Part shown: positions 1-64,000 of the stretch, piece by piece | How positions within the stretch are numbered: position 1 is the stretch's first letter | Layout: each line of letters starts with the position of its first letter | NCBI RefSeq assembly: GCF_000833025.1 | Contig: NZ_CP010817.1 | Span: 2,480,001 to 2,544,000 of the forward strand | Direction: 5' to 3' | Length of the DNA: 64,000 bases | Source of the DNA: Myroides profundi | GTDB taxonomy: Bacteria; Bacteroidota; Bacteroidia; Flavobacteriales; Flavobacteriaceae | The notes under the pieces: model-generated | The model's database searches: none | What the model saw: the letters and a program-made list of their open reading frames with translations, nothing else | What the model was told of the DNA's origin: nothing | Program-made: the position numbers and the translations under genes

Positions 1-24
1 TAGTAGTACAAGTTTTGCTTTCAT
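1..24 (-). CDS. Start of a minus-strand gene cut by the window edge
   Basis: An ATG on the minus strand at 24 opens a reading frame that runs off the left edge after eight codons (MKAKLVLL). The basic then hydrophobic start could be a signal peptide. It lies divergent to rfbA. Eight codons cannot identify the product; a polysaccharide or envelope gene would fit the neighbours, but that is only inference from context. Confidence 0.35.
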
Positions 25-398
25 AATGTTTTATATTAAAGAGGGTTTTCCTTTACCCTCTATTAAATTTACGATTTATACAGGTTTATTTTCTTTAAAA
101 ACCAATAACAACTATACCGTAAACCACTAAAAAACAACATTTAACACCTTTAAAACCACCTAACCTTTTAGAGATTAAAAAACACTAATTCTAATTTATT
201 TGTTAATTTTAGAACAATAAAAATCTATTTTACACATATAACAATACTTTATCTTACTCATACTGTAATTTTTTGTCATTACACCTTATTTTAGCCTATA
301 TACGTGATTTATTATATGCTTTTTAAGAGCTAAAATGACGCTAGATTTCACATGAAGTAGATATCAAATTCACACCGCTTTCTTTAACCTAGATTAAG

Positions 399-472
399 CA
401 TTAGCCAAATACTGCAAAGCAATTCTACTTCATCTCTCTTTCATTCCTTCTAAAACCATACTATAGTATGCT
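399..472 (+). repeat. Left copy of a 74-bp direct repeat flanking the sugar-nucleotide genes
   Basis: This stretch matches 7121-7194 in the same orientation over 74 bp without gaps, with roughly one difference in five or six positions. It contains a perfect 14-bp palindrome (CATACTATAGTATG, 457-470); the right copy has a slightly decayed version. Beyond position 472 the two copies diverge, though both continue to a CTATCGSGTAT-like stretch and CTGGGTTT. The rest of the 25-578 gap is AT-rich and shows nothing else I can support. Confidence 0.6.
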
Positions 473-578
473 TTTTTCATAAATTCAGAGCTGTTTTGTA
501 TAATTTACTCTCGTTAATAGGTCTATCGCGTATTCTGGGTTTAAAAAATCATTAACTTTATCCCTTTATTATTTTAAG

Positions 579-1436
579 ATGAAAGGAATTATTCTCGCTG
601 GGGGATCGGGAACACGATTACACCCTCTTACATTAGCTGTCAGTAAACAACTGATGCCTGTCTATGACAAGCCTATGATTTACTACCCTTTATCCACGTT
701 AATGCTAGCGGGAATCAACGAAATTCTGATTATCTCTACTCCTACTGACCTGCCTAACTTCCAAAAACTATTAGGAGATGGTAGCCAAATCGGTTGTTCT
801 TTTACTTATGCGATACAGGAAGAACCCAATGGATTAGCACAGGCTTTTATTATTGGAGAGGAATTTATAGGTGATGATCACGTAGCGCTGATCTTAGGGG
901 ATAATATCTTCTACGGCAGTGGAATGTCTAAACTATTACAATCGTGCGTAGAAAGAGCAGAACCAACTATATTTGCCTATTCTGTAACTGATCCTCAACG
1001 CTATGGTGTGGTGGAGTTTGATCAACATAAAAATGTACTCTCTATAGAAGAGAAACCTCTAGAACCCAAATCTAACTTTGTGGTGCCTGGATTATACTTT
1101 TATGACAATGATGTAGTGAATATTGCCAAGACTATTCAACCTTCTAAAAGAGGAGAATATGAGATCACAGATATCAATAAAGAGTATTTGAGACAAGGCA
1201 AATTAAAGGTAGGAATATTAGACAGAGGAACGGCTTGGTTAGACACAGGTACTTTTGCTTCTCTGATGAAAGCAGGTCAATTCGTTCAAGTCATCGAAGA
1301 GCGCCAAGGACTGAAAATCGGGGCCATCGAAGAGGTCGCTTATCGCATGGGGTATATCACAAAAGAACAATTACACCATATCGCTAAACCACTGTGCAAA
1401 AGTGGGTATGGAGAATATCTAATGACAATAGAATAA
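579..1436 (+). CDS. rfbA: Glucose-1-phosphate thymidylyltransferase (RmlA/RfbA)
   Basis: This enzyme makes dTDP-glucose from dTTP and glucose 1-phosphate, the first step toward dTDP-rhamnose and related sugars. The N-terminal nucleotide-binding signature [13 protein letters not shown] is at residues 6-18, followed by the substrate region [17 protein letters not shown]. The metal and sugar-binding segment LGDNIFYG is near residue 106 and the family motif WLDTGT is near residue 221. The length of 285 aa is usual for the family. It is convergent with rfbB, with a shared hairpin terminator between them. rmlC and rmlD are not in the window, so the final sugar cannot be read from here. Confidence 0.95.
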
Positions 1437-1454
1437 CAATATATTAAACCAAGT

Positions 1455-1494
1455 AAAAAGGCCTTGTACTGCTAGATAGTACAAGGCCTTTTTT
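1455..1494. terminator. Bidirectional terminator between rfbA and rfbB
   Basis: A perfect 16-bp inverted repeat (1455-1470 with 1479-1494 within one base, core GGCCTTGTACT/AGTACAAGGCC) carries A-runs on the left and T-runs on the right. It sits between two convergent genes and can stop transcription from both sides. Confidence 0.85.
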
Positions 1495-1496
1495 AC

Positions 1497-2546
1497 TTAC
1501 TTTTTATACTGTTGATGATAGTACTCTTGATATACTCCACTGGTTACATGCTCTAACCACTCTTGATTATTCATATACCAATCAATGGTCTTAGCTAATC
1601 CTTCTGGGAAGGTTACAGATGGGCTCCATCCGAGCTCTTTATTAATCTTCGTTGCATCAATCGCATACCTTAGATCATGTCCTGGTCTATCTGTTACAAA
1701 AGTGATTAATCGCTCACTCTCCCCTACTTCTCGAGCTAAAACTACATCCATCTGCTTACACAGCTCTTTGACCAAGTCTATATTTTGCCATTCATTAAAG
1801 CCTCCTATATTATAGGTCTCTGCATTATTCCCTTTATGGAATACATCATCTATGGCTCTGGCGTGATCTAAGACATATAGCCAATCGCGAGTGTACTTCC
1901 CATCCCCATAAATAGGCAAGGATTTTTTATTGATGATATTGTGAATACAAAGTGGGATTAACTTCTCTGGGAAGTGATTAGGCCCATAGTTATTAGAACA
2001 ATTACTTACAACATAAGGCATTCCATAGGTCTCCCCATAAGCACGAACAAAGTGATCTGAACTTGCCTTAGAAGCTGAATAAGGTGAATTAGGATCATAA
2101 GGCGTTGCTTCGGTAAATAACCCTACTTCGCCTAGTGCGCCATAGACTTCGTCTGTACTAATATGGTAAAAGCGCTTCCCTTCCCAATCGCCTTGCCATA
2201 AGGATTTAAATGCTTGTAATAAATTGACTGTGCCTAAGACATTTGTGCGTACAAAAGCAAGCGGGTCTGTAATAGATCGGTCTACATGAGACTCTGCTGC
2301 TAGGTGAATCACCGCATTAAATCGCTCCTTTTTAAAAAGCTGTTCTATCGCTTCTTGATTGGTTATGTCTTCTCTTATAAAATGGTAGTTAGGAGCAGCT
2401 TCTATATCTCTTAAATTCTCTAGATTCCCTGCATACGTAAGTGCATCTAGGTTATAAATCTGATAGTCTGGATATTTCTGTACGAAAAGCCTTACTACAT
2501 GTGATCCTATAAACCCTGCGCCTCCCGTAATAAGTATTTTATTCAT
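1497..2546 (-). CDS. rfbB: dTDP-glucose 4,6-dehydratase (RmlB/RfbB)
   Basis: This extended short-chain dehydrogenase converts dTDP-glucose to dTDP-4-keto-6-deoxyglucose. It has the Rossmann motif GGAGFIGSH at residues 8-16, the active-site STDEVYG near residue 130, and the YxxxK motif in SPYSASKAS near residue 155. The dTDP-sugar binding segment NNYGPNHFPEKLIP follows. Its length of 349 aa is normal. It lies just downstream of wecC (14-nt gap) and probably shares its transcript. It uses the product of rfbA, which converges on it. Confidence 0.95.
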   Translation of the reverse strand: MNKILITGGAGFIGSHVVRLFVQKYPDYQIYNLDALTYAGNLENLRDIEAAPNYHFIREDITNQEAIEQLFKKERFNAVIHLAAESHVDRSITDPLAFVRTNVLGTVNLLQAFKSLWQGDWEGKRFYHISTDEVYGALGEVGLFTEATPYDPNSPYSASKASSDHFVRAYGETYGMPYVVSNCSNNYGPNHFPEKLIPLCIHNIINKKSLPIYGDGKYTRDWLYVLDHARAIDDVFHKGNNAETYNIGGFNEWQNIDLVKELCKQMDVVLAREVGESERLITFVTDRPGHDLRYAIDATKINKELGWSPSVTFPEGLAKTIDWYMNNQEWLEHVTSGVYQEYYHQQYKK

Positions 2547-2560
2547 GCTCCTTGTTTTTT

Positions 2561-3769
2561 TTATTTTTTAATTCCACAAAAATCTAAAACTACTTTACCT
2601 TGTGGTATTTCTAATGCTTTAAACTCATTATGTGCTACTAAAAATACAATGATATCTGCTTTTTCTACCGCTTCTTTATAGTTCGTTAATTTAAACACTT
2701 TATGGTCTTGTACATTTGGCTCTACAATATACATATCTGCGTCTCCAGAATCTTGTAAGATACGTTCAGTGATATAAATAGCTGGAGATTCACGTAAATC
2801 GTCAATATTCGGTTTAAAAGCTAGTCCCATTACTGCAATAGCAGGTTGGCGTCCCTGTTTTAACTCAAACTCTAATCGCGCTGATTTTACTTTCTCTGCG
2901 CACCAAAAAGATTTATAGTTATTAACTTCTCTAGCATGAGCAATGATTCTAGACTCCATAGGAAATTCTGAAACAATGAAATATGGATCCACTGCAATAC
3001 AATGTCCTCCTACTCCACATCCTGGTTGTAAGATATTTACACGTGGGTGCTTATTTGCTAATTCAATTAATTCCCAAACATTAATCCCTGCTTTATCACA
3101 GATTAATGACAATTCATTAGCAAAGGCAATCTGCACATCTCTAGAAGAGTTCTCTGTCAGTTTACACATCTCTGCTGTACGCGCATTCGTTCTGTGCAAA
3201 GTTCCTTTTACAAATTGACTGTAAAATGCTACTGCCTTTTCTGTAGATACTTCATTCACTCCTCCAATTACACGATCATTATGTACTAACTCATACATTA
3301 CATTTCCTGGCAATACACGCTCTGGACAATAGGCTAAATAAATCTTACCTTCAAGCTCTGGGCGCTCTGTAAAGATATATTCCATCATCTTTTCTGTCGT
3401 ACCTACAGGAGAAGTAGATTCGATAATATATAAATCTCCTTCTTTTAACAATGGAAGTATAGCTGTAGTTGCTGCCTTTACATACGAAATATCTGGTTCG
3501 TGATTTCCTTTAAATGGCGTTGGTACAACAATTAAATATGTATTGGCTACAATAGGAGTAGTTGCTGCTTTTAGATATCCTGCTTGTACAGCTTCAGCTA
3601 CTGCCTTATCTAAATCTGGTTCTACAATATGAATCTTTCCTGCATTAATGGTATCTACCACATGTTGGGAAATATCTACTCCATGTACACCTATTTTATT
3701 TTGTGCAATTAAAGCTGATGTTGGTAGTCCTATGTATCCTAATCCTATTGTTACTACTTGTGTATTCAT
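2561..3769 (-). CDS. wecC: UDP-N-acetyl-D-mannosamine dehydrogenase (WecC type)
   Basis: This NAD-dependent enzyme oxidises UDP-ManNAc to UDP-ManNAcA in two steps. The N-terminal Rossmann motif is GLGYIGLPTS (residues 9-18). The catalytic-cysteine motif is CGVGGHCIAVDP in the middle of the protein, and the C-terminal UDP-binding domain carries GLAFKPNIDDLRESP. Its length of 402 aa agrees with WecC rather than the longer UDP-glucose dehydrogenases. The partner epimerase WecB is the next gene upstream, but 617 bp of palindromic repeats separate the two. Confidence 0.92.
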   Translation of the reverse strand: MNTQVVTIGLGYIGLPTSALIAQNKIGVHGVDISQHVVDTINAGKIHIVEPDLDKAVAEAVQAGYLKAATTPIVANTYLIVVPTPFKGNHEPDISYVKAATTAILPLLKEGDLYIIESTSPVGTTEKMMEYIFTERPELEGKIYLAYCPERVLPGNVMYELVHNDRVIGGVNEVSTEKAVAFYSQFVKGTLHRTNARTAEMCKLTENSSRDVQIAFANELSLICDKAGINVWELIELANKHPRVNILQPGCGVGGHCIAVDPYFIVSEFPMESRIIAHAREVNNYKSFWCAEKVKSARLEFELKQGRQPAIAVMGLAFKPNIDDLRESPAIYITERILQDSGDADMYIVEPNVQDHKVFKLTNYKEAVEKADIIVFLVAHNEFKALEIPQGKVVLDFCGIKK

Positions 3770-4386
3770 TCATTATGTTATTTTGTTGTTTTGTGATTTC
3801 GTTTATATCACAAAACATTATCTTATCTCTATATTTCTTTTCTATTAGACGCAATATATTGCGTCTCTACTGTATTCCTTTTATTAGACGTAAGATATTA
3901 CGTCTCTACCTTATGTGATGGATTTGCCCCGCTACGCAAAGTCTCCCGACTTTGAGTGATTCTCACACAGTTTAAATCGTTACGCTGATGGTGCGGATTT
4001 TTAATCCGTGACGTGTATTTTCCTGACTTCCCTATTTCCTATTTTCCGTTTCCTATTCCCTGTGACACGCATAATAATGCGTCTCTACTGATTCTGGGAT
4101 GGTTTGTAAACTGTGCCATGCATGTGCTGTAATTCATTAACTCTGACACGCAAAATATTGCGTTTCTGCTGTATTCCTTTTATTAGACGTAAGATATTAC
4201 GTCTCTACTAATGCTGGTGTGTTTTGTAACCTATGCCATATTCTGTAAAACATTAACTCTGACACGCAAAATATTGCGTCTCTACCTTGTATATAGGGCA
4301 TGTATACCGAATGGCATCCCCCTAGTCGTTGACGCGGATTTGATGTTATTATCCTCATGCACGGTGACACGCAAAAAATTGCGTCT
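3770..4386. repeat. Cluster of palindromic intergenic repeats between wecB and wecC
   Basis: At least seven copies of a GACGCAA(n)TTGCGTCTCTAC-type element lie here. Examples are a perfect 20-bp palindrome at 3847-3866, and copies starting near 3886, 4063, 4145, 4185, 4261 and 4366. Two further families are mixed in: a CTACGCAAAGTCTCCCGACTTTG element near 3931-3954 and a GCGGATT...AATCCG inverted repeat near 3972-3988. Open frames in this stretch are products of the repeats. The last copy runs into wecB and supplies its TAG stop codon (4387-4389). Confidence 0.85.
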
Positions 4387-5508
4387 CTACTGTAATTGAC
4401 TGATAAAATCAACAATACGTGCACATGCTTTTCCATCTCCGTAAGGATTGTGTAAGGCTGACATCTTTGCATAACGAGCTGTATCTGTCAATAGGCTATT
4501 CGCCTCTCTTACAATCTTCTCTTTATCCGTACCTACTAGGATTACTGTTCCTGCTGCTACGGCTTCAGGACGTTCTGTTGTATCTCGCATGACTAAAACT
4601 GGTTTTCCTAAACTAGGTGCTTCTTCTTGTACTCCTCCACTATCTGTAACAATCATATAACTCTTATTCATCAACCATACAAATGAAGGGTAAGCTAATG
4701 GATCTATTAATTGAATATTTTCTATTCCTGATAGGATTTCGTAAACTGGACCTTTTACATTTGGATTTAAATGTACAGGGTAAATGATTTGTACATCAGC
4801 ATGTGTTAAGGCTATTTCTTTTAGTGCTTCACAGATACGAATAAATCCATCTCCATGATTCTCTCTTCTATGTCCTGTAACAAGTATTAATTTCTTAGAC
4901 GAATCTACAATCTGTTTTAATTGTGTAATTTCTTCATTTTCTAAATCTTCTACACGCTCTACACTTTCTAATAAAGCATCAATAACTGTATTACCAGTAA
5001 CTAAAATATCTTTGATTTTGATATTTTCTCTTAATAAATTTTCTTGAGATGCTATGGTTGGTGCGAAGTGATAATCTGTTACACGTCCTGTAATCTGACG
5101 ATTTATTTCCTCAGGGAAAGGTGCTCGTTTATTATGTGTTCTGAGTCCTGCCTCTACATGACACACTTCTGCTCCACTATAGAAAGCCGCAATACTCGCT
5201 GACATCGTTGTAGTAGTATCTCCATGAACATAAACGTAATCAGGTTTAAACTTCTCTAAAACAGGTTTTAATCCAGTGATAATATCTCCTGTTAAAGAAT
5301 ATAAATTTTGATTAGGTTTCATCAAATTCAAATCGTACTCTGGTACGATATCAAAAAACTCTAAAACTTGATCCAACATCTCTCTATGTTGTGCAGTTAC
5401 ACATACACGAGTATCAAATTTATCAGCGTGTTTTTGGAATTCCTTTACTAAAGGTGCCATTTTGATAGCTTCTGGTCTTGTGCCAAATACAATCAAATTC
5501 TTTTTCAT
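4387..5508 (-). CDS. wecB: UDP-N-acetylglucosamine 2-epimerase (WecB)
   Basis: This enzyme interconverts UDP-GlcNAc and UDP-ManNAc in the cytoplasm and feeds WecC. It shows the family start [13 protein letters not shown] (residues 8-20), [12 protein letters not shown] in the first domain, HVEAGLRTH with the acid and histidine of the active site, and the C-terminal UDP-binding segment [18 protein letters not shown] followed by RDTTERPEA. The length of 373 aa is standard. The stop codon lies inside a palindromic repeat, so the last residues may have been set by repeat insertion. Confidence 0.95.
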
Positions 5509-5679
5509 AGTTAAGTGTGTTAATTTCTGTTTTTCAATCTTTTAAAAACAGTTATTATCTTCAATTCGATAGTATTTCTCTTGAATTGTATCTTGGTAAA
5601 CTTCACCTACATCTAAAATATAAACCCTTCTTTTTTATATCCTTGCATCTTTACTGCTTAAATTAGGTGTTAAAGTTTA

Positions 5680-7077
5680 TTACCCTCTTCCAATTGTGTA
5701 TACTTCAAACCCTATATCTTCTAACGTTTGACGGTCTAATATATTACGTCCATCGAATATAAAAGCTGGTTTTTGCATATTATCATAAATGCGTTGCCAA
5801 TCGTACGTCTTGAACTCATCCCATTCTGTCAATACTGCGATACCATGTGCTCCTTCTAGGGCTGCATAGGGTTCTGCGTGTACTATCAGATGTTTTTTAT
5901 TTGTTTCTAATTCGCGAGTGGCTAAGTAATCTAAATCAGATAACATCTGTTGTTCTATTACTTTAGGATCGTATACGTGGATTTGTGCTTCTTCTTCAAT
6001 TAACTCATTGGCTACATAGATAGCAGCTGATTCTCTAGTATCATTAGTATCCTTCTTGAATGCCCAACCTAAGAAAGCTATTTTCTTATCGTTAACTGTA
6101 TTAAACAAAGTTGTCACGATATTCTCTGCAAAACGACGTTTCTGGTGGTCATTCATAATGATTACTTGCTCCCAATAGTCTGCTACTGCCTCTAGCCCAT
6201 AAGACTTAGCGATATACACTAAGTTTAGGATATCTTTTTGAAAACACGATCCTCCAAAACCTACAGAAGCTTTTAAGAATTTATTGCCAATACGGCTATC
6301 TGTACCAATGGCTCTAGACACTTCGGCTACATCTGCTCCTGATACTTCACATAGTTCTGAAATCGCATTGATAGAAGACACACGTTGTGCTAAGAAGGCA
6401 TTGGCAGTCAATTTAGAAAGCTCTGATGACCATACATTAGTACGTAGAATACGCTCTTGAGGTACCCATGCTTCATAAATAGACGCTAACGCTTCGATAG
6501 CTTCTCTTCCTCTCGGGGTTTCTGCTCCACCGATCAATACGCGATCAGGGTTCATCAAGTCTTGGATAGCTGTACCTTCTGCTAAAAATTCAGGATTAGA
6601 GAGTATTTCAAACTCTACTCCATTACCTGTTTGATCAAGGATTCGTTTAATTGCTTGTGCTGTGCGTACAGGAAGTGTAGACTTTTCTACAACTATTTTG
6701 TCTGTCTTGGCTACTTGAGCAATTTGTCTTGCACATAATTCAATATACTTTAAATCAGCTGCCATTCCCTTTCCTTTACCATAGGTTTTGGTTGGGGTAT
6801 TCACAGAGATAAAAATCATGTCAGCTTCATCAATAGCTTTCTCTACATTGGTATCAAAAAACAGATTTCGTCCACGAGCTTCTGCTACTACTGCATCTAA
6901 ACCTGGTTCATAAATAGGTAATTTGCTCAAATCTTCATCATTCCACGCTTTGATACGTGCTTCATTTAAATCAACTACTGTAATCTTGATACGTGGATTT
7001 TTTTGTGCTATAACTGCCATGGTAGGCCCTCCTACGTATCCTGCCCCTACGCAACAAATCTTTTGTATGTTTTTCAT
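5680..7077 (-). CDS. ugd: UDP-glucose 6-dehydrogenase, eukaryote-like type
   Basis: This NAD-dependent enzyme makes UDP-glucuronate from UDP-glucose. The Rossmann motif [15 protein letters not shown] is at residues 11-25, [11 protein letters not shown] is central, and the catalytic cysteine lies in FGGSCFQKD. The C-terminal domain has [19 protein letters not shown]. The phrases VGGPT and [14 protein letters not shown] and the length of 465 aa resemble the animal-type UGDH branch more than the short bacterial Ugd. It is the first gene of the minus-strand run; a 171-bp spacer separates it from wecB. Confidence 0.93.
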
Positions 7078-7120
7078 ATATGCTAAAGAAAGTAAATTAA
7101 TACTTTATCATTTAATTACA

Positions 7121-7194
7121 CATTAGCCAAATATTACAAGGTAATTCTACTTCTTCTCTCTTTCATTAGTACTACAACCATATTATGGTATGCT
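7121..7194 (+). repeat. Right copy of the 74-bp direct repeat
   Basis: This copy matches 399-472 in the same orientation. Its palindrome (CATATTATGGTATG, 7179-7192) has lost perfect symmetry. Because both copies point the same way while rfbA and ugd point in opposite directions, the repeat cannot be a shared upstream regulatory site of both genes; a duplication or insertion scar is more natural. Confidence 0.6.
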
Positions 7195-7444
7195 AAAAAC
7201 ACTAATGTAGGCCTATCGGGTATCATTACTTTTCGTTTATATGTCTATTGTATAATCTGGGTTTGATCTTGTCTATGGTATTCTTCTTTTAAAAAGAATA
7301 TACTATAGGGTAAAGTTAGTTATTTACCTGCTATTGACAATAGGTATTTTTTATTTATAAATTTTATGTGTGGTATGGATATGATGCAAGGTATTGCCTC
7401 TTCTGTCAAACGAATATGCTTTGTCGGGCGTATAATAACCGCAT

Positions 7445-7504
7445 GGATTATAAATCCGGGCGAACGGGCAATCATCGTAATTCGTAATTTCTAATTCGTA
7501 ATTC
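7445..7504. repeat. Composite intergenic repeat at the 3' end of the 7491 gene
   Basis: A GGATT-ATA-AATCC inverted repeat (7445-7457) is followed by an AATTA-type array (GTAATTCGTAATTTCTAATTC..., about 7477-7504). The array overlaps the last codons and the stop of the neighbouring minus-strand gene. The same order of parts recurs at 10953-11020 and 45481-45616. Apart from this and the 74-bp repeat, the 7078-7490 gap shows nothing further. Confidence 0.55.
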
Positions 7505-8510
7505 CCCACTCGTTTTCTTCTTCTAATATCACTTTATAGATTAGGTAGGCTTCTTGGTATTGATTTCTACGGGTTAAGAACTTAGCTTCCTCTAATAGTT
7601 TTTCTCTTTCTGTATGTACTCTAGCGCGGTAATTTGTTGCTTTTTGGCTAATGGTTCTATCTTGAACGTAAAAGCCTGCTACATTTACAGTAAGTTCTTC
7701 TCTTACATAGATATATTCAAATTCGCTTAGATACGTTGTTGCTAAAGAATATTTCTTCTCTTCAAGATACCCGTTGACCTTATCTAATAACACATAAGGA
7801 TATGATGCGTGATAAGCTGTAGCTAGATCATACGGCCTGTAAGTATTACTGTATTTCTCTGTTCTAAAGATAAGGTGATTCGGGAATAGGTCTTCTCTCT
7901 GCGTGTATACTTTAGTCAAATAGTTTGCAAACTTTTTGGCTAGTTCTTTGGGTAAATCTGATACTCTTTTTTGTACCTTACTTTTGCTATAAGGAAGTGA
8001 ACAGGTTCCTAATATATCCGATTGGCAATAGTAATCGAAGTGGTACATATAGCGTTTTCCGTTGTAAAGAACGATATAAGTAAGGGGCATTTGACTACCA
8101 AAATAGGGTCTACAGTAAAAAACAGGAATAAAAACTGCCTGAATATCGTCGTGTTCTTCAAACCAAATTCCCTCGTCATAAAACATCAGCATTTGGTTAT
8201 CTGGAAGGCGTTCTCCATAGTTTACACTTACTTTATTCTCTTCGTTAATCAGCTCTATAGAGATAATAGATTCGTATCCATTTTTAGCAAAAATCCCCTT
8301 GCTATCATAGTTATTACAGGTCGCTCCTACTTTTATATATAGGCTATTCTCTCCATTGAGGTCACGCCAAAGTTTCACTACACTCACCTGATCCTCATCC
8401 ACTTGCTGCCCCCATACCAGAGAGCTCATCAATACACAACAACAAATAATCCAACGTCTTACTAAGTCGTTATGCTGCTGTACTATTGTTAACCAAGATT
8501 TTGTTTTCAT
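7491..8510 (-). CDS. Secreted protein of unknown function
   Basis: I do not recognise the family. Residues 19-34 form a hydrophobic signal-peptide core ending in WGQQ, so export is likely. The middle is rich in aromatic residues (YMYHFDYYCQ, PYVLLDKVNGYLEEKKY). The C-terminal third looks helical and TPR-like (EEAKFLTRRNQYQEAYLIYKV). The last codons (GITN, stop) lie inside an AATTA repeat array, so the natural C-terminus may have been replaced. A promoter-like TAAATTTG lies upstream at 8544-8551. It is a single-gene unit. Confidence 0.8.
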   Translation of the reverse strand: MKTKSWLTIVQQHNDLVRRWIICCCVLMSSLVWGQQVDEDQVSVVKLWRDLNGENSLYIKVGATCNNYDSKGIFAKNGYESIISIELINEENKVSVNYGERLPDNQMLMFYDEGIWFEEHDDIQAVFIPVFYCRPYFGSQMPLTYIVLYNGKRYMYHFDYYCQSDILGTCSLPYSKSKVQKRVSDLPKELAKKFANYLTKVYTQREDLFPNHLIFRTEKYSNTYRPYDLATAYHASYPYVLLDKVNGYLEEKKYSLATTYLSEFEYIYVREELTVNVAGFYVQDRTISQKATNYRARVHTEREKLLEEAKFLTRRNQYQEAYLIYKVILEEENEWGITN

Positions 8511-8543
8511 TCAAGTGATTTCTACTGATTCTATATGTTCTTC

Positions 8544-8551
8544 CAAATTTA
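8544..8551 (-). promoter_or_regulatory. Promoter -7 box for the 7491-8510 gene
   Basis: On the minus strand this reads TAAATTTG, an exact match to the Bacteroidota -7 consensus TAnnTTTG, 34 nt upstream of the ATG. No clear TTG stands at the ideal -33 spacing, so the call is moderate. Confidence 0.45.
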
Positions 8552-8678
8552 CTATTCTTCCTCAATATTGCTAACGACTTTTTGCTAAAAAGTGCATTTT
8601 CTTTCTTAAACTAACATCTTATTTGAATTGTTATTTCTCTAATTCGAAATAAATACTTCATTATTCGATTATTAGTTA

Positions 8679-9011
8679 TACCTTTGTACCTGTATTATTA
8701 GTTAATAGATTTCTGCCTTAGTTATTCTAAAATTAAATAGTTTTAAAAAACCTCGTTTAATTTTACTTCCTTGGTCTTTACTTTATTTAACTCTTGATTC
8801 TTTTACAATTTTAATAGAAAGTAAAAGATGTTTCCCTGCTTATGCTCTTAGAAGCTTTATTGCAAAAACAAAAGACCACTTACCTACGAAATATGAGTTT
8901 CTGATGCATAATAGAAAACAAATTCACTAGGATAGATAATACCAAAAAGACTTTAAGACCCAATAGTTTTAAAGCATATAAAGATAAAAGAATAAGTACA
9001 GGCAATAATAA
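8679..9011 (+). promoter_or_regulatory. Promoter and long leader of the cold-shock operon
   Basis: TACCTTTG at 8679-8686 matches the TAnnTTTG box. A start a few bases later would give an untranslated leader of about 315 nt before the DEAD-box gene. Long leaders are known for cold-shock genes, where folding changes with temperature; that role here is inference. I saw no known riboswitch motif. The 8552-8678 part is AT-rich without other recognisable content. Confidence 0.4.
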
Positions 9012-10124
9012 ATGAACTTTAAAGATTTAGCATTAACACAAGAGATACAAACAGCATTAACTAAAATAGGTTATTCTACAGCTACTGAAATACAGCAAAA
9101 AGCAATCCCTCCTATTCTGGAAGGAACGGATGTAATCGGTACTGCTCAAACAGGTACAGGTAAAACTGCTGCTTTTGCTATTCCTATTTTACAAAAACTG
9201 CACTCTACTCCTAAATCTACAAAAGGTATAAGAGCCTTAATTTTAGTTCCTACAAGAGAATTAGCAATACAGGTAAAAGATAGTTTTTTAGACTATAGTA
9301 CTGAGCTTCCTCTTAAAACAGTAACTTTATTCGGTGGTGTACCTCTTCCACCTCAAGTAAGAGCGTTAAAACAACATCCCGAAATTATCGTGGCTACTCC
9401 TGGTCGACTATTGGATCTAATCAATCAAAAAATAGTAAAGCTTTCTAATCTTGAGATATTAGTACTAGATGAGGCTGATCAGATGCTTGATATGGGATTC
9501 ATACACGATCTTAAAAAAATTCTTAAATTTGTTCCTACTAAAAGACAATCTCTGTTCTTCTCAGCTACAATGCCTAAAGAAATAGAGCAATTCGCTAGAA
9601 CAATCGTCTACAAACCTGTAAAAATAGAAGTAGCTGCACAAGTAATCACAGCAACAACTATCGAACAGCAAGTGTACTATACAGAGAAGAAAGATAAGAA
9701 AGCGTTATTACACACTATCTTAAAGGAGAATACGGAGTCTACTCTTGTATTTACAAGAACGAAATACGAGGCTAATAACCTGGTAAAATACCTTCAAAAG
9801 GTCAATATGGTGGCGATGGCTATCCATGGGAATAAATCTCAAAGTGCTCGTGTTAAAGCATTAGATGATTTTAAAAATAAGAAAATCAATATCCTTATTG
9901 CAACAGATATTGCTGCAAGAGGAATAGATATAAGCAAACTTCCCTTTGTGATCAACTATGATATACCAGACAAACCAGAGACTTACGTTCATCGTATCGG
10001 TCGTACTGGACGAGCTGGAGTACAAGGGGTTGCCATGTGTTTTTGCACACCTGAACAACGAAAAGAGTTGAAGGATATTCAGCGATTTACAGGGATCAAA
10101 ATGCAGGTAAAACAAGAAATTTAA
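9012..10124 (+). CDS. DEAD-box RNA helicase, RhlE-like
   Basis: This ATP-dependent RNA helicase probably resolves RNA structure in ribosome assembly or mRNA decay, above all in the cold. The order of motifs is complete: Q motif (GYSTATEIQQKAIP, residues 18-31), Walker A AQTGTGKT (about 40-47), PTRELA, TPGR, DEAD (residues 147-150 region), SAT, and the C-terminal ARGID and HRIGRTGRAG. It stops soon after the helicase core (370 aa) without the basic tail of longer relatives. The two following genes encode cold-shock-domain proteins and are separated by 24 and 12 nt, which points to one cold-shock operon. Confidence 0.93.
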   Translation: MNFKDLALTQEIQTALTKIGYSTATEIQQKAIPPILEGTDVIGTAQTGTGKTAAFAIPILQKLHSTPKSTKGIRALILVPTRELAIQVKDSFLDYSTELPLKTVTLFGGVPLPPQVRALKQHPEIIVATPGRLLDLINQKIVKLSNLEILVLDEADQMLDMGFIHDLKKILKFVPTKRQSLFFSATMPKEIEQFARTIVYKPVKIEVAAQVITATTIEQQVYYTEKKDKKALLHTILKENTESTLVFTRTKYEANNLVKYLQKVNMVAMAIHGNKSQSARVKALDDFKNKKINILIATDIAARGIDISKLPFVINYDIPDKPETYVHRIGRTGRAGVQGVAMCFCTPEQRKELKDIQRFTGIKMQVKQEI

Positions 10125-10148
10125 TATTAACTTAAAAACGCAATAAAT

Positions 10149-10577
10149 ATGGCTGATTCTTTTTCGAAAAAAGAGAAAAATAAAAAGAAAGCACAGAAAA
10201 GACAAGAGAAAGCATTAAAGAGAGAGGATCGTAAAGTAAACAACAACAAGGGTAAAGATCTTGAAGATATGTTGGTTTATGTAGACTACAATGGTAATCT
10301 AACAGACGTTCCGCCAGAAGAGCAAGACATCGAAGCAGCTAAAAGGGAACTTGAAGAGCGCTTAGCGGCAGCTTCTGCTCCAGATACTGAATGCACTGGA
10401 GTAGTGACTTATTTTAGCAGTAAAGGTTTCGGGTTTATAACTGAAGATGATTCAAAAGAAAACATCTTTGTACACAGTAGTCAGTCTAATCAGCCATTAC
10501 AGCAAGGTGATAAAGTTACCTTCAAAAAAGAAAGAACTCCAAGAGGCCTAAGTGCCGTTGAAGTAAATAAAATTTAA
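10149..10577 (+). CDS. Cold-shock-domain protein with a lysine-rich N-terminal extension
   Basis: Residues 1-40 are highly basic (FSKKEKNKKKAQKRQEKALK), likely an RNA-contacting and disordered arm. Residues 41-75 form a linker with YVDYNGNLTDVPPEEQ. Residues 78-142 form a cold-shock domain with the RNP-type motifs KGFGFIT and ENIFVHSS. It probably binds single-stranded RNA together with the helicase encoded just upstream. The extended architecture recurs in Bacteroidota. Function is inferred from the domain and the operon. Confidence 0.88.
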   Translation: MADSFSKKEKNKKKAQKRQEKALKREDRKVNNNKGKDLEDMLVYVDYNGNLTDVPPEEQDIEAAKRELEERLAAASAPDTECTGVVTYFSSKGFGFITEDDSKENIFVHSSQSNQPLQQGDKVTFKKERTPRGLSAVEVNKI

Positions 10578-10589
10578 ATACTTAATATT

Positions 10590-10781
10590 ATGCAAGAAGG
10601 AACAGTAAAATTCTTCAACGAAACTAAAGGTTTCGGTTTCATTACTCCAAACGATGGAGGACAAGACATTTTCGTACACACAACTGGTTTAAACGAGAGA
10701 GTTCGTGAGAACGATGCAGTAGTTTATGAAGTTGAAAAAGGTAAAAAAGGATTAAACGCTGTTAACGTAAGAAGAGCTTAA
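10590..10781 (+). CDS. Cold shock protein, CspA family
   Basis: This is a minimal 63-aa cold-shock domain. The RNA-binding motifs KGFGFITP (residues 13-20) and DIFVHTT (25-31) are intact. It starts 12 nt after the preceding gene and ends the operon before a strong hairpin terminator. It is likely an RNA chaperone. Codons are cleaner than in the preceding gene, suggesting high expression. Confidence 0.93.
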   Translation: MQEGTVKFFNETKGFGFITPNDGGQDIFVHTTGLNERVRENDAVVYEVEKGKKGLNAVNVRRA

Positions 10782-10835
10782 TTCTTTTTTAATAGGTACG
10801 AATATTTTAATGTTCCTACTTATTAGATAAACTAA

Positions 10836-10871
10836 AAAAAGGCTAAACAAAATATTCTGTTTAGCCTTTTT
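10836..10871 (+). terminator. Terminator of the cold-shock operon
   Basis: An inverted repeat with core GGCTAAACA / TGTTTAGCC (10841-10849 with 10858-10866), framed by A-runs and a T-run, follows the csp gene by about 55 nt. Confidence 0.85.
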
Positions 10872-10883
10872 TATTTATACATC

Positions 10884-11020
10884 GCACGGATTACAAATCC
10901 GCGGGAACTGGTATAGGTTGTTGGACATATACGATACGCTTCTACATACTCTGCACGGATTGCAAATCCGCGCAAACTGATGCCGTAGACAAACGTAATT
11001 CCTAATTTTTAATTCTTAAT
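10884..11020. repeat. Composite intergenic repeat with two GGATT inverted repeats
   Basis: Two copies of GCACGGATTNCAAATCCGCG lie at 10884-10904 and 10953-10973, each followed by (G/C)(A/G)AACTG, so they are direct repeats 69 bp apart. An AATTA array (10994-11020) follows, ending 12 nt before the stop of the minus-strand gene at 11033. The layout equals that at 7445-7504 and 45481-45616. Confidence 0.6.
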
Positions 11021-11032
11021 GAAGTAAAGCGT

Positions 11033-12022
11033 CTACGTGTATTCTAAGCAAATAACTGCTTTTTTTAATTCTTTATTATAAAACAGGTATACACTATCTG
11101 CTCCATACTGCTGGAAAAGATATCCCGTAAAACGCCCTATATAAGTAAAGATATTCCCTTCTGCGTCATAAGGTAGATTTGTAAGATTTGTAGAGTCTTC
11201 AAATTGCATTGCTTCTTCAAAGCTAATTTCACATTCCTCTAAACAATCTTTATCTTCTTTACTCTGAAATTGGATATCGTCTAGGATACCTGCTATCTCA
11301 GGATATTGAATGTACTCTAGGTTATCTTCTACTCCTTTTTCTAGACTTTCCATCGTTTCGATTTTAGTCGAGTAGTTGCCTATTGTCATCGGATATATCT
11401 TACCATGCTTGTGATAATACGCTTTAGCAAGCTCATAAGTCTTCGTATTTAGCTTATACGCTCCTATTACACTATCATAATCAGATTCGCTAGCTTCCTT
11501 TTCAAAACGATCTAGAAGATTTTCTACAAGTCCTTGATCTGAGTCTGGTGTTATAAAAAATGTGTGTTTACTCTTTAGCTTATTTCTAAAATCAGGAGAT
11601 GTGGTTAATTCAAATTGTACTAACCAAGTATCTAAATCCTCTACTGTCTGAATATTAACTCTATTGGCTCTGTATTTTACTACCATTTCTTGATTTTGAG
11701 GAATAGTCCCCTCTTGAATCATCTTTTCGTAAACAAAATAATTCCAATCCCCTGTAAAACAGTACTTATCTCCTATCACATCAAAACCTATCATATCTTC
11801 CTTACAATACTCTGAATGATACTCCTTGGTTTCTTGTCCTACACATCCATCGTAAATCTCTTTTACAGATACAAAGTGTAACCATTGATCTTGATCTGGG
11901 TATATACATTTTAAATTAATAGAACAAATCGGTAAAAAATGTTTGCTGTACTGTGACAGATCTCCTTGAAATACTTGATCATACTCGGGAAAATACTTTA
12001 TTAATTGAGGTTCTACTATCAT
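11033..12022 (-). CDS. Unknown soluble protein, weakly YwqG (DUF1963)-like at its C-terminus
   Basis: There is no signal peptide or membrane segment, so it is probably cytoplasmic. The acidic 329-aa protein ends in a segment (DSVYLFYNKELKKAVICLEYT region) that recalls the end of DUF1963/YwqG proteins, but I cannot confirm that family by eye. It follows the sensor kinase gene by 10 nt on the same strand, so the two are likely co-transcribed; a functional link to the kinase is inference. Confidence 0.75.
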   Translation of the reverse strand: MIVEPQLIKYFPEYDQVFQGDLSQYSKHFLPICSINLKCIYPDQDQWLHFVSVKEIYDGCVGQETKEYHSEYCKEDMIGFDVIGDKYCFTGDWNYFVYEKMIQEGTIPQNQEMVVKYRANRVNIQTVEDLDTWLVQFELTTSPDFRNKLKSKHTFFITPDSDQGLVENLLDRFEKEASESDYDSVIGAYKLNTKTYELAKAYYHKHGKIYPMTIGNYSTKIETMESLEKGVEDNLEYIQYPEIAGILDDIQFQSKEDKDCLEECEISFEEAMQFEDSTNLTNLPYDAEGNIFTYIGRFTGYLFQQYGADSVYLFYNKELKKAVICLEYT

Positions 12023-12032
12023 GGTGACCTAT

Positions 12033-14084
12033 TTATGTTTTAGATTGTTTTACTTTAAAAATTACTTCTGTACCTAAGTTTATTTTAGAAAACACATGGA
12101 GTTCTGAGGCTAATGTTAATGCTCTTTCTTTCATATTCTGAATACCTATTCCTCCTCTAGGAACCTTCATATCAAAACCGATTCCATTATCCTTTATTCG
12201 AACAGTTATTCCTTCTTTATCCCCTACAAAGCTTATGGTACAAAGTGAAGCTTTTGAATATTTATTAACATTGTGAATAGCCTCTCTAATAATAAAATAA
12301 GTATGGACTTTCTCCATAGCGGTTAACTCTTCTAAATAGTCAGAATCACTACATTCTAAATTAAATATAGTATCCCATTTATTTTTTTGAAGTGATGCTA
12401 GATCTTCAATCAAACTTATAAATTTAGTTTCGCCAAACAATTCATTATTTATCAACGAGTGTGACAGTCCTCTGGTTGATTTCTCTAAATATTCTAATTC
12501 AGTAATCAAAGTATTCTTTAGACTTTCATTTTCTGTTTGTAACTGTTGAAGATTAAAACGAATTGTAAAAATATTATTAACTATTCCATCGTGAAGATCT
12601 TTAGCAATTCTATTTGTAACTGATTGCTTCACTTCAGTGGCGATTGTACTTTTCTCTAAGATCAATTGATAAATACTTTCATTCGCTTCTTTTTGTTCTG
12701 TTATGAAGTTTAATTCTCTATTTTTATTTCTCAGTCTATAAATAAATACTCCAGCAGAAAGTCCTAAAATAATAATTAGACTAGTCACTACAACCAACAA
12801 AACCGCATTTCTAAGTTCATTATTTTCGGTTACCACCTTCTCTGTTTCATACGCTATTCTAGCGAAACGATTACGAGTTGTATAATCTTGTTCTTCTAAA
12901 GCCTTATTAAGCTCAATAATTTGCTTTACTTGATTTTTGTTCTCGTATTCTTGATGTGATAGCAAAAACTCTAATGCTGTACGCTGAGCAACCTTAATGT
13001 CTCTATCCTTTGAAAGTTGATAAGATTTTTCTGCCCATTCAAAGGCTTTAACACTATCGCGAATAGCAATATACAATCCTGCTGCACTCATAGCCTGCTC
13101 ATTTGCAGCAAAATAATTACTAATTTCTAATGAGCGAGCGTAGGTATCCTCTATCTTGGTTATAAAACTTCTTTCTTTAGCTCCGATTTCCTTGTTGTGT
13201 GTTACCGCAAGCATCAAATCAGATTTAGCCATATTAGCCTCTAAAAAATCTAATATAATTGGAGTTGTTTCTGCCCACTTATAAACCAATCCTGCTGCTG
13301 CATAATCATATGCCTCCTTATAATCTTTTCTAAAATAAGCCAATTCAGAAAGATTATAATACAACATCATTAAAGCTTCTGACAGTTTACGACGATCTAG
13401 TATTTTATTCTTATTAAACTCCTTTTTCATCAAGGCCAATGCTGTAAGCAAATAACTCTTAGCCGATGCAAAATCTTGACGTTCAAGCAAACACAATGCC
13501 ATCATCTGATTCGCTTCAAAAGGTATTGGGTTAAGAGGATATCTCTCTAGAACACGCAAAGCATTAGCTACCTTAACCTCGCTTTCCATAACCAATCCTT
13601 TTTCGAATAGCAATCGAGCCTGATAGAACTCCATTTCACCTATTTTCATCGAATCACCTAATTCTTTATAGACATTCTCTGCTTTGATATAATAGTAATA
13701 AGTACTATCCATAATACCTAAGTCGTGATAGTACATTCCAATGTCATTATAGATATTAGCAAGCATATACTCATCCGATTTGGCTTCTGCAAAACGAATA
13801 GCCTTTCTAGTCAGTTTTAAAAATGAAATAGAATCACGCGTCCATCTAAGCTCACTTAACACACTATCTATGATAATTCTATTATCAGCAGTATTCTTTA
13901 AGCTAAGTGCCCTATCTACTGCTGGTTTAAGCACCTGTGCTAAGCTATCTTTATAATCGTTGTCATACCATACTGCATATAGTTGATCATAATCAGTCTT
14001 ACTCACAATTTTAGACCGATTACAATTCACTAATAACAATGCAAATACAACAAATAGAAAATTAATTTGGCGAAGTTTTTTCAT
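12033..14084 (-). CDS. TPR-containing sensor histidine kinase, NarX/LiaS-like
   Basis: The N-terminus has a lipoprotein-type signal (LLLVNC, cysteine near residue 21). Helical TPR-like repeats follow (about 60-400), then a membrane segment near residues 430-452. The HisKA_3-type phosphoacceptor is in RIAKDLHDGI (histidine 498), and the ATPase domain shows EAIHNVNKYSK (N box), DNGIGFD and GGIGIQNM. This is the usual Bacteroidota layout in which a periplasmic TPR region senses the signal. No response regulator lies beside it, so it is an orphan here. The promoter carries a 10-bp inverted repeat that may be its operator. Confidence 0.9.
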   Translation of the reverse strand: MKKLRQINFLFVVFALLLVNCNRSKIVSKTDYDQLYAVWYDNDYKDSLAQVLKPAVDRALSLKNTADNRIIIDSVLSELRWTRDSISFLKLTRKAIRFAEAKSDEYMLANIYNDIGMYYHDLGIMDSTYYYYIKAENVYKELGDSMKIGEMEFYQARLLFEKGLVMESEVKVANALRVLERYPLNPIPFEANQMMALCLLERQDFASAKSYLLTALALMKKEFNKNKILDRRKLSEALMMLYYNLSELAYFRKDYKEAYDYAAAGLVYKWAETTPIILDFLEANMAKSDLMLAVTHNKEIGAKERSFITKIEDTYARSLEISNYFAANEQAMSAAGLYIAIRDSVKAFEWAEKSYQLSKDRDIKVAQRTALEFLLSHQEYENKNQVKQIIELNKALEEQDYTTRNRFARIAYETEKVVTENNELRNAVLLVVVTSLIIILGLSAGVFIYRLRNKNRELNFITEQKEANESIYQLILEKSTIATEVKQSVTNRIAKDLHDGIVNNIFTIRFNLQQLQTENESLKNTLITELEYLEKSTRGLSHSLINNELFGETKFISLIEDLASLQKNKWDTIFNLECSDSDYLEELTAMEKVHTYFIIREAIHNVNKYSKASLCTISFVGDKEGITVRIKDNGIGFDMKVPRGGIGIQNMKERALTLASELHVFSKINLGTEVIFKVKQSKT

Positions 14085-14106
14085 ATCAGTTTGTATAAAT
14101 ACATCA

Positions 14107-14147
14107 CAAATGTAAACAATGAAATTTGAAATTTTACCATTGTTTAC
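14107..14147 (-). promoter_or_regulatory. Promoter with overlapping inverted repeat upstream of the sensor kinase
   Basis: On the minus strand TACATTTG (14107-14114) matches TAnnTTTG. It overlaps one arm of a perfect 10-bp inverted repeat GTAAACAATG / CATTGTTTAC (14112-14121 and 14138-14147; 16-nt spacer). A dimeric regulator binding both arms would cover the promoter. The role as operator is inference. Confidence 0.5.
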
Positions 14148-14322
14148 GTAATGCGAACTTATTTTTTATAAAATTCACCAATTACAGACATCATATTATA
14201 ACACTAATTATTAGATAGTTGCGATCTAGCACAATCCAAGCCTACCTAACTGAGTAGGTTCTATTTTTAGAAAATGTGATAAACCTGAGGAAACAAGAAT
14301 ATTTACAATGAAGTATATATAT

Positions 14323-14392
14323 AAAAATACTCCCTAATCAGAATTGGAAGCCTGACTAGGGAGCGAGTCATCAAATAACAGATTTTGATAAC
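14323..14392 (-). ncRNA. Candidate small RNA, copy 1 of a tandem pair
   Basis: On the minus strand a promoter (TTG at 14426-14428, 20-nt spacer, TAATATTG at 14398-14405) precedes about 70 nt with two stem-loops. The first is ATCAAA/TTTGAT. The second is a 12-bp terminator hairpin (14331-14364) whose one non-Watson-Crick position is a G-U pair only when the minus strand is transcribed, followed by TATTTTTA. The 75 bp from terminator through -7 box match copy 2 at 74 positions, while the flanks differ. No open frame explains it. A match to a known Rfam family cannot be tested here. Confidence 0.6.
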
Positions 14393-14397
14393 GGTGC

Positions 14398-14428
14398 AAT
14401 ATTACTACCTTTTGAGTAAATATGCAAT
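14398..14428 (-). promoter_or_regulatory. Promoter of small-RNA copy 1
   Basis: TTG, 20 nt, TAATATTG on the minus strand differs from the Bacteroidota consensus by one base in the -7 box. The same -7 box and its surroundings are kept in copy 2. Confidence 0.5.
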
Positions 14429-14543
14429 ATTTTTAATACTATTTTTTATAAAAATTGATATAAAACAGCTAATAAACCAATAGAAAACTCATTAACAGAC
14501 ACTTATATTATAATTTGCAAAAATCAAGATAGGGTATATACCA

Positions 14544-14613
14544 AAAAAATGCTCCCTAATCAGAATTGGAAGCCTGACTAGGGAGCGAGTCATCAAATAA
14601 CAGATTTTGATAA
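14544..14613 (-). ncRNA. Candidate small RNA, copy 2 of a tandem pair
   Basis: This unit lies exactly 221 bp from copy 1. It keeps the -7 box (14619-14626), the ATCAAA/TTTGAT stem and the 12-bp terminator hairpin (14552-14585), followed by CATTTTTTT. The terminator loop GCUUCCAAUU is identical in both copies and could pair with GGAAG-containing targets (speculation). The spacer between the units (about 14429-14540) is not conserved, which argues that the unit itself is under selection or recently copied. Confidence 0.6.
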
Positions 14614-14618
14614 CAGTG

Positions 14619-14647
14619 CAATATTACTACTTTTCCAGTAAATACAA
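14619..14647 (-). promoter_or_regulatory. Promoter of small-RNA copy 2
   Basis: TAATATTG at 14619-14626 has a TTG 18 nt upstream (14645-14647) and another 22 nt upstream (14649-14651). The arrangement matches copy 1 apart from small spacer changes. Confidence 0.45.
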
Positions 14648-14720
14648 GCAATTAAGCGCATTTTTTTTTCAAAAAAACATCACTTATATAAAACACTTAT
14701 AACGAATGTTTTAAAAACAA

Positions 14721-14754
14721 AAAAGAGCTTTAACCCAAAGACTAAAGCTCTTTT
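14721..14754 (-). terminator. Terminator of the 14816-15700 gene
   Basis: The 12-bp stem AAAAGAGCTTTA / TAAAGCTCTTTT (14721-14732 with 14743-14754) is followed on the minus strand by a T-run. It lies about 60 nt after the stop codon and separates that gene from the small-RNA pair. Confidence 0.8.
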
Positions 14755-14815
14755 TTATGTAACAGGATTCCCTTTTCACTATTTATTTAGGCTTAAAACA
14801 TCAAACACATGCTTA

Positions 14816-15700
14816 TTATGATGTAAACCCTAACTGTATTAAGCTATCTTGTTGGACTAATTCTCCACTACTCTTATACACACTAGTAGTATCTGTAGCC
14901 TTGTCTAATACTTCATAGAAGTCAAGTTTACCTTCTTTGTAAAAATAAAAGTATTCATCCTCTTCTCCGATACAAGTCTTATCTGTCAATACACCATCTT
15001 GATAAGTTAAAGAACATCTATACCCTTTATCTATAAAGAACTCTTCTGTTAACACCCCTTTATTATTAAAAAACTGTGTACGCTCATTTAAGATGTCTTT
15101 TATCTTCTGTATATTTCCATTTCGATAATAAACTTTATGAGATTGATTAATATTGTCCTCTATACTCTCTAAAGATTCATCATCATAATAACTATAAAAA
15201 ACAGTGTTATAATCTAATTCTAAATCAAAATGGATGACTTGTTTACTCACTAATTTACCTAACTCAAATCCTTCTACAGTAAAGATTCTATCTTCTAAAG
15301 AAAATCTAGAGGTAACTACATCTTCTTCTTTTACAGAACCTTCGACAGCTACACCTTTTACAAAAGTTAAATCGAAAACACTTCCATTTGCCTTACTTTT
15401 AAGTTCACATTCTCCATCTAGCAAACCAAATTCTCCTACACAGAACTCTCCATGAAAAAAACTATTATCAATAATATACCCTCCTTTATCTAAAACTATT
15501 TGTTCTGTTTGGATTGCTTTTTCGTAATAGTCACAAAGTTCCTGTTGAGTATAGTTTTTACACTCTTCTGAATGAAGTCTTTGGTAGAGATCATAGTTAA
15601 TTAAACGTTGAACTATAATTTCTGCCCCACAGTACACTTCATCTATATCGAAGAAGTATGACTGATCTAAAGTTATATATTTTTGTAAATTTTTATTCAT
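14816..15700 (-). CDS. Unknown protein with MORN-like C-terminal half
   Basis: I do not recognise the family. The 294-aa protein lacks a signal peptide. Its N-terminal part has helical stretches (YTQQELCDYYEKAIQTE). The C-terminal half shows short beta-type units typical of antitoxin-like MORN-variant proteins (YYRNGNIQKIKDI, FNNKGVLTEEFF, YFYKEGKLDFYE, YKSSGELVQ). It forms a single transcription unit with its own terminator. The composition is acidic and rich in Tyr and Phe. Function unknown. Confidence 0.75.
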   Translation of the reverse strand: MNKNLQKYITLDQSYFFDIDEVYCGAEIIVQRLINYDLYQRLHSEECKNYTQQELCDYYEKAIQTEQIVLDKGGYIIDNSFFHGEFCVGEFGLLDGECELKSKANGSVFDLTFVKGVAVEGSVKEEDVVTSRFSLEDRIFTVEGFELGKLVSKQVIHFDLELDYNTVFYSYYDDESLESIEDNINQSHKVYYRNGNIQKIKDILNERTQFFNNKGVLTEEFFIDKGYRCSLTYQDGVLTDKTCIGEEDEYFYFYKEGKLDFYEVLDKATDTTSVYKSSGELVQQDSLIQLGFTS

Positions 15701-16007
15701 ATTGATAATAAAACAATAAAATTAACAAATTGTTTTATGTCGTCTTTTTTTTGATTTACTCACCCTTACTACCATATTCTCTATCTATTCACAGGTAAAA
15801 AGACAGAACAAAGACGACTAATATATTAACAAAACTAAAACATTTTATTCAATAAATAACATTTAAACATGATAATTATCAAAAAATACGATTATTTTTT
15901 TTACCTACTCTACTTATTTTAATTCTACTCGAATATTTATTTCTATCTTTTAACAGAGTCTATCCTATTTTTTATAGATTATATCCCCTTTATTTAACCT
16001 AATTTCA
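15701..16007. other. Intergenic region without recognised content
   Basis: AT-rich spacer upstream of the 14816-15700 gene. The only structure I see is a small inverted repeat AAAACAAT / ATTGTTTT (about 15711-15737) near its start codon. No promoter match convinces. Confidence 0.5.
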
Positions 16008-16325
16008 CTAGTTCTTTTTACCTCCATTTACTTTCTTATCTAATCTATTCCACATAGCAAAAAGAAGAACTACTAAAATAGCATAACTCGTTAACCAATA
16101 AAGAACAGGAGACTGAAGAAAGAAATAAAACAATACTGCGATTAAAAATACTAAAGGATATAACATCACAAATACACAGAATGTTTTAGAAACAATACTA
16201 TTCCAATAATACATCCCTTTTAGTTCTTTTGGCCTTGGCGAGGCCAAAGACATCAAAGAGGGAACAAACATCACTAAACTCCCTAAAAACACAAGGCTAA
16301 CTATAACCCACAATACAATTTCCAT
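16008..16325 (-). CDS. Small three-helix membrane protein, paralogue of the 34802 gene
   Basis: The protein is mostly hydrophobic with three predicted membrane helices, starting EIVLWVIVSLVFLGSLVMF. The segment MFVPSLMSLASP near its first loop is matched by MFIPSIMSIASP in the paralogue at 34802-35107, and both continue with Y(Y)W...S, YPL.FLIAVL and a C-terminal W.(K/R)LD. The longer frame to 16349 would need a TTG start; the ATG at 16325 aligns with the paralogue start and is preferred. Function unknown. Confidence 0.78.
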   Translation of the reverse strand: MEIVLWVIVSLVFLGSLVMFVPSLMSLASPRPKELKGMYYWNSIVSKTFCVFVMLYPLVFLIAVLFYFFLQSPVLYWLTSYAILVVLLFAMWNRLDKKVNGGKKN

Positions 16326-16436
16326 ACAAACAGTCCTTTTATGACACAAACTTACAAGAACAAGATGGATGATACCAATTCTCTAAGGTAAATTATTTAG
16401 TTATTTCTATTACAAGGGGATTCTACTAAAATAAAA

Positions 16437-16492
16437 AAGCTCCCTTTTCAGGGAGCTTCTTAGGCTAATACTGTTGTTTTAGATTCAACAGT
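16437..16492 (-). terminator. 3' UTR with hairpin and terminator after the surface operon
   Basis: On the minus strand a stem ACTGTTG / CAACAGT (16470-16476 with 16486-16492) is followed by a terminator hairpin AAGCTCCC / GGGAGCTT (16437-16444 with 16451-16458) and a T-run. It closes the operon ending with the OmpA-family gene about 75-130 nt downstream of its stop codon. Confidence 0.75.
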
Positions 16493-16565
16493 GGGGATCG
16501 GTCGAAAAAAAAATTGATTTGTTGAACATTATTATTAATAATAGTTATCACAGACAAGAGCTTAC

Positions 16566-18524
16566 TTAAAGCTCTATAACGATAAACTCACTACGTCTAT
16601 TTAACTGATGTTCCTCTACGCTACATGGTACTCCATTACTACATTTATTCTGTAGCTGTGTCTCCCCATATCCTTCTCCTGTAATTCTACTTCTCTCAAT
16701 GCCTTGATTCACCATCCACTCTACTGTAGACTTCGCTCTGCGATCTGATAACTTAAGATTGTAGTCATCATTTCCTCTACTGTCAGTATGTGAGCGAACA
16801 TCTATCTTCATCGTTGGGTATTCTTTTAATACCTCTACTACTTTGATTAGTTCTGCTGCTGCATCTGGGCGAATATTAGATTTGTCAAAGTCGAAGTAAA
16901 TAGGATTTAGCTTAAGTTTCTTAAATAAGTCATCGTTCACTGTCACTGGTTCTAAAGTCTTCTCTAGTCCGATATCTACTCGTTTTACTCCTTGTTGGCG
17001 TTCTACGATAAATACAACTTCCACTGTATTATACTCTTCTTTCTCAGCTTTAATACGGTATTTCCCTCCACAATCTAATAAATTAGACAGATAATATCCT
17101 TTTGCATCTGTGATAATTGTATCCGTCTGCTGATAAAGAGCATCTGATAGAATCACTCTAGCATTAACTAATGGCTCTTTAGTCACCTTGTCATACACTA
17201 TCCCTTCTAAAGCTTGCTTACAAGGTTTTTCTTTAAAGAAATAGATATCATCTCCTCCACTAGCCCCTGGCCTATTAGAACTTACAAAGCCCTTGTGAGA
17301 CTTACTATCGATATACAAACCAAAATCGTCAAATGGACTGTTAATAGGCGTTCCCATATTAGCAACCTGACCAATGCTTCCATCTACATTAATCTTAGCT
17401 ACAAACATATCCAATCCTCCTAATCCAGGATGGCCATCTGATGCAAAAAACAAGAAGTAGTCCTCTGATATAAATGGAAAGGTTTCTCTACCTGCTGTAT
17501 TTACTTTAGCACCGATATTCTCTGCATTGCCATATTCACCCGTAGGATAAATAGCTACTCTAAAGATATCTGATTGCCCCAATGTTCCTTTTCTGTCTGA
17601 AGAAAAATAAAGCCACTTACCATCCGGTGTCAAACTAGGATGGGCTGTATTGAAATAATCCGAGTTAAACGGAAGCTCCAATACTTGTCCCCACAAGCCA
17701 TCCTCACCTTTAGTGGCTTTATATATTTTTAATAAAGATGATTTGTCCTTATTGTTTCTTCTCTTTCCCTTTTCACTAGAGTTATTTCTAGTAAAGTACA
17801 TCGTATTACCATCCTTTGTAAAGACAGCTGTTGCATCATTTACTCTAGAACTTATCTCTTTAGCGAATTGCTTAGGTTCTGAGAAAGTCCCATCAACGTT
17901 AATCGTACTACTGTACAAGGCTGTAAAACTCTCATTAGTCCACTCATGGATAGCCTTATCTACTTCTTGATTACGAGCTGATGTAAAAATTAATTCATTG
18001 CCTAATATAGTAGCTCCATAATCCGAGAATTCTGTATTAATACTCAAAGCTTTAAGATCATATACATCCTTCTTATCCTCTATCTTTTGCAAATAGTCTT
18101 TATTCTCTTGAAAAAGTTGTGCTCGAGAATCATTAGCTTCCAATCTGGAAAACTCTTCCATCTTTTGCTTAGACTTGTCATAACTCTCAACAGATTTAAG
18201 CGTCTGTGCATAACGATAGTAATATTCTGATGGAATTGGCTCTTTTCCTTTATCGTCATACTCTCCATCGAATAGTGTTTCATACCACTTATTAGCCTCA
18301 GGTAACTTTCCATTAAAATAATATGCATCCGCTAGCTTCTTTAGCATATCTGCGTTAGTATACCCCTTGTTTGCAATGCGCTCGTAGATCTTGATTGCAT
18401 CTACATAAGCCTGAGTTTGATATTCTTTATTTGCTTTCTTTTCTGCTACTTTCTGTCCATAAGTACTAATACCTACGAAAAGCAACATTGTCAATAAGCT
18501 TATTTTCAGTAGCTTTTTTTTCAT
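16566..18524 (-). CDS. OmpA-family outer-membrane protein with TPR and PD40 repeats (PorE-like)
   Basis: The layout is a signal peptide (1-23), TPR-like helices (about 25-150), WD40-like PD40 beta-propeller repeats (about 160-420: GKWLYFSSDRKG, DYFLFFASDGHPG, GFVSSNRPGASGGDDIYFF), a carboxypeptidase-regulatory-like domain (about 435-520), and a C-terminal OmpA peptidoglycan-binding domain with YFDFDKSNIRPDAA and DVRSHTDSRGNDDYN. This equals the PorE-type architecture that anchors type IX components to peptidoglycan. It is the last gene after PorP/SprF (29-nt gap), which supports a role at the cell surface. Confidence 0.9.
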   Translation of the reverse strand: MKKKLLKISLLTMLLFVGISTYGQKVAEKKANKEYQTQAYVDAIKIYERIANKGYTNADMLKKLADAYYFNGKLPEANKWYETLFDGEYDDKGKEPIPSEYYYRYAQTLKSVESYDKSKQKMEEFSRLEANDSRAQLFQENKDYLQKIEDKKDVYDLKALSINTEFSDYGATILGNELIFTSARNQEVDKAIHEWTNESFTALYSSTINVDGTFSEPKQFAKEISSRVNDATAVFTKDGNTMYFTRNNSSEKGKRRNNKDKSSLLKIYKATKGEDGLWGQVLELPFNSDYFNTAHPSLTPDGKWLYFSSDRKGTLGQSDIFRVAIYPTGEYGNAENIGAKVNTAGRETFPFISEDYFLFFASDGHPGLGGLDMFVAKINVDGSIGQVANMGTPINSPFDDFGLYIDSKSHKGFVSSNRPGASGGDDIYFFKEKPCKQALEGIVYDKVTKEPLVNARVILSDALYQQTDTIITDAKGYYLSNLLDCGGKYRIKAEKEEYNTVEVVFIVERQQGVKRVDIGLEKTLEPVTVNDDLFKKLKLNPIYFDFDKSNIRPDAAAELIKVVEVLKEYPTMKIDVRSHTDSRGNDDYNLKLSDRRAKSTVEWMVNQGIERSRITGEGYGETQLQNKCSNGVPCSVEEHQLNRRSEFIVIEL

Positions 18525-18553
18525 AGTTTCTCTTTCTTTATAGCTAGTTTTCC

Positions 18554-19486
18554 TTAGAAAAATCGCGGTGCATTAATTGTACTACGACGGTTAAATAATT
18601 CGAATCTTAAGAAGATTTCGTGTGATCCTGAGTTATAACGTTGAAGCGCAGTAGTCTCAAAGTCATAAGAATATCCTACAAATAGATTTTCATTGACCTG
18701 AAATCCTGCCAAGGCGCTCACTGAAGCATCCCAACGATAAGCAGCTCCTAAAGTAAACTTGTCATACATCAAAAAGTTAGCTGTTAAATCAACTTGTAAT
18801 GGTGCTCCACTTACCGCCTTAACTAAAGCGGCTGGCTTAATTAATAAGTTCTCACTCACATCGAATACATATCCTCCCATTAAGTAGAAGTGCATCTTCT
18901 GACGCATAGTCGTGATATCATTATCATCATAGCGATCTGTAGTCAAGAAGTTCGGAACTGATAACCCTACATACGCTTTATCTGAATACATATAAAGTCC
19001 TGCTCCAATATTAGGATTAAACTTATTATTAATATTCTCTTGACTTACAGGGTCTGTTGGGTTGTGAATATTAAGCTTTGTATAATCAACACTTAATAAA
19101 TTAGCTGTTCCTTTAAGTCCAAAAGCTAATTTGTAATTCTCATTTAAGTCTATTGCATAAGCTAAATCTACAGAGATATTATTCTCATCCATCGCTCCAA
19201 TGCGATCATTGGTAAAGTTCACTCCTAGTCCTAATCCACTTTCTCCAAGAGGCGTAGACACAGACACATTTGCTGTCTTAGGTGCTCCATCTACCCCTAC
19301 CCACTGTGTTCTATACATCCCAAACACATTAAGTGTCCCACGACTACCTGCATAAGCAGGGTTAATCATATTAGTATTATACATATATTGGGTATACTGC
19401 GGATCTTGCTGAGCTTGCATAGTTTGGAAGCAGCCTATTAGCAATAGACTGATTCCAATTTTCTTTATATTTTTCTGAATACTCAT
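18554..19486 (-). CDS. Type IX secretion system membrane protein PorP/SprF family
   Basis: A signal peptide (1-25) is followed by the family opening QDPQYTQYMYNTNMINPAYAGSRG-like (given here in part: QYTQYMYNTNMINPAYAG). A beta-barrel of about 280 residues follows (GLGLGVNFTNDRIG, GGYVFDVSENLLIKPA, LGAAYRWDASVSALAG), ending in FFLRFELF-like strands. Family members help deliver substrates with type B sorting domains to the surface. The gene just upstream encodes such a domain, so they are a likely substrate-partner pair. Confidence 0.93.
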   Translation of the reverse strand: MSIQKNIKKIGISLLLIGCFQTMQAQQDPQYTQYMYNTNMINPAYAGSRGTLNVFGMYRTQWVGVDGAPKTANVSVSTPLGESGLGLGVNFTNDRIGAMDENNISVDLAYAIDLNENYKLAFGLKGTANLLSVDYTKLNIHNPTDPVSQENINNKFNPNIGAGLYMYSDKAYVGLSVPNFLTTDRYDDNDITTMRQKMHFYLMGGYVFDVSENLLIKPAALVKAVSGAPLQVDLTANFLMYDKFTLGAAYRWDASVSALAGFQVNENLFVGYSYDFETTALQRYNSGSHEIFLRFELFNRRSTINAPRFF

Positions 19487-19494
19487 AACTCTTC

Positions 19495-20775
19495 TTACTT
19501 ATTACTTTCTAAATGTAGATACCCCGATTTCTTAATCATACGTGAACCATGCTTATCTTTATACTCATAAGTAACAATATAAAAGTATGCTCCTGTTGGT
19601 AATTTCTCATTTTTACTAATGGTTACTCGTCCTTCTGAATATCCTCTAAACACATTACCTACACTGTCATAATTATGTGTATCAAACACCTTCACTCCCC
19701 AACGGTTATAGATTTCTACTGTATTATTAGGGAACCTATTGATATTATCTATGATGAAGTAATCATTCTTACCGTCTCCATCAGGCGTCACAAGATTGTA
19801 AATAACGATATCACCATCTAAGATTAAATCTGTCTTAACAGTCGCTAACGTAAAGAATCCGTAGCCCTTAACACTCGTAGGTGTAGTGATCTCTTTCTTC
19901 TCTAGATCCACTACTCCTCCTTCATCTACCCAAAGTTGTTGTTTAGCATCCCAACGCACAATGTGTAATTCTTTCTCTGGATTAACCAATAACTCTTTTG
20001 GTGTAGTACGCTCATCCCAACTCAGTGTCAGCATGATGTCTCCTTTACTATTATCTCTTCCTTTATCTACTGTCCAATACTCGCGTTCATCTAGTAAGTT
20101 AATCACTCCTGACTTCGCATTGCGAGCTGTAAAGAAATTCTTATCATCTAAGTTGTACTTCCCTTGATAAGCATCCTTTACATGCTCAGGAGCAGTGATT
20201 CTAGCATAGCGGTATAGTCCTCTATCTCCTTTTGGATATTGAAACTCCTCATTACCTATCTTCTCTACATAACCTTCTGCGTGACTTTTATCTGTAGGAT
20301 GTAAAGCCTTGGCTCCTTGATGAAACGTTAGCATTCCTTTTAAAGAATCAACCTTAATAATACCGTCTTTAAAATCTACTGATCCGCGTACATTCGCTTC
20401 GTTTTTAAGGTCAAAAGCTACAACTGGCTCTGCATTATCTAAGACTACATTATAAAAGTCAGTAGGTTTACTTCCCGATATAAGCTGTTGCCCTGTTTGA
20501 TCTTCGTATTTAGTGAAGACAGCTACAGATTTTGTAGCATTATCTTTGTGATAATATAGGTTTTCATTTTTAAAGTTGTTGTAGTAATAGGCTGAACCGT
20601 TATTCTCTACTATTCCTTTTTCTGTATTAGTAAAGTCATAAATAGTAGATAATAATCCTCCCTCTGCAATAGAGAATTTTCCTTGGTTAACTAAAACCTG
20701 ATCTTTCTTCTCTTTTTGAGCGATACTAGGTAAGCTTATCAAAAGCCCACCTAGTATTATTATTTTCTTTTTCAT
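19495..20775 (-). CDS. Secreted protein with gliding-motility-type (CHU_C) C-terminal sorting domain
   Basis: After a signal peptide (1-19, ending SIAQ), the body has about 300 residues without a family I recognise. The last 90 residues form the type B sorting domain: TPDGDGKNDYFIIDNI, VEIYNRWGVKVFDT and PTGAYFYIVTYEYKD near the end. Type IX secretion should export and attach it. It follows the 690-aa gene by one base and precedes PorP/SprF by 8 nt, so translation is probably coupled. It may carry or anchor the collagen-like and Ig-like proteins encoded upstream (inference). Confidence 0.88.
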   Translation of the reverse strand: MKKKIIILGGLLISLPSIAQKEKKDQVLVNQGKFSIAEGGLLSTIYDFTNTEKGIVENNGSAYYYNNFKNENLYYHKDNATKSVAVFTKYEDQTGQQLISGSKPTDFYNVVLDNAEPVVAFDLKNEANVRGSVDFKDGIIKVDSLKGMLTFHQGAKALHPTDKSHAEGYVEKIGNEEFQYPKGDRGLYRYARITAPEHVKDAYQGKYNLDDKNFFTARNAKSGVINLLDEREYWTVDKGRDNSKGDIMLTLSWDERTTPKELLVNPEKELHIVRWDAKQQLWVDEGGVVDLEKKEITTPTSVKGYGFFTLATVKTDLILDGDIVIYNLVTPDGDGKNDYFIIDNINRFPNNTVEIYNRWGVKVFDTHNYDSVGNVFRGYSEGRVTISKNEKLPTGAYFYIVTYEYKDKHGSRMIKKSGYLHLESNK

Positions 20776-20776
20776 A

Positions 20777-22849
20777 CTACTTTTTTCTTTTTATTGTTTT
20801 ACTAGTAGTGGTAGGGTTAGTGATAATCAAAGGTTTTTTACAGTTATCTTGATCAGTAATTACCTCTACTGTACTAGCTGATATACAGTCTCCTGTTGTT
20901 ATCGTCCATGTAAACTTATATGTTCCTGTTGCATCTAATCCTGCTACAATAGTTCTAGAATTAGTATCATCACTAAATGTTGGTGTCATTCCGACTGGTG
21001 CTGACTCCACAGTCCATTTCCCTTGGCCAGCACCTGGATCATTTCCTACTAAAACAGTACGGGCTCTACAGAAAAGATCATCTTGGTTACTACCTGCATT
21101 TGATCCCACCTGTTCTGAAACGATTACTTTAAAAGTAGTTTCTCTAGAGGCTCCTGAACAAGCATATTCTTGTGCCACAAGCCAATCTACATGACTTCCA
21201 TAACCTATCGCTTTAATCTTAAAGACATATTCTCCAGGTTTGTTTAAATTATCTATAACTGTAGAAGTACTTTTAAGTGTTCTTTGATTCCATATATCTC
21301 TTTCAAATTGAGGTTCAGCTGAACCATTAGGTTTTGAAACTACTTCTAACTCATAGTTTCCATAAAAACCTTGGAAATAAGTTTTATTAATTACTTCTTG
21401 AAAAGGTGTAGGTAATATAACATTTGCTTTAACAGTTCCTGTTCCAGGATAACATACTATTATATCTTCAACTTTTAAATCTGAGCGATTACCATCTGAT
21501 ACATGAATATAATAACTAACAGAAATATAACACCCTCCATTACTTATATTTATACTAATGGGATAGGTTCCTGCTTTCCAACCTCCCACAGGTGGAGTAA
21601 CAGTAAAATATCTAACTTTTTTACCTGCCTCAAACATTTGCACATTAGGTACAACACCTCCAGGTGTATTCCCACTACTAGCAGATGCAGTTGTTATTGT
21701 TGTTAACGGATCGTCTTTTTCGTTAAGTGAAAAATATACATTAATGGGGCTACTATCTCCTACTTTTCCACAAAGAAGCTCTCCTCCTGTTCCTCCTCCA
21801 GCATAATTCATATACTGTTCAGGATGATCTGCTAGTACAAAATTAATTTCACCTGGTTTTACACCTGTTTTGTTAAAAGTAATTATAGGTGTAGTGTATT
21901 CTCCAATAGCATTTTTTACTGTTAAGGTAAATTTATATACTCCTACATTATCCATTCTGAAATATACTCTACTTATATCTAACAACTTAAAATCAAATAC
22001 ACCTGTTCCTGGTTTTTGTATCGTATTTAAAGTTATAGTTGTACCAGATGTAGGGCTACCAGCAGCATTAGGTTTATCTGTTGCAAAAGCAGGAGAATTA
22101 GCAAGCAAATCAAAGAACATAGTGTCATCAACAATATTCTCTCCACAACTTGAGATTTGTTCAGGAACAATTATATGTGGATTAGGAATAAAACGCACTA
22201 TTACCTCCTTTTCTATTACACAAAACGGATTGTGTATAGAAGTAATTTTTAAAATCAATTTATACGCTGGATCAGCATCGTGATTTGATTTTTTAATTAA
22301 ACTAAAGGTAGGATTAGCAATGTTCTTATTACTAATACTTGTATTGATATCTGTAGTAGTTGAATATTTCTCATATTGTAAAATATTAACAGCTCTCCAT
22401 TCACCAGTAAATCCTTCAGGTATTACCCCATTTAGTTGAACTGTTCCTGTTGTAGCAGGTACGTTCAAAATATTACTACCTGCACTGAATGATGACACAT
22501 CCCCTGAAGAGGTAATCGTAACTTTAGAAGGTGCTGTAATACTACCTCCTGCATTAACCTTCGTTAATTTAAAAACATAAGGTCCTGGTTTATTCATTCC
22601 AGTAACAGTAGGAGTTAGGATATTTGGATTACTAATTATTGGATCTGTCGCTCCAGCTGGTTTACTTTCTATAGACCATGTTATCCCTTTAGTATCTCCT
22701 GCATCTGTACTCCCTTCTAAAGTATATTCTGTACCACAAATAGTTCTATTTCCTCCAGCATTTACAGATTGTGCATACCCTACCACCGTACTTACTAATG
22801 TAAATACTAGGATATATAGGTATTTATTTATATTTCTTATATAATTCAT
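20777..22849 (-). CDS. Large secreted Ig/PKD-like repeat protein
   Basis: A signal peptide (about 8-26, ending GYAQ) precedes several beta-sandwich modules with the phrase KPGPYVFKLTKV / KPGEYVFKIKAI / ATGTYKFTWTI, typical of PKD or Ig-like repeats. Three related openings are visible (NAGGNRTICG, DLKVEDIIVCYPG, NAGSNQDDLFCRA). No C-terminal sorting domain is present (it ends in SKTIKRKK); the next gene, one base downstream, has one. The two may act as a pair. Likely a surface structural protein; exact role unknown. Confidence 0.82.
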   Translation of the reverse strand: MNYIRNINKYLYILVFTLVSTVVGYAQSVNAGGNRTICGTEYTLEGSTDAGDTKGITWSIESKPAGATDPIISNPNILTPTVTGMNKPGPYVFKLTKVNAGGSITAPSKVTITSSGDVSSFSAGSNILNVPATTGTVQLNGVIPEGFTGEWRAVNILQYEKYSTTTDINTSISNKNIANPTFSLIKKSNHDADPAYKLILKITSIHNPFCVIEKEVIVRFIPNPHIIVPEQISSCGENIVDDTMFFDLLANSPAFATDKPNAAGSPTSGTTITLNTIQKPGTGVFDFKLLDISRVYFRMDNVGVYKFTLTVKNAIGEYTTPIITFNKTGVKPGEINFVLADHPEQYMNYAGGGTGGELLCGKVGDSSPINVYFSLNEKDDPLTTITTASASSGNTPGGVVPNVQMFEAGKKVRYFTVTPPVGGWKAGTYPISINISNGGCYISVSYYIHVSDGNRSDLKVEDIIVCYPGTGTVKANVILPTPFQEVINKTYFQGFYGNYELEVVSKPNGSAEPQFERDIWNQRTLKSTSTVIDNLNKPGEYVFKIKAIGYGSHVDWLVAQEYACSGASRETTFKVIVSEQVGSNAGSNQDDLFCRARTVLVGNDPGAGQGKWTVESAPVGMTPTFSDDTNSRTIVAGLDATGTYKFTWTITTGDCISASTVEVITDQDNCKKPLIITNPTTTSKTIKRKK

Positions 22850-22903
22850 AAACTTATCATGATTAATTAAGTAACTCTTCGTTACAATTACTTAGCTATA
22901 TAC

Positions 22904-22933
22904 CTAGACTTGCCCAATAAAAGACAAGCCTAG
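22904..22933 (-). other. Intercistronic hairpin in the surface operon
   Basis: Read on the minus (sense) strand, CTAGGCTTG pairs with CAAGTCTAG over 9 bp, with one G-U pair, around a 12-nt loop. It lies in the 97-nt spacer between the collagen-like gene and the 690-aa gene. There is no T-run, so it may be a processing or stability element rather than a terminator. Confidence 0.4.
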
Positions 22934-22946
22934 ATAAAATAGTTTA

Positions 22947-24578
22947 TTAATTATCGTTTCTTACAGCGAATACAATATTCATAAATGTACCTACTGTTAC
23001 GTCTGCACCTGGTTGTAATTCGTAGTTTAATATTCCACTATCACTTACTGTTACAACTTTAAATACTGAAGTATCATACCATGTTATATGGTAATCTAAC
23101 TCAGACGCTGGCAATACTGGTAAAGTTGTATTCTTACCTGTATTAGACGTTTTTGGAGTTCCAAACTGCATCGTATAACGTCCATATAAATCAATCTTAC
23201 CAAGTAAAGTAGTATCACTAAAAGTATCACTTGCTAAATGACCTGATCCAGGAGCATTTAATTGCTCTTGACTCGTAGGAATAACAATAGAAGGCATATA
23301 GAAGAACTTCGGCATGGCTGCTTTTAATCCTTTAATAATATCTCCATTATTATCAACAGCCATTAGATGTTGAGTTTGTTCATTCTGAACATTTTTCTTA
23401 TCTAATCCTTTTAATGCTAAAGTATTTGCGCTTGTTGTTACAATCTCAGTAGCCTTTAATAGAGTACCTCCTAACTGTACATTACTTCCTGTTTTAGTCA
23501 ATCCATTATCTGCAGTTACACCTAAAGTAGATTTATCCTCCCATTTTGGTTTTCCAGTAGCATCAGTTACTAATACCTGATTATTTCCACCATTTGCCAT
23601 ATCTATTGGTTGGATTGTACCATCTTTAATTTTACCAGATGTAATAGACTCGTCTTTTACTCTAAGACTTGTTTCTACTAATACAGCTCTAGTACCACCT
23701 TCTGTCACTTCTATTGTTGGTTCTGAATCAGCAGCTTTAAGATTTTTAGCATTTAATACATTCGTTACATCTATACTAGGGGTTCCTGCTACCCATTCTG
23801 TTCCATTATACACTAACGCTTGACCATTAGTAGTTGGAGCATCCTGATTCACAGATTTTCCTTTTAACGATGTCAGTTTATTAGTATTTGCTGGTCCTGT
23901 TACATCCCCTACTAAGATTAGTTTAGATTCATCTGCATTTACTACATATGGGCTACCTTCTGTACCTGCTCCAGTAATTGTAATAGCGTGACCTTGTATA
24001 GTTTTTCCACCGATACCGTCTTTTCCGTCTGCTCCATCTTCTCCTTTAGGTCCCAAGATATTTGTCCATGTATTTGTTGTTGGATCATAAACCCACACTC
24101 CTGAATCATTGTGTACAATAGTTACGCCTTCGCCTGGCCCTCCTGCTTCACCTGGTTTACCTGGTTCTCCTGTCTGACCTGGTTGTGACTCTGACTTGAA
24201 GCCTGTATCTCCTTTGTCTCCTTTAGGCCCTAAGATATTTGTCCATGTATTTGTTGTTGGATCATAAACCCACACTCCTGAATCATTGTGTACAATAGTT
24301 ACGCCTTCACCTGGTCCTCCTGCTTCACCTGGTTTCCCTGGTTCTCCTGTCTGACCTGGTTGTGACTCTGACTTGAAGCCTGTATCTCCTTTGTCTCCTT
24401 TAGGCCCTAAGATATTTGTCCATGTATTTGTTGTTGAATCATAAACCCACACTCCTGAATCATTGTGTACAATAGTTACTCCTTCACCTGGTCCTCCTGC
24501 TTCACCTGGTTTCCCTGGTTCTCCTGTCTGACCTGGTTTTGACTCTGACTTGAAGCCTGCCCTAAAATATTTGTCCAT
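22947..24578 (-). pseudogene. C-terminal part of the broken collagen-like surface protein
   Basis: This frame holds three collagen-like modules of about 59 residues (GFKSESQPGQTGEPGKPGEA, then a VTIVHNDSGVWVYDPTTNTW unit, then GPKGDKGDT), followed by a non-repetitive C-terminal region of about 370 residues ending VGTFMNIVFAVRNDN. The ATG at 24578 is an accident of a shifted frame (the bases normally encode NTWTNILG), so this is the 3' part of the gene that begins at 28670. It shows no sorting domain. As assembled it has no credible start. It may be intact in the living cell if the repeats were misassembled. Confidence 0.7.
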
Positions 24579-25015
24579 GTATTTGTTGTTGGGTCATAAA
24601 CCCATACTCCTGAATCATTGTGTACAATAGTTACGCCTTCGCCTGGGCCGCCAGCTTCACCTGGTTTACCTGGTTCGCCTGTCTTACCTGGTTGTGACTC
24701 GGACTTGAAGCCTGCCCTAAAATATTTGTCCATGTATTTGTTGTTGGGTCATAAACCCATACTCCTGAATCATTGTGTACAATAGTTACGCCTTCGCCTG
24801 GGCCGCCAGCTTCACCTGGTTTACCTGGTTCGCCTGTCTTACCTGGTTGTGACTCGGACTTGAAGCCTGCCCTAAGATATTTGTCCATGTATTTGTTGTT
24901 GGGTCATAAACCCATACTCCTGAATCATTGTGTACAATAGTTACGCCTTCGCCTGGGCCGCCAGCTTCACCTGGTTTACCTGGTTCGCCTGTCTTACCTG
25001 GTTGTGACTCGGACT
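24551..25015 (-). repeat. Three tandem 155-bp repeats inside the collagen-like gene
   Basis: The phrase TGAAGCCTGCCCTAA recurs at 24551, 24706 and 24861, exactly 155 bp apart. Since 155 is not a multiple of three, each unit shifts the frame. Each unit equals one collagen-like module that has lost the bases coding for the PKGDKGDT segment at its junction. Confidence 0.85.
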
Positions 25016-25380
25016 TGAAGCCCTCCTGCTTCACCTGGTTTACCTGGTTCTCCTGTCTGACCTGGCTGTGACTCTGACTTGAAGCCTGTATCTCCTTTGT
25101 CTCCTTTGTCTCCTTTTTCTCCTTTAGGACCTAAGATATTTGTCCACGTATTTGTTGTTGGATCATAAACCCATACTCCCGAATCATTGTGTACAATAGT
25201 TACGCCTTCGCCTGGTCCTCCTGCTTCACCTGGTTTCCCTGGTTCTCCTGTCTTACCTGGCTGTGACTCTGACTTGAAGCCTGTATCTCCTTTGTCTCCT
25301 TTAGGTCCTAAAATATTTGTCCACGTATTTGTTGTTGGATCATAAACCCATACTCCTGAATCATTGTGTACAATAGTCAC
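24994..25380 (-). pseudogene. Internal fragment of the collagen-like gene
   Basis: A frame of about 128 codons reads two VTIVHNDSG modules joined by GPKGDKGDTGFKSES and GPKGEKGDKGDKGDT. It ends in an out-of-frame junction (GEAGGLQVRVTTR, stop) near 25020, where one module is spliced into another. Its start is a GTG overlapping the previous stop. It is part of the gene running from 28670 to 22947, not a separate gene. Confidence 0.65.
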
Positions 25381-26830
25381 TCCTTCGCCTGGGCCGCCAG
25401 CTCTTTAGGTCCTAAAATATTTGTCCACGTATTTGCTGGTCCTGTTACATCCCCTACTAAGATTAGTTTAGATTCATCTGCATTTACTACATATGGGCTT
25501 CCTTCTGTACCTGCTCCAGTAATTGTAATAGCGTGACCTTGTATAGTTTTTCCACCGATACCGTCTTTTCCGTCTGCTCCATCTTCTCCTTTAGGTCCCA
25601 AGATATTTGTCCATGTATTTGTTGGTGGATCATAAACCCACACTCCTGAATCATTGTGTACAATAGTCACTCCTTCGCCTGGGCCGCCAGCTCTTTAGGT
25701 CCTAAAATATTTGTCCACGTATTTGCTGGTCCTGTTACATCCCCTACTAAGATTAGTTTAGATTCATCTGCATTTACTACATATGGGCTTCCTTCTGTAC
25801 CTGCTCCAGTAATTGTAATAGCGTGACCTTGTATAGTTTTTCCACCGATACCGTCTTTTCCGTCTGCTCCATCTTCTCCTTTAGGTCCCAAGATATTTGT
25901 CCATGTATTTGTTGGTGGATCATAAACCCACACTCCTGAATCATTGTGTACAATAGTCACTCCTTCGCCTGGGCCGCCAGCTCTTTAGGTCCTAAAATAT
26001 TTGTCCACGTATTTGCTGGTCCTGTTACATCCCCTACTAAGATTAGTTTAGATTCATCTGCATTTACTACATATGGGCTTCCTTCTGTACCTGCTCCAGT
26101 AATTGTAATAGCGTGACCTTGTATAGTTTTTCCACCGATACCGTCTTTTCCGTCTGCTCCATCTTCTCCTTTAGGTCCCAAGATATTTGTCCATGTATTT
26201 GTTGGTGGATCATAAACCCACACTCCTGAATCATTGTGTACAATAGTCACTCCTTCGCCTGGGCCGCCAGCTCTTTAGGTCCTAAAATATTTGTCCACGT
26301 ATTTGCTGGTCCTGTTACATCCCCTACTAAGATTAGTTTAGATTCATCTGCATTTACTACATATGGGCTTCCTTCTGTACCTGCTCCAGTAATTGTAATA
26401 GCGTGACCTTGTATAGTTTTTCCACCGATACCGTCTTTTCCGTCTGCTCCATCTTCTCCTTTAGGTCCCAAGATATTTGTCCATGTATTTGTTGGTGGAT
26501 CATAAACCCACACTCCTGAATCATTGTGTACAATAGTCACTCCTTCGCCTGGGCCGCCAGCTCTTTAGGTCCTAAAATATTTGTCCACGTATTTGCTGGT
26601 CCTGTTACATCCCCTACTAAGATTAGTTTAGATTCATCTGCATTTACTACATATGGGCTTCCTTCTGTACCTGCTCCAGTAATTGTAATAGCGTGACCTT
26701 GTATAGTTTTTCCACCGATACCGTCTTTTCCGTCTGCTCCATCTTCTCCTTTAGGTCCCAAGATATTTGTCCATGTATTTGTTGGTGGATCATAAACCCA
26801 CACTCCTGAATCATTGTGTACAATAGTCAC
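25381..26830 (-). repeat. Five exact tandem 290-bp repeats inside the collagen-like gene
   Basis: The phrase TCCTTCGCCTGGGCCGCCAG recurs at 25381, 25671, 25961, 26251, 26541 and 26831. Units appear identical. Each encodes VTIVHNDSGVWVYDPPTNTW, then part of the normally unique C-terminal region (GKTIQGHAITITGAGTEGSP, LILVGDVTGPANT), then jumps back at GCAAATAC into TWTNILGPK. It ends in a stop (ELAAQAKE) that overlaps the next GTG as GTGA. 290 is not a multiple of three. A sixth, shorter unit of 105 bp follows (26831-26935). Confidence 0.85.
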
Positions 26831-26930
26831 TCCTTCGCCTGGGCCGCCAGCTCTTTAGGTCCTAAAATATTTGTCCAAGTATTTGTTGTTGGATCATAAA
26901 CCCATACTCCTGAATCATTGTGTACAATAG

Positions 26931-28670
26931 TCACTCCTTCGCCTGGGCCGCCAGCTCTTTAGGTCCTAAAATATTTGTCCACGTATTTGTTGTTGGATCA
27001 TAAACCCATACTCCTGAATCATTGTGTACAATAGTTACTCCTTCGCCTGGTCCTCCAGCTTCACCTGGTTTACCTGGTTCTCCTGTCTTACCTGGTTGTG
27101 ACTCGGACTTGAAGCCTGTATCTCCTTTGTCACCATCTTTCCCATCTGCTCCTTTAGGTCCTAAGATATTTGTCCAAGTATTGGTTGTTGGATCATAAAC
27201 CCATACTCCTGAATCATTGTGAACAATAGTCACTCCTTCACCTGGGCCGCCAGCTTCGCCTGGTTTACCTGGTTCGCCTGTCTTACCTGGTTGTGACTCG
27301 GACTTGAAGCCTGTATCTCCTTTTTCTCCTTTAGGACCTAAGATATTTGTCCACGTATTTGTTGTTGGGTCATATACCCATACTCCTGAATCATTGTGTA
27401 CAATAGTTACGCCTTCGCCTGGTCCTCCTGCTTCACCTGGTTTACCTGGTTCGCCTGTCTTACCTGGTTGTGACTCGGACTTGAAGCCTGTATCTCCTTT
27501 GTCACCTTTTTCTCCTTTAGGACCTAAGATATTTGTCCATGTATTTGTTGTTGGATCATAAACCCATACTCCCGAATCATTGTGTACAATAGTTACGCCT
27601 TCACCTGGTCCTCCTGCTTCACCTGGTTTCCCTGGTTCTCCTGTCTGACCTGGTTGTGACTCTGACTTGAAGCCTGTATCTCCTTTGTCTCCCTTGTCTC
27701 CTTTTATAGCTGCTATAAAAGCTTCTCCATCCTTTCCATCATTACCAGGTAAACTTTGCCAAATTTCTAAAGCAGACTTCCCATCAGCTCCTTTGTCTCC
27801 TTTAGGTCCCTTTGTTAAATCAATAGTAACAGCATCTCCTTTTTCATTTGTATATGTAAATGTTCCATTTCCATTATCTACCAATGTAGTAACCGTTTCA
27901 TTTCCTTTAACGATATCGTTAAACGTGATATTCTTTACTTCTCCTTCTTTTGTTACATAAGTAAATGAATTTCCATCATAATAAACATTCCCACCTACAT
28001 AACTGTTGTTAATTACTTCATACAGTTCTTTCTTAACTATTTCATTGTTAATAATCTCCTTGAAGTTTTTGATTACGCTCTTAGGAAGTTTAATTCTATA
28101 CCCTTTATTTAGAATAGGATTTCCTTTTCTGTCAATTGCATCCTCGTTATAGAAAATATAATCTCCAGAAGTTTCATCATACTCTATCTTAGTAACTTTC
28201 TCTTTTATTTCTACTTTTTCACCATTATCGCCTATGTAGTATAATTTATCACCTTCATAAACAACATTACCTTTAGTTGTATTAACGATATTAGTAATCT
28301 CTTCAACAATATTTTTATTATTGAAAATCTCTTGGTAATTATTAATTACAGCATCAGGAATATCTGCAACAGTAGTTAATCGATTCCATTTATCGATATA
28401 CCAATAATAATATCCTGGTTTCAAATCATTCTTAACAGTAGCAGTATTGTACACAAGCATGCTATTAATTCCATTTTTAGGAAATTCGCTAATTGTAACA
28501 ACATCTTTACTGTCTTTTAATGCAATACGTGGAATCAATAACCCCCTATTGGTTGATTCAATAGTTAACTCTGCCGATTTGTTTGGAGTTAAAGTTCCAA
28601 TCCCTACTTGTGCATTAGCAGCAAAACTACTTACTAATAAAGCAGCTACAGATAGTACTCTTTTTTTCAT
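26931..28670 (-). pseudogene. N-terminal part of the broken collagen-like surface protein
   Basis: A signal peptide (1-21, ending ANAQ) is followed by VGIGTLTPN and a segment typical of secreted flavobacterial repeat proteins (RGLLIPRIALKDS, MLVYNTATVKNDLKPGYYYW). A beta-rich region of about 200 residues follows, then GPKGDKGADGKS and four collagen-like modules with Gly-X-Y runs. It stops after GPKELAAQAKE at the first faulty repeat junction. A promoter-like box lies at 28792-28799. It heads the operon with the Ig-like, sorting-domain, PorP/SprF and OmpA genes. Read with 22947-24578 it is one very long gene; whether broken in life or only in the assembly is open. Confidence 0.75.
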
Positions 28671-28790
28671 ATATTTCTCTACAATTTATTTTAACCTAAC
28701 AATACTTGATTTATATTACTACATCCTATTCCGTAAATAGTACTAAAGAATAGAAATACAATTAACTCCCTGTTCAGAAATTATTGACAA

Positions 28791-28804
28791 GCAAATATAT
28801 TTGC
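28791..28804 (-). promoter_or_regulatory. Promoter of the surface operon inside a 14-bp palindrome
   Basis: GCAAATATATTTGC is a perfect palindrome that contains TATATTTG, a TAnnTTTG -7 box, on both strands. Transcription toward 28670 would leave a leader of about 115 nt. No TTG stands at ideal spacing. A palindromic -7 box could also fire in the other direction. Confidence 0.4.
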
Positions 28805-29257
28805 ACCAATTGTTAATAATTGTATCAGAAATCGACTAAAATGATTAAATGAAACGTATTGATACGTAGTTTAACGAATGAAACAAAAACACAACACACT
28901 ACAAATCAATAAAGTAAATACAAAACTAGTTTTGAAATATTAGGTCAGCTCTATTTAACCACTACTCCTCTTTTACCTTTTAGTTTTGCATAAGAGTGGT
29001 ACTCTTTTACTTAATTAATAAAGCTGATTAGTACAAAAACAGAGGTTAACAATAGGATAGGGATAATCAAAAAAGTTTGCTTTTACTTGTAAAAAAGACA
29101 GTTCCAATATTTGGTGATAATATTATTTTCTCAAAATAAAAGACAAGGATAATAGGTCACATATTTCTCTATTCTATTAAATAATTCTTCCTACCAAGAC
29201 AAAAGTTTAGTTATAAAAAAGCTAGAAACTTTCTGATAAAAAAAGTTTTGTTTGGGG
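28805..29257. other. Intergenic stretch without recognised content
   Basis: AT-rich sequence between the surface-operon promoter and the repeat/hairpin element at 29258. I see no gene, RNA or repeat that I can support. Confidence 0.4.
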
Positions 29258-29333
29258 CTCGTTCGGAGCTTGTTCAGAAACTCTTCGGAAAACACCCTGT
29301 TTTTCCGAACAAATACCCTTTTTTCCCGAACCA
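29258..29333. repeat. Three 11-bp repeats leading into a hairpin
   Basis: TTCGGA, TTCAGA and TTCGGA occur at 29262, 29273 and 29284, exactly 11 bp apart. The third starts the left arm of a 9-bp inverted repeat TTCGGAAAA / TTTTCCGAA (29284-29292 with 29301-29309). A further inverted copy, TTTTTTCCCGAA, follows near 29319-29330. The arrangement resembles the one at 49195-49266. Confidence 0.5.
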
Positions 29334-29404
29334 ATCTTTTTAGCACGAGTCAATTCATTAGATTTTTTTTGTGTTATTCCAATGTGAAAATAGATTATAC
29401 AAAA

Positions 29405-29437
29405 AAACGGCTACCAATTAAACATTGATAGCCGTTT
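29405..29437 (-). terminator. Terminator of the 29572 AraC-type gene
   Basis: A 14-bp stem (29405-29418 with 29424-29437; core AACGGCTA / TAGCCGTT), whose one mismatch becomes a G-U pair on the minus strand, is followed there by seven T. Confidence 0.8.
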
Positions 29438-29571
29438 GTCACTTATACAATTAAGATCTACTTTTAAAACAAGGATAAATCTCCCCTAAACTAAACTTAG
29501 AGAGTTACTTTATAACTAAGCTATATGGAGATATGTAATTATGCTCTAGCATTATCCGAAAAGAGTATTAT

Positions 29572-30579
29572 TTAAAGACCAACCATTCTATATTCATTAG
29601 GTGTTATTCCAACACAATCAACAAAATGCTTTTTAAAAGTATTTACAGATTTAAAACCACAACTATTTGCTACTACATCTAGTGTCCAATTTTCCTTTCT
29701 TTCTAATAATCTAAGGGCATGGTTAACCCTATATTTGCCTACTAATTTATAAAATGTTGTATTTAAACAGTCATTAATTACCCTACTAACCGTACTTCTG
29801 TTATCCTCAATTATCAATTCGCATAGTCTACTCAAAGAAAAATCATTTTCTAAATAAGATAAGTCTTGTTCAAAAAAATCAGCAATCTTTTTTGCAATTA
29901 CTACCTCCTCTTCTGTAAAGGCTACTACTGGTTGATTAGTAATTATTTGGTCTTTTCCTTCTTCTACATCTAGATCCGTTTTACTTGATATTTTATATGT
30001 GAATGACTCTTTTTTAAATGTTAATTTATTGATTATTAAAGTAAGCAGAGTAATACCAGAAATAAACAGAATAACAACATCTATTCCTATATCTATATAC
30101 TTTATATGTAATGCTATAGTCTCTCTGAATAATAAACCTAATAAAGAATCAACATTAAAGAGTATGAAATCAAACAACAAAAAGAAATTAATAAAATGAA
30201 TATATCCCTGATGTACTTTATCTTCAATTTTAATTCTACTAATGCGAGTAAAATAAAACAAGAGATACATTATGCTAAAAAAGTTAAACAATGAATCTTC
30301 TAACCAAATCTCTAAATGAAAAAATGTATGTATAATAATAACAGCTAGCCCCAACATTAAAATACTGTATAGTTCTGACAATACCGTTCTATTGTTAGTT
30401 ATAGGAATAAGAGAAATTAAGATAATACTACCCATCCAAGGAAAAATATTAAACTCCATACATCCTATCGTACTTGTACAGAAAACTAAACAGAAAGTAA
30501 TAAAAACCAGTAATAGTACATAAATTATGTACTCTGATAAACCTTTTCTAGCTATTTTATTAACAAACATAAGTCGCAT
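29572..30579 (-). CDS. AraC-family regulator with N-terminal membrane domain
   Basis: Residues up to about 200 form six or seven hydrophobic helices. The C-terminal 100 residues form the AraC helix-turn-helix pair (FSLSRLCELIIEDNRSTVSR, then WTLDVVANSCGFKSVNTFKK and GITPNEYR). Such proteins probably sense a membrane signal and bind DNA from the membrane. The frame extends to 30600 only through a GTG; ATG at 30579 is preferred. Its membrane half is clearly related to the gene at 33807. It lies just upstream of the surface operon on the same strand with a terminator between, so it may regulate it (inference). Confidence 0.85.
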   Translation of the reverse strand: MRLMFVNKIARKGLSEYIIYVLLLVFITFCLVFCTSTIGCMEFNIFPWMGSIILISLIPITNNRTVLSELYSILMLGLAVIIIHTFFHLEIWLEDSLFNFFSIMYLLFYFTRISRIKIEDKVHQGYIHFINFFLLFDFILFNVDSLLGLLFRETIALHIKYIDIGIDVVILFISGITLLTLIINKLTFKKESFTYKISSKTDLDVEEGKDQIITNQPVVAFTEEEVVIAKKIADFFEQDLSYLENDFSLSRLCELIIEDNRSTVSRVINDCLNTTFYKLVGKYRVNHALRLLERKENWTLDVVANSCGFKSVNTFKKHFVDCVGITPNEYRMVGL

Positions 30580-30600
30580 TACATATATTTTTTTTAACAC

Positions 30601-30899
30601 AATAATTCACATTAAATAAACACCTGTACAACTTAAGACTTAAAATTATCAAAAAGTCACTTTATGCGAACAACTATTAAGTAGAAATCAAAAACAATGA
30701 AGAAACTAAAAAGTTAATAAATAATATATATCAATAAAACACAACTAAAAAAAAACAATATAACACATAAAAATACATTAAAAACAAAACTAAAAATACA
30801 TATGTTAATCTTTTATTTTAACATATATTATCTTTTAAAATCCAAAGTATTTTATTATTTCAGAAGCAATACTTCTAAAACAATTATCTAAAATCTTCA
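30601..30899. other. AT-rich spacer between two AraC-type genes
   Basis: A motif GTGACTTTTTG on the minus strand, 45-60 nt upstream of the 29572 gene, recurs as GTGACTTTTTTG upstream of its truncated paralogue (34501-34512). It may be a shared promoter part. Otherwise nothing is recognised. Confidence 0.35.
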
Positions 30900-32024
30900 T
30901 TACTTACTCAACAAAGCTGATGGAGGAAAACCGTATACCTGTACAAATGCGCGATAAAAAGACAATCTGGTATTAAAACCACAAAAACTCGTTAATTCCT
31001 CTACTGTCACATCTTTATTTTTTTCTTTAATTAAGCCCACTGCATATTCTACCCTTAATCGGTTTATATATTGTCTAAAGCTTACAGAATTAGATTCTTT
31101 AAAATACTCTGACAATTCCTTCTTATCTACTTCTAATACTTCAGAAAGCTTTTGCAAGGTTAAATCTACATTCAGATAAAGCTTACTTTCGATCAGTTGT
31201 TCAAACAACTTCTGACGAATAACCATCATGCGCTGTTCTTTCTCCAAAGTAAATTGAGGTTCCTTTGTATCCAAACAAACCTCTACTACCTCTTTTTCGC
31301 TATATTCTATAGCAACTTCTGACTCGTCAAGCTCTGGTTGACTTGCTAAGTTTGGTTCTTCTAGCTCTCCTATTAATAACTGTATTGCTTCACTTTTTAT
31401 CTTTAACCTTTCTTTGTAGTTTTTAATTATATAACTATTCATTGCATCTAAAAAGGCAACAATAAGCAAAATAAGACAATAGAATACATAAATATAATCG
31501 ACATCAAAAACTCCAATAGGCTTAAACGTCAGTACAGCATAGAAAAAAGAACAACTTAACACTAATAAAATATAACTCAAAATCACACTATTCTTCTTAA
31601 ACTCTAATTCATGTTTTATCATATATAAATAGCCATAACTTCCATACAACAAACAACTTCCTGCTATCAAAACATACAGTATCGTATCTAAAAAAAGTAA
31701 ATATTCAAGATGAGGAAAAAATAGCTTAGACAACAAATAGAATACTGGAAAAAATATAAAAGGCAATAAATGCCATAATATCTTAATAGAGACATTATAT
31801 AATAGTAAAAACAATAGAGGGCCTATCGTTAAAGCAAAATAAGCACTTAAGTGAAAGTCAAAAAAAGCTTTATCTCTCTTTATTAGATACACTAGAAAAG
31901 AGGATAGAACTAAAATACAACATAGAAAAAAAATCCTCTTATCTATATTGCGTTTTGATTTATTAAAACTAAAAAGAACAACATAACTAACAAAAAAAAG
32001 GAGAATCAAAAATAGTAGAACCAT
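30900..32024 (-). CDS. AraC-family regulator with seven-helix membrane domain
   Basis: About 210 residues of hydrophobic helices (MVLLFLILLFFVSYVVLF onward) precede an acidic linker and a C-terminal AraC DNA-binding domain (TLQKLSEVLEVDKKELSEYF, then VTVEELTSFCGFNTRLSFYR and YGFPPSALL). It aligns over its length with the gene at 32557 and the two are tandem paralogues. The ATG at 32024 aligns with the paralogue start; the longer frame begins with TTG. It is probably a membrane-bound transcription factor; signal and targets unknown. Confidence 0.87.
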   Translation of the reverse strand: MVLLFLILLFFVSYVVLFSFNKSKRNIDKRIFFLCCILVLSSFLVYLIKRDKAFFDFHLSAYFALTIGPLLFLLLYNVSIKILWHLLPFIFFPVFYLLSKLFFPHLEYLLFLDTILYVLIAGSCLLYGSYGYLYMIKHELEFKKNSVILSYILLVLSCSFFYAVLTFKPIGVFDVDYIYVFYCLILLIVAFLDAMNSYIIKNYKERLKIKSEAIQLLIGELEEPNLASQPELDESEVAIEYSEKEVVEVCLDTKEPQFTLEKEQRMMVIRQKLFEQLIESKLYLNVDLTLQKLSEVLEVDKKELSEYFKESNSVSFRQYINRLRVEYAVGLIKEKNKDVTVEELTSFCGFNTRLSFYRAFVQVYGFPPSALLSK

Positions 32025-32048
32025 AATAAATTGTAAATAGGGAAACAA

Positions 32049-32503
32049 TTAAACTCTGTACATAAAATCTTTTTTAAAGAAAAAACCCCTCACTTTTTTT
32101 GATCACTTTGATAGACACAATAAAGATTCTGAAATATTCTTTTTAGCCCACAAACTATCCAAAGTGTAAAACTCAACTACATTTAACAAAAATGAATATC
32201 TAAATAAATAGGATTTGAAGAGTGTTTATATACTTAAACTTGAAAAACAAAACTAGAAGCCTTATGTTAATTCCATGTATCAAAAAAGACTCTCTCTCCT
32301 CATCTAAAGCCTAATGGTACATACTTTAAGAATATCAAGTGTTAAAAAAGTATGGCTTATGGTTACATAGTTTATATTTTTAACAACTAAAAACATTATT
32401 ATTTAAGTTTCTATATAATAGAACTAGTCTAAAAGTAGATATTAGTATCTTAAGACACTGTTTACTACTTTTTTATCAAAAAACGAAAAAAACATGCTAA
32501 AAA
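32049..32503. other. Intergenic region without recognised content
   Basis: AT-rich spacer between the tandem AraC-type genes. I find no gene or repeat in it. Confidence 0.4.
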
Positions 32504-32537
32504 CAAAAGCGATACTCTATATCGAATATCGCTTTTG
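32504..32537 (-). terminator. Terminator of the 32557 gene
   Basis: An 11-bp inverted repeat CAAAAGCGATA / TATCGCTTTTG (32504-32514 with 32527-32537) lies 20 nt after the stop, with a T-rich tail on the minus strand. Confidence 0.75.
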
Positions 32538-32556
32538 ATACATTAAAAAAATTTAC

Positions 32557-33651
32557 CTACTTATCTAATAATGCTGAAGGTGGAAAACCATACCATTGAA
32601 CAAAGGCTCTATAAAAAGATAATCGAGTATTAAACCCACAATAAAAAGCAAGTTCTTCTACCGTAATATCCTTATTTTTTTCTTGAATTAGATTAACTGC
32701 ATATTCTACTTTTAACCGATTAATATACTTTCTAAAATTAGTTGAATTACCCTTTTTAAAGTAATCCGTTAATTCCTTTTTACTAATACGAATGACAGTC
32801 GCCACTTGATCTATGGTCAGATTAGGTTCTAAATAAAGTTTGGTTTCTATCAGGTTTTTAGACAACTTCTGACGAATAACATCTATTCTTTCTTGCTTCT
32901 CTGTGTGTTCTACTTCTTTCTTATTCTCTCTATGTTCATCTGGTAGCTCTTGTACAAATTCTGACCAGACTACTTGCTTCCCCTCCCCTTTTATAAGATA
33001 CTCCCTTGGATCTAAAACACGTGGATTAGCATTCTGTTGTCTACAGTTTAGAGCAACATTGAGTTCTGTCAGCAAAGCCACTCCTATCAAGAAGAAGCAA
33101 TATATCATATACACATAATCTATATCTAATACTTTAGGAGATTTAAAAAAAAGCAGACCAAAAAAGAAAGCACAACTAAATAATAATACAATATAAGAAA
33201 TCACAATACTATTGTGTTCAAAACTTAGTTCCTCTCGAACTACATAAAGATAACCATAACTACCATAGATTATACAGCTCAATGCTACTGTTGCAAAAAG
33301 AATATCATCTAAGAATGGTAAATACCAACAATAAAAACTAGGTACGAAAAAAAAGCTAATAACATCAACTAATGAAAATACAATAAGAGGCAAAAAGTGA
33401 TAGTATATCTTACTCTCTTTATCCTTTAATAACAATAGTAAAAGTGGACCTATAGTCAGTCCTAAAAATGCTCCAAAAGAAAAGTTTAAAGCAATTTTAT
33501 CACGTTTAATGAAGTAAACTAAAAAAGCGAATATAACAAGAATACAAGAGAGGTAAAACACCTTTTTATCGCCAATCTCTTTAGACATATTATGGCTAAA
33601 AACAAGGACATAACCAACAAAAAGTAATACTATTAAGAATAATAAAATCAT
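32557..33651 (-). CDS. AraC-family regulator with seven-helix membrane domain (tandem paralogue)
   Basis: The protein (364 aa) shares its plan and much of its sequence with the 30900 gene: MILLFLIVLLFVGYVLVFSH at the start, shared KRDK near residue 50, and a C-terminal domain with YINRLKVEYAVNLIQEKNKD and CGFNTRLSFYRAFVQWYGFP. The linker (about 210-260) is hydrophilic and unlike that of the paralogue, so the two may answer to different partners. Duplication of a membrane AraC regulator beside a variable surface operon suggests control of envelope genes (inference). Confidence 0.87.
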   Translation of the reverse strand: MILLFLIVLLFVGYVLVFSHNMSKEIGDKKVFYLSCILVIFAFLVYFIKRDKIALNFSFGAFLGLTIGPLLLLLLKDKESKIYYHFLPLIVFSLVDVISFFFVPSFYCWYLPFLDDILFATVALSCIIYGSYGYLYVVREELSFEHNSIVISYIVLLFSCAFFFGLLFFKSPKVLDIDYVYMIYCFFLIGVALLTELNVALNCRQQNANPRVLDPREYLIKGEGKQVVWSEFVQELPDEHRENKKEVEHTEKQERIDVIRQKLSKNLIETKLYLEPNLTIDQVATVIRISKKELTDYFKKGNSTNFRKYINRLKVEYAVNLIQEKNKDITVEELAFYCGFNTRLSFYRAFVQWYGFPPSALLDK

Positions 33652-33806
33652 AATTTAAACGCTTGGGGGAGCTTATATAATTTATGTACAGTTCTATTAG
33701 AAATTAAACACACTGGTTATCTTCTAAGATGGGTATTTCACATTCCTTTGTGAATGAAAAAACGACTACTTCTATTTAGCTTCCGATCTACATATATGAT
33801 ATCTGT

Positions 33807-34433
33807 TTATTTAAAATTCAAATACTCTTTTAATTGTATCACAGTATCTTCTCTTAATACTCTACTACTCTTCACAAGTACAACTATCACGTATGAACAT
33901 AAGGTAAGCATACTTATAAATAAGATAATCAACTTAATACCTATATTAAAGTACATAATCTGCTCGGCATGTATACTGTGATAGAACTTATCAAAAACGA
34001 TTCCAACGTTTAATAATACAACATAAAAAATAAGAAAGTAATTAATAAAGCATGTATACCCTTTCTGAAATCTATTCTCTATGGTAATCTTTTTGGCATA
34101 ACAATAAAAAAACAAAATATACATCACACAATAAAGATTGAACAAAGAAATCTCCAATAGATTAAAGTGATGTTCTACAAGATTTACAACCAAAAATACA
34201 ATTCCTATTACAATTAGTTTATACGCCTCTCTTTTCACCAAAGAATAAGTAAAAAGTGGTAATAAAGACACTAAAATAATATTAGCTACTAAAGGGAAAA
34301 AATTAAACGATGTATCCAAAAGCATTTCTTTATAAAAAGGAATACACAAAAGAAGAAAAACAGTTAGAAGAAAGAAAAACAGTTTCACAGGGCTATTTTT
34401 GTTGACTCTTTTATTGAATTCTCCCTGTATCAT
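33807..34433 (-). CDS. Truncated membrane half of an AraC-type regulator
   Basis: The six-helix region matches the membrane half of the 29572 gene: FNFFPLVANIILVSLLPL against FNIFPWMGSIILISLIPI, and a shared FINYFLIFYVVLLNV / FINFFLLFDFILFNV segment. It stops after QLKEYLNFK, just where the paralogue enters its linker, and no helix-turn-helix follows; only about 150 bp remain before the next gene. It is either a decayed copy or a membrane partner without DNA binding. The frame extends to a TTG at 34583, with ATGs at 34484 and 34433; the last fits the paralogue best. Confidence 0.6.
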   Translation of the reverse strand: MIQGEFNKRVNKNSPVKLFFFLLTVFLLLCIPFYKEMLLDTSFNFFPLVANIILVSLLPLFTYSLVKREAYKLIVIGIVFLVVNLVEHHFNLLEISLFNLYCVMYILFFYCYAKKITIENRFQKGYTCFINYFLIFYVVLLNVGIVFDKFYHSIHAEQIMYFNIGIKLIILFISMLTLCSYVIVVLVKSSRVLREDTVIQLKEYLNFK

Positions 34434-34801
34434 ATAGCTATTTTTGTTAAAAAGGACGTTTTTAAAAACCTTATAATTTATCATATTGTGATGAGAAGGT
34501 ACAAAAAAGTCACACACACCAAGGGTTCGCGTTATGTGACAATAATTAATAGGCTCTACGTTTTTAAATCTTATTATAAACAATATCCATAAACAAAATC
34601 AAATACAAAGCTATTCTTCAAAAAAAAAACAACTAAGCACTAAACCTTACAGAAATGTTAAAAAGTTTTTTTTAACATTTATAACAATAAATATTCGCAA
34701 TATGTACTATTAAAGAAGACGCTTTCCTAGAGACTACAAGGGTTTAAGAGGTATCTAAGACCAATAATAATCCTCGTTTTTTCTCTGTTTTTTACAAAAA
34801 A

Positions 34802-35107
34802 TCACCTCCTTATTATCTGATCCAACTTACTCCAGATAATAAATAAAATTACAGAGACTACTACATAACCAAATAACCAAGGGAGAACCTTTAGATCGAA
34901 AAAACGGTAACACAATACAGCTATCAAAAATAATAGAGGATAAAAAAGTACAGATATAAAAAAAACTCTAGATACCTTGTCTAACCAATAATATCTTCGT
35001 CCTACAACGCTAGACTTAGGAGATGCAATCGACATAATAGAAGGAATAAACATAATGATACTCCCAATAAAAGCCACACTAACTATAATCCATAAAATAA
35101 TATCCAT
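34802..35107 (-). CDS. Small three-helix membrane protein, paralogue of the 16008 gene
   Basis: At 101 aa it has three hydrophobic helices. It shares with the 16008 gene the openings DIILWIIVSVAFIGSIIMF and MFIPSIMSIASP, then YYW...S, YPLLFLIAVL and W.KLD. A basic tail (IIRR) ends it. The two paralogues bracket the 16-35 kb surface and regulator region. Function unknown. Confidence 0.78.
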   Translation of the reverse strand: MDIILWIIVSVAFIGSIIMFIPSIMSIASPKSSVVGRRYYWLDKVSRVFFISVLFYPLLFLIAVLCYRFFDLKVLPWLFGYVVVSVILFIIWSKLDQIIRR

Positions 35108-35252
35108 ATTTCTCTTATATCCGTCACAAAACTAACATAACTAGATAAAGATACTAACGTTTTAACTTGTCCTTATCATATCACTAGTGTGTTCAATTAT
35201 TCTAACAAAGATACACCCTCATTTTTAAAACCTTTTTAAATACCACCCTATC

Positions 35253-35285
35253 CTTGACCTATTGCCAAAATTTTAAATACCTTTA
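35253..35285 (+). promoter_or_regulatory. Likely promoter of the Dyp-type peroxidase gene
   Basis: TTG (near 35254), a spacer of about 21 nt and TACCTTTA (about 35278-35285) match the Bacteroidota layout with one difference in the -7 box. It lies about 40 nt before the ATG. Confidence 0.4.
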
Positions 35286-35325
35286 CAAAACACAGTTAGT
35301 TTAATCGTTTAAAAAAGAAAGACAA

Positions 35326-36264
35326 ATGAGTCAAAAAGCACAAAATGTGACAGATTATCCAAATAACAATACTATTTTTTCAGTTTGGAAGTTTAAAGAA
35401 GGAGCTGAAATAAAACAAGCTTTTGAGGCTTTATGTGGTCTAGTCAATAACTTAAACAATTCATTTAAAGTTAGAGTAAACGCAGAACCTACTAGTTGTA
35501 TCTTAGGAGTAAGTCATAACGCTTGGCTAAAACTAGACTTACCTACTCCAATGCCAAAGGAATTAAAAGTTTTTGAAGAAATCAAAGGAAATAAACATAC
35601 TGCTGTATCTACAGATGCAGACCTACACCTACACTTGAGCGCTATTAATCCTGCTATATGCTATGATATGGCCATGGCGATATCTAAAGTCCTACTGCCA
35701 GTAGCAGACTGTATCGATGAAGTACAAGGGTTTAAATATTGGGATGGTCGTGCGATCATAGGTTTTGTAGATGGTACTGAAAACCCTATCGGAGAAGACA
35801 GAGATTACTTCGGAATCGTAGGAAACGAAGACCCTCAATACAAAGGAGGTAGTTACTTATTCGTCCAAAAGTATATTCACTTTATGAAGGATTGGGACAA
35901 CTTATCTACAGAAGAACAAGAGAAAGTAATCGGTAGATATAAAGCTACAGATATAGAGATGGAAGACGATAAAAAACCTGCCAACTCACATACTGCCCTT
36001 ACAGCAATAGAAGATGAAGACGGTAATGAACTAAAAATTATTAGAGCGAATATGCCCTATGCTAATCCTTCTAAAGGACAAGCAGGAACTTATTTTATTT
36101 CTTATGCCTCTACCTTCAGCACAACAGAAAAAATGCTTAAAAATATGTTTATTGGAGAACCAGCAGGTAACTATGATAGAATATTAGACTTTAGTAAAGC
36201 CATATCAGGAACGTTATTCTTCGTGCCTTCTTTAGACATTTTAAATGATTATTCTGCAGAATAA
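35326..36264 (+). CDS. Dye-decolorizing (Dyp-type) heme peroxidase
   Basis: This is a heme peroxidase of the YfeX-like cytosolic type. The GxxDG motif reads GFVDGTENP with the catalytic aspartate at residue 149. The proximal heme ligand is histidine 222 in ANSHTAL, and the distal arginine is R240 in IIRANMPY. The length of 312 aa is usual for the short class. There is no signal peptide, so it acts in the cytoplasm or within an encapsulin; no encapsulin gene is adjacent. It stands alone on the plus strand with its own terminator. The natural substrate is unknown. Confidence 0.93.
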   Translation: MSQKAQNVTDYPNNNTIFSVWKFKEGAEIKQAFEALCGLVNNLNNSFKVRVNAEPTSCILGVSHNAWLKLDLPTPMPKELKVFEEIKGNKHTAVSTDADLHLHLSAINPAICYDMAMAISKVLLPVADCIDEVQGFKYWDGRAIIGFVDGTENPIGEDRDYFGIVGNEDPQYKGGSYLFVQKYIHFMKDWDNLSTEEQEKVIGRYKATDIEMEDDKKPANSHTALTAIEDEDGNELKIIRANMPYANPSKGQAGTYFISYASTFSTTEKMLKNMFIGEPAGNYDRILDFSKAISGTLFFVPSLDILNDYSAE

Positions 36265-36281
36265 CAATACTTTATAAAATC

Positions 36282-36315
36282 AAAAGCACCTCAGTATAAC
36301 TATTGAGGTGCTTTT
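36282..36315. terminator. Bidirectional terminator after the Dyp peroxidase
   Basis: A perfect 12-bp stem AAAAGCACCTCA / TGAGGTGCTTTT (36282-36293 with 36304-36315) with T-runs on both strands lies between the convergent peroxidase and MBL-hydrolase genes. Confidence 0.87.
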
Positions 36316-36322
36316 TTATATA

Positions 36323-37075
36323 CTATACTTCTAAAAACTCTTTTATATCGTGATAGCCATACACCACTACTTCTGGATACTGACTTATAAACTCCTTTAT
36401 ACGCTCTAATGACTCTAATCGCAGTCTATTGTTATCTGCTCTCGCCTCTGTCAATTGGTGTACAGGGTGATTAGGGTTAGTTAGTTCTTCTCTTAAATAA
36501 TAAGCATCCCCTATATAAAAATACCAATCCTCCTCTACCTGATAAATAATACCACAATGTCCTAAAGTATGTCCAAACAATGGAGTCAAATACAACTCTA
36601 CTCCTTCTATCTGTATTCTTCTTACTTCTAATGCTCTCCATTGTTCTCCTGTAGTCCTATACTGCATTATAATAGGTTGATGGAGTAAGAGCGTCTTTAC
36701 ATATCGAGGATTGTCAGATTGGTAATTATGATACTCTTCAGAGGCAACATGTATAGAAGCGTTCGGAAAATCTACAATACCTGAGATATGATCACAGTCT
36801 AGATGAGATACCACCACATCCGTTACCTTTCTAGGATCTAGTCCTCGTTGTTTTAACTGCTCATATATGGCCATAGAAGGATCTAATCGAAGCCCAACAG
36901 CTGTTACTAATTCGGGTGAGAATCTAGATTGCACAGGATTGTTGTCCTGTACTCCTATTCCTGCATCTAGTAGAACTAATTTATTTTCTATTTCTAAAAC
37001 TGTACAGTGCCCAATGGCTCTATCTCCTGTTGGAGCATTAATCTCTACAGCATTCAAGTGATATACGTTGATCAT
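36323..37075 (-). CDS. MBL-fold metallo-hydrolase, lactonase-like
   Basis: The zinc-binding motif HxDxDH is present as SHLDCDHISG (H91, D93, D95, H96). A third metal histidine lies in FGHTLGHCG and the bridging acid in YIGDAYYL. The size of 250 aa and the layout recall the AiiA-like lactonase branch, but substrate class cannot be decided. It is cytoplasmic. It lies 71 nt downstream of an AraC-type gene on the same strand, which may control it. Confidence 0.88.
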   Translation of the reverse strand: MINVYHLNAVEINAPTGDRAIGHCTVLEIENKLVLLDAGIGVQDNNPVQSRFSPELVTAVGLRLDPSMAIYEQLKQRGLDPRKVTDVVVSHLDCDHISGIVDFPNASIHVASEEYHNYQSDNPRYVKTLLLHQPIIMQYRTTGEQWRALEVRRIQIEGVELYLTPLFGHTLGHCGIIYQVEEDWYFYIGDAYYLREELTNPNHPVHQLTEARADNNRLRLESLERIKEFISQYPEVVVYGYHDIKEFLEV

Positions 37076-37146
37076 ACTATTTTTCTAATTTTAATTGAAC
37101 AAAATTCAACTTATTTCAAGTCAAAAAATAGAATGATAACGCCAAT

Positions 37147-37977
37147 TTACTCTACGCCAATTATTCTAAAGGGTATAGAAATATCTATCTGTGGAGTATC
37201 CATAAAATGGCTATTTTGAAGAAATGCTTTAGGTGAATCTCCTACAAATACCCGAAACTCTCTCCCGAAGTGAGATTGATCCGCATAGCCTACCTCGTAC
37301 GCTACCTGAGTTAATGAGGTAGCTTGACTATTTTGCATAAAGTGTAATGCTTTCTGAAATCGCATGATTCTACTATAAGTATAAGCATCTATACCTACTA
37401 CTTCTTTGAACTTTCTCTGAAAACTTCTCCTAGACATATTCACTTCTTCTGCTAGGCTCGTTGTATTAGCTAATTCACAAGTCTTATTTAGCTTTTGTAT
37501 GATGTACTCTATCTCTTGATTAGAAGATGTTATAGCATATCTTAAGAAGTGATTTTCTAATATTTTAATTGCCTCTTGGGTAGATGTACTTTCATAAAGT
37601 TGTCTACACACTTCACTCGGTAAGAGATCTTCTGCATCTGCTAGCGTATTGGTCAATTCTGTAGTATGAAGACCAAATATCTTTTTAAAAGCAGTAGGAT
37701 GCAAGTCTACTCCCAGCACAATAGCTTTATGAGCAAAGTAATTAAGACAAGGATTATCACTCTTTTGACCATAGATAAAAGACTTAGGCAAAGCCTTTTG
37801 ATTTTCCTTATTGTACAATACTGATTGATTCTGAAACAGCTGTATAATGATCCCTGTATTTCCAGAAGCGATTATGCGATACAGCCCTTCCCCTTCTATT
37901 AGATCTACTTCTCCATGCCAGAATCTACTTACGATACCTCTGAGCTCTTTTCTAGGCAAACAGTACTTTACATTCAT
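37147..37977 (-). CDS. AraC-family transcriptional regulator (soluble)
   Basis: The N-terminal domain (about 1-150, LPRKELRGIVSRFWHGEVD) is of the DUF6597-like kind. The C-terminal AraC domain has NTTSLAEEVNMSRRSFQRKF and SLTQVAYEVGYADQSHFGRE followed by VGDSPKAFL. It lacks membrane segments, unlike the regulators at 29-35 kb. Probable target: the adjacent MBL hydrolase. Confidence 0.88.
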   Translation of the reverse strand: MNVKYCLPRKELRGIVSRFWHGEVDLIEGEGLYRIIASGNTGIIIQLFQNQSVLYNKENQKALPKSFIYGQKSDNPCLNYFAHKAIVLGVDLHPTAFKKIFGLHTTELTNTLADAEDLLPSEVCRQLYESTSTQEAIKILENHFLRYAITSSNQEIEYIIQKLNKTCELANTTSLAEEVNMSRRSFQRKFKEVVGIDAYTYSRIMRFQKALHFMQNSQATSLTQVAYEVGYADQSHFGREFRVFVGDSPKAFLQNSHFMDTPQIDISIPFRIIGVE

Positions 37978-38066
37978 ATCTTATAAATCCTATTCAATCA
38001 ATTAAACTACTAAAAATAGTATTAATCTCGCGTTTCTACAATCAAAAAACGCCTTTTTCAAACAAA

Positions 38067-38092
38067 AAGCCGATAGAATCATCTATCGGCTT
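38067..38092 (-). terminator. Terminator after the small 54-aa gene
   Basis: A perfect 10-bp stem AAGCCGATAG / CTATCGGCTT (38067-38076 with 38083-38092) with a T-rich tail on the minus strand lies 12 nt after the stop codon of the gene at 38104. Confidence 0.75.
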
Positions 38093-38103
38093 CTTTAATT
38101 ATA

Positions 38104-38268
38104 TTATTCCTTATGTTGACTTTTATAGATAAGATAGGCACCTAATATCACTCCTAATAGAGCTAATAGAACCAATAATTCTTCAGGTGTATTACCATTT
38201 AGTCCACCAATACACATCCCTAAAAAGAGAACCGCTATCGCGATAATACCCCATCCTATGATCTTCAT
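38104..38268 (-). CDS. Small membrane protein of 54 aa
   Basis: The frame starts ATG and encodes MKIIGWGIIAIAVLFLGMCI, then GGLNGNTPEE, then a second hydrophobic helix LLVLLALLGVILGAYLIY with a polar end KSQHKE. Two membrane helices joined by a short loop are clear. It ends right before a terminator, and lies 65 nt downstream of the lipoprotein gene on the same strand. Function unknown. Confidence 0.65.
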   Translation of the reverse strand: MKIIGWGIIAIAVLFLGMCIGGLNGNTPEELLVLLALLGVILGAYLIYKSQHKE

Positions 38269-38333
38269 CTTCTTTTCTTAAATACGATTCATAATTTGCT
38301 TACACTATAAATAAGTCTTCTTATACTGTTTTA

Positions 38334-38837
38334 CTAAAAGTGTCTATCCAAATTATTCTCTAAGATTACGCTATTAGCATAATAGACGCAGTGTTTCTCT
38401 TGTATAGCTCTCATCTCTCCACATTCAGGACAAGTTGCCTGAGCCGTATCCTCATTCACGCGATTCTGCAATTCTTCACTATCATCATAACACTCTCCTC
38501 CTAACCCTCCTAGAGTGATAGTATATCTATAGCCTCTCTCACTCATAAATGAGCACTCCCCATCTGTAATGTTTTGAGTAGAGAAGTTCACATCGTCTAG
38601 CCATCCTTCACTAGGCCAGTTGATATGTACTAAGTTTCCATCCTTCACCTCTACACTTACCTGATAAGTACTACTACTCTCTGTATAAGGGTTTTCATAC
38701 ATCACCTCAGCACAATACACTCCATCTTTATAATAGTCACTCTCACCATAAATGGTAAAACCGTGTGACCCGGCACTTTTTTTACAAGCAAATAACAGTA
38801 ATGTCATACTTGCAAACAACAGAATTATTTGTTTCAT
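38334..38837 (-). CDS. Lipoprotein of unknown function with a CPxCG motif
   Basis: A lipoprotein signal with lipobox LLFAC (cysteine 18) starts the 167-aa protein. The middle has beta-type sequence with VEVKDGNLVHINWPSEGWLD. The C-terminal part has TCPECGEMRAIQEKHC, a rubredoxin/zinc-ribbon-like half motif that is unusual for a surface lipoprotein. It is probably co-transcribed with the small membrane gene downstream. Unrecognised family. Confidence 0.78.
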   Translation of the reverse strand: MKQIILLFASMTLLLFACKKSAGSHGFTIYGESDYYKDGVYCAEVMYENPYTESSSTYQVSVEVKDGNLVHINWPSEGWLDDVNFSTQNITDGECSFMSERGYRYTITLGGLGGECYDDSEELQNRVNEDTAQATCPECGEMRAIQEKHCVYYANSVILENNLDRHF

Positions 38838-38907
38838 TATCCTATTTAAAATACCTCAAACTATGTAAGACCTTGCCCTAGCCATGTACTACGTACTAAA
38901 AATGCAT

Positions 38908-39087
38908 CTACTTACACACTCCACAGCTATTTCCTTTCTGAGCGCAGTGCTTACAGTATTTACAATTTTTACACGCTTTACAATTCGAAGATCCTGTACA
39001 GGTAGCATAAGTTACAGAACTATAATTTCCTGCAAACACTAACATACTTAATACAGATACACTGATCAATAAACTACTCTTTATCAT
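38908..39087 (-). CDS. Small secreted cysteine-rich protein of 59 aa
   Basis: The frame starts ATG at 39087: a signal peptide (MIKSSLLISVSVLSMLVFAG) precedes a mature part with eight cysteines, seven of them spaced mostly by two residues (CKACKNCKYCKHC, then CGVC). Such CxxC runs suggest metal binding or disulfides in the periplasm. It lies 70 nt upstream of the lipoprotein gene, which also carries CxxC pairs. No family recognised. Confidence 0.65.
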   Translation of the reverse strand: MIKSSLLISVSVLSMLVFAGNYSSVTYATCTGSSNCKACKNCKYCKHCAQKGNSCGVCK

Positions 39088-39278
39088 GTCCTCCTATTTT
39101 AGGTTTAGGTACTCGATAAAACAACAATAATGCCAAGCAATTTACTTCTCTTTTTCCTCGTGCTAAAAGCGGTGCAAATGTATCAAAGGAACTGTGAAAA
39201 AAAACTTAAATTTATAAGCTTTTTTTACTCTTTTTAGAGAGACCTGTTTCTTTTGTTTTGACACCTAATACAGAACAG

Positions 39279-40559
39279 TTATATCATCTCTAAAGCCTCT
39301 AATATACAGCCATATATATACACTAGATCTTCGTCAGTCGTACAGTATGGAGGCACTAGATAGATGATATTACCTAGAGGTCTCATCAGGACTCCTCTCT
39401 CTAAGAAGAAAGGATATAACATATCATGCATATCACTAAAATAAGAAGTGCATTCTGTTGTCTTCCATTCCATCGCAAAAATAGTTCCGCATTGACGCGC
39501 ATCTTGTACTTTAGGATGCTGTTTTAATTGTAGTATAAACCCTTTGTGTTGCTCTACAATACGATTAATATGATCCTGTGTATCTTTAGACAACAATAGA
39601 TCCATACTTGCTAAAGCTGCTGTACAGGCTAAAGGACTTGCCGTAAAAGAATGTCCGTGAAACAGTGCTTTAGTCTTATCATCTGCATAAAATGCCTGAT
39701 ACAGTTCTTCTGTACAAGTAGTAATTCCTAATGGTAAAGTACCTCCAGTAAGTCCTTTCGAAAAACACATAATATCAGGCGACTCACTAAGGTGATTAGC
39801 GGCAAAAAGCTTTCCTGTTCGCCCAAACCCCACGAATATCTCATCTTGGATTAAGAGGATATCTCTTTCTTTACAATGGCTCATTAATGCAGATAGGTGT
39901 TCTGCCTTGTGCATTAACATTCCCCCTGCCCCTTGTACTAAGGGTTCATAGATAAAACAGATTGTCTCTTCAACATATGTATCAATGGTCTTTTTTATAC
40001 TCTCTAGATTCTCTGCCGTGGGCACCTCTATAAACAAAACCTCAAACAACATATCGCCAAAAGGATCTGTCCATATTCCTCTACCACTCACAGACATTGC
40101 CCCAAAAGTATCTCCATGATACCCATTTTTAAAAGCAATGACTTTATTCTTCTTACCTCCTTTATTATAATTAGCCTGAATAGCCATTTTTAAAGCTACT
40201 TCTATCGCTGTCGAACCATTATCTGTATAGAATATCTTAGTCTGGCTAGATGGTAATAAGCCTAATAATCGCTCTGATAATTCTATAGCAGGCTGATGAG
40301 TAAACCCAGCAAAGATTACTTGCTCTAGAGTAGTTAATTGTTCGGTCATTTTCTGAGCAATATAAGGGTGCGAATGCCCATGTAAGGTTACCCACCACGA
40401 AGATACTGCATCTATATATCTCTTGCCATTTGCATCGTATAGATAACTCCCTTCTCCTCTTACAATAGGTATAATATTCTGAGCTGTTTTCATCTGAGTA
40501 TAAGGATGCCAATTCACAGCATAATCGCGTTCTATTAAATTCTTTTGTCTATTTTTCAT
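39279..40559 (-). CDS. bioA: Adenosylmethionine-8-amino-7-oxononanoate aminotransferase (BioA)
   Basis: This PLP enzyme makes 7,8-diaminopelargonate (DAPA) from KAPA using SAM as amino donor. Family features are WHPYTQMKTA near residue 17, the substrate-shaping SSWWVTLHGH, GYHGDTFGAMSVSGR, the PLP-contacting DEIFVGFGRTG and the Schiff-base lysine in FSKGLTGGTLPLG. The length of 426 aa is typical. It is the last gene of the biotin operon, 3 nt after bioD. Confidence 0.95.
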   Translation of the reverse strand: MKNRQKNLIERDYAVNWHPYTQMKTAQNIIPIVRGEGSYLYDANGKRYIDAVSSWWVTLHGHSHPYIAQKMTEQLTTLEQVIFAGFTHQPAIELSERLLGLLPSSQTKIFYTDNGSTAIEVALKMAIQANYNKGGKKNKVIAFKNGYHGDTFGAMSVSGRGIWTDPFGDMLFEVLFIEVPTAENLESIKKTIDTYVEETICFIYEPLVQGAGGMLMHKAEHLSALMSHCKERDILLIQDEIFVGFGRTGKLFAANHLSESPDIMCFSKGLTGGTLPLGITTCTEELYQAFYADDKTKALFHGHSFTASPLACTAALASMDLLLSKDTQDHINRIVEQHKGFILQLKQHPKVQDARQCGTIFAMEWKTTECTSYFSDMHDMLYPFFLERGVLMRPLGNIIYLVPPYCTTDEDLVYIYGCILEALEMI

Positions 40560-40562
40560 TTG

Positions 40563-41192
40563 TTATTTTTGTGATGAATCACTTGCTAATTCAAGTGCTG
40601 TTAACATAACTGCTTCTTTAGTAATCTCTGCTAATGTGGGTATCTGTATTAATTGTGTATCTCTGTCTATGAAGTTCTTTATCGCCTCCAATGAATAAGG
40701 GTTAAACGCTCCATTCAGCACAAGGTAATCAATAGGAATATTCCTTGTTCTCAATGCTTCTATCGATAACATTGTATGGTTAATACACCCCAAATAATTT
40801 TTAGTGACTAACGCGACAGGAAGTTTTAAATATTGAATCAGATCAATCATATAAGTAGAAGAGTTAATCGGAACAAACAATCCCCCTGCTCCTTCTACAA
40901 TGAGATTATTCGCAGTGTCAGGTAGTGTAAAATCGGCCAATTGAATATCAACATTTTCTTTAGCTGAAGATTCATGAGGCGAAGCGGGTAACTGCAGCCT
41001 AAATCTTTCTCTATGAATAGTCACATTCTCATTCCACTGTTGTATCTTCATACTGTCTGACTCATGAAGGTCTCCAGACTGAATAGGCTTCCAGTAATCA
41101 GCCTTAAAATAATGTGTTAGAATAGCAGAAGTAACTGTTTTACCAATTCCTGTATCGATACCAGTTACAAATAGTTTAAGGGGTTGTGTCAT
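40563..41192 (-). CDS. bioD: Dethiobiotin synthetase (BioD)
   Basis: This ATP-dependent carboxylase closes the ureido ring of dethiobiotin from DAPA and CO2. It has the P-loop-like VTGIDTGIGKTVTSA (residues 9-23), the substrate-binding KPIQSGD and the metal and ATP contact VEGAGGLFVPI. At 209 aa it is slightly short but complete. Its start overlaps the end of bioF by 17 nt, which implies coupled translation. Confidence 0.94.
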   Translation of the reverse strand: MTQPLKLFVTGIDTGIGKTVTSAILTHYFKADYWKPIQSGDLHESDSMKIQQWNENVTIHRERFRLQLPASPHESSAKENVDIQLADFTLPDTANNLIVEGAGGLFVPINSSTYMIDLIQYLKLPVALVTKNYLGCINHTMLSIEALRTRNIPIDYLVLNGAFNPYSLEAIKNFIDRDTQLIQIPTLAEITKEAVMLTALELASDSSQK

Positions 41193-42297
41193 TTCTTTTT
41201 ATAATTTCAAATAATAGATTCATTTCTTCTCTTGTGTTGAAAGCATGGAGACAGATTCTTATGCGTTCTGTACCTTTAGCCACAGTAGGTGCCTTAACGA
41301 TATAAGTACTAAGATTGTGTTGTAGTAAGTCTGTTTGAAAACTTGGAATATCTCGAATTCCCTTAAGACTAATCACCTGTATAGGACTTGGAGTCAGTAC
41401 AATGCCTTTTGGGGCGACTTCTGCGTAAGTCTTGATAACACTTTCTAATTGTAGTGATAGCATAGGATGCTTCTCTATAAAAAGGTACGCAAGCTTAATA
41501 CTCATGGCCATCAAAGCATTAGGCGCTGTGCTGTAAATAAAGGAAGAAGCAAAGTTAATCAGAGAATCTATCAACATCTTACTTCCCAGCACAGCAGCAC
41601 CATGTACTCCCATCGCCTTACCGTATGTCACGAGAGTTGCCCATACACCAGCTTGTAATCCTAGAGAATGTACTCTACCTAGGCCGTATACTCCTATAGC
41701 GTGAGCCTCATCTACTATTAAGTAAGCGCCATAACGCTGTGCCAACTCTACTAGCTCCTCTAAGGGAGCTAAATCTCCATCCATAGAATATAGGCTCTCT
41801 ACGGCTATGTAGATATCTCCTGTTGCTTTATTAAGTAAGCGCTCTAAGTCTTCTAAATCATTGTGTCTGAACTTCCACTTTCTTACTCTTGACAATAGAC
41901 ATCCATCGTGTACAGACCGATGTATCCATTCGTCTACAATCACAGTATCTCTCGGCGTAGGTAGATTACCTAATAGAGCTAGATTAGCCTGATAACCAGA
42001 GTTAAAAAGAAGTGCTCCCTCTACGCTATGCCTAGTTGCTATATACTCTTCTACTTCTTCTACCTCCTTCGTATTCCCACTGATTAATCTAGATCCTGTA
42101 CTTCCACTTAACAGAGTTGGATTATCTACTACCATATCTAATAAACCTTGCCGAAAAACACTATTTCTACTCAATCCTAAATAGTCATTCGATAGGAAGT
42201 CTATTGTTTCTATATCCCTAAGCTGTAAACGTCTATAGTTATTGTCGTGAAGTCGTTCTGAGAGTCGTCGCTGTAGATTATAAGGTAGTGTATTCAT
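41176..42297 (-). CDS. bioF: 8-amino-7-oxononanoate synthase (BioF)
   Basis: This PLP enzyme condenses pimeloyl thioester with alanine to KAPA. Features are FLSNDYLGLSRN near residue 30, LFNSGYQANLALLG, DEAHAIGVYG, and the PLP lysine region TYGKAMGVHGAA. The 373-aa length is usual. It starts 3 nt after the ferritin-like gene, so both are in one operon. Early pimelate genes (bioC, bioH, bioW, bioI) and bioB are not in the window. Confidence 0.93.
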   Translation of the reverse strand: MNTLPYNLQRRLSERLHDNNYRRLQLRDIETIDFLSNDYLGLSRNSVFRQGLLDMVVDNPTLLSGSTGSRLISGNTKEVEEVEEYIATRHSVEGALLFNSGYQANLALLGNLPTPRDTVIVDEWIHRSVHDGCLLSRVRKWKFRHNDLEDLERLLNKATGDIYIAVESLYSMDGDLAPLEELVELAQRYGAYLIVDEAHAIGVYGLGRVHSLGLQAGVWATLVTYGKAMGVHGAAVLGSKMLIDSLINFASSFIYSTAPNALMAMSIKLAYLFIEKHPMLSLQLESVIKTYAEVAPKGIVLTPSPIQVISLKGIRDIPSFQTDLLQHNLSTYIVKAPTVAKGTERIRICLHAFNTREEMNLLFEIIKRNDTTP

Positions 42298-42300
42298 GCC

Positions 42301-42903
42301 TTAATTAATCGCTTTAGCAATAGCCTCCATCCACTCTTGACAAAGCGATTCTTCATACTCTACAATGATATCAGCATAGTATTGCCAATCAGGTGAAAAC
42401 ATCTCTAACTGAGAAATCATCTCTTCTAGATGTCCTTGTTCTTCTGCTATAATTGATTTGACCATGACCTTAGAACCAGAACGATCTAAAACACCTTGAT
42501 AAATAGGATATAGTTTGTCCGCTCGTACCTCTATCGCGTACGTAACCAATAGATAAGCAGCGAATTTTAAAGGTCCTCCATGAAGTCCAAGTGATTCTTT
42601 TAGATATCGAACGCAGAATAAATCTAATCGTTGTAGATACTGTTGAGTCTGAACAGGTGCTAATAGATTAGTGGTATCATAGTGCTCAGGAAAACAAACT
42701 TGTAGTTTCTTAATTTGTTTTTTTAAGTAATAAGCATGCCTATGCTCTTCTGTCGCATGCTTTAATTGTAAAAAGGTAACTTGATACGGATTTTCACAAG
42801 CGGATATTTTCCTCGCCCCTGTGTTCTCCATAAAGGATAAGGCATTTAGCCATTTGCTGTGTAGCTCATCGCTCGCTACGATTACTTCTAATAGTTGTTC
42901 CAT
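42301..42903 (-). CDS. Ferritin-like, probably diiron protein heading the biotin operon
   Basis: I do not recognise this 200-aa family. It is helical, and its acidic and histidine residues fit a ferritin-like diiron site: E26, then EEHRH (E53, H56), then E125 in YAIEVRADK, then EEQGH (E155, H158), i.e. the E, ExxH, E, ExxH pattern. It is the first gene after the promoter at 42923-42954 and lies 3 nt from bioF. It could act in making or supplying the pimeloyl precursor, or in an unrelated oxidation. The biotin link rests on position only. Confidence 0.75.
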   Translation of the reverse strand: MEQLLEVIVASDELHSKWLNALSFMENTGARKISACENPYQVTFLQLKHATEEHRHAYYLKKQIKKLQVCFPEHYDTTNLLAPVQTQQYLQRLDLFCVRYLKESLGLHGGPLKFAAYLLVTYAIEVRADKLYPIYQGVLDRSGSKVMVKSIIAEEQGHLEEMISQLEMFSPDWQYYADIIVEYEESLCQEWMEAIAKAIN

Positions 42904-42922
42904 TTTGTGTTCGTTTAAGCCA

Positions 42923-42954
42923 CAAAACTAGAAGGACTAACTGGATCACCACAA
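42923..42954 (-). promoter_or_regulatory. Promoter of the biotin operon
   Basis: On the minus strand TTG (42952-42954), 21 nt, and TAGTTTTG (42923-42930) match the Bacteroidota consensus in both boxes. The leader would be about 13 nt. I see no clear BirA-type inverted repeat. The rest of the gap up to 43193 shows nothing else. Confidence 0.6.
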
Positions 42955-43193
42955 GACCACTTTTAAGATAAATACTAGTCCGGATACTATCATACACTCT
43001 ACCGAGAAGATAGTACCTCTTCTATCTCCGTGATATATCAGTACCTAATACGAGCCTATCCCTTGCTAAAAAAGCCTTTTAACTAGTATGTATCAGCTAT
43101 TCTACACGGTTTATAACTGTAGATAGTAAGATGAAGAAGATTAATTACTCGTCTACAGACTGAGTTTATAATGGAGAAGATACACTAGATTAA

Positions 43194-44027
43194 TCACTTC
43201 TCCCTGCGTTGTATCTTATAGTGGAGTCTTAAAAAAGGAATAGTATAAAAACTAAAGTTGTGATCTGTACATATCTTTCCATCTGTACCTACATAGATAT
43301 GTAGACTCTCATGTAAAGCCCTTACAAATTTCACCCAATGCTTTCCTTTGTGATTCGTAACATAAAAGTAAAAACCTACATCGCCAAATTGCTTACCATT
43401 GCTCTGTAAGAGTAAACTTCCATCTTCTTTAACCTCCTGATTGAGTAGTACTATAGCATTGCCATTGGGCAACGGAAAAACCACTTTAAACAATTCTTTA
43501 TTTTTACTAGGAAGATAAGCATGAGTATAAATACCCGAGAACAACGTTTGTCCTGTTTCTTTGACCTTTCGATACCAAATCGTCCAAACCGTTTGTTCTT
43601 CTTTCTGAAGTTTTATTATTTCACTTTCTAGCCCTTTCGAAAAAATAATGGTATTGGTTGGAATGTTCAATTGCTGTAATCTCTTACTAAACAACCATCC
43701 TAATAAGGTTCCGAAGGGTTTAAAAACACCCTTCCACTCACACCAGACCTCAAAGTCGTAATCTGATGTATGGGTGTAGAAATCTATGATCTGTAGATCT
43801 AGTCTATTGCGCTCTGATACAGTAAAATCTAGTATATTGATATCTTCTATAAGTCCACTTCCAGCCTGATTAATAATCACGTCATACTGACTAGCTAATC
43901 TGTCAATATAAGACTTATCTATAATCGTTTTATCACCAATGACTCCTTCTATCCAAGGCATCTCGGCGATATCAATACGCCTTCCAAACAACTTTACCCA
44001 GAGCTGAGTAATCCTATCTTGTAACAT
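43194..44027 (-). CDS. Unknown 277-aa protein
   Basis: No signal peptide or sure membrane helix. N-terminal part helical (MLQDRITQLWVKLFGRRID); the rest looks beta-rich with many aromatic residues (DYDFEVWCEWKGVFKPFG, VGFYFYVTNHKGKHWVKFVR). It lies downstream of the membrane protein gene at 44202 on the same strand (174-nt gap). I cannot place it in a family. Confidence 0.72.
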   Translation of the reverse strand: MLQDRITQLWVKLFGRRIDIAEMPWIEGVIGDKTIIDKSYIDRLASQYDVIINQAGSGLIEDINILDFTVSERNRLDLQIIDFYTHTSDYDFEVWCEWKGVFKPFGTLLGWLFSKRLQQLNIPTNTIIFSKGLESEIIKLQKEEQTVWTIWYRKVKETGQTLFSGIYTHAYLPSKNKELFKVVFPLPNGNAIVLLNQEVKEDGSLLLQSNGKQFGDVGFYFYVTNHKGKHWVKFVRALHESLHIYVGTDGKICTDHNFSFYTIPFLRLHYKIQRREK

Positions 44028-44201
44028 ACATCCATTACTTTATCTAAAAGTACTCTTTTTCTTAGAAAAGACCTATCTATACTGAAGAGTTCTTCTCTAT
44101 TTGTCATCAATTTTATAGGTAACTAGCTGTGCAATATCTACTGATTTAGGGTCTAAACTACTTCATTTATAAATCAATTGTTTAGTATATCTATCAGCGA
44201 A

Positions 44202-45128
44202 TTATTCGTCTACAGGCTGAGTTGTTACCTTAGTAGATAAGTATGTTCTATAAATATAAACTGCTCCAAATGAAAATGTTGCTACAACAAAAGTAGCGAT
44301 AGGCAAACTCATCACCTTCTCTGCTGGAAATACATAAACTAAAAATGGAAACGCATATACTGCAGGCACTCGCATCTGAAATAGTTGAGACAAACCATAC
44401 ATCATGATCAACAATAGAAACGCGAGCACCAACCAATTCTCGATATACTGATATAATACCACTCCTATACTAATAGCTAATGTAAGAATAGCGATTTGCT
44501 TAACCATAATCTTCAGTGAATACATCTTCATATTTAAAGATTCGTATAGTACTACTGCTATAGGAGGGATAACCGCCATCTGCTGGTTACCTGAATAATA
44601 AGCTACTACCATCCACAGTAGATTAATCAAGAGATAGGGATACATCATTTTCGTATTGACCTTCCCTTTTGAGTCAATCCCTTTATTTAAATCTAGTGCA
44701 TACACCACAATCATCAAGACAAAAGTAGTTACCAATATGGCATAGATAAATGACCACGCATGAGCATTAGTCACAATAGGAAGAAAACCTGTAGCTAATG
44801 CAGGAGGCAAACTATAATTAATTACTTTCATCAGTACTAACATCAGTAGCAATACAATTAACAGCTTAGAGATATAAGGAATAGCTAACATATTTAGCCC
44901 AAACCCCATTAACGCTGTTAGTGAAGGAAGAATAAATATCTTATCAGGCTGTCTCAGCCATGCTTTTTCTTGGAATACCCATAGCCCCACAGCTAGCGCT
45001 GCTATCTCTGGTAATACAATCTCTGGATCCTGAAAATACACTGCTCCACACACCATCAGTAGTATGAATACAAATGCTAAAATATAGTGATATACAGTTG
45101 GTTTATGTGCTAAGTTCATCATCTTCAT
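44202..45128 (-). CDS. Multi-pass membrane protein, weakly HPP-like
   Basis: The 308-aa protein has about eight or nine hydrophobic helices and few charged residues. The segment PPALATGFLPIVTNAHAW recalls the proline-rich loop of HPP-family integral membrane proteins, but this is a weak impression. No transport motif is obvious. Possible partner of the next gene (43194) by position. Confidence 0.72.
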   Translation of the reverse strand: MKMMNLAHKPTVYHYILAFVFILLMVCGAVYFQDPEIVLPEIAALAVGLWVFQEKAWLRQPDKIFILPSLTALMGFGLNMLAIPYISKLLIVLLLMLVLMKVINYSLPPALATGFLPIVTNAHAWSFIYAILVTTFVLMIVVYALDLNKGIDSKGKVNTKMMYPYLLINLLWMVVAYYSGNQQMAVIPPIAVVLYESLNMKMYSLKIMVKQIAILTLAISIGVVLYQYIENWLVLAFLLLIMMYGLSQLFQMRVPAVYAFPFLVYVFPAEKVMSLPIATFVVATFSFGAVYIYRTYLSTKVTTQPVDE

Positions 45129-45342
45129 TACTTATTTGAAGCAAAATTAATTGAACTCAAGCATAAAGTGCTTATATAATTTTGTCTTTTTGTTATATTG
45201 AACGTGAGATATATTGTAATTTTTATATCCATTCAAAAGACTTCGCACAGTGTGTAGAAGTACAAGTCATTTATACAAAGTCAAAAGATACTTCACATAG
45301 CATTAGCAGACATAATAAAGTATCTGAATAGGTGTAATACTT
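45129..45342. other. Spacer upstream of the membrane protein gene
   Basis: AT-rich sequence between the membrane protein start and the repeat block. No promoter match or gene is convincing. Confidence 0.35.
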
Positions 45343-45616
45343 CGCTACACAAAGTCTCCCGACTTCGTGTACATAACCATTGTGTGCCAACAAAACGTGA
45401 GACGCAAAATATTGACGTCTCTACTTTATACGTATTGCGTAAATATACCTTTCGATTCTGTAACCACAATACCTGCGTTGGCGCGGATTTGGCAATCCGT
45501 GCCCTATATACCGCTACACGAAGTCTCCCGACTTCGTGTACCTATATACAATCCACATAACCACATGCAGAAGGCACACACATTCCTAATTCTTAATTTT
45601 AAATTCCTAATTAAAA
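45343..45616. repeat. Block of three intergenic repeat families
   Basis: Two copies of CGCTACAC(A/G)AAGTCTCCCGACTTCGTGTA lie at 45343-45372 and 45512-45540. A GACGCAAAATATTGACGTCTCTAC element follows the first (about 45402-45423). A GCGCGGATT...AATCCGTGC inverted repeat is at 45481-45502, and an AATTA array (45581-45616) runs up to the stop of the DUF262 gene. The same families occur at 3847-4390, 7445-7504 and 10884-11020. Confidence 0.7.
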
Positions 45617-47554
45617 TCACACTTCATCTAGTAACAATCTCTTCATCTCTGTCTCTTGAATCATTGGTAATTCCCAGTGTTCAATGAAAGCCTCCATCAT
45701 CTTACGTCCTCTCGCTTCAATATTTTCCTTCGTCCAATTAGGGTATTCTAAAAGGTCTAACTCTAACTTACTTACTCGATACTCATGCTTTACAGCATTC
45801 TGTACCTTGTGTTGTATCTTGTCAAAAGGGTTCGCTTCATAGCGGTTATATGCTAAAAACATATTCCCTATCGAATGGCTATAACGGTCACGATTGACCT
45901 TTTGCATAGTATTAATATCCTTATACGTACTTCTTACTTCATAATCATCTTCCTCTGGATAGACTAAGTACACTTTAGGCTCGGTCTGTTCTAATAAACC
46001 TCCCATACTCTCTTCTATGCCTTTTAAGAAATAGTCTAACCCTGCCCAAGTCTTAAATCGTCCTCCCTTATGGATATGACGAATCACCTCTTTCCATCGG
46101 AAGTGCTCTACTCTACTCTCCATCAACACATTGAACAAGTATTCATTATTATGCGCACGTCCACGTAGATAGTAAAAATTAATATCTCTGAAAGTATCCT
46201 CTACATTTAGCGTAGAGTTGTTTCCCTGTAGTAAAAAGCACATGATATTATGGCGTTCCATCGCAAAGAACAAACGCTCTATACTAACCAAACGTTCTTG
46301 TAGTTCAAAGTCTGATAGTCCATGATCTTCCTTCACAGGCAAATCTCTCATCAATACAGCCAATACTAGGTTAAGCATATACTTACCGTATCCTCTAGGG
46401 AAATTAGACAGTCTTAGTAATGACTTCTGTATCGCAGGAGTAATCATATACACAAAGTCTTCATCTGTGTCTACAGCATAAGGATTATTAATAAAATACC
46501 ACAGCGCTACAGCCTTGCGCATACTTTCTAGCCATTGGGTAAGTTCACTATAATCAGCGTAATTCACGCTTCCCATCTCCTGTTGATCTAGCTGAAAGTC
46601 GATGGTAAACAAATGCTTCTGATAAGACTTAAAATCTGTAGATACCATCTTAGAATGAGAGAAGTACAACAACCAAAACGCTTTCAAAAAAGCATCGTCA
46701 TCCATGGCCTGTGTAGGGTTTCGCCCCAGCCATTTATACACTTCTAACCAACTCTGATTAACTTTCTTACGACTGCGATCTATCGTACTCGCAACTGTCA
46801 ATTGCTTAGAGACGATATAAAGCACTCTATTCTTCAGACGTTCTAAACTTGATAATTGTTTCCCTCTAAAATTTAGCGTCTCGAATACCATAGACACGTC
46901 TAATGGGCGCTCCTTAGACTCATTTAAGTTTAATATCGAAAACAATAGGTGCTTAGTCAGCTTCTCTATCCAAAAAACCAACTCAACTTGTGTAAAGTCT
47001 TTAATTCGCTCACTAAAGAATGCTTTTGCGAAAGATAAATTATGCGTGTATAAGGTTTCGGTCTCTTCTGCCTCATAATCAGTATCGTTAAATATCTCTC
47101 TGATTAAATAATTATGAGAAGGCACATCTACGTGGTACCCAAAAATATAGCGATAACCATCTGCTTCTTTAACCTTAAAATAGTATTCTGTAAGTCGTTG
47201 TTTGAGTGGGCTATCCTCCAGTGCCATCACCAATTCTGATAACAATATTAATATCGTAGTCAGACGTTGTTGCCCATCTACAATATTAAAGCCTTCATAG
47301 CTATCTCCTTCTATCACTAACTTTCCTCCTCTTACCACAAACCCTTCGCGTCTAATACATTCGGTATCAAACTTGCTGAAGTCAGTCACCGTAAGAATAC
47401 CCGTAAAATGAAAAGCATTGCGGTTGTGATGAGTATTGTTCAAATCTCCCCACAATTCTTCTAACTCCTTCTTCGTCCACGAGTAACCTCTCTGATAATC
47501 AGGAATACGAAAGACTTTACCTCTAAATACTTCTTCGAAAGTGATAATGTTCAT
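45617..47554 (-). CDS. DUF262 (GmrSD-like) protein with degenerate C-terminal nuclease
   Basis: The N-terminal DUF262 domain has FRIPDYQRGYSW (residues 15-26) and DGQQRLTTILIL (93-104), the nucleotide-hydrolysis signature of GmrS-type and other anti-phage proteins. The C-terminal part resembles DUF1524: SHSIGNMFLAYN, then W-x-x-x-x-I-x-x-R-G-x-K and EHW. The usual HxxP(Q) histidine ahead of that block is not seen; the region reads YLVYPEEDDYE. So the HNH nuclease may be inactive or altered. It stands alone; no methylase or partner is near. Role in defence is inference from the family. Confidence 0.85.
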   Translation of the reverse strand: MNIITFEEVFRGKVFRIPDYQRGYSWTKKELEELWGDLNNTHHNRNAFHFTGILTVTDFSKFDTECIRREGFVVRGGKLVIEGDSYEGFNIVDGQQRLTTILILLSELVMALEDSPLKQRLTEYYFKVKEADGYRYIFGYHVDVPSHNYLIREIFNDTDYEAEETETLYTHNLSFAKAFFSERIKDFTQVELVFWIEKLTKHLLFSILNLNESKERPLDVSMVFETLNFRGKQLSSLERLKNRVLYIVSKQLTVASTIDRSRKKVNQSWLEVYKWLGRNPTQAMDDDAFLKAFWLLYFSHSKMVSTDFKSYQKHLFTIDFQLDQQEMGSVNYADYSELTQWLESMRKAVALWYFINNPYAVDTDEDFVYMITPAIQKSLLRLSNFPRGYGKYMLNLVLAVLMRDLPVKEDHGLSDFELQERLVSIERLFFAMERHNIMCFLLQGNNSTLNVEDTFRDINFYYLRGRAHNNEYLFNVLMESRVEHFRWKEVIRHIHKGGRFKTWAGLDYFLKGIEESMGGLLEQTEPKVYLVYPEEDDYEVRSTYKDINTMQKVNRDRYSHSIGNMFLAYNRYEANPFDKIQHKVQNAVKHEYRVSKLELDLLEYPNWTKENIEARGRKMMEAFIEHWELPMIQETEMKRLLLDEV

Positions 47555-47680
47555 ACTATAAGTGCTTACCTATTTTTAAGGGTTGCAAAAGTAGACAATA
47601 TCACATAGATGGGCTAATGAATTATAATTAAGGATAGTAGTTTAACAAGTGATAAACACAAAAAAACAACTAATATTAAG

Positions 47681-48247
47681 TGCAATCACTTAAATTTACC
47701 TGTTGAGATTGATTTTGGGCCTGGTAAAATAGAGTATCTTTATACTCCCTCAGGAGAGAAAACACAGAAGAGAGTAACAGAGAAAGGAGTTTTTACCTAC
47801 AGCAGAAAACTTTTTAAATGCTAAGACTAATACTTATGCGTATCAATTTAAAGGTCATCTAGACAATCTAAGGTTGTCTTATAGTTATAAGAGTAAAAAT
47901 AATATAATTGAAGCAAATGAGATTATAGAAGAAACAAACAATTATCCTTTTGGATTAGCTCATAAGAAGTATAATTAGAAGAATGGTACTTTAATGAAAG
48001 ACTATAAGTATCAATACAATGGTAAGGGTATTACAAAAAGGATTGGACATGTTTTTCAGTAGAAGAAGGTCGATTTACCTATCAAAATGAAAAGATAAAC
48101 AACTAAACGAGAATTGTTCTAATCTTATAAATTACTGTACAAATAATGTTAATGTTGCTGATTCAGCTACTTTTGACCAAATTCATATTTCGAAGATAGT
48201 GAGCGTAAAACAATGAAGAACCTGTTGATGGTAAATTAACAATTAAT
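47681..48247 (+). pseudogene. Remnant of an Rhs/YD-repeat protein
   Basis: Broken frames keep Rhs core phrases: CNHLNLPVEIDF and KIEYLYTPSGEKTQKRVTE (47681-47824), then in another frame QFKGHLDNLRLSYSYKS and EIIEETNNYPFGLAHKKYN (47826-47978), a TAG, then KYQYNGKGITKRIGH (to 48062). These equal the NHLNLP, GNIRLSY, YPFGL and YNGKE landmarks at the C-terminus of Rhs core domains in Flavobacteria. At least one frameshift and several stops show decay. The repeat-rich N-terminal part is missing. Confidence 0.8.
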
Positions 48248-48263
48248 CTATTAACTAAATAAA

Positions 48264-48740
48264 ATGATACCAAATAAAAAACTAAAAATATTTTCATATA
48301 GCGCTTTAGTTCTAATAATATACTTTATTAGTTCAATTCTTATTGATCCTAATGGTTTTTTTATTCAAAATCAAAAAATAAATAGTGTTCCAAAAGAAAA
48401 AGCTATAACAAATAAAACTTTCATAGAAACAATTGAACCTCAACTTGTTTTCGTAAATCAAATGAAAAAAGATTTTTATGTTTACACATATAACTATAGC
48501 TATTTGAAAAGTTATGGAATACTACAATTATTCAAACATAGAGTTATTATAGATAAACAATGTTATTATAAATTCATTATCGCTGATTCTTTAATAGATC
48601 TTTCTGAATTTGAGATTCGGTATAATGATTTAAAGACTAATCTTTTTAATGATGTTGAAGGCTTTAATACAATGAAAAGCAATGATGTTATGATAATAAT
48701 CAAATACAAAGATATACTTATGTACAAGGCATTATATTAA
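48264..48740 (+). CDS. Unknown protein, possible immunity protein of the lost Rhs toxin
   Basis: The 158-aa frame has one membrane helix (residues 9-28, FSYSALVLIIYFISSILID) and a polar remainder rich in Tyr, Phe and Lys. It follows the Rhs remnant on the same strand by a few bases, the place where Rhs toxins keep their immunity gene. Very AT-rich codon use, more so than the housekeeping genes, suits a transferred accessory gene. Unrecognised family; immunity role is inference. Confidence 0.6.
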   Translation: MIPNKKLKIFSYSALVLIIYFISSILIDPNGFFIQNQKINSVPKEKAITNKTFIETIEPQLVFVNQMKKDFYVYTYNYSYLKSYGILQLFKHRVIIDKQCYYKFIIADSLIDLSEFEIRYNDLKTNLFNDVEGFNTMKSNDVMIIIKYKDILMYKALY

Positions 48741-49194
48741 AACATCCACTAATAGCTAGCCTTATGATGTGACATATATAAGAAGTAATTCTTTTTATAT
48801 TGTTGGAAAAGAGGAAAAGAGGAAAAGAGGAAAAGACATAGGGAGTTTAGTTTATCAGTATTTACCTTACCAATACCTAATACCTATTGATGGTAAACTA
48901 CATTAATATTTACTTAGACGATTATCTGAACAAATTTCAAAAGCCCCTTAATTAGGGCTTTTGTCTTATAAAATAAATTGAATTTTTCTTTTAACTATAA
49001 AACATCAATAACAGAGAAAATATGATTACGATCTGTTTCTTCAAAACTTGGTTTAGGTTGGTTTAGCTTTGAAAGCTAACAACAAATAATCAGAAAAGCA
49101 AAGCATTCAGTATCTTGAACTAAAGAACAACAAAGAAGTAACTCTTTTTATACCTTCTAAGGAATGAATAAGGATAAGGCGTATGATAAATCCA
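48741..49194. other. Intergenic region with a small 8-bp tandem repeat and a terminator
   Basis: GAGGAAAA is repeated about four times (48805-48835). A hairpin AAAAGCCC / GGGCTTTT (48939-48946 with 48955-48962) with a T-rich end is a probable terminator for the 48264 gene. Short phrases near 48850-48905 (TTGATGGTAAACTA) echo the end of the Rhs remnant (near 48224-48240), so further decay products are likely. Confidence 0.5.
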
Positions 49195-49266
49195 TACTGT
49201 CTCCGTTAAAAAGCCTGTTTTAACGGAGACAGTACGGACTCATAACGGACTCACTACGGACTCATT
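49195..49266. repeat. 17-bp perfect hairpin joined to 11-bp direct repeats
   Basis: The arms 49195-49211 and 49218-49234 (TACTGTCTCCGTTAAAA and its exact complement) enclose the loop AGCCTG. ACGGA then occurs at 49223, 49234, 49245 and 49256, exactly 11 bp apart. The last three form the units ACGGACTCATA, ACGGACTCACT and ACGGACTCATT. There is no T-run, so a terminator is unlikely. A related layout is at 29258-29333. Confidence 0.65.
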
Positions 49267-49280
49267 CGCATTTAAACAAA

Positions 49281-49305
49281 AAGAGCTACCTCATCAGTAG
49301 CTCTT
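49281..49305 (-). terminator. Terminator of the 49311 gene
   Basis: A 9-bp stem AAGAGCTAC / GTAGCTCTT (49281-49289 with 49297-49305) lies 6 nt after the stop codon and has a T-run on the minus strand. Confidence 0.8.
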
Positions 49306-49310
49306 CTCAT

Positions 49311-50024
49311 TTACTCTTTAAGCATTAGCTTATATTCTCGTTTATTACTCTTAGGGTTAATATCTATAAACTCATACTGATCAATATTACTCAATACTTG
49401 TTCGAATCGCTTTTTTGCTTCTTCTAAAGTCCAAGTCGTAGGAAAGTAAAAACCGTCAAACTTGCTCTCTGTAATATCTGCTTTAAACTCGTGGATATAA
49501 TCATAAAACCCACCATACGCTAGGGCGATCACCCCTGACCACTGTATAGCATAATGCTTATTAGCCAATGGTGTAAAGCTAATGGTATGATTCGCCGAAA
49601 GGTCATGGCCTAGTAGGTAGATACCAAAAGCCAATTCAGACTCTAACATATCATCTGCTAAAGGAAGCGGATTAAGTACAAACTCTCTATTATCTAATAA
49701 ATCAAAACTAAAAGGTGTGGTCCCATCAGAAAGAAGAAGTCCCCCTTCATCTGACCAATAGGTAGAAGACAAAGTACACTGATGATAATTATCCCACACG
49801 ATTCTAGACTGCCACTCGCTCATACTGGTATACTCTGCATCATCGTCGAAGTCCTCTTCCTCATCTTCTATATACTCTTCTCCTTCGCTTAGATAGTAGT
49901 ATTTTGACTTTAGGTGTAGGTCAAACCACAGTTTGCCTGATTCGTCTAAACGACCTGCCCAAACAAACTCTTCTAACAGATGGGGTTTAGGATAGGCACT
50001 GTCGATAAATGTAATTGTACTCAT
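49311..50024 (-). CDS. Unknown acidic cytoplasmic protein
   Basis: The protein has no signal peptide. It contains a strongly acidic patch (EEYIEDEEEDFDDDAEY) around residues 48-65 and ends in basic residues. No known motif is visible. The frame reaches 50042 only through TTG; the ATG at 50024 (MSTITFIDSAYPKPHL) is preferred. Single gene with its own terminator. Confidence 0.75.
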   Translation of the reverse strand: MSTITFIDSAYPKPHLLEEFVWAGRLDESGKLWFDLHLKSKYYYLSEGEEYIEDEEEDFDDDAEYTSMSEWQSRIVWDNYHQCTLSSTYWSDEGGLLLSDGTTPFSFDLLDNREFVLNPLPLADDMLESELAFGIYLLGHDLSANHTISFTPLANKHYAIQWSGVIALAYGGFYDYIHEFKADITESKFDGFYFPTTWTLEEAKKRFEQVLSNIDQYEFIDINPKSNKREYKLMLKE

Positions 50025-50142
50025 GTATATGCTGCTTAACAAAATATTGATACGGCCAAAGCTACAAATATCTAGAGTAGTAATACAAGCTTTTTCTTTT
50101 ATAAACAGATATAAAACTCTATGTTTATTACGACCTCTATTT

Positions 50143-50541
50143 TTAGGTAAATCGATAGTGTAACAGCCTATAGTAGTTCGCTGTTCTACTTTCGAACAAC
50201 TGTTTTCCTACAAAATCGAAAATGATATTCTTTAAATCTAATAAGGATACGATGTCTTCATTGATTAAAAATCCTAACTGCCCACAGAGCAAAATCTGTT
50301 TCTCTAAAGTCATACAGCAGTGAGAGATATCGTCTAAGTAACAAACAAAATCTTCTTCTATCTGACTCTTTAATCCCAAACCGATATACAAAGAAATCAT
50401 CCCACTAATCTCTCTCATCTTAGCGATCGCTCCTAGATGATCCTCTTTAAAGTTCTCTAAGGTTAGTTTATAGATTGTTAACTTTAGTTCTAATGATTTA
50501 ATCAACATCGCATCTCGCTGATATACACTCACAAAGCTCAT
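50143..50541 (-). CDS. S23-type four-helix bundle protein
   Basis: Four long helices fit the 23S-rRNA-intervening-sequence (S23/IVP) family: MLIKSLELKLTIYKLTLENF, AIAKMREISGMISLYIGLGL, and EEDFVCYLDDISHCCMTLEK followed by LLCGQLGFL. A second family member lies at 55952. Such proteins are often coded in accessory or intervening DNA. Function in the cell is unclear. Confidence 0.7.
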   Translation of the reverse strand: MSFVSVYQRDAMLIKSLELKLTIYKLTLENFKEDHLGAIAKMREISGMISLYIGLGLKSQIEEDFVCYLDDISHCCMTLEKQILLCGQLGFLINEDIVSLLDLKNIIFDFVGKQLFESRTANYYRLLHYRFT

Positions 50542-50637
50542 AACAAATAGTTTATAGATTAACTATACTCCTACCATTACAATACCAAAGAAAGCATTTC
50601 TATGTGAAGAAATTGTTATGTTTTGAGTTAATATAGA

Positions 50638-51333
50638 CTATGATTTCAAGTAGTCTACTACTTCTCTGATGTTCTTTAACTGTCTATAGTTTTCATAAAC
50701 TAGCTCTTCCTCTACGACTTCGTGTGCCCAAGTCACATGAAAAGGAACGTGTAGTGCCGCCCCTCCAAGTTCTAAAACTGGGATAATATCAGACTTAACT
50801 GAATTTCCTACCATCATAAACTCCTGAGGTTGACAAGATAGCTTGCTTACTAAATTTCCATAATCCAATATCTGCTTATCACTCATCACCTCTACATGGT
50901 CAAAATACTTAGATAGGGAAGAATTCTTTAGTTTTCGCTCTTGATCTAATAAATCACCTTTAGTCGCTAGTACTAGCTTATAGTTGCCATTTAGTTGATC
51001 TAGTGTTTCCTCTACTCCATCTAAAAGAGTGATCGGCTTATCGATCAGTTCATGTCCCAACCCCAAGATGCGGTGCATTAATACATCTGTCATTTGAGCT
51101 CCTGTAATCTGAGCTCCCGTCTCTAATAAACTCAATAAAAAACTCTTCGCTCCGAAACCATATCGGTCTAGATTTCGCATCTCTGTTGCAAAAAGGGCTT
51201 TAGACACTTCTGCTGCTGGTAAATAATCTTTTAGAAGCTCACAAAAAGCGTGCTCTGTCTCTTGGTAGTATATCTCATTATTCCAAAGTGTATCATCTGC
51301 ATCAAATGCTATGACCTGTATATCTTTACTCAT
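50638..51333 (-). CDS. HAD-superfamily phosphatase, YjjG-like
   Basis: Motif I reads FDADDTLW with nucleophile D11 and acid D13. Motif II is in VLATKGD (threonine), and motif III lysine and IV acids lie in the MMVGNSVKSDIIPVLELGG segment. The helical cap lies between residues 20 and 105. At 231 aa it fits YjjG-like or nucleotidase-type HAD enzymes. Substrate unknown; single gene. Confidence 0.87.
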   Translation of the reverse strand: MSKDIQVIAFDADDTLWNNEIYYQETEHAFCELLKDYLPAAEVSKALFATEMRNLDRYGFGAKSFLLSLLETGAQITGAQMTDVLMHRILGLGHELIDKPITLLDGVEETLDQLNGNYKLVLATKGDLLDQERKLKNSSLSKYFDHVEVMSDKQILDYGNLVSKLSCQPQEFMMVGNSVKSDIIPVLELGGAALHVPFHVTWAHEVVEEELVYENYRQLKNIREVVDYLKS

Positions 51334-51412
51334 ATTCTATTTCTTTATATCCTTGTCAAATATAAAGATTGACTAGCGATTCTAAAAAGACTTTTGTCTT
51401 TCTTCATTTATT

Positions 51413-52456
51413 CTACTGATGTTCTTCATTATAATTCCTTATCCCATAAGATAGTCTTGATTCTTCTACGAATCGATCAAAATCAGACATATACTCATAA
51501 TCTTGTACTGTACGGTATTTGTTATACTCTACTTCTGCCATCTGCTTCGCTACCATCGCTGAGACTTTGCCTGCGTCCTTGAGCACATCATATTCATTAA
51601 AAGATAAGAACGCATCTAATCGATCTATCCAGTCAGCCATTTTCATTGCTTTTTGGCGTTTAGCCATATTCTCTGCAAAATCCAAATACATTGATACTAC
51701 TCTATTCAACTCTGTCAATTCCTCTATATTCAAATAGTTTTTAGCCACTACTACATCACTCTTCAGGATCTTTCCTCCTTGTTTCTCATTCTTCCAAGAT
51801 GTCAATCCCATATTCTTCTGATTCGAATTAGCTCTTTTCTTTATTAATTCGGCAGCTGTATGATTGTGAATCGCCCAATGTAATTTATTCTGCACTATTG
51901 CATAAAACTCTTGAGTAACTTTCGATTTAGGATCATAGTCAATAGATGTTGCATAAATATCTGTAATCTTCTGATAAAAAAGACGTTCACTACTACGTAT
52001 CTCACGAATACGTTCTACTAATTCCTCAAAATAGTCTTTGCCGAATAATTGTTGTCCTTGCTTTAAGCGCTCATCATCTAACGCAAACCCTTTTATCAAG
52101 TACTCCCTCAATACTCCATTAGCCCACTTTCTAAATTGTGTTGCCTGTACAGAATTAACCCTATACCCCACAGATAGTATCATATCTAAATTATAGAAGT
52201 TAGTCTTATATTTTTTACCATCAGAGGCAGTATGTGCAAAATTTGCACATACTGAATCCTCTTCTAATTCACCGTCTTTTAATACATTAGCAATATGCTT
52301 TGTGATAACACTTCTATCTACACCGAATATCTCACTCATTGTCTTTTGTGACGCCCAAATAGTCTCTTGATTACTATCAACTATAACTTGAACACTTGTT
52401 TTACCTTCTTTATTCTGATAAAACAGAAAATTCGAAACGTTGCTCTCTTCTTTCAT
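51413..52456 (-). CDS. RhuM family protein
   Basis: The N-terminal domain (IWASQKTMSEIFGVDRSVIT, KHIANVLKDGELEE, FYNLDMILSVGYRVNS, FRKWANGVLREYLIKGFALDD) matches the RhuM/ORF11 family, with a Fic/DOC-like C-terminal helical region. Family members occur on islands and near toxin-type genes; biochemical role is not established. The ATG at 52456 is preferred over the TTG at 52486. Inside the coding sequence is a 27-bp palindrome (52228-52254). A decayed relative lies at 60626. Confidence 0.87.
   Translation of the reverse strand: MKEESNVSNFLFYQNKEGKTSVQVIVDSNQETIWASQKTMSEIFGVDRSVITKHIANVLKDGELEEDSVCANFAHTASDGKKYKTNFYNLDMILSVGYRVNSVQATQFRKWANGVLREYLIKGFALDDERLKQGQQLFGKDYFEELVERIREIRSSERLFYQKITDIYATSIDYDPKSKVTQEFYAIVQNKLHWAIHNHTAAELIKKRANSNQKNMGLTSWKNEKQGGKILKSDVVVAKNYLNIEELTELNRVVSMYLDFAENMAKRQKAMKMADWIDRLDAFLSFNEYDVLKDAGKVSAMVAKQMAEVEYNKYRTVQDYEYMSDFDRFVEESRLSYGIRNYNEEHQ
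52228..52254. repeat. 27-bp palindrome inside the RhuM gene
   Basis: Two 13-bp arms (CAGTATGTGCAAA and its complement) flank one central base. In the protein this encodes SVCANFAHT. The 19-bp core ATGTGCAAA-N-TTTGCACAT also lies in the RhuM pseudogene (60814-60836), there read in another frame. Confidence 0.7.
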
Positions 52457-52548
52457 AGTATATATTTGTAAGTAGTACTTAATCAATACTTCGCAATCTA
52501 CTCTATTTTATACACTTACTCTTTAAATACATTGCTCTAAATAATAGC

Positions 52549-52574
52549 AAAAGCCCATCATGTGATGGGCTTTT
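52549..52574. terminator. Hairpin terminator after the oxidoreductase gene
   Basis: AAAAGCCCATCA / TGATGGGCTTTT (52549-52560 with 52563-52574), flanked by T-runs on both strands, lies about 35 nt after the stop of the oxidoreductase (minus strand). Confidence 0.8.
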
Positions 52575-52608
52575 CTATATTTGCGTATCTTTATATTCTA
52601 CTAAAAAA

Positions 52609-53586
52609 TTACTCTGTTATCATCACCAATCTTTTTCCACTGCTAAGAGGCATATCCCATACCTCACTTATCTCTTGCCACGGATAACTCACTGTCTCAA
52701 GGCGTAACTTCCCTGCTACTGCTAAGTCAAAAGCTTCTGGTAATAAGACTTTAAAGAAGCGAACCATCTCTTCATCTGTCCAACTGCCTATTCCAGATCC
52801 TAATAGCATAATGTCCGTTCCCCTCAGTATAGAAGAAGACAACTCCATCATATCACCAGACATCGCTCCTACATTGACAAAACGAGTTCTATGTTGATAC
52901 TTGCCTTTACCTTTTAATGCGGTCAATATAGCCGAAGCGCTATCTCCCCATAAGTAATCGATCACTACATCGATAGGTGTTTCTTGATGTACTTGACTAA
53001 ATGCTGTTACTAGAGTTTCTTTATTCTGATGCAGACTGATCACCTCATCTGCTCCCAGTTCCTTTAATGAGGATAATGCTTCTTCATTGCGCCCTGTCAC
53101 GATTACTTTACTCGCTCCATAATGTTTGGCCATTTGTACAGCTACTTGCCCTGTGACACCTGTAGCTCCATTGATCAGCACTACTTCTCCCTTTTGTAAC
53201 CTTGCTCTGACTACCATAGCGATCACAGACCCCATAAGGGCATTAGGCATAGTGGCTGCCATTGCTAAATCAATTCCTTTAGGTAAGGGTACTAGTTGAT
53301 TCTTATCTACGATGGCATACTCACTTAACATCCCCTGTAAGCCAAATCCGTAAGCCATCGTCCCGTCTGGAAGCTCACCTACTCCATCTGTTCCGATAAC
53401 AAAAGGAGCAAAAGGTTTAGTACTTACTGAATAATGCTTGCCACTAGCGATAGCTCTATCGAGATTCTTAATCGAAACTGCCTTGATTTTCATCAACACT
53501 TCTTCTGATGAACTCACTTCTACAGACTTAAAATCGGTAGTATATACAGGATTCTGTCCTTTTTCTTTTACAATTACTGCTTTCAT
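52609..53586 (-). CDS. Zinc-independent medium-chain dehydrogenase/reductase (quinone-oxidoreductase-like)
   Basis: It has the GroES-like N-terminal domain (about 1-120, with VIGTDGVGELPDG) and the Rossmann motif GATGVTGQVAVQMAKHYGA (near residue 140). Zinc ligands of alcohol dehydrogenases are absent, so NADPH-dependent quinone or enone reduction is likely. At 325 aa it is complete. It lies 69 nt downstream of a Crp-type regulator on the same strand, which probably controls it. Confidence 0.88.
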   Translation of the reverse strand: MKAVIVKEKGQNPVYTTDFKSVEVSSSEEVLMKIKAVSIKNLDRAIASGKHYSVSTKPFAPFVIGTDGVGELPDGTMAYGFGLQGMLSEYAIVDKNQLVPLPKGIDLAMAATMPNALMGSVIAMVVRARLQKGEVVLINGATGVTGQVAVQMAKHYGASKVIVTGRNEEALSSLKELGADEVISLHQNKETLVTAFSQVHQETPIDVVIDYLWGDSASAILTALKGKGKYQHRTRFVNVGAMSGDMMELSSSILRGTDIMLLGSGIGSWTDEEMVRFFKVLLPEAFDLAVAGKLRLETVSYPWQEISEVWDMPLSSGKRLVMITE

Positions 53587-53655
53587 ATCTCTTTATTTTA
53601 TAGAGACAAAAGTATTGGATAGCAACCGTGTATATCGATAACAAATGTTATCAAA

Positions 53656-54228
53656 TTAGGACTTTAGCAGCTTGCTTTTGATACGGCTTAAGTGAACCTT
53701 AGATATTCCTATATAAGAAGCGATATAGTGCTGTGGAATACGTTGTATCAACTCTGGTCTACTCTCATAAAGCTTAAGATAACGCTCCTCTGGGGTTGAC
53801 TGTACAAAAGATAAGCTGTGATTCACATAGTCGAATGTTCGCTGAAAAATCACATCTATAAACAGATCTCTATACTCTGGCGTAGCTAAAGAGTCTTCTA
53901 ATAATGGTCTGATATCTTCTTTATCAGCCACCCATACCACTGTAGGTTCTATCGTCTCAAGAGTAAATTTACTAGGCATTCCCCTCCAAAAACTCTCAAT
54001 AGAAGAAACCATACTGTTCTCTAAAAAGAATTGAAAAGTCACCTCCTGTCCATCTTTATTAATCCAAACACGCAGACATCCCTTGCTTACCCAAAATACT
54101 TTATTCGCTATCGCTCCCTCCTCTAACAATACTGTTTTTGCAGGATACACTTCCTCTCTAAAATAAGGTTTATACTTATTGATAAACTCTTGGCTAAGTA
54201 AAGAATCTTTATCTACTTTTTCGAACAT
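53656..54228 (-). CDS. Crp/Fnr-family transcriptional regulator
   Basis: A cyclic-nucleotide-binding-type beta-roll (about 30-120: VLLEEGAIANKVFWVSKGCL, QEVTFQFFLENSMVSS) precedes a short helix-turn-helix (HYIASYIGISKVHLSRIKSK). The 190-aa length and the YIGIS-x-VHLSR-I pattern are typical of the Bacteroidota Crp/Fnr subgroup. No cysteine cluster for an Fe-S centre is seen. It likely acts on the adjacent oxidoreductase gene. Confidence 0.9.
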   Translation of the reverse strand: MFEKVDKDSLLSQEFINKYKPYFREEVYPAKTVLLEEGAIANKVFWVSKGCLRVWINKDGQEVTFQFFLENSMVSSIESFWRGMPSKFTLETIEPTVVWVADKEDIRPLLEDSLATPEYRDLFIDVIFQRTFDYVNHSLSFVQSTPEERYLKLYESRPELIQRIPQHYIASYIGISKVHLSRIKSKLLKS

Positions 54229-54424
54229 AACTATTGATAATTCTACTGTTTAAAATTAAAACTTATTAGGGTATCATAAAAGCTAATTTAGCACTTATAA
54301 CAACAACTAGCATCAGCATTACAGTATTAAATAATTTTCTAAAAATAAATCAAACAACCACTCATTTTACATAAAAAATTAGATCATTCAAATGATTACC
54401 AACTTAACAATCACAAAAATAACT

Positions 54425-54432
54425 TAAATTTG
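54425..54432 (+). promoter_or_regulatory. Promoter -7 box of the 54450 gene
   Basis: TAAATTTG matches TAnnTTTG exactly and lies 17 nt before the ATG, giving a very short leader. No exact TTG is at -33. Confidence 0.5.
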
Positions 54433-54449
54433 TAAAAAAATATTACACT

Positions 54450-55907
54450 ATGAAAAATTACATTACCACATCCTTAGTCATTATGGCTGCTATAGGAGTA
54501 CAAGCACAAGACTTCAATGTCAAAAAAGGAATTGTAACAATTAATAAAAAAGAAATCGCTAAGATTGACCGAAAAGGAGTTGTTTATAAATTCACTAGTT
54601 TAGATGATAAGACTACCTTTTGGGCAGAAGTGAAAAGCAGCGCTAACAACAACTTCTGGTTACAACTTAAAGGAGAAAATGGAAACGTACAGGATATGGA
54701 GATGAAAAATGTTCCATTTACACTAAGTAAAGAGAAACAAGCTATTATGGCAGTATACTTTTCTGCAGATGGTCTGATCACAGAGGAAGGTATTAACTCT
54801 GAAAGAGCAACCGAATTGTTTCAATCTTCTAATAAAGAAATTTCTGAAAAATGGAATAAAATAGATGGTGATAGAAAAGCTGAAAAAGCAGAAGAAACTG
54901 CTCTTTTAAAGAAAGCGAATATCAATGTCACAGATGATGCAAGCATCATGCAAGGGGCTGACAAAATAGGTTTTATCAATACAAAAACAACTAAACAAGC
55001 GTACTCTTCACATGAAGCTACAATAGCTGATATCAAAGGAAATGTTATCGCTAAAGTGAGTTATGACGAAACAAAAACAATGAACGCTAAAAGAGGAGTT
55101 ACGCTGACTACGTATGATGACAAACAGTTTGATATAACAGACCTTAACTATTTCATGGATGCTACAGATCCTATAAGAGCGAATCCTGTGTTTATAGCTA
55201 AACTATATGCTAACGGCTATAAATTTGGCGATATGACTCAACAAATAAAAGATTATCGCGACGCTAAGACTGCTGAAAAACAAGAAGAATATAATAAGCA
55301 TGTAGTAGAAGCTAGAGGAAAATCACGTAATATCTATGATCAAGAGGGGTATGTGATCGATAAAAAAGGAACTAAACACACTGGATTAGTAACTATTGAA
55401 TTTGAATCTGTACCTCGCGATGGAGACTATAGAATAAGTGGTAGCGTTGGGATAGCTGATGTTAGTAGCTATGGTAACTCAGTTGCTATCAAAACTGACA
55501 AAAAAAGATTAAACTTTAAAGCAAAAGAGGGTGTAGAGTTTGGTGTAGGTAATGAGCGTTATATCGGTACTCCTACCTCTGATGACGGAGGACTGGGCAA
55601 CTCTAATGGAGAGCTAGATGTATTTGGAGGCTCTAGCAAATTCTTAATAGTCGATTATGACAATGGTGGAAATATGGTGCTACACCACCTTAAAACACCT
55701 GATGGTTTCTACCTTCTATTAAAAGGACAGAAAAAAGCAATCTATTTAGGTAACAAATCTACTTTCGGAACTAGAAAAGAGGATACAACTAAAAAATTAT
55801 TTGATAAATATGTCAACTGTGGTGCTCTTCAGTTCTCTAACTATGATACCAATACATTCGAAGGTCTTAAAAAACTAGTAGATGACTATGTGCAGTCTTG
55901 TAACTAA
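54450..55907 (+). CDS. Secreted protein of unknown function
   Basis: A signal peptide (1-19, ending VQAQ) precedes 465 residues without a recognised domain. Lys- and Glu-rich helical stretches (DGDRKAEKAEETALLKKA, DYRDAKTAEKQEEYNK) alternate with beta-type segments (YVIDKKGTKHTGLVTIEFES, SKFLIVDYDNGGNMVLHHLK, GFYLLLKGQKKAIYLG). No type IX sorting domain is present, so it probably stays in the periplasm or outer membrane. It forms a single unit with its own promoter and terminator. Confidence 0.8.
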   Translation: MKNYITTSLVIMAAIGVQAQDFNVKKGIVTINKKEIAKIDRKGVVYKFTSLDDKTTFWAEVKSSANNNFWLQLKGENGNVQDMEMKNVPFTLSKEKQAIMAVYFSADGLITEEGINSERATELFQSSNKEISEKWNKIDGDRKAEKAEETALLKKANINVTDDASIMQGADKIGFINTKTTKQAYSSHEATIADIKGNVIAKVSYDETKTMNAKRGVTLTTYDDKQFDITDLNYFMDATDPIRANPVFIAKLYANGYKFGDMTQQIKDYRDAKTAEKQEEYNKHVVEARGKSRNIYDQEGYVIDKKGTKHTGLVTIEFESVPRDGDYRISGSVGIADVSSYGNSVAIKTDKKRLNFKAKEGVEFGVGNERYIGTPTSDDGGLGNSNGELDVFGGSSKFLIVDYDNGGNMVLHHLKTPDGFYLLLKGQKKAIYLGNKSTFGTRKEDTTKKLFDKYVNCGALQFSNYDTNTFEGLKKLVDDYVQSCN

Positions 55908-55923
55908 TCTAAATTATAAAATC

Positions 55924-55945
55924 AAGCCCATCATACGATGGGCTT
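55924..55945 (+). terminator. Terminator of the 54450 gene
   Basis: AAGCCCATC / GATGGGCTT (55924-55932 with 55937-55945) with a T-rich tail follows the stop by 16 nt. Its stem resembles that of the terminator at 52549-52574. Confidence 0.75.
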
Positions 55946-55951
55946 ATTTAT

Positions 55952-56335
55952 TTATATTCTTAAGAGCAATTTATCCCACTCATTTTCTTCCTCTTCGATA
56001 AGTCCACTAACAAGCTCGTTGACAGTCTCAATTCTTTCAATTAAAGTATCTATGATCTCTTCTTCTAATACACCTAGATCCTTGGCCAGCATTAAACAGG
56101 TATGCAATAAAGCACATTCCCTTCTCGTGCTCTCAAGCTGATCACTTAGTATACAGTTTTCAAAGGTGGATAATTCTATACTCAATGGAATCTTTAATAC
56201 CCGCTCTCGAATATGAGCAATTAAATCTGCATGATCAGAACTCTGATCTACTACAGACTCCTTATACAGGTAAGTAACTAAGTCCATTGCCTTCTCCCAA
56301 GCCTCTAAGGTCTTTTTAGGTTCCTTTTTTAACAT
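55952..56335 (-). CDS. S23-type four-helix bundle protein (second member)
   Basis: The opening LEAWEKAMDLVTYLYKESVV and the second helix LIAHIRERVLKIPLSIELST match the S23/IVP pattern. The third and fourth helices follow (TRRECALLHTCLMLAKDLGV). It is convergent with the 54450 gene. It is related in plan, but not close in sequence, to the 50143 gene. Confidence 0.7.
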   Translation of the reverse strand: MLKKEPKKTLEAWEKAMDLVTYLYKESVVDQSSDHADLIAHIRERVLKIPLSIELSTFENCILSDQLESTRRECALLHTCLMLAKDLGVLEEEIIDTLIERIETVNELVSGLIEEEENEWDKLLLRI

Positions 56336-56710
56336 AATGAATAATTTTTTAGTTCATTATATTACATCTAAAACAATACCAACTAAAGATAGTCAAGATG
56401 AACAAATCGTTAGGAGAATATTATGATTGATTACTAAGCGCTTAATCATTAACAACAATAATTCGATTAATAACTAAGTCAAAAAAGGGAGTAAATAAAA
56501 GTAAAACAGAGTCCGATATTTATATCTAAACGCAGTGGGTATAATGACTCAAAAGGTTTTTGCCTTATAAATTTGCTCTTTTCTTTCCGAGTTGTTCCCA
56601 AAAAGTACGGTTTTAGCAAGGTCTTGAAAGCATTTCGGAAACAAGACTAAGCCATGACAGTAATCTGAAAACATTTAAAACAAGTTTTCACAAGACAAAA
56701 TCATCCCAAA
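56336..56710. other. Intergenic region with weak inverted repeats
   Basis: TTTCCGA (56583-56589) and TCGGAAA (56633-56639) form distant arms, and GTCTTG / CAAGAC (56620-56625 with 56639-56644) a nearer stem. The wording recalls the element at 29258-29333 but 11-bp periodicity is not clear. No gene is seen. Confidence 0.35.
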
Positions 56711-57661
56711 TTATCTATGAAAATACCACTGATAGAAATCAGTATTAAAAGTATCAATCTTACAGTTAGGAATAATTTGTTTTAGCACCCCTTCTTGATG
56801 TTGTTTACGCAAGAAACGATTAAACAGTACTGGATGAGGAAAACGTTCTTTTAAAGTCTTATTTTTACGTATTTCATCATATAAATCCGTAGAACGCAAC
56901 TCTACTTTAGTCGGTTGATCTACAAAGTATTGATTCAACTGATCTCGTATAGTCACTAGTAGTTTAATATCACTTGGCATTCTAGTAAATACTGTTGGAC
57001 GAGTATGGCTTTGACTCTCTTCTGTTTCTTCTTCCTCTTCTTCGTGCTCATCCTCTATCTCATCTAGAACCTCGTATACAGGCTCATAAACAATCACTTC
57101 TTCAGGCTCTTCTATCGTATCTAATACTACCTCTATCTCTGCTACACGGTGTTCATTTATCAGATCGTGCAATTTATACTGTAACTCCTCTAGATAAGCT
57201 CTATATACCTCATCTATCAACAAATTAGGTTGTAATAGCATGGCAGCACCTATATCCTTACACTCTACTAGTTGAGGATACTTTTTATAATTAGACACAT
57301 AGTTAAAGGTTAATTTATGTCTCTCCATCTGAACTGCAAAACGCATCCATAAGTCAACATTCAACGGAGGCTCTCCATCAGCTTTTAACCAATCATTGTA
57401 TTTCCAATTTAATATCCACCCTTTCTCGAAGGTATTCATCACATACTTAGAAGTCACATAGATCGTTACTTCTGCCCCTTCTTTAATCTGCTCTAATCCC
57501 TTCACAATAGCCATAAGCGAAATACGAGATTGAGAGTTTTCTATAAACCCCTCTGCAAATGTTTTGCATTGATCACCTATACACAACATATTAGCATAAG
57601 CCTTAGCGTCACTAGAGGTATCTATCTTTACGCGAGTATATAGGTCTATTTTGTATTTCAT
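56711..57661 (-). CDS. Protein with a catalytically dead RNase H fold and a C-terminal unknown domain
   Basis: Residues 1-145 follow the RNase HI order: IDLYT, then SRISLMAIVKGLEQI, YVTSKYVMNTFEKGWILNW, then GEPPLNVDLWMRFAVQME and NYV. The three catalytic acids are replaced: the positions matching D10, E48 and D70 of E. coli RNase HI read R, S and T. An acidic linker (about 190-225, EEPEEVIVYEPVYEVLDEIE) leads to a C-terminal domain of about 85 residues (YDEIRKNKTLKERFPHPVLF). It may bind RNA-DNA hybrids or duplexes without cutting. Single gene. Confidence 0.78.
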   Translation of the reverse strand: MKYKIDLYTRVKIDTSSDAKAYANMLCIGDQCKTFAEGFIENSQSRISLMAIVKGLEQIKEGAEVTIYVTSKYVMNTFEKGWILNWKYNDWLKADGEPPLNVDLWMRFAVQMERHKLTFNYVSNYKKYPQLVECKDIGAAMLLQPNLLIDEVYRAYLEELQYKLHDLINEHRVAEIEVVLDTIEEPEEVIVYEPVYEVLDEIEDEHEEEEEETEESQSHTRPTVFTRMPSDIKLLVTIRDQLNQYFVDQPTKVELRSTDLYDEIRKNKTLKERFPHPVLFNRFLRKQHQEGVLKQIIPNCKIDTFNTDFYQWYFHR

Positions 57662-57756
57662 ATCTATTAAGAGGATTTGAGTACTTAAAGATAATGACTT
57701 CTGAGTAAATCACAACAAAATATAACAACAGAAAAACAAAGACTATAATAAATACA

Positions 57757-57788
57757 AAAAAAGGGACAAGTGCACTTGTCCCTTTTTT
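57757..57788. terminator. Terminator after the TonB receptor gene
   Basis: GGGACAAG / CTTGTCCC (57763-57770 with 57775-57782) flanked by six A and six T lies 36 nt after the receptor's stop codon. Confidence 0.87.
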
Positions 57789-57824
57789 CCTTAATAAGTT
57801 TAAAACTAATCTCTATACCTAATA

Positions 57825-60239
57825 TTAAAATGAATATAGTAATTGAGCAGCAATATTTCTCGGAGCGATTTCATTAATATATCCTGCTCTGAAATATGAA
57901 TTATAACCTAACTTATCAAAAATATTATTTGCATATAATTTTATTCTTGCATTCTTATACGTATATCCTAATTGCATATTAAATGTTGTATAATCTGGCA
58001 TATCGAATGGTCTTACATTTTCATAAGAGCCATGCCCATCTGATGCTCTAGCATATTCATTAACAGGTCTTTTCCCAACAAAATAAACTCCCATACCTAC
58101 AGAAAACCCTTTTAGTACACCTTGATCAAACTTATAATTAGCCCACCCATTAGCTGTGTGTTCAGGTGTATTCATAGGTGCAGAGCCATCTACATAGTTA
58201 GGGCTATCTTGATATCTAGCTAACAGATTAGCATAACCTAACATTACCTCAAGATTATTAGTGATTTTTCCATTAATTTCTAACTCAAAACCATTTCTTC
58301 TCAAGTCACCTGCTCTTAAATAAGTATTAGTACGTTGATTATTCTCATCAAATACCTCATATAACAAGTTATCCTGATTAATAAAGAAATAAGTAAAATT
58401 AACTCCTAGATGATCATTTAACCAATTGGTTTTAAATCCAAATTCAATTTGTTTAGTATCCGCAGCCCCAGCAAAGCCTCCATCAGCCATTTTATAATTT
58501 GCTTGTTTTAAACTTGTCGTTGTAGTGTATGAAATAAAAGTGCTAATATTCTCTTGAGGTTTAAAAACTAATCCTACAGCTGGATTCCATCTAGCTACAG
58601 TTACATCTTTTACATTAATACCATTTAATCGACTATAACGAATCCCTAGCATCGCACTTAACTTATCTCCTATCTGAATATAGTCTTGTGCCATAAACCC
58701 ATAAGTTGGTGAAGTTTCATCTGCTAATACACCACCTTTACGAGATGTCATTCTAAACTCTAAACCTTCAGGTCTATTGTTATTTACTTCACCTAGAACA
58801 TTAATCGTTTCTTTAAATAACTTCCCTCCAACATATCCATCATAATTTGTTGTCTTAGTCTTATATTCTCTGAAGTCAAACCCCAATTGGAAAGTGTGCT
58901 TTAGAGCACCTGTAAACACATCTTTTCCAATAAAATCAACTTGTATAGCAGTGCTTCTATCAGACTTTACAGATTTACCTATTGTTCTTTCTCTTAACTC
59001 AAACTCTTTCCAATCTGTGATTTGATTTTGTCTTTTTAATAATCCTAAAGCAGAATCTTCTAAGTCAGTATCTGTTATAGAATTTAAAGATGATACACGC
59101 ATAGACAATTTATCAGATAATTGTCTTTCAAAACGAGCTACATAATTTAGTGACTTTAAGTGCATATTATCTTCTTTAAAGCCTAAAAACTTATTATGAG
59201 GTAATTTATACAATCTATTTACATAATCAGGTCCTATATTCTCTGTTCCCTTATCCACAGTATAATCACCTTCTAAAAAATCCATTTCAACTGTCAGTTT
59301 TGTTTTATCATTAATCTTCCAAGCTAGAGAAGGATTTATATAATAATGATTATTATTCACATAGGTTCTCCACCCATCATTTCGTTCATATGATCCATTA
59401 AAACGCAACGACAAAGTCTCTTTCTTATCTAAGACTTGCTCTATATCCACAGTAGGGCGAATATGTCCATAACTTCCTGTTCTAAACCCCACTTCCCTTT
59501 TATTATAAAAATTCGGTGTCTTCGTGACTAAATTAATAACTCCACCTACAGCTCCTAGTCCATTACCTATACCTTGTATTACAGCAGCAGATCCCTTAAT
59601 GACTTCTACACTCTCTATTCCTTGCATGTCAGCGATACCAGACCCTCTTCTAAAGTCAGACTCCATAGCTACTCCATTTCTCAAAACAGGAGTTCCTCTA
59701 AATCCGCGAATAGACATACTCTCAAAAGGAGTCCCATAAGTAGCAAACTGAGTAACTCCAGCTACATTTCGACTAGCTTCTGTAATAGTTAAAGCTCCTT
59801 GTTCTTTAATAACCTCTCCTGGTACAATACTAATAGCTAGTACTTGATCTTGTATGCCTAGAGGTAATCTTGTGATATATTCTAATTTCTTGACATCTTT
59901 GTTACTTTTACCATAAACTGTAATATTCTCTAATTGACTATCCGAAGTCATCGTAAAATGATAAGACTCTTCTTCTTTATGGACATTCACTTTTTTTTCT
60001 AAGCTACTATAACCAATCGACATAATTTTAAGCAGTACTTTTCCCTTAGGAATAGCTTCTAATACAAAATCACCATTCTCATTAGTTTCTGCATATTTAT
60101 TATTATTCTCAGCGAGTACTGACACAAAGGGAATTGGCTTATTAGCACTATCCACTATACGTCCTTTGATAGTAGACACTTGCGCTATACTGGCTATTAC
60201 ACCTCCAATAGTAAAAATCAATGTAGTTATTCTTTTCAT
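57825..60239 (-). CDS. TonB-dependent siderophore receptor
   Basis: After a signal peptide (1-20), residues 22-100 form a carboxypeptidase-regulatory-like domain (IKGRIVDSANKPIPFVSVLA). The plug follows (SMSIRGFRGTPVLRNGVAME, VEVIKGSAAVIQGIGNGLGA, GGVINLVTKTP), then a 22-strand barrel ending in AAQLLYSF with the terminal phenylalanine. The order and the phrase IRGFRGTPVLRNG place it among ferric-siderophore receptors. It acts in the outer membrane with TonB. The substrate cannot be named. No siderophore synthesis genes are near. Confidence 0.93.
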   Translation of the reverse strand: MKRITTLIFTIGGVIASIAQVSTIKGRIVDSANKPIPFVSVLAENNNKYAETNENGDFVLEAIPKGKVLLKIMSIGYSSLEKKVNVHKEEESYHFTMTSDSQLENITVYGKSNKDVKKLEYITRLPLGIQDQVLAISIVPGEVIKEQGALTITEASRNVAGVTQFATYGTPFESMSIRGFRGTPVLRNGVAMESDFRRGSGIADMQGIESVEVIKGSAAVIQGIGNGLGAVGGVINLVTKTPNFYNKREVGFRTGSYGHIRPTVDIEQVLDKKETLSLRFNGSYERNDGWRTYVNNNHYYINPSLAWKINDKTKLTVEMDFLEGDYTVDKGTENIGPDYVNRLYKLPHNKFLGFKEDNMHLKSLNYVARFERQLSDKLSMRVSSLNSITDTDLEDSALGLLKRQNQITDWKEFELRERTIGKSVKSDRSTAIQVDFIGKDVFTGALKHTFQLGFDFREYKTKTTNYDGYVGGKLFKETINVLGEVNNNRPEGLEFRMTSRKGGVLADETSPTYGFMAQDYIQIGDKLSAMLGIRYSRLNGINVKDVTVARWNPAVGLVFKPQENISTFISYTTTTSLKQANYKMADGGFAGAADTKQIEFGFKTNWLNDHLGVNFTYFFINQDNLLYEVFDENNQRTNTYLRAGDLRRNGFELEINGKITNNLEVMLGYANLLARYQDSPNYVDGSAPMNTPEHTANGWANYKFDQGVLKGFSVGMGVYFVGKRPVNEYARASDGHGSYENVRPFDMPDYTTFNMQLGYTYKNARIKLYANNIFDKLGYNSYFRAGYINEIAPRNIAAQLLYSF

Positions 60240-60625
60240 ACCTAATTATTTATAATCATTTTTAATAACATACAAATTAAAACGATTCTAAATAGAAAAC
60301 ATCGAAAACAGAAAGCTTTTTAGTTAACTAAACAAACACAAACACAGCTATTTAGTTAAAAAATCAAATAATACAACCTTTTTTACCAAACACAGTAATT
60401 AACAAACAATACTATATTGATACTCACACACAACTTATTAGTATAAAACACTCTATAAGTGAGTACACTTAGACAAATACATTATCCCATTATCAAAACA
60501 CAATACGTTAGACTTTAGCAATAAGGATAAAACATAAAACTGCCCTCTAAATAAATATAAAGTTGTTAATTTACAGTATGTTTTTTGTGGTATATAAAGT
60601 ACTTATAAACTTAAAAAAAAATGTT
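60240..60625. other. Upstream region of the TonB receptor
   Basis: AT-rich spacer. I see no clear Fur-type palindrome or TAnnTTTG box that I would trust. Confidence 0.35.
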
Positions 60626-60946
60626 ATGGCAGAGCATGGAAGTATCCTTATTTATCAGACAAAAGATGTCTTCACTAAGATAGAAACCCGTTTAGAGAAC
60701 GAAACACTATGGTTAACTCAAGTCTAAATGGCAGAATTATTTCAAAAAAATAGAACTGTCATTACCAAACACATAAAAAATGTATTTGAAGAAGGTGAAC
60801 TAGTAGAACAAACCAATGTGCAAAATTTGCACATTGCAAATTCAGACAAACCTGTTAAGTGTTATAATCTAGATGTAATTATATCTGTAGGTTATAGGGT
60901 AAAAAGCATTCAAGGAACTAAGTTTAGACAATGGGCAACTAGATGA
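60626..60946 (+). pseudogene. RhuM pseudogene
   Basis: The frame starts at 60626 (GSILIYQTKDVFTKIETRLE, LWLTQ) and meets an in-frame TAA at 60725-60727. It then continues unbroken with MAELFQKNRTVITKHIKNVF, YNLDVIISVGYRVKSIQ and FRQWATR before stopping at 60946, where the rest of the gene is lost. The intact relative at 51413 shows that these are the first 110 or so residues. It contains the palindrome 60814-60836. Orientation is opposite to the intact gene. Confidence 0.85.
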
Positions 60947-61021
60947 CATCTGCAGAGTAGAAGAAGATTTTATAGAGTATATCTTAAAAACAACGAAGAT
61001 ATTAGCCAATAATATATAGAT

Positions 61022-61055
61022 AAAGCACCCAAAGTCAAAAGGCTTTGGGTGCTTT
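61022..61055. terminator. Terminator after the esterase gene
   Basis: A perfect 13-bp stem AAAGCACCCAAAG / CTTTGGGTGCTTT (61022-61034 with 61043-61055) lies 26 nt after the stop of the esterase gene. Confidence 0.83.
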
Positions 61056-61081
61056 GTTTATGTTATAACTAAATGTCCTAC

Positions 61082-61789
61082 TTAAATTTCTTCTTTATTT
61101 TCTGAACTTACTGATACATCACTTTTTACGTGTTGTAATAGCCAGTTATATACCTCCATGTGTCTATATAGATCTTCTACACTCCCATGTGTACCTCCTT
61201 TGACAACTTGTAGTTCTACAGGAGCTTTTTTATCACATTTTTGAATAGCAGTCATTATCTTCTTAGACTCTTTTAGTGGTACGATAAAGTCTTTATCACC
61301 ATGAATAAGCTTAATAGGGATATTAGTCACTGCACAGGCATCTCTTTCTTCTCCTCCTCCGCAGATAGCAATAGCTGCAGCTATACGATTAGGATACTTA
61401 CCAGCATATTTCATCGTACCATATCCTCCTAGGCTCATTCCAGTTACATAAATGCGACTCTCATCGATATTATAATTTGCGATCATATAACTTACGATTT
61501 CGTCCACCTTATCCGCATTCCATGGCCCAGAAGGCAATTGAGGAGCTACTAAATAAGCAGGGATATCTAGTCCCTTCTCTATTCCTTTTAACGCACCATA
61601 TCTCTTTACCCTATCTATATTGGTTCCCGAAAGACTTCTCCCATGTAAGAAGATAATAAGAGGGTTCTTTTCTTCTACGACTTTAGGTTCGTTTAACCAA
61701 AATTGATAAGTCGTTTTATCCAAAATAGCTTTGGGTTGAGCAAAGGTCGTCAATGAGACTAGACAGATTAATACCGTAAGAAATTTCAT
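61082..61789 (-). CDS. Secreted alpha/beta-hydrolase (esterase, phospholipase/carboxylesterase-like)
   Basis: A signal peptide (1-18, ending FAQ) precedes an alpha/beta-hydrolase: oxyanion region IIFLHGRSLSG, nucleophile elbow GMSLGGYGT with S119, acid D167 in LIHGDKDFIVP and histidine H201 in GGTHGS. The 235-aa length and layout match periplasmic esterases of the polyhydroxybutyrate-depolymerase or prolyl-oligopeptidase-like type. Substrate unknown. Single gene. Confidence 0.88.
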   Translation of the reverse strand: MKFLTVLICLVSLTTFAQPKAILDKTTYQFWLNEPKVVEEKNPLIIFLHGRSLSGTNIDRVKRYGALKGIEKGLDIPAYLVAPQLPSGPWNADKVDEIVSYMIANYNIDESRIYVTGMSLGGYGTMKYAGKYPNRIAAAIAICGGGEERDACAVTNIPIKLIHGDKDFIVPLKESKKIMTAIQKCDKKAPVELQVVKGGTHGSVEDLYRHMEVYNWLLQHVKSDVSVSSENKEEI

Positions 61790-61908
61790 AGTTTTTTTGA
61801 AAGTAAATATACTTGTAATCTGTTAAATTCAAAACAAAAAAATCACTGTAAGCATTGCATTTACTGAGTTTACCCTTATATAAAGTTAGATAACTAACAT
61901 CTAAACAC

Positions 61909-62883
61909 TTAGTATTTCCACAACATTAAACCAGCCTGATACCCTGCCCCTAATGTCCACATTAAAAAATAATCTCCTTCTTTTAGAGGTGTTCCTTCTT
62001 TCTGGTATTGATGTAAAGCTAAAAAAGGACTAGAAGCTCCTGAATAACCAAACTCTTTCGAATAAAAAGGTACTTTTTCTTCTGGTAAGTGATAATGTGA
62101 TTTAATAATCTTAATGTTTTTCAGTGATAACTGAGAGAATAAGAATAAACTGATATCTTCTATTTTCAGGTTGTTCTTTGCTAAGAAAACTTCTATTTTA
62201 TCTAAAGCAAACTCTACACTTCCACTTCCATCAAATGATGTATCCCACATTGTTAATTCATCAGATAAAGAACAAGAGTGCCCTTGAGGAGGATACAGAA
62301 CAGTATCACAAAAACTACTATCTGTATGATACATGACGTCTACTAATCCAGATGTAGTAGTCTCTTTCTCTACTATAAATGCAAAAGCAGAATCTGAAAA
62401 ACAAAAAGCTGTTACAGGATTTTGACTATCTAGAATACGAGATAACTGATCAGAACACACTACTAGAGCATTTTTAGCTCTACTACTGCTATTGAGATAA
62501 TGCGCTACTTGATCTAATGCTACAAATGCCCCAATACAATTAGCGTTAATATCATAACACATTGTATTATTCTTTCCTTGCAAAGCTTGGTGTATAAAGA
62601 TAGAATCACAAGGGATCTGATGCTCTGGAGTACAAGTCACAAAGACAATAATATCTATTTCTTCTATTGAAATACCACTTTGCTTTAATACTCCTTTTGC
62701 CGCCTCAATTCCCATAGAAACCGTAGTTTCCTTTGAATCTTTAGCTACTACAAATCGATTATGCCTACCAAGTGCTTCTTGTATCTTTTTCATAGAGACA
62801 CCTTGGCTTTCGAATTGCTTAATTACTCCCTCATTGCATTCGACATTAGAGGGATGATAAAAATACGTGTGTTTCAATTTCAT
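61909..62883 (-). CDS. Divergent 3-oxoacyl-ACP synthase III (FabH)-like protein
   Basis: The thiolase fold is recognisable with the active-site cysteine in DINANCIGAF (C127 when counted from 62916). The other two residues of the Cys-His-Asn triad seem replaced: the HQAN-type position reads FSQLSLKN, and the GN-type position reads FGYSGASSP. It may use another acyl chemistry, as in lipid or resorcinol pathways, rather than fatty-acid initiation. ATG at 62883 is preferred over the TTG at 62916. No partner acyl genes are adjacent. Confidence 0.82.
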   Translation of the reverse strand: MKLKHTYFYHPSNVECNEGVIKQFESQGVSMKKIQEALGRHNRFVVAKDSKETTVSMGIEAAKGVLKQSGISIEEIDIIVFVTCTPEHQIPCDSIFIHQALQGKNNTMCYDINANCIGAFVALDQVAHYLNSSSRAKNALVVCSDQLSRILDSQNPVTAFCFSDSAFAFIVEKETTTSGLVDVMYHTDSSFCDTVLYPPQGHSCSLSDELTMWDTSFDGSGSVEFALDKIEVFLAKNNLKIEDISLFLFSQLSLKNIKIIKSHYHLPEEKVPFYSKEFGYSGASSPFLALHQYQKEGTPLKEGDYFLMWTLGAGYQAGLMLWKY

Positions 62884-63140
62884 ATTAAACTGTTTTTTGA
62901 TTATTACTTTTTTCAACCACTCATAAAAGTATTACTTTTTATAAATAAAAAATAATATATATTTAAAACAACACCTAAAAAGCATATTTAAATTGTAATA
63001 ATTATAAATAATAAAAACATAAAACAGTAATAATATAAAATATTTTAACTCATATTAATTAATTCTTTTTAACTAGTACACACATTTCGGTTATTAAAAA
63101 TAATAGTACACTTTCAAAGATTATTATCTCCTCTAAAAAT

Positions 63141-63173
63141 AAAAGCTTAGTATTAGATAATTACTAAGCTTTT
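63141..63173 (-). terminator. Terminator of the DUF417 gene
   Basis: A perfect 12-bp stem AAAAGCTTAGTA / TACTAAGCTTTT (63141-63152 with 63162-63173) lies 35 nt after the stop codon, with a T-rich end on the minus strand. Confidence 0.83.
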
Positions 63174-63207
63174 ATTTTTACTTTATTTTATATTCTAAAC
63201 CTATTAA

Positions 63208-63810
63208 TCACTTATAAAGCAAATTACGTGCTGAATCACCAGCGATCACTAATCCTCCTGCCATCATGATAATATCCTTTAAGACTAGTCGTCCAGCACC
63301 TGATAAATAAGGGAATCCATAGTTAGGTGTAGGAAAATCACCTCCTAAATTAGGCACATATACTTCTGGAGTAGTGATTAGAAATGATAGTGTGACCAAA
63401 GACATGCCTAATGTTAATACCCCTCCTAAAAAACCGAGTCTAGGATACCATATCCCTAATAATACGAGTACCCCTATACTTACAATCACTGCACCTAGAA
63501 CATACGAAAACACATAAGTACCATTCTGTTTATGCCAATCAATGTTCTTCTGCACTACTTTGCCCTCGGGATTTTTATGTTGAGTGTATTCATATACTTC
63601 TTTGCCAGATTCATCTAATACTTTTTTTGTTGAATTTTGATAGAAAAAGCTCATAAAAGGGCTATTCGTTACAAAAGGTACGATACCATCCGCTTCATAT
63701 TGAAAAGCTTTTAACCCTCCTATCCAAACCATGACAATACAGATAGATAAACGAAGAAAATGAATCGATTTTACTTGTAAACTGCTAAATAATACTAAAA
63801 TTTGTTTCAT
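63208..63810 (-). CDS. DUF417 family membrane protein (YkgB/RclC-like)
   Basis: Four membrane helices and the family phrases LRLSICIVMVWIGGLKAFQY, YEADGIVPFVTNSPFMSFFY and FLITTPEVYVP are present; the C-terminal part GRLVLKDIIMMAGGLVIAGD is also typical. E. coli RclC belongs to this family and protects against reactive chlorine. The ATG at 63810 is preferred over the TTG at 63834. A TAnnTTTG box lies at 63832-63839. The AraC-type gene upstream may regulate it, as RclR does rclC. Confidence 0.88.
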   Translation of the reverse strand: MKQILVLFSSLQVKSIHFLRLSICIVMVWIGGLKAFQYEADGIVPFVTNSPFMSFFYQNSTKKVLDESGKEVYEYTQHKNPEGKVVQKNIDWHKQNGTYVFSYVLGAVIVSIGVLVLLGIWYPRLGFLGGVLTLGMSLVTLSFLITTPEVYVPNLGGDFPTPNYGFPYLSGAGRLVLKDIIMMAGGLVIAGDSARNLLYK

Positions 63811-63831
63811 TGGTTTTATTTTATTTTTCAA

Positions 63832-63839
63832 CAAAACTA
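63832..63839 (-). promoter_or_regulatory. Promoter -7 box of the DUF417 gene
   Basis: On the minus strand it reads TAGTTTTG, an exact TAnnTTTG, 22 nt before the ATG at 63810. Confidence 0.5.
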
Positions 63840-63875
63840 GATAGTTTAGCAGAGGAATAACATGGACTATTCCTT

Positions 63876-64000
63876 CTATTCCATAGACTTTTTTGCCACT
63901 ACTGATATTCCTACTTGTTCTCTGAATATCTTAGGAGATACGCCTACTTCTTTCTTAAAATAACGGCTAAAATAAAACTCATCCTCAAATCCTAATAACT
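63876..64000 (-). CDS. C-terminal end of an AraC-family regulator, cut by the window edge
   Basis: The last 41 codons read LLGFEDEFYFSRYFKKEVGV, then SPKIFREQVGISVVAKKSME and a stop. The GFEDEFYFSRYFKKEVGVSP pattern is the second helix-turn-helix of AraC proteins. It lies upstream of the DUF417 gene on the same strand. Confidence 0.88.
   Translation of the reverse strand, partial: LLGFEDEFYFSRYFKKEVGVSPKIFREQVGISVVAKKSME

Follow-up and report, generated by a model that had tools for sequence, protein, structure and literature searches.

Twin loci of Myroides profundi that very probably encode a two-hairpin small RNA, and their likeness to the rplK leader of Flavobacteriaceae

Twin sibling small RNAs (sRNAs), encoded by tandem near-identical copies with separate promoters and terminators, are known from OmrA/OmrB and PrrF1/PrrF2, and a like arrangement, with putative promoters, is seen at the locus described here. 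The Flavo-1 motif of Rfam is also a structured RNA of the Flavobacteriaceae, and the units of this study have no match to it. Rfp18 and other sRNAs of Flavobacterium psychrophilum are likewise flavobacterial, with a stem-loop predicted to pair with mRNAs; the accessible part of the report describes wide conservation of Rfp18 within its genus, predicted pairing via a third stem-loop and a need for this sRNA in precise protease expression (PMC9723704). At the level of leaders, the L1-binding rplK leaders of other phyla are likewise a control element before the same operon as the leader considered below, and the accessible part of that account describes them as stem-loops of irregular shape that contain an internal bulge and resemble the L1 site of 23S rRNA (PMC10931766).

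Our analysis concerns a window of 64,000 nucleotides of the M. profundi genome (NZ_CP010817.1, positions 2,480,001 to 2,544,000), in which two direct repeats, 14323-14422 and 14545-14644, are identical at 95 of 100 positions and stand 222 bp apart from start to start. An initial annotation had described these as twin small-RNA genes matching at 74 of 75 core positions; the near-identity stands, and the count is corrected to 73 of 75 (14323-14397 versus 14545-14619). Repeat comparison, folding and a terminator scan agree that the twin minus-strand units are real; each combines a -7 box with a hairpin and, behind it, an intrinsic terminator. The parts of the units are as follows.

14323 to 14392, minus strand: sRNA copy 1, approximate predicted transcript, its start inferred to lie a few nucleotides past the -7 box
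14367 to 14392, minus strand: copy 1, hairpin 1, with a covarying stem
14375 to 14381, minus strand: copy 1, loop element CUGUUAU, of which UGUUAU is kept in 20 of 20 copies and the preceding C in 17 of 20
14329 to 14364, minus strand: copy 1, terminator hairpin, then a T-run
14342 to 14351, minus strand: copy 1, loop element GCUUCCAAUU, its GCUUCC common to the rplK leader
14545 to 14614, minus strand: sRNA copy 2, approximate predicted transcript
14589 to 14614, minus strand: copy 2, hairpin 1
14597 to 14603, minus strand: copy 2, loop element CUGUUAU
14551 to 14586, minus strand: copy 2, terminator hairpin, then a T-run
14564 to 14573, minus strand: copy 2, loop element GCUUCCAAUU

Folded as minus strand, the 75-nt units each form two clean hairpins, with energies of -30.2 and -32.1 kcal/mol and z-scores of -7.0 and -7.4; the plus-strand folds are weaker (-20.1 and -24.0 kcal/mol). 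In a consensus scan, 14586-14551 and 14364-14329 of the minus strand came out as terminator-like. The scan returned three sites within 14000-14900, where shuffled sequence averages 0.3, and the third has no relation to the units. As had been claimed, no coding explanation emerges, the units being free of any overlapping ORF of at least 50 aa from ATG, GTG or TTG among the window ORFs, and neither tRNA nor tmRNA was found in the window. The suggested comparison with Rfam, Flavo-1 included, gave no match in the window at gathering scores (Rfam 15). At E up to 10, 14100-14810 has 19 Rfam matches, all under gathering scores and Flavo-1 not among them; the same-sense match covering a unit is PyrG_leader on copy 2, at 20.6 bits versus a gathering score of 65. 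A third copy was not found in the M. profundi genome (a 4.06-Mb single contig), and since it has only two copies a mobile element is not suggested; we rejected that reading on this count and because relatives keep both the structure and the loops. The window has further repeats: five related copies at 3822-4388 have a palindromic core such as GACGCAATATATTGCGTC, the other four being 64-89% like the reference, and a long-repeat block at 23742-27820 has spacings of 177, 290 and 155 nt and copies up to 97% alike, which is probably, at a guess, a repetitive surface protein gene.

Genus, family and named-genome searches combined give a family of 20 copies, spread over 13 genomes of Myroides and its relatives. 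When 199 genomes of the genus were searched at the DNA level, five others matched strongly, and a covariance model built from ten copies, run against 398 genus genomes, found nine genomes with 15 copies at 75 bits or more, followed by a gap to 36 bits. Among 397 genomes sampled from the family, M. profundi itself was the sole match of the covariance search at E up to 1e-5. At E up to 0.01 there are matches in 17 genus genomes, eight of which have scores of 28-36 bits; most of these weak matches resemble ordinary terminators by eye and were rejected. Carriers among named genomes (11 of 14 pattern matches) include Myroides phaeus, M. marinus, M. odoratimimus, M. guanonis and Myroides sp. N17-2, further carriers being Flavobacterium sp. 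NKUCC04_CG, Flavobacterium sp. HSC-61S13 and three more Flavobacteriaceae assemblies; the remaining three of the 14 (L066, L069 and L071) have no covariance match at E up to 1 and were taken as chance. Tandem pairs occur in M. profundi (G000), G157, G296, G041 and M. odoratimimus, in G218 the two copies are separated by 520 kb, and the two of G192 lie on separate contigs.

The covariation analysis that the initial annotation had proposed found strong compensatory change in both stems across these copies. In the 20-copy alignment, which was fitted to the covariance model and is favoured by this, 95.7% of pair cells are standard and 9 of 21 pairs are changed on both sides, the covariation score being 0.403 versus 0.218 in shuffles, with none of 500 as high. 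Two further measures are weaker (13 of 500 shuffles reach the double-change pair count and 70 of 500 the pair-type count), and slid pairings of the same alignment are less than 50% paired. The first alignment, made without the model, is 90.0% paired and scores 0.381 versus 0.225, again with none of 500 shuffles as high. Invariant across the 20 copies are TAATATTGC, UGUUAU and AGGCUUCCAAUUCU, the C before UGUUAU being U in three.

For the claimed own promoters the sequence signals are mixed. The -7 box is invariant in 20 of 20 copies and a -33 TTG is present in both window copies, but only 10 of the 20 copies overall have a TTG 16-24 nt upstream of the box, versus 15% expected in shuffled flanks.

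14397 to 14404, minus strand: copy 1, -7 box TAATATTG, the invariant element
14425 to 14427, minus strand: copy 1, candidate -33 TTG, spacing 20
14619 to 14626, minus strand: copy 2, -7 box TAATATTG
14645 to 14647, minus strand: copy 2, candidate -33 TTG, spacing 18, with a second TTG at spacing 22

The F. psychrophilum promoter consensus is given as TAnnTTTG in the accessible part of its source (PMC9723704), and TAATATTG differs from it at one fixed position. Directly upstream of the -7 box, at 14405-14420 and 14627-14642 of the window and in close Myroides relatives, lies a TTTACTnnAAAAGTAG-like sequence, read as TTTACTCAAAAGGTAG in copy 1, which is possibly an operator.

The units sit between a kinase-like gene (14084-12033), with Pfam matches to HATPase_c, TPR_12 and HisKA_3 that are all under their cut-offs, and a 294-aa gene (15700-14816) with no Pfam match. 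Between copy 2 and the latter, at 14719-14756, is a 14-bp perfect inverted repeat with T-runs on both strands, a possible bidirectional terminator that is absent from the terminator scan listing. The element lies before the same kinase gene, and codirectional with it, in the window, in G157 and in one G192 copy, which would suit leader attenuators of the histidine-kinase gene or duplicated terminators. Other neighbours are nevertheless found in G018, G041, G072 and the second G192 copy, the next gene being opposite in G018 and G041; such mixed neighbours argue against a general role as leader to any single gene, every unit comes with a -7 box and terminator of its own, and we regard attenuation or terminator duplication as very improbable. 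The claim of stand-alone minus-strand sRNA genes is thus supported by the kept -7 box and terminator, the covarying stems, the invariant loops and the mixed neighbours in 13 genomes. Judged from sequence, the units are very probably real genes of a two-hairpin sRNA family, each of which would act as a stand-alone gene for a product of about 70 nt. A literature search for published Myroides sRNAs found no relevant report.

Searching eight genomes for the complement of the terminator loop, AATTGGAAGC, gave 96 sites, 14 of which are the sRNA genes, and the terminator-loop sequence itself occurs as a hairpin loop in the nusG-rplK gap of five of the eight. In Flavobacteriaceae the leader of the rplK-rplA (L11-L1) mRNA has the order UGUUAC, then a hairpin of variable stem with GCUUCC in its apical loop. 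In M. profundi, rplK lies at G000:C1:3580618-3581052, about 1.09 Mb from the units, which are not placed before it.

G000:C1:3581042-3581108: rplK leader of M. profundi, with UGUUAC and a GCUUCC-loop hairpin

GCTTCC is present in the rplK leaders of 28 of 28 genomes, which were picked by handle, nine of them because they carry the sRNA; with three added, GCTTCC, when constrained to be unpaired, is enclosed as an apical loop by at least five pairs in all 31 leaders, against 17.1 expected with shuffled flanks. TGTTAY stands upstream of GCTTCC in 30 of the 31, the exception, L180, reading CGTTAC. The stems vary between genera, the enclosing helix is interrupted in a few leaders, and the leaders of G000, G157 and G296 retain GCTTCCA, not the full 10-nt loop. 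A pattern of the motif plus the rplK start codon is found in 343 of 395 Flavobacteriaceae genomes and 187 of 203 genera, its backward control giving none among the matches listed; the strict pattern is absent from 52 of the 395. In a sample of the phylum the leader elements occur in 29 of 296 genomes, namely 27 of 30 of the own family and two of 266 outside it (G793, and G1029, the latter looking like chance). Among 14 rplK loci read, both elements are present in L209, L210 and L212, while L213 shows GCTTCC alone. Rfam 15 reported only tRNA and no leader family on six rplK regions, and together with the count of 343 this marks the leader as a family-wide element without Rfam match in the six loci. 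Literature searches on Bacteroidetes rplK leaders, flavobacterial r-protein leader motifs and L1/rplK leaders returned nothing on the rplK element, as judged by titles and abstract openings. Elsewhere, at L139 in G072, a hairpin GCTTCC-GATAAAATT-GGAAGC stands upstream of a gene that resembles rpsF by eye.

All 20 sRNA copies share the leader's order and its GCUUCC, with UGUUAU in place of UGUUAC. The pattern TGTTAN{8,38}GCTTCCA has 18 matches in G000: five antisense to 23S rRNA, two sRNA, one rplK leader, nine in or antisense to open frames and one other. We think the likeness of sRNA to leader is probably functional. Were it coincidental, the units would be ordinary mRNA-targeting sRNAs with loop seeds; conserved accessible loops are the usual seed design of sRNAs, and loop complements do exist inside coding regions. 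However, by a crude ORF test 74 of the 77 remaining AATTGGAAGC sites lie in or antisense to frames of at least 50 aa, no site within 60 nt of a start codon is common to different genomes among the eight, both elements match the leader in order, and a predicted further sRNA type was found. Ordinary mRNA targeting is in our judgement quite unlikely.

That further type follows from a simple expectation: if what counts is the loops and not the stems, there should be sRNAs built on different stems, and a pattern search (TGTTAY, gap, GCTTCCA, gap, T-run) was then run in 217 genomes. It returned the rplK leaders, the known copies and many other unsorted sites, and its backward control gave scattered matches too. 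In at least three genomes, G129, G024 and G033, it found a second sRNA type that the first covariance model had missed.

L299:1488-1554: second-type locus of G129
L306:1501-1567: second-type locus of G024
L315:1524-1592: second-type locus of G033

Each of these loci combines a TACATTTG -7 box with a first hairpin whose loop contains AUGUUAU or AUGUUAC and with a terminator hairpin whose apical loop CUUCCA is closed by G-C, their stems being unrelated to the Myroides type (fold z-scores -4.1, -3.2 and -4.8). The G033 copy carries UGUUAC, and its first hairpin differs from that of G129 and G024 and still pairs. The gene beside the second-type copies we take, by eye, to encode a pentapeptide-repeat protein. 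Sites in G102, G103 and G121 were set aside, GCTTCC there being part of the stem of a terminator that ends a gene and not of a loop.

Both elements have counterparts in ribosomal RNA. The 23S GTPase-associated centre of M. profundi reads GATGTTGGCTTGGAAGCAGCCATTCATTTAAAGAGTGCGTAACAGCTCAC; GCUUCCA is the complement of UGGAAGC (H43 loop) and UGUUAC that of GUAACA (H44 loop), so that the elements complement the two loops, exactly or nearly so, in antiparallel order. The loop boundaries, which we take from Escherichia coli numbering, are presumably 1066-1072 and 1093-1098; when the 52-nt centre is folded by itself, some of the presumed loop bases are paired. A1067 and A1095 belong to the L11-binding domain of H43/H44 according to the accessible part of a source in which the boundaries themselves are not confirmed (PMC4409310). 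The 23S loops are identical in 16 loci (10 of 14 genomes), the probe pattern itself having fixed part of both. The initial annotation had suggested that the terminator loop could pair with GGAAG targets, and this would fit one specific candidate, UUGGAAGC in 23S rRNA. Within the 2617 nt of 23S, TTGGAAGC and GTAACAG are each found at a single site, and both sites fall in the GTPase-associated centre. Joint complements, exact, in order and within 60 nt, were counted anywhere in 16S or 23S for 100000 shuffled pairs, in tests that were made after the match was seen and are not independent of each other: CTGTTA/GCTTCCAA was equalled by 180 of 100000, TGTTA/GCTTCCAA by 467, TGTTAC/GCTTCCA by 725 and, more weakly, the strict leader core TGTTAC/GCTTCC by 1820. 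Shuffles that reach this centre number 14 of 300000 for CTGTTA/GCTTCCAA, 27 of 300000 for TGTTAC/GCTTCCA and 88 of 300000 for TGTTAC/GCTTCC; with wobble allowed the result is weaker, 12 of 400 (sRNA) and 6 of 400 (leader) shuffled pairs matching the joint score.

Several observations count against the centre as target. Since all 20 Myroides-type copies have UGUUAU, not UGUUAC, their last pair with the H44 loop would be U-G, and CUGUUAU has its perfect complement, AUAACAG, at one other site of 23S, which we take to lie near the peptidyl transferase centre. Furthermore, the GTPase-associated centre is covered by L11 in finished ribosomes. The main rival is a protein: the shared elements would be the site of an RNA-binding protein (L11, L1, L10 or another) that represses rplK and is titrated by the sRNA, the 23S loop match being chance or a by-product. 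Protein recognition would likewise be consistent with loop elements that persist while their stems vary, and autoregulation of rplK-rplA by L1 via the leader is established in other bacteria, as the accessible part of PMC10931766 has it. According to the same partial source, however, L1 mRNA sites resemble the rRNA site, whereas here the relation to the L11 site is complementarity. In sense, GCUUCC is absent from the 16S and 23S sequence examined and UGUUAC occurs once, in another part of 23S, and a joint sense match of both elements is absent from the same sequence. We consider a protein ligand possible, if somewhat unlikely.

Our best explanation is graded in its parts. We give about even credence to the reading in which the two-hairpin sRNA of about 70 nt shares the ligand of the rplK leader and acts on it as competitor or decoy; its level would then tune L11/L1 synthesis, and two copies would raise the dose. 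The rarity of the Myroides type (9 of 398 genus genomes) counts against this explanation, which makes no prediction on the direction of the sRNA effect on rplK. That the common ligand is the 23S GTPase-associated centre, not yet covered by L11, we propose more tentatively, as the leading candidate. A further possibility, which we hold with similar reserve, is that the H43 loop UGGAAGC and the H44 loop GUAACA kiss GCUUCCA and UGUUAY, the leader thereby sensing unoccupied, L11-free 23S rRNA, and that the sRNA competes for 23S or binds the ribosomal centre itself. If this is true, cells would adjust their L11 synthesis to rRNA through contact between RNAs, and the sRNA would feed into ribosome assembly, in a phylum with few sRNAs that are understood. 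The idea is directly testable because the elements and their rRNA target are short and defined. Literature searches for sRNAs against the GTPase-associated centre, or for r-protein decoy sRNAs, returned nothing similar by titles and abstract openings.

Set beside known systems, the sRNA is most like the Flavobacteriaceae rplK leader, which it matches in the order of the two elements and very nearly in their sequence, the leader bearing GCUUCC apically on a variable stem. It differs from the leader in its own -7 box and terminator, in its location, in having UGUUAY also in a hairpin loop and in its end at the GCUUCC hairpin, which serves as the terminator as well; the Myroides type in addition has UGUUAU. 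OmrA/OmrB and PrrF1/PrrF2 are of a different lineage and are likened by arrangement, not sequence. The wide distribution reported for Rfp18 in its genus, in a comparison made by description only, differs from that of the Myroides type. Unlike L1-type leaders and rRNA mimicry, the Flavobacteriaceae elements lack a joint sense occurrence in 16S or 23S: known L1-type leaders resemble the rRNA site of their protein, while here a family-wide leader carries complements of the L11-site loops, and a free sRNA carries nearly the same loop pair.
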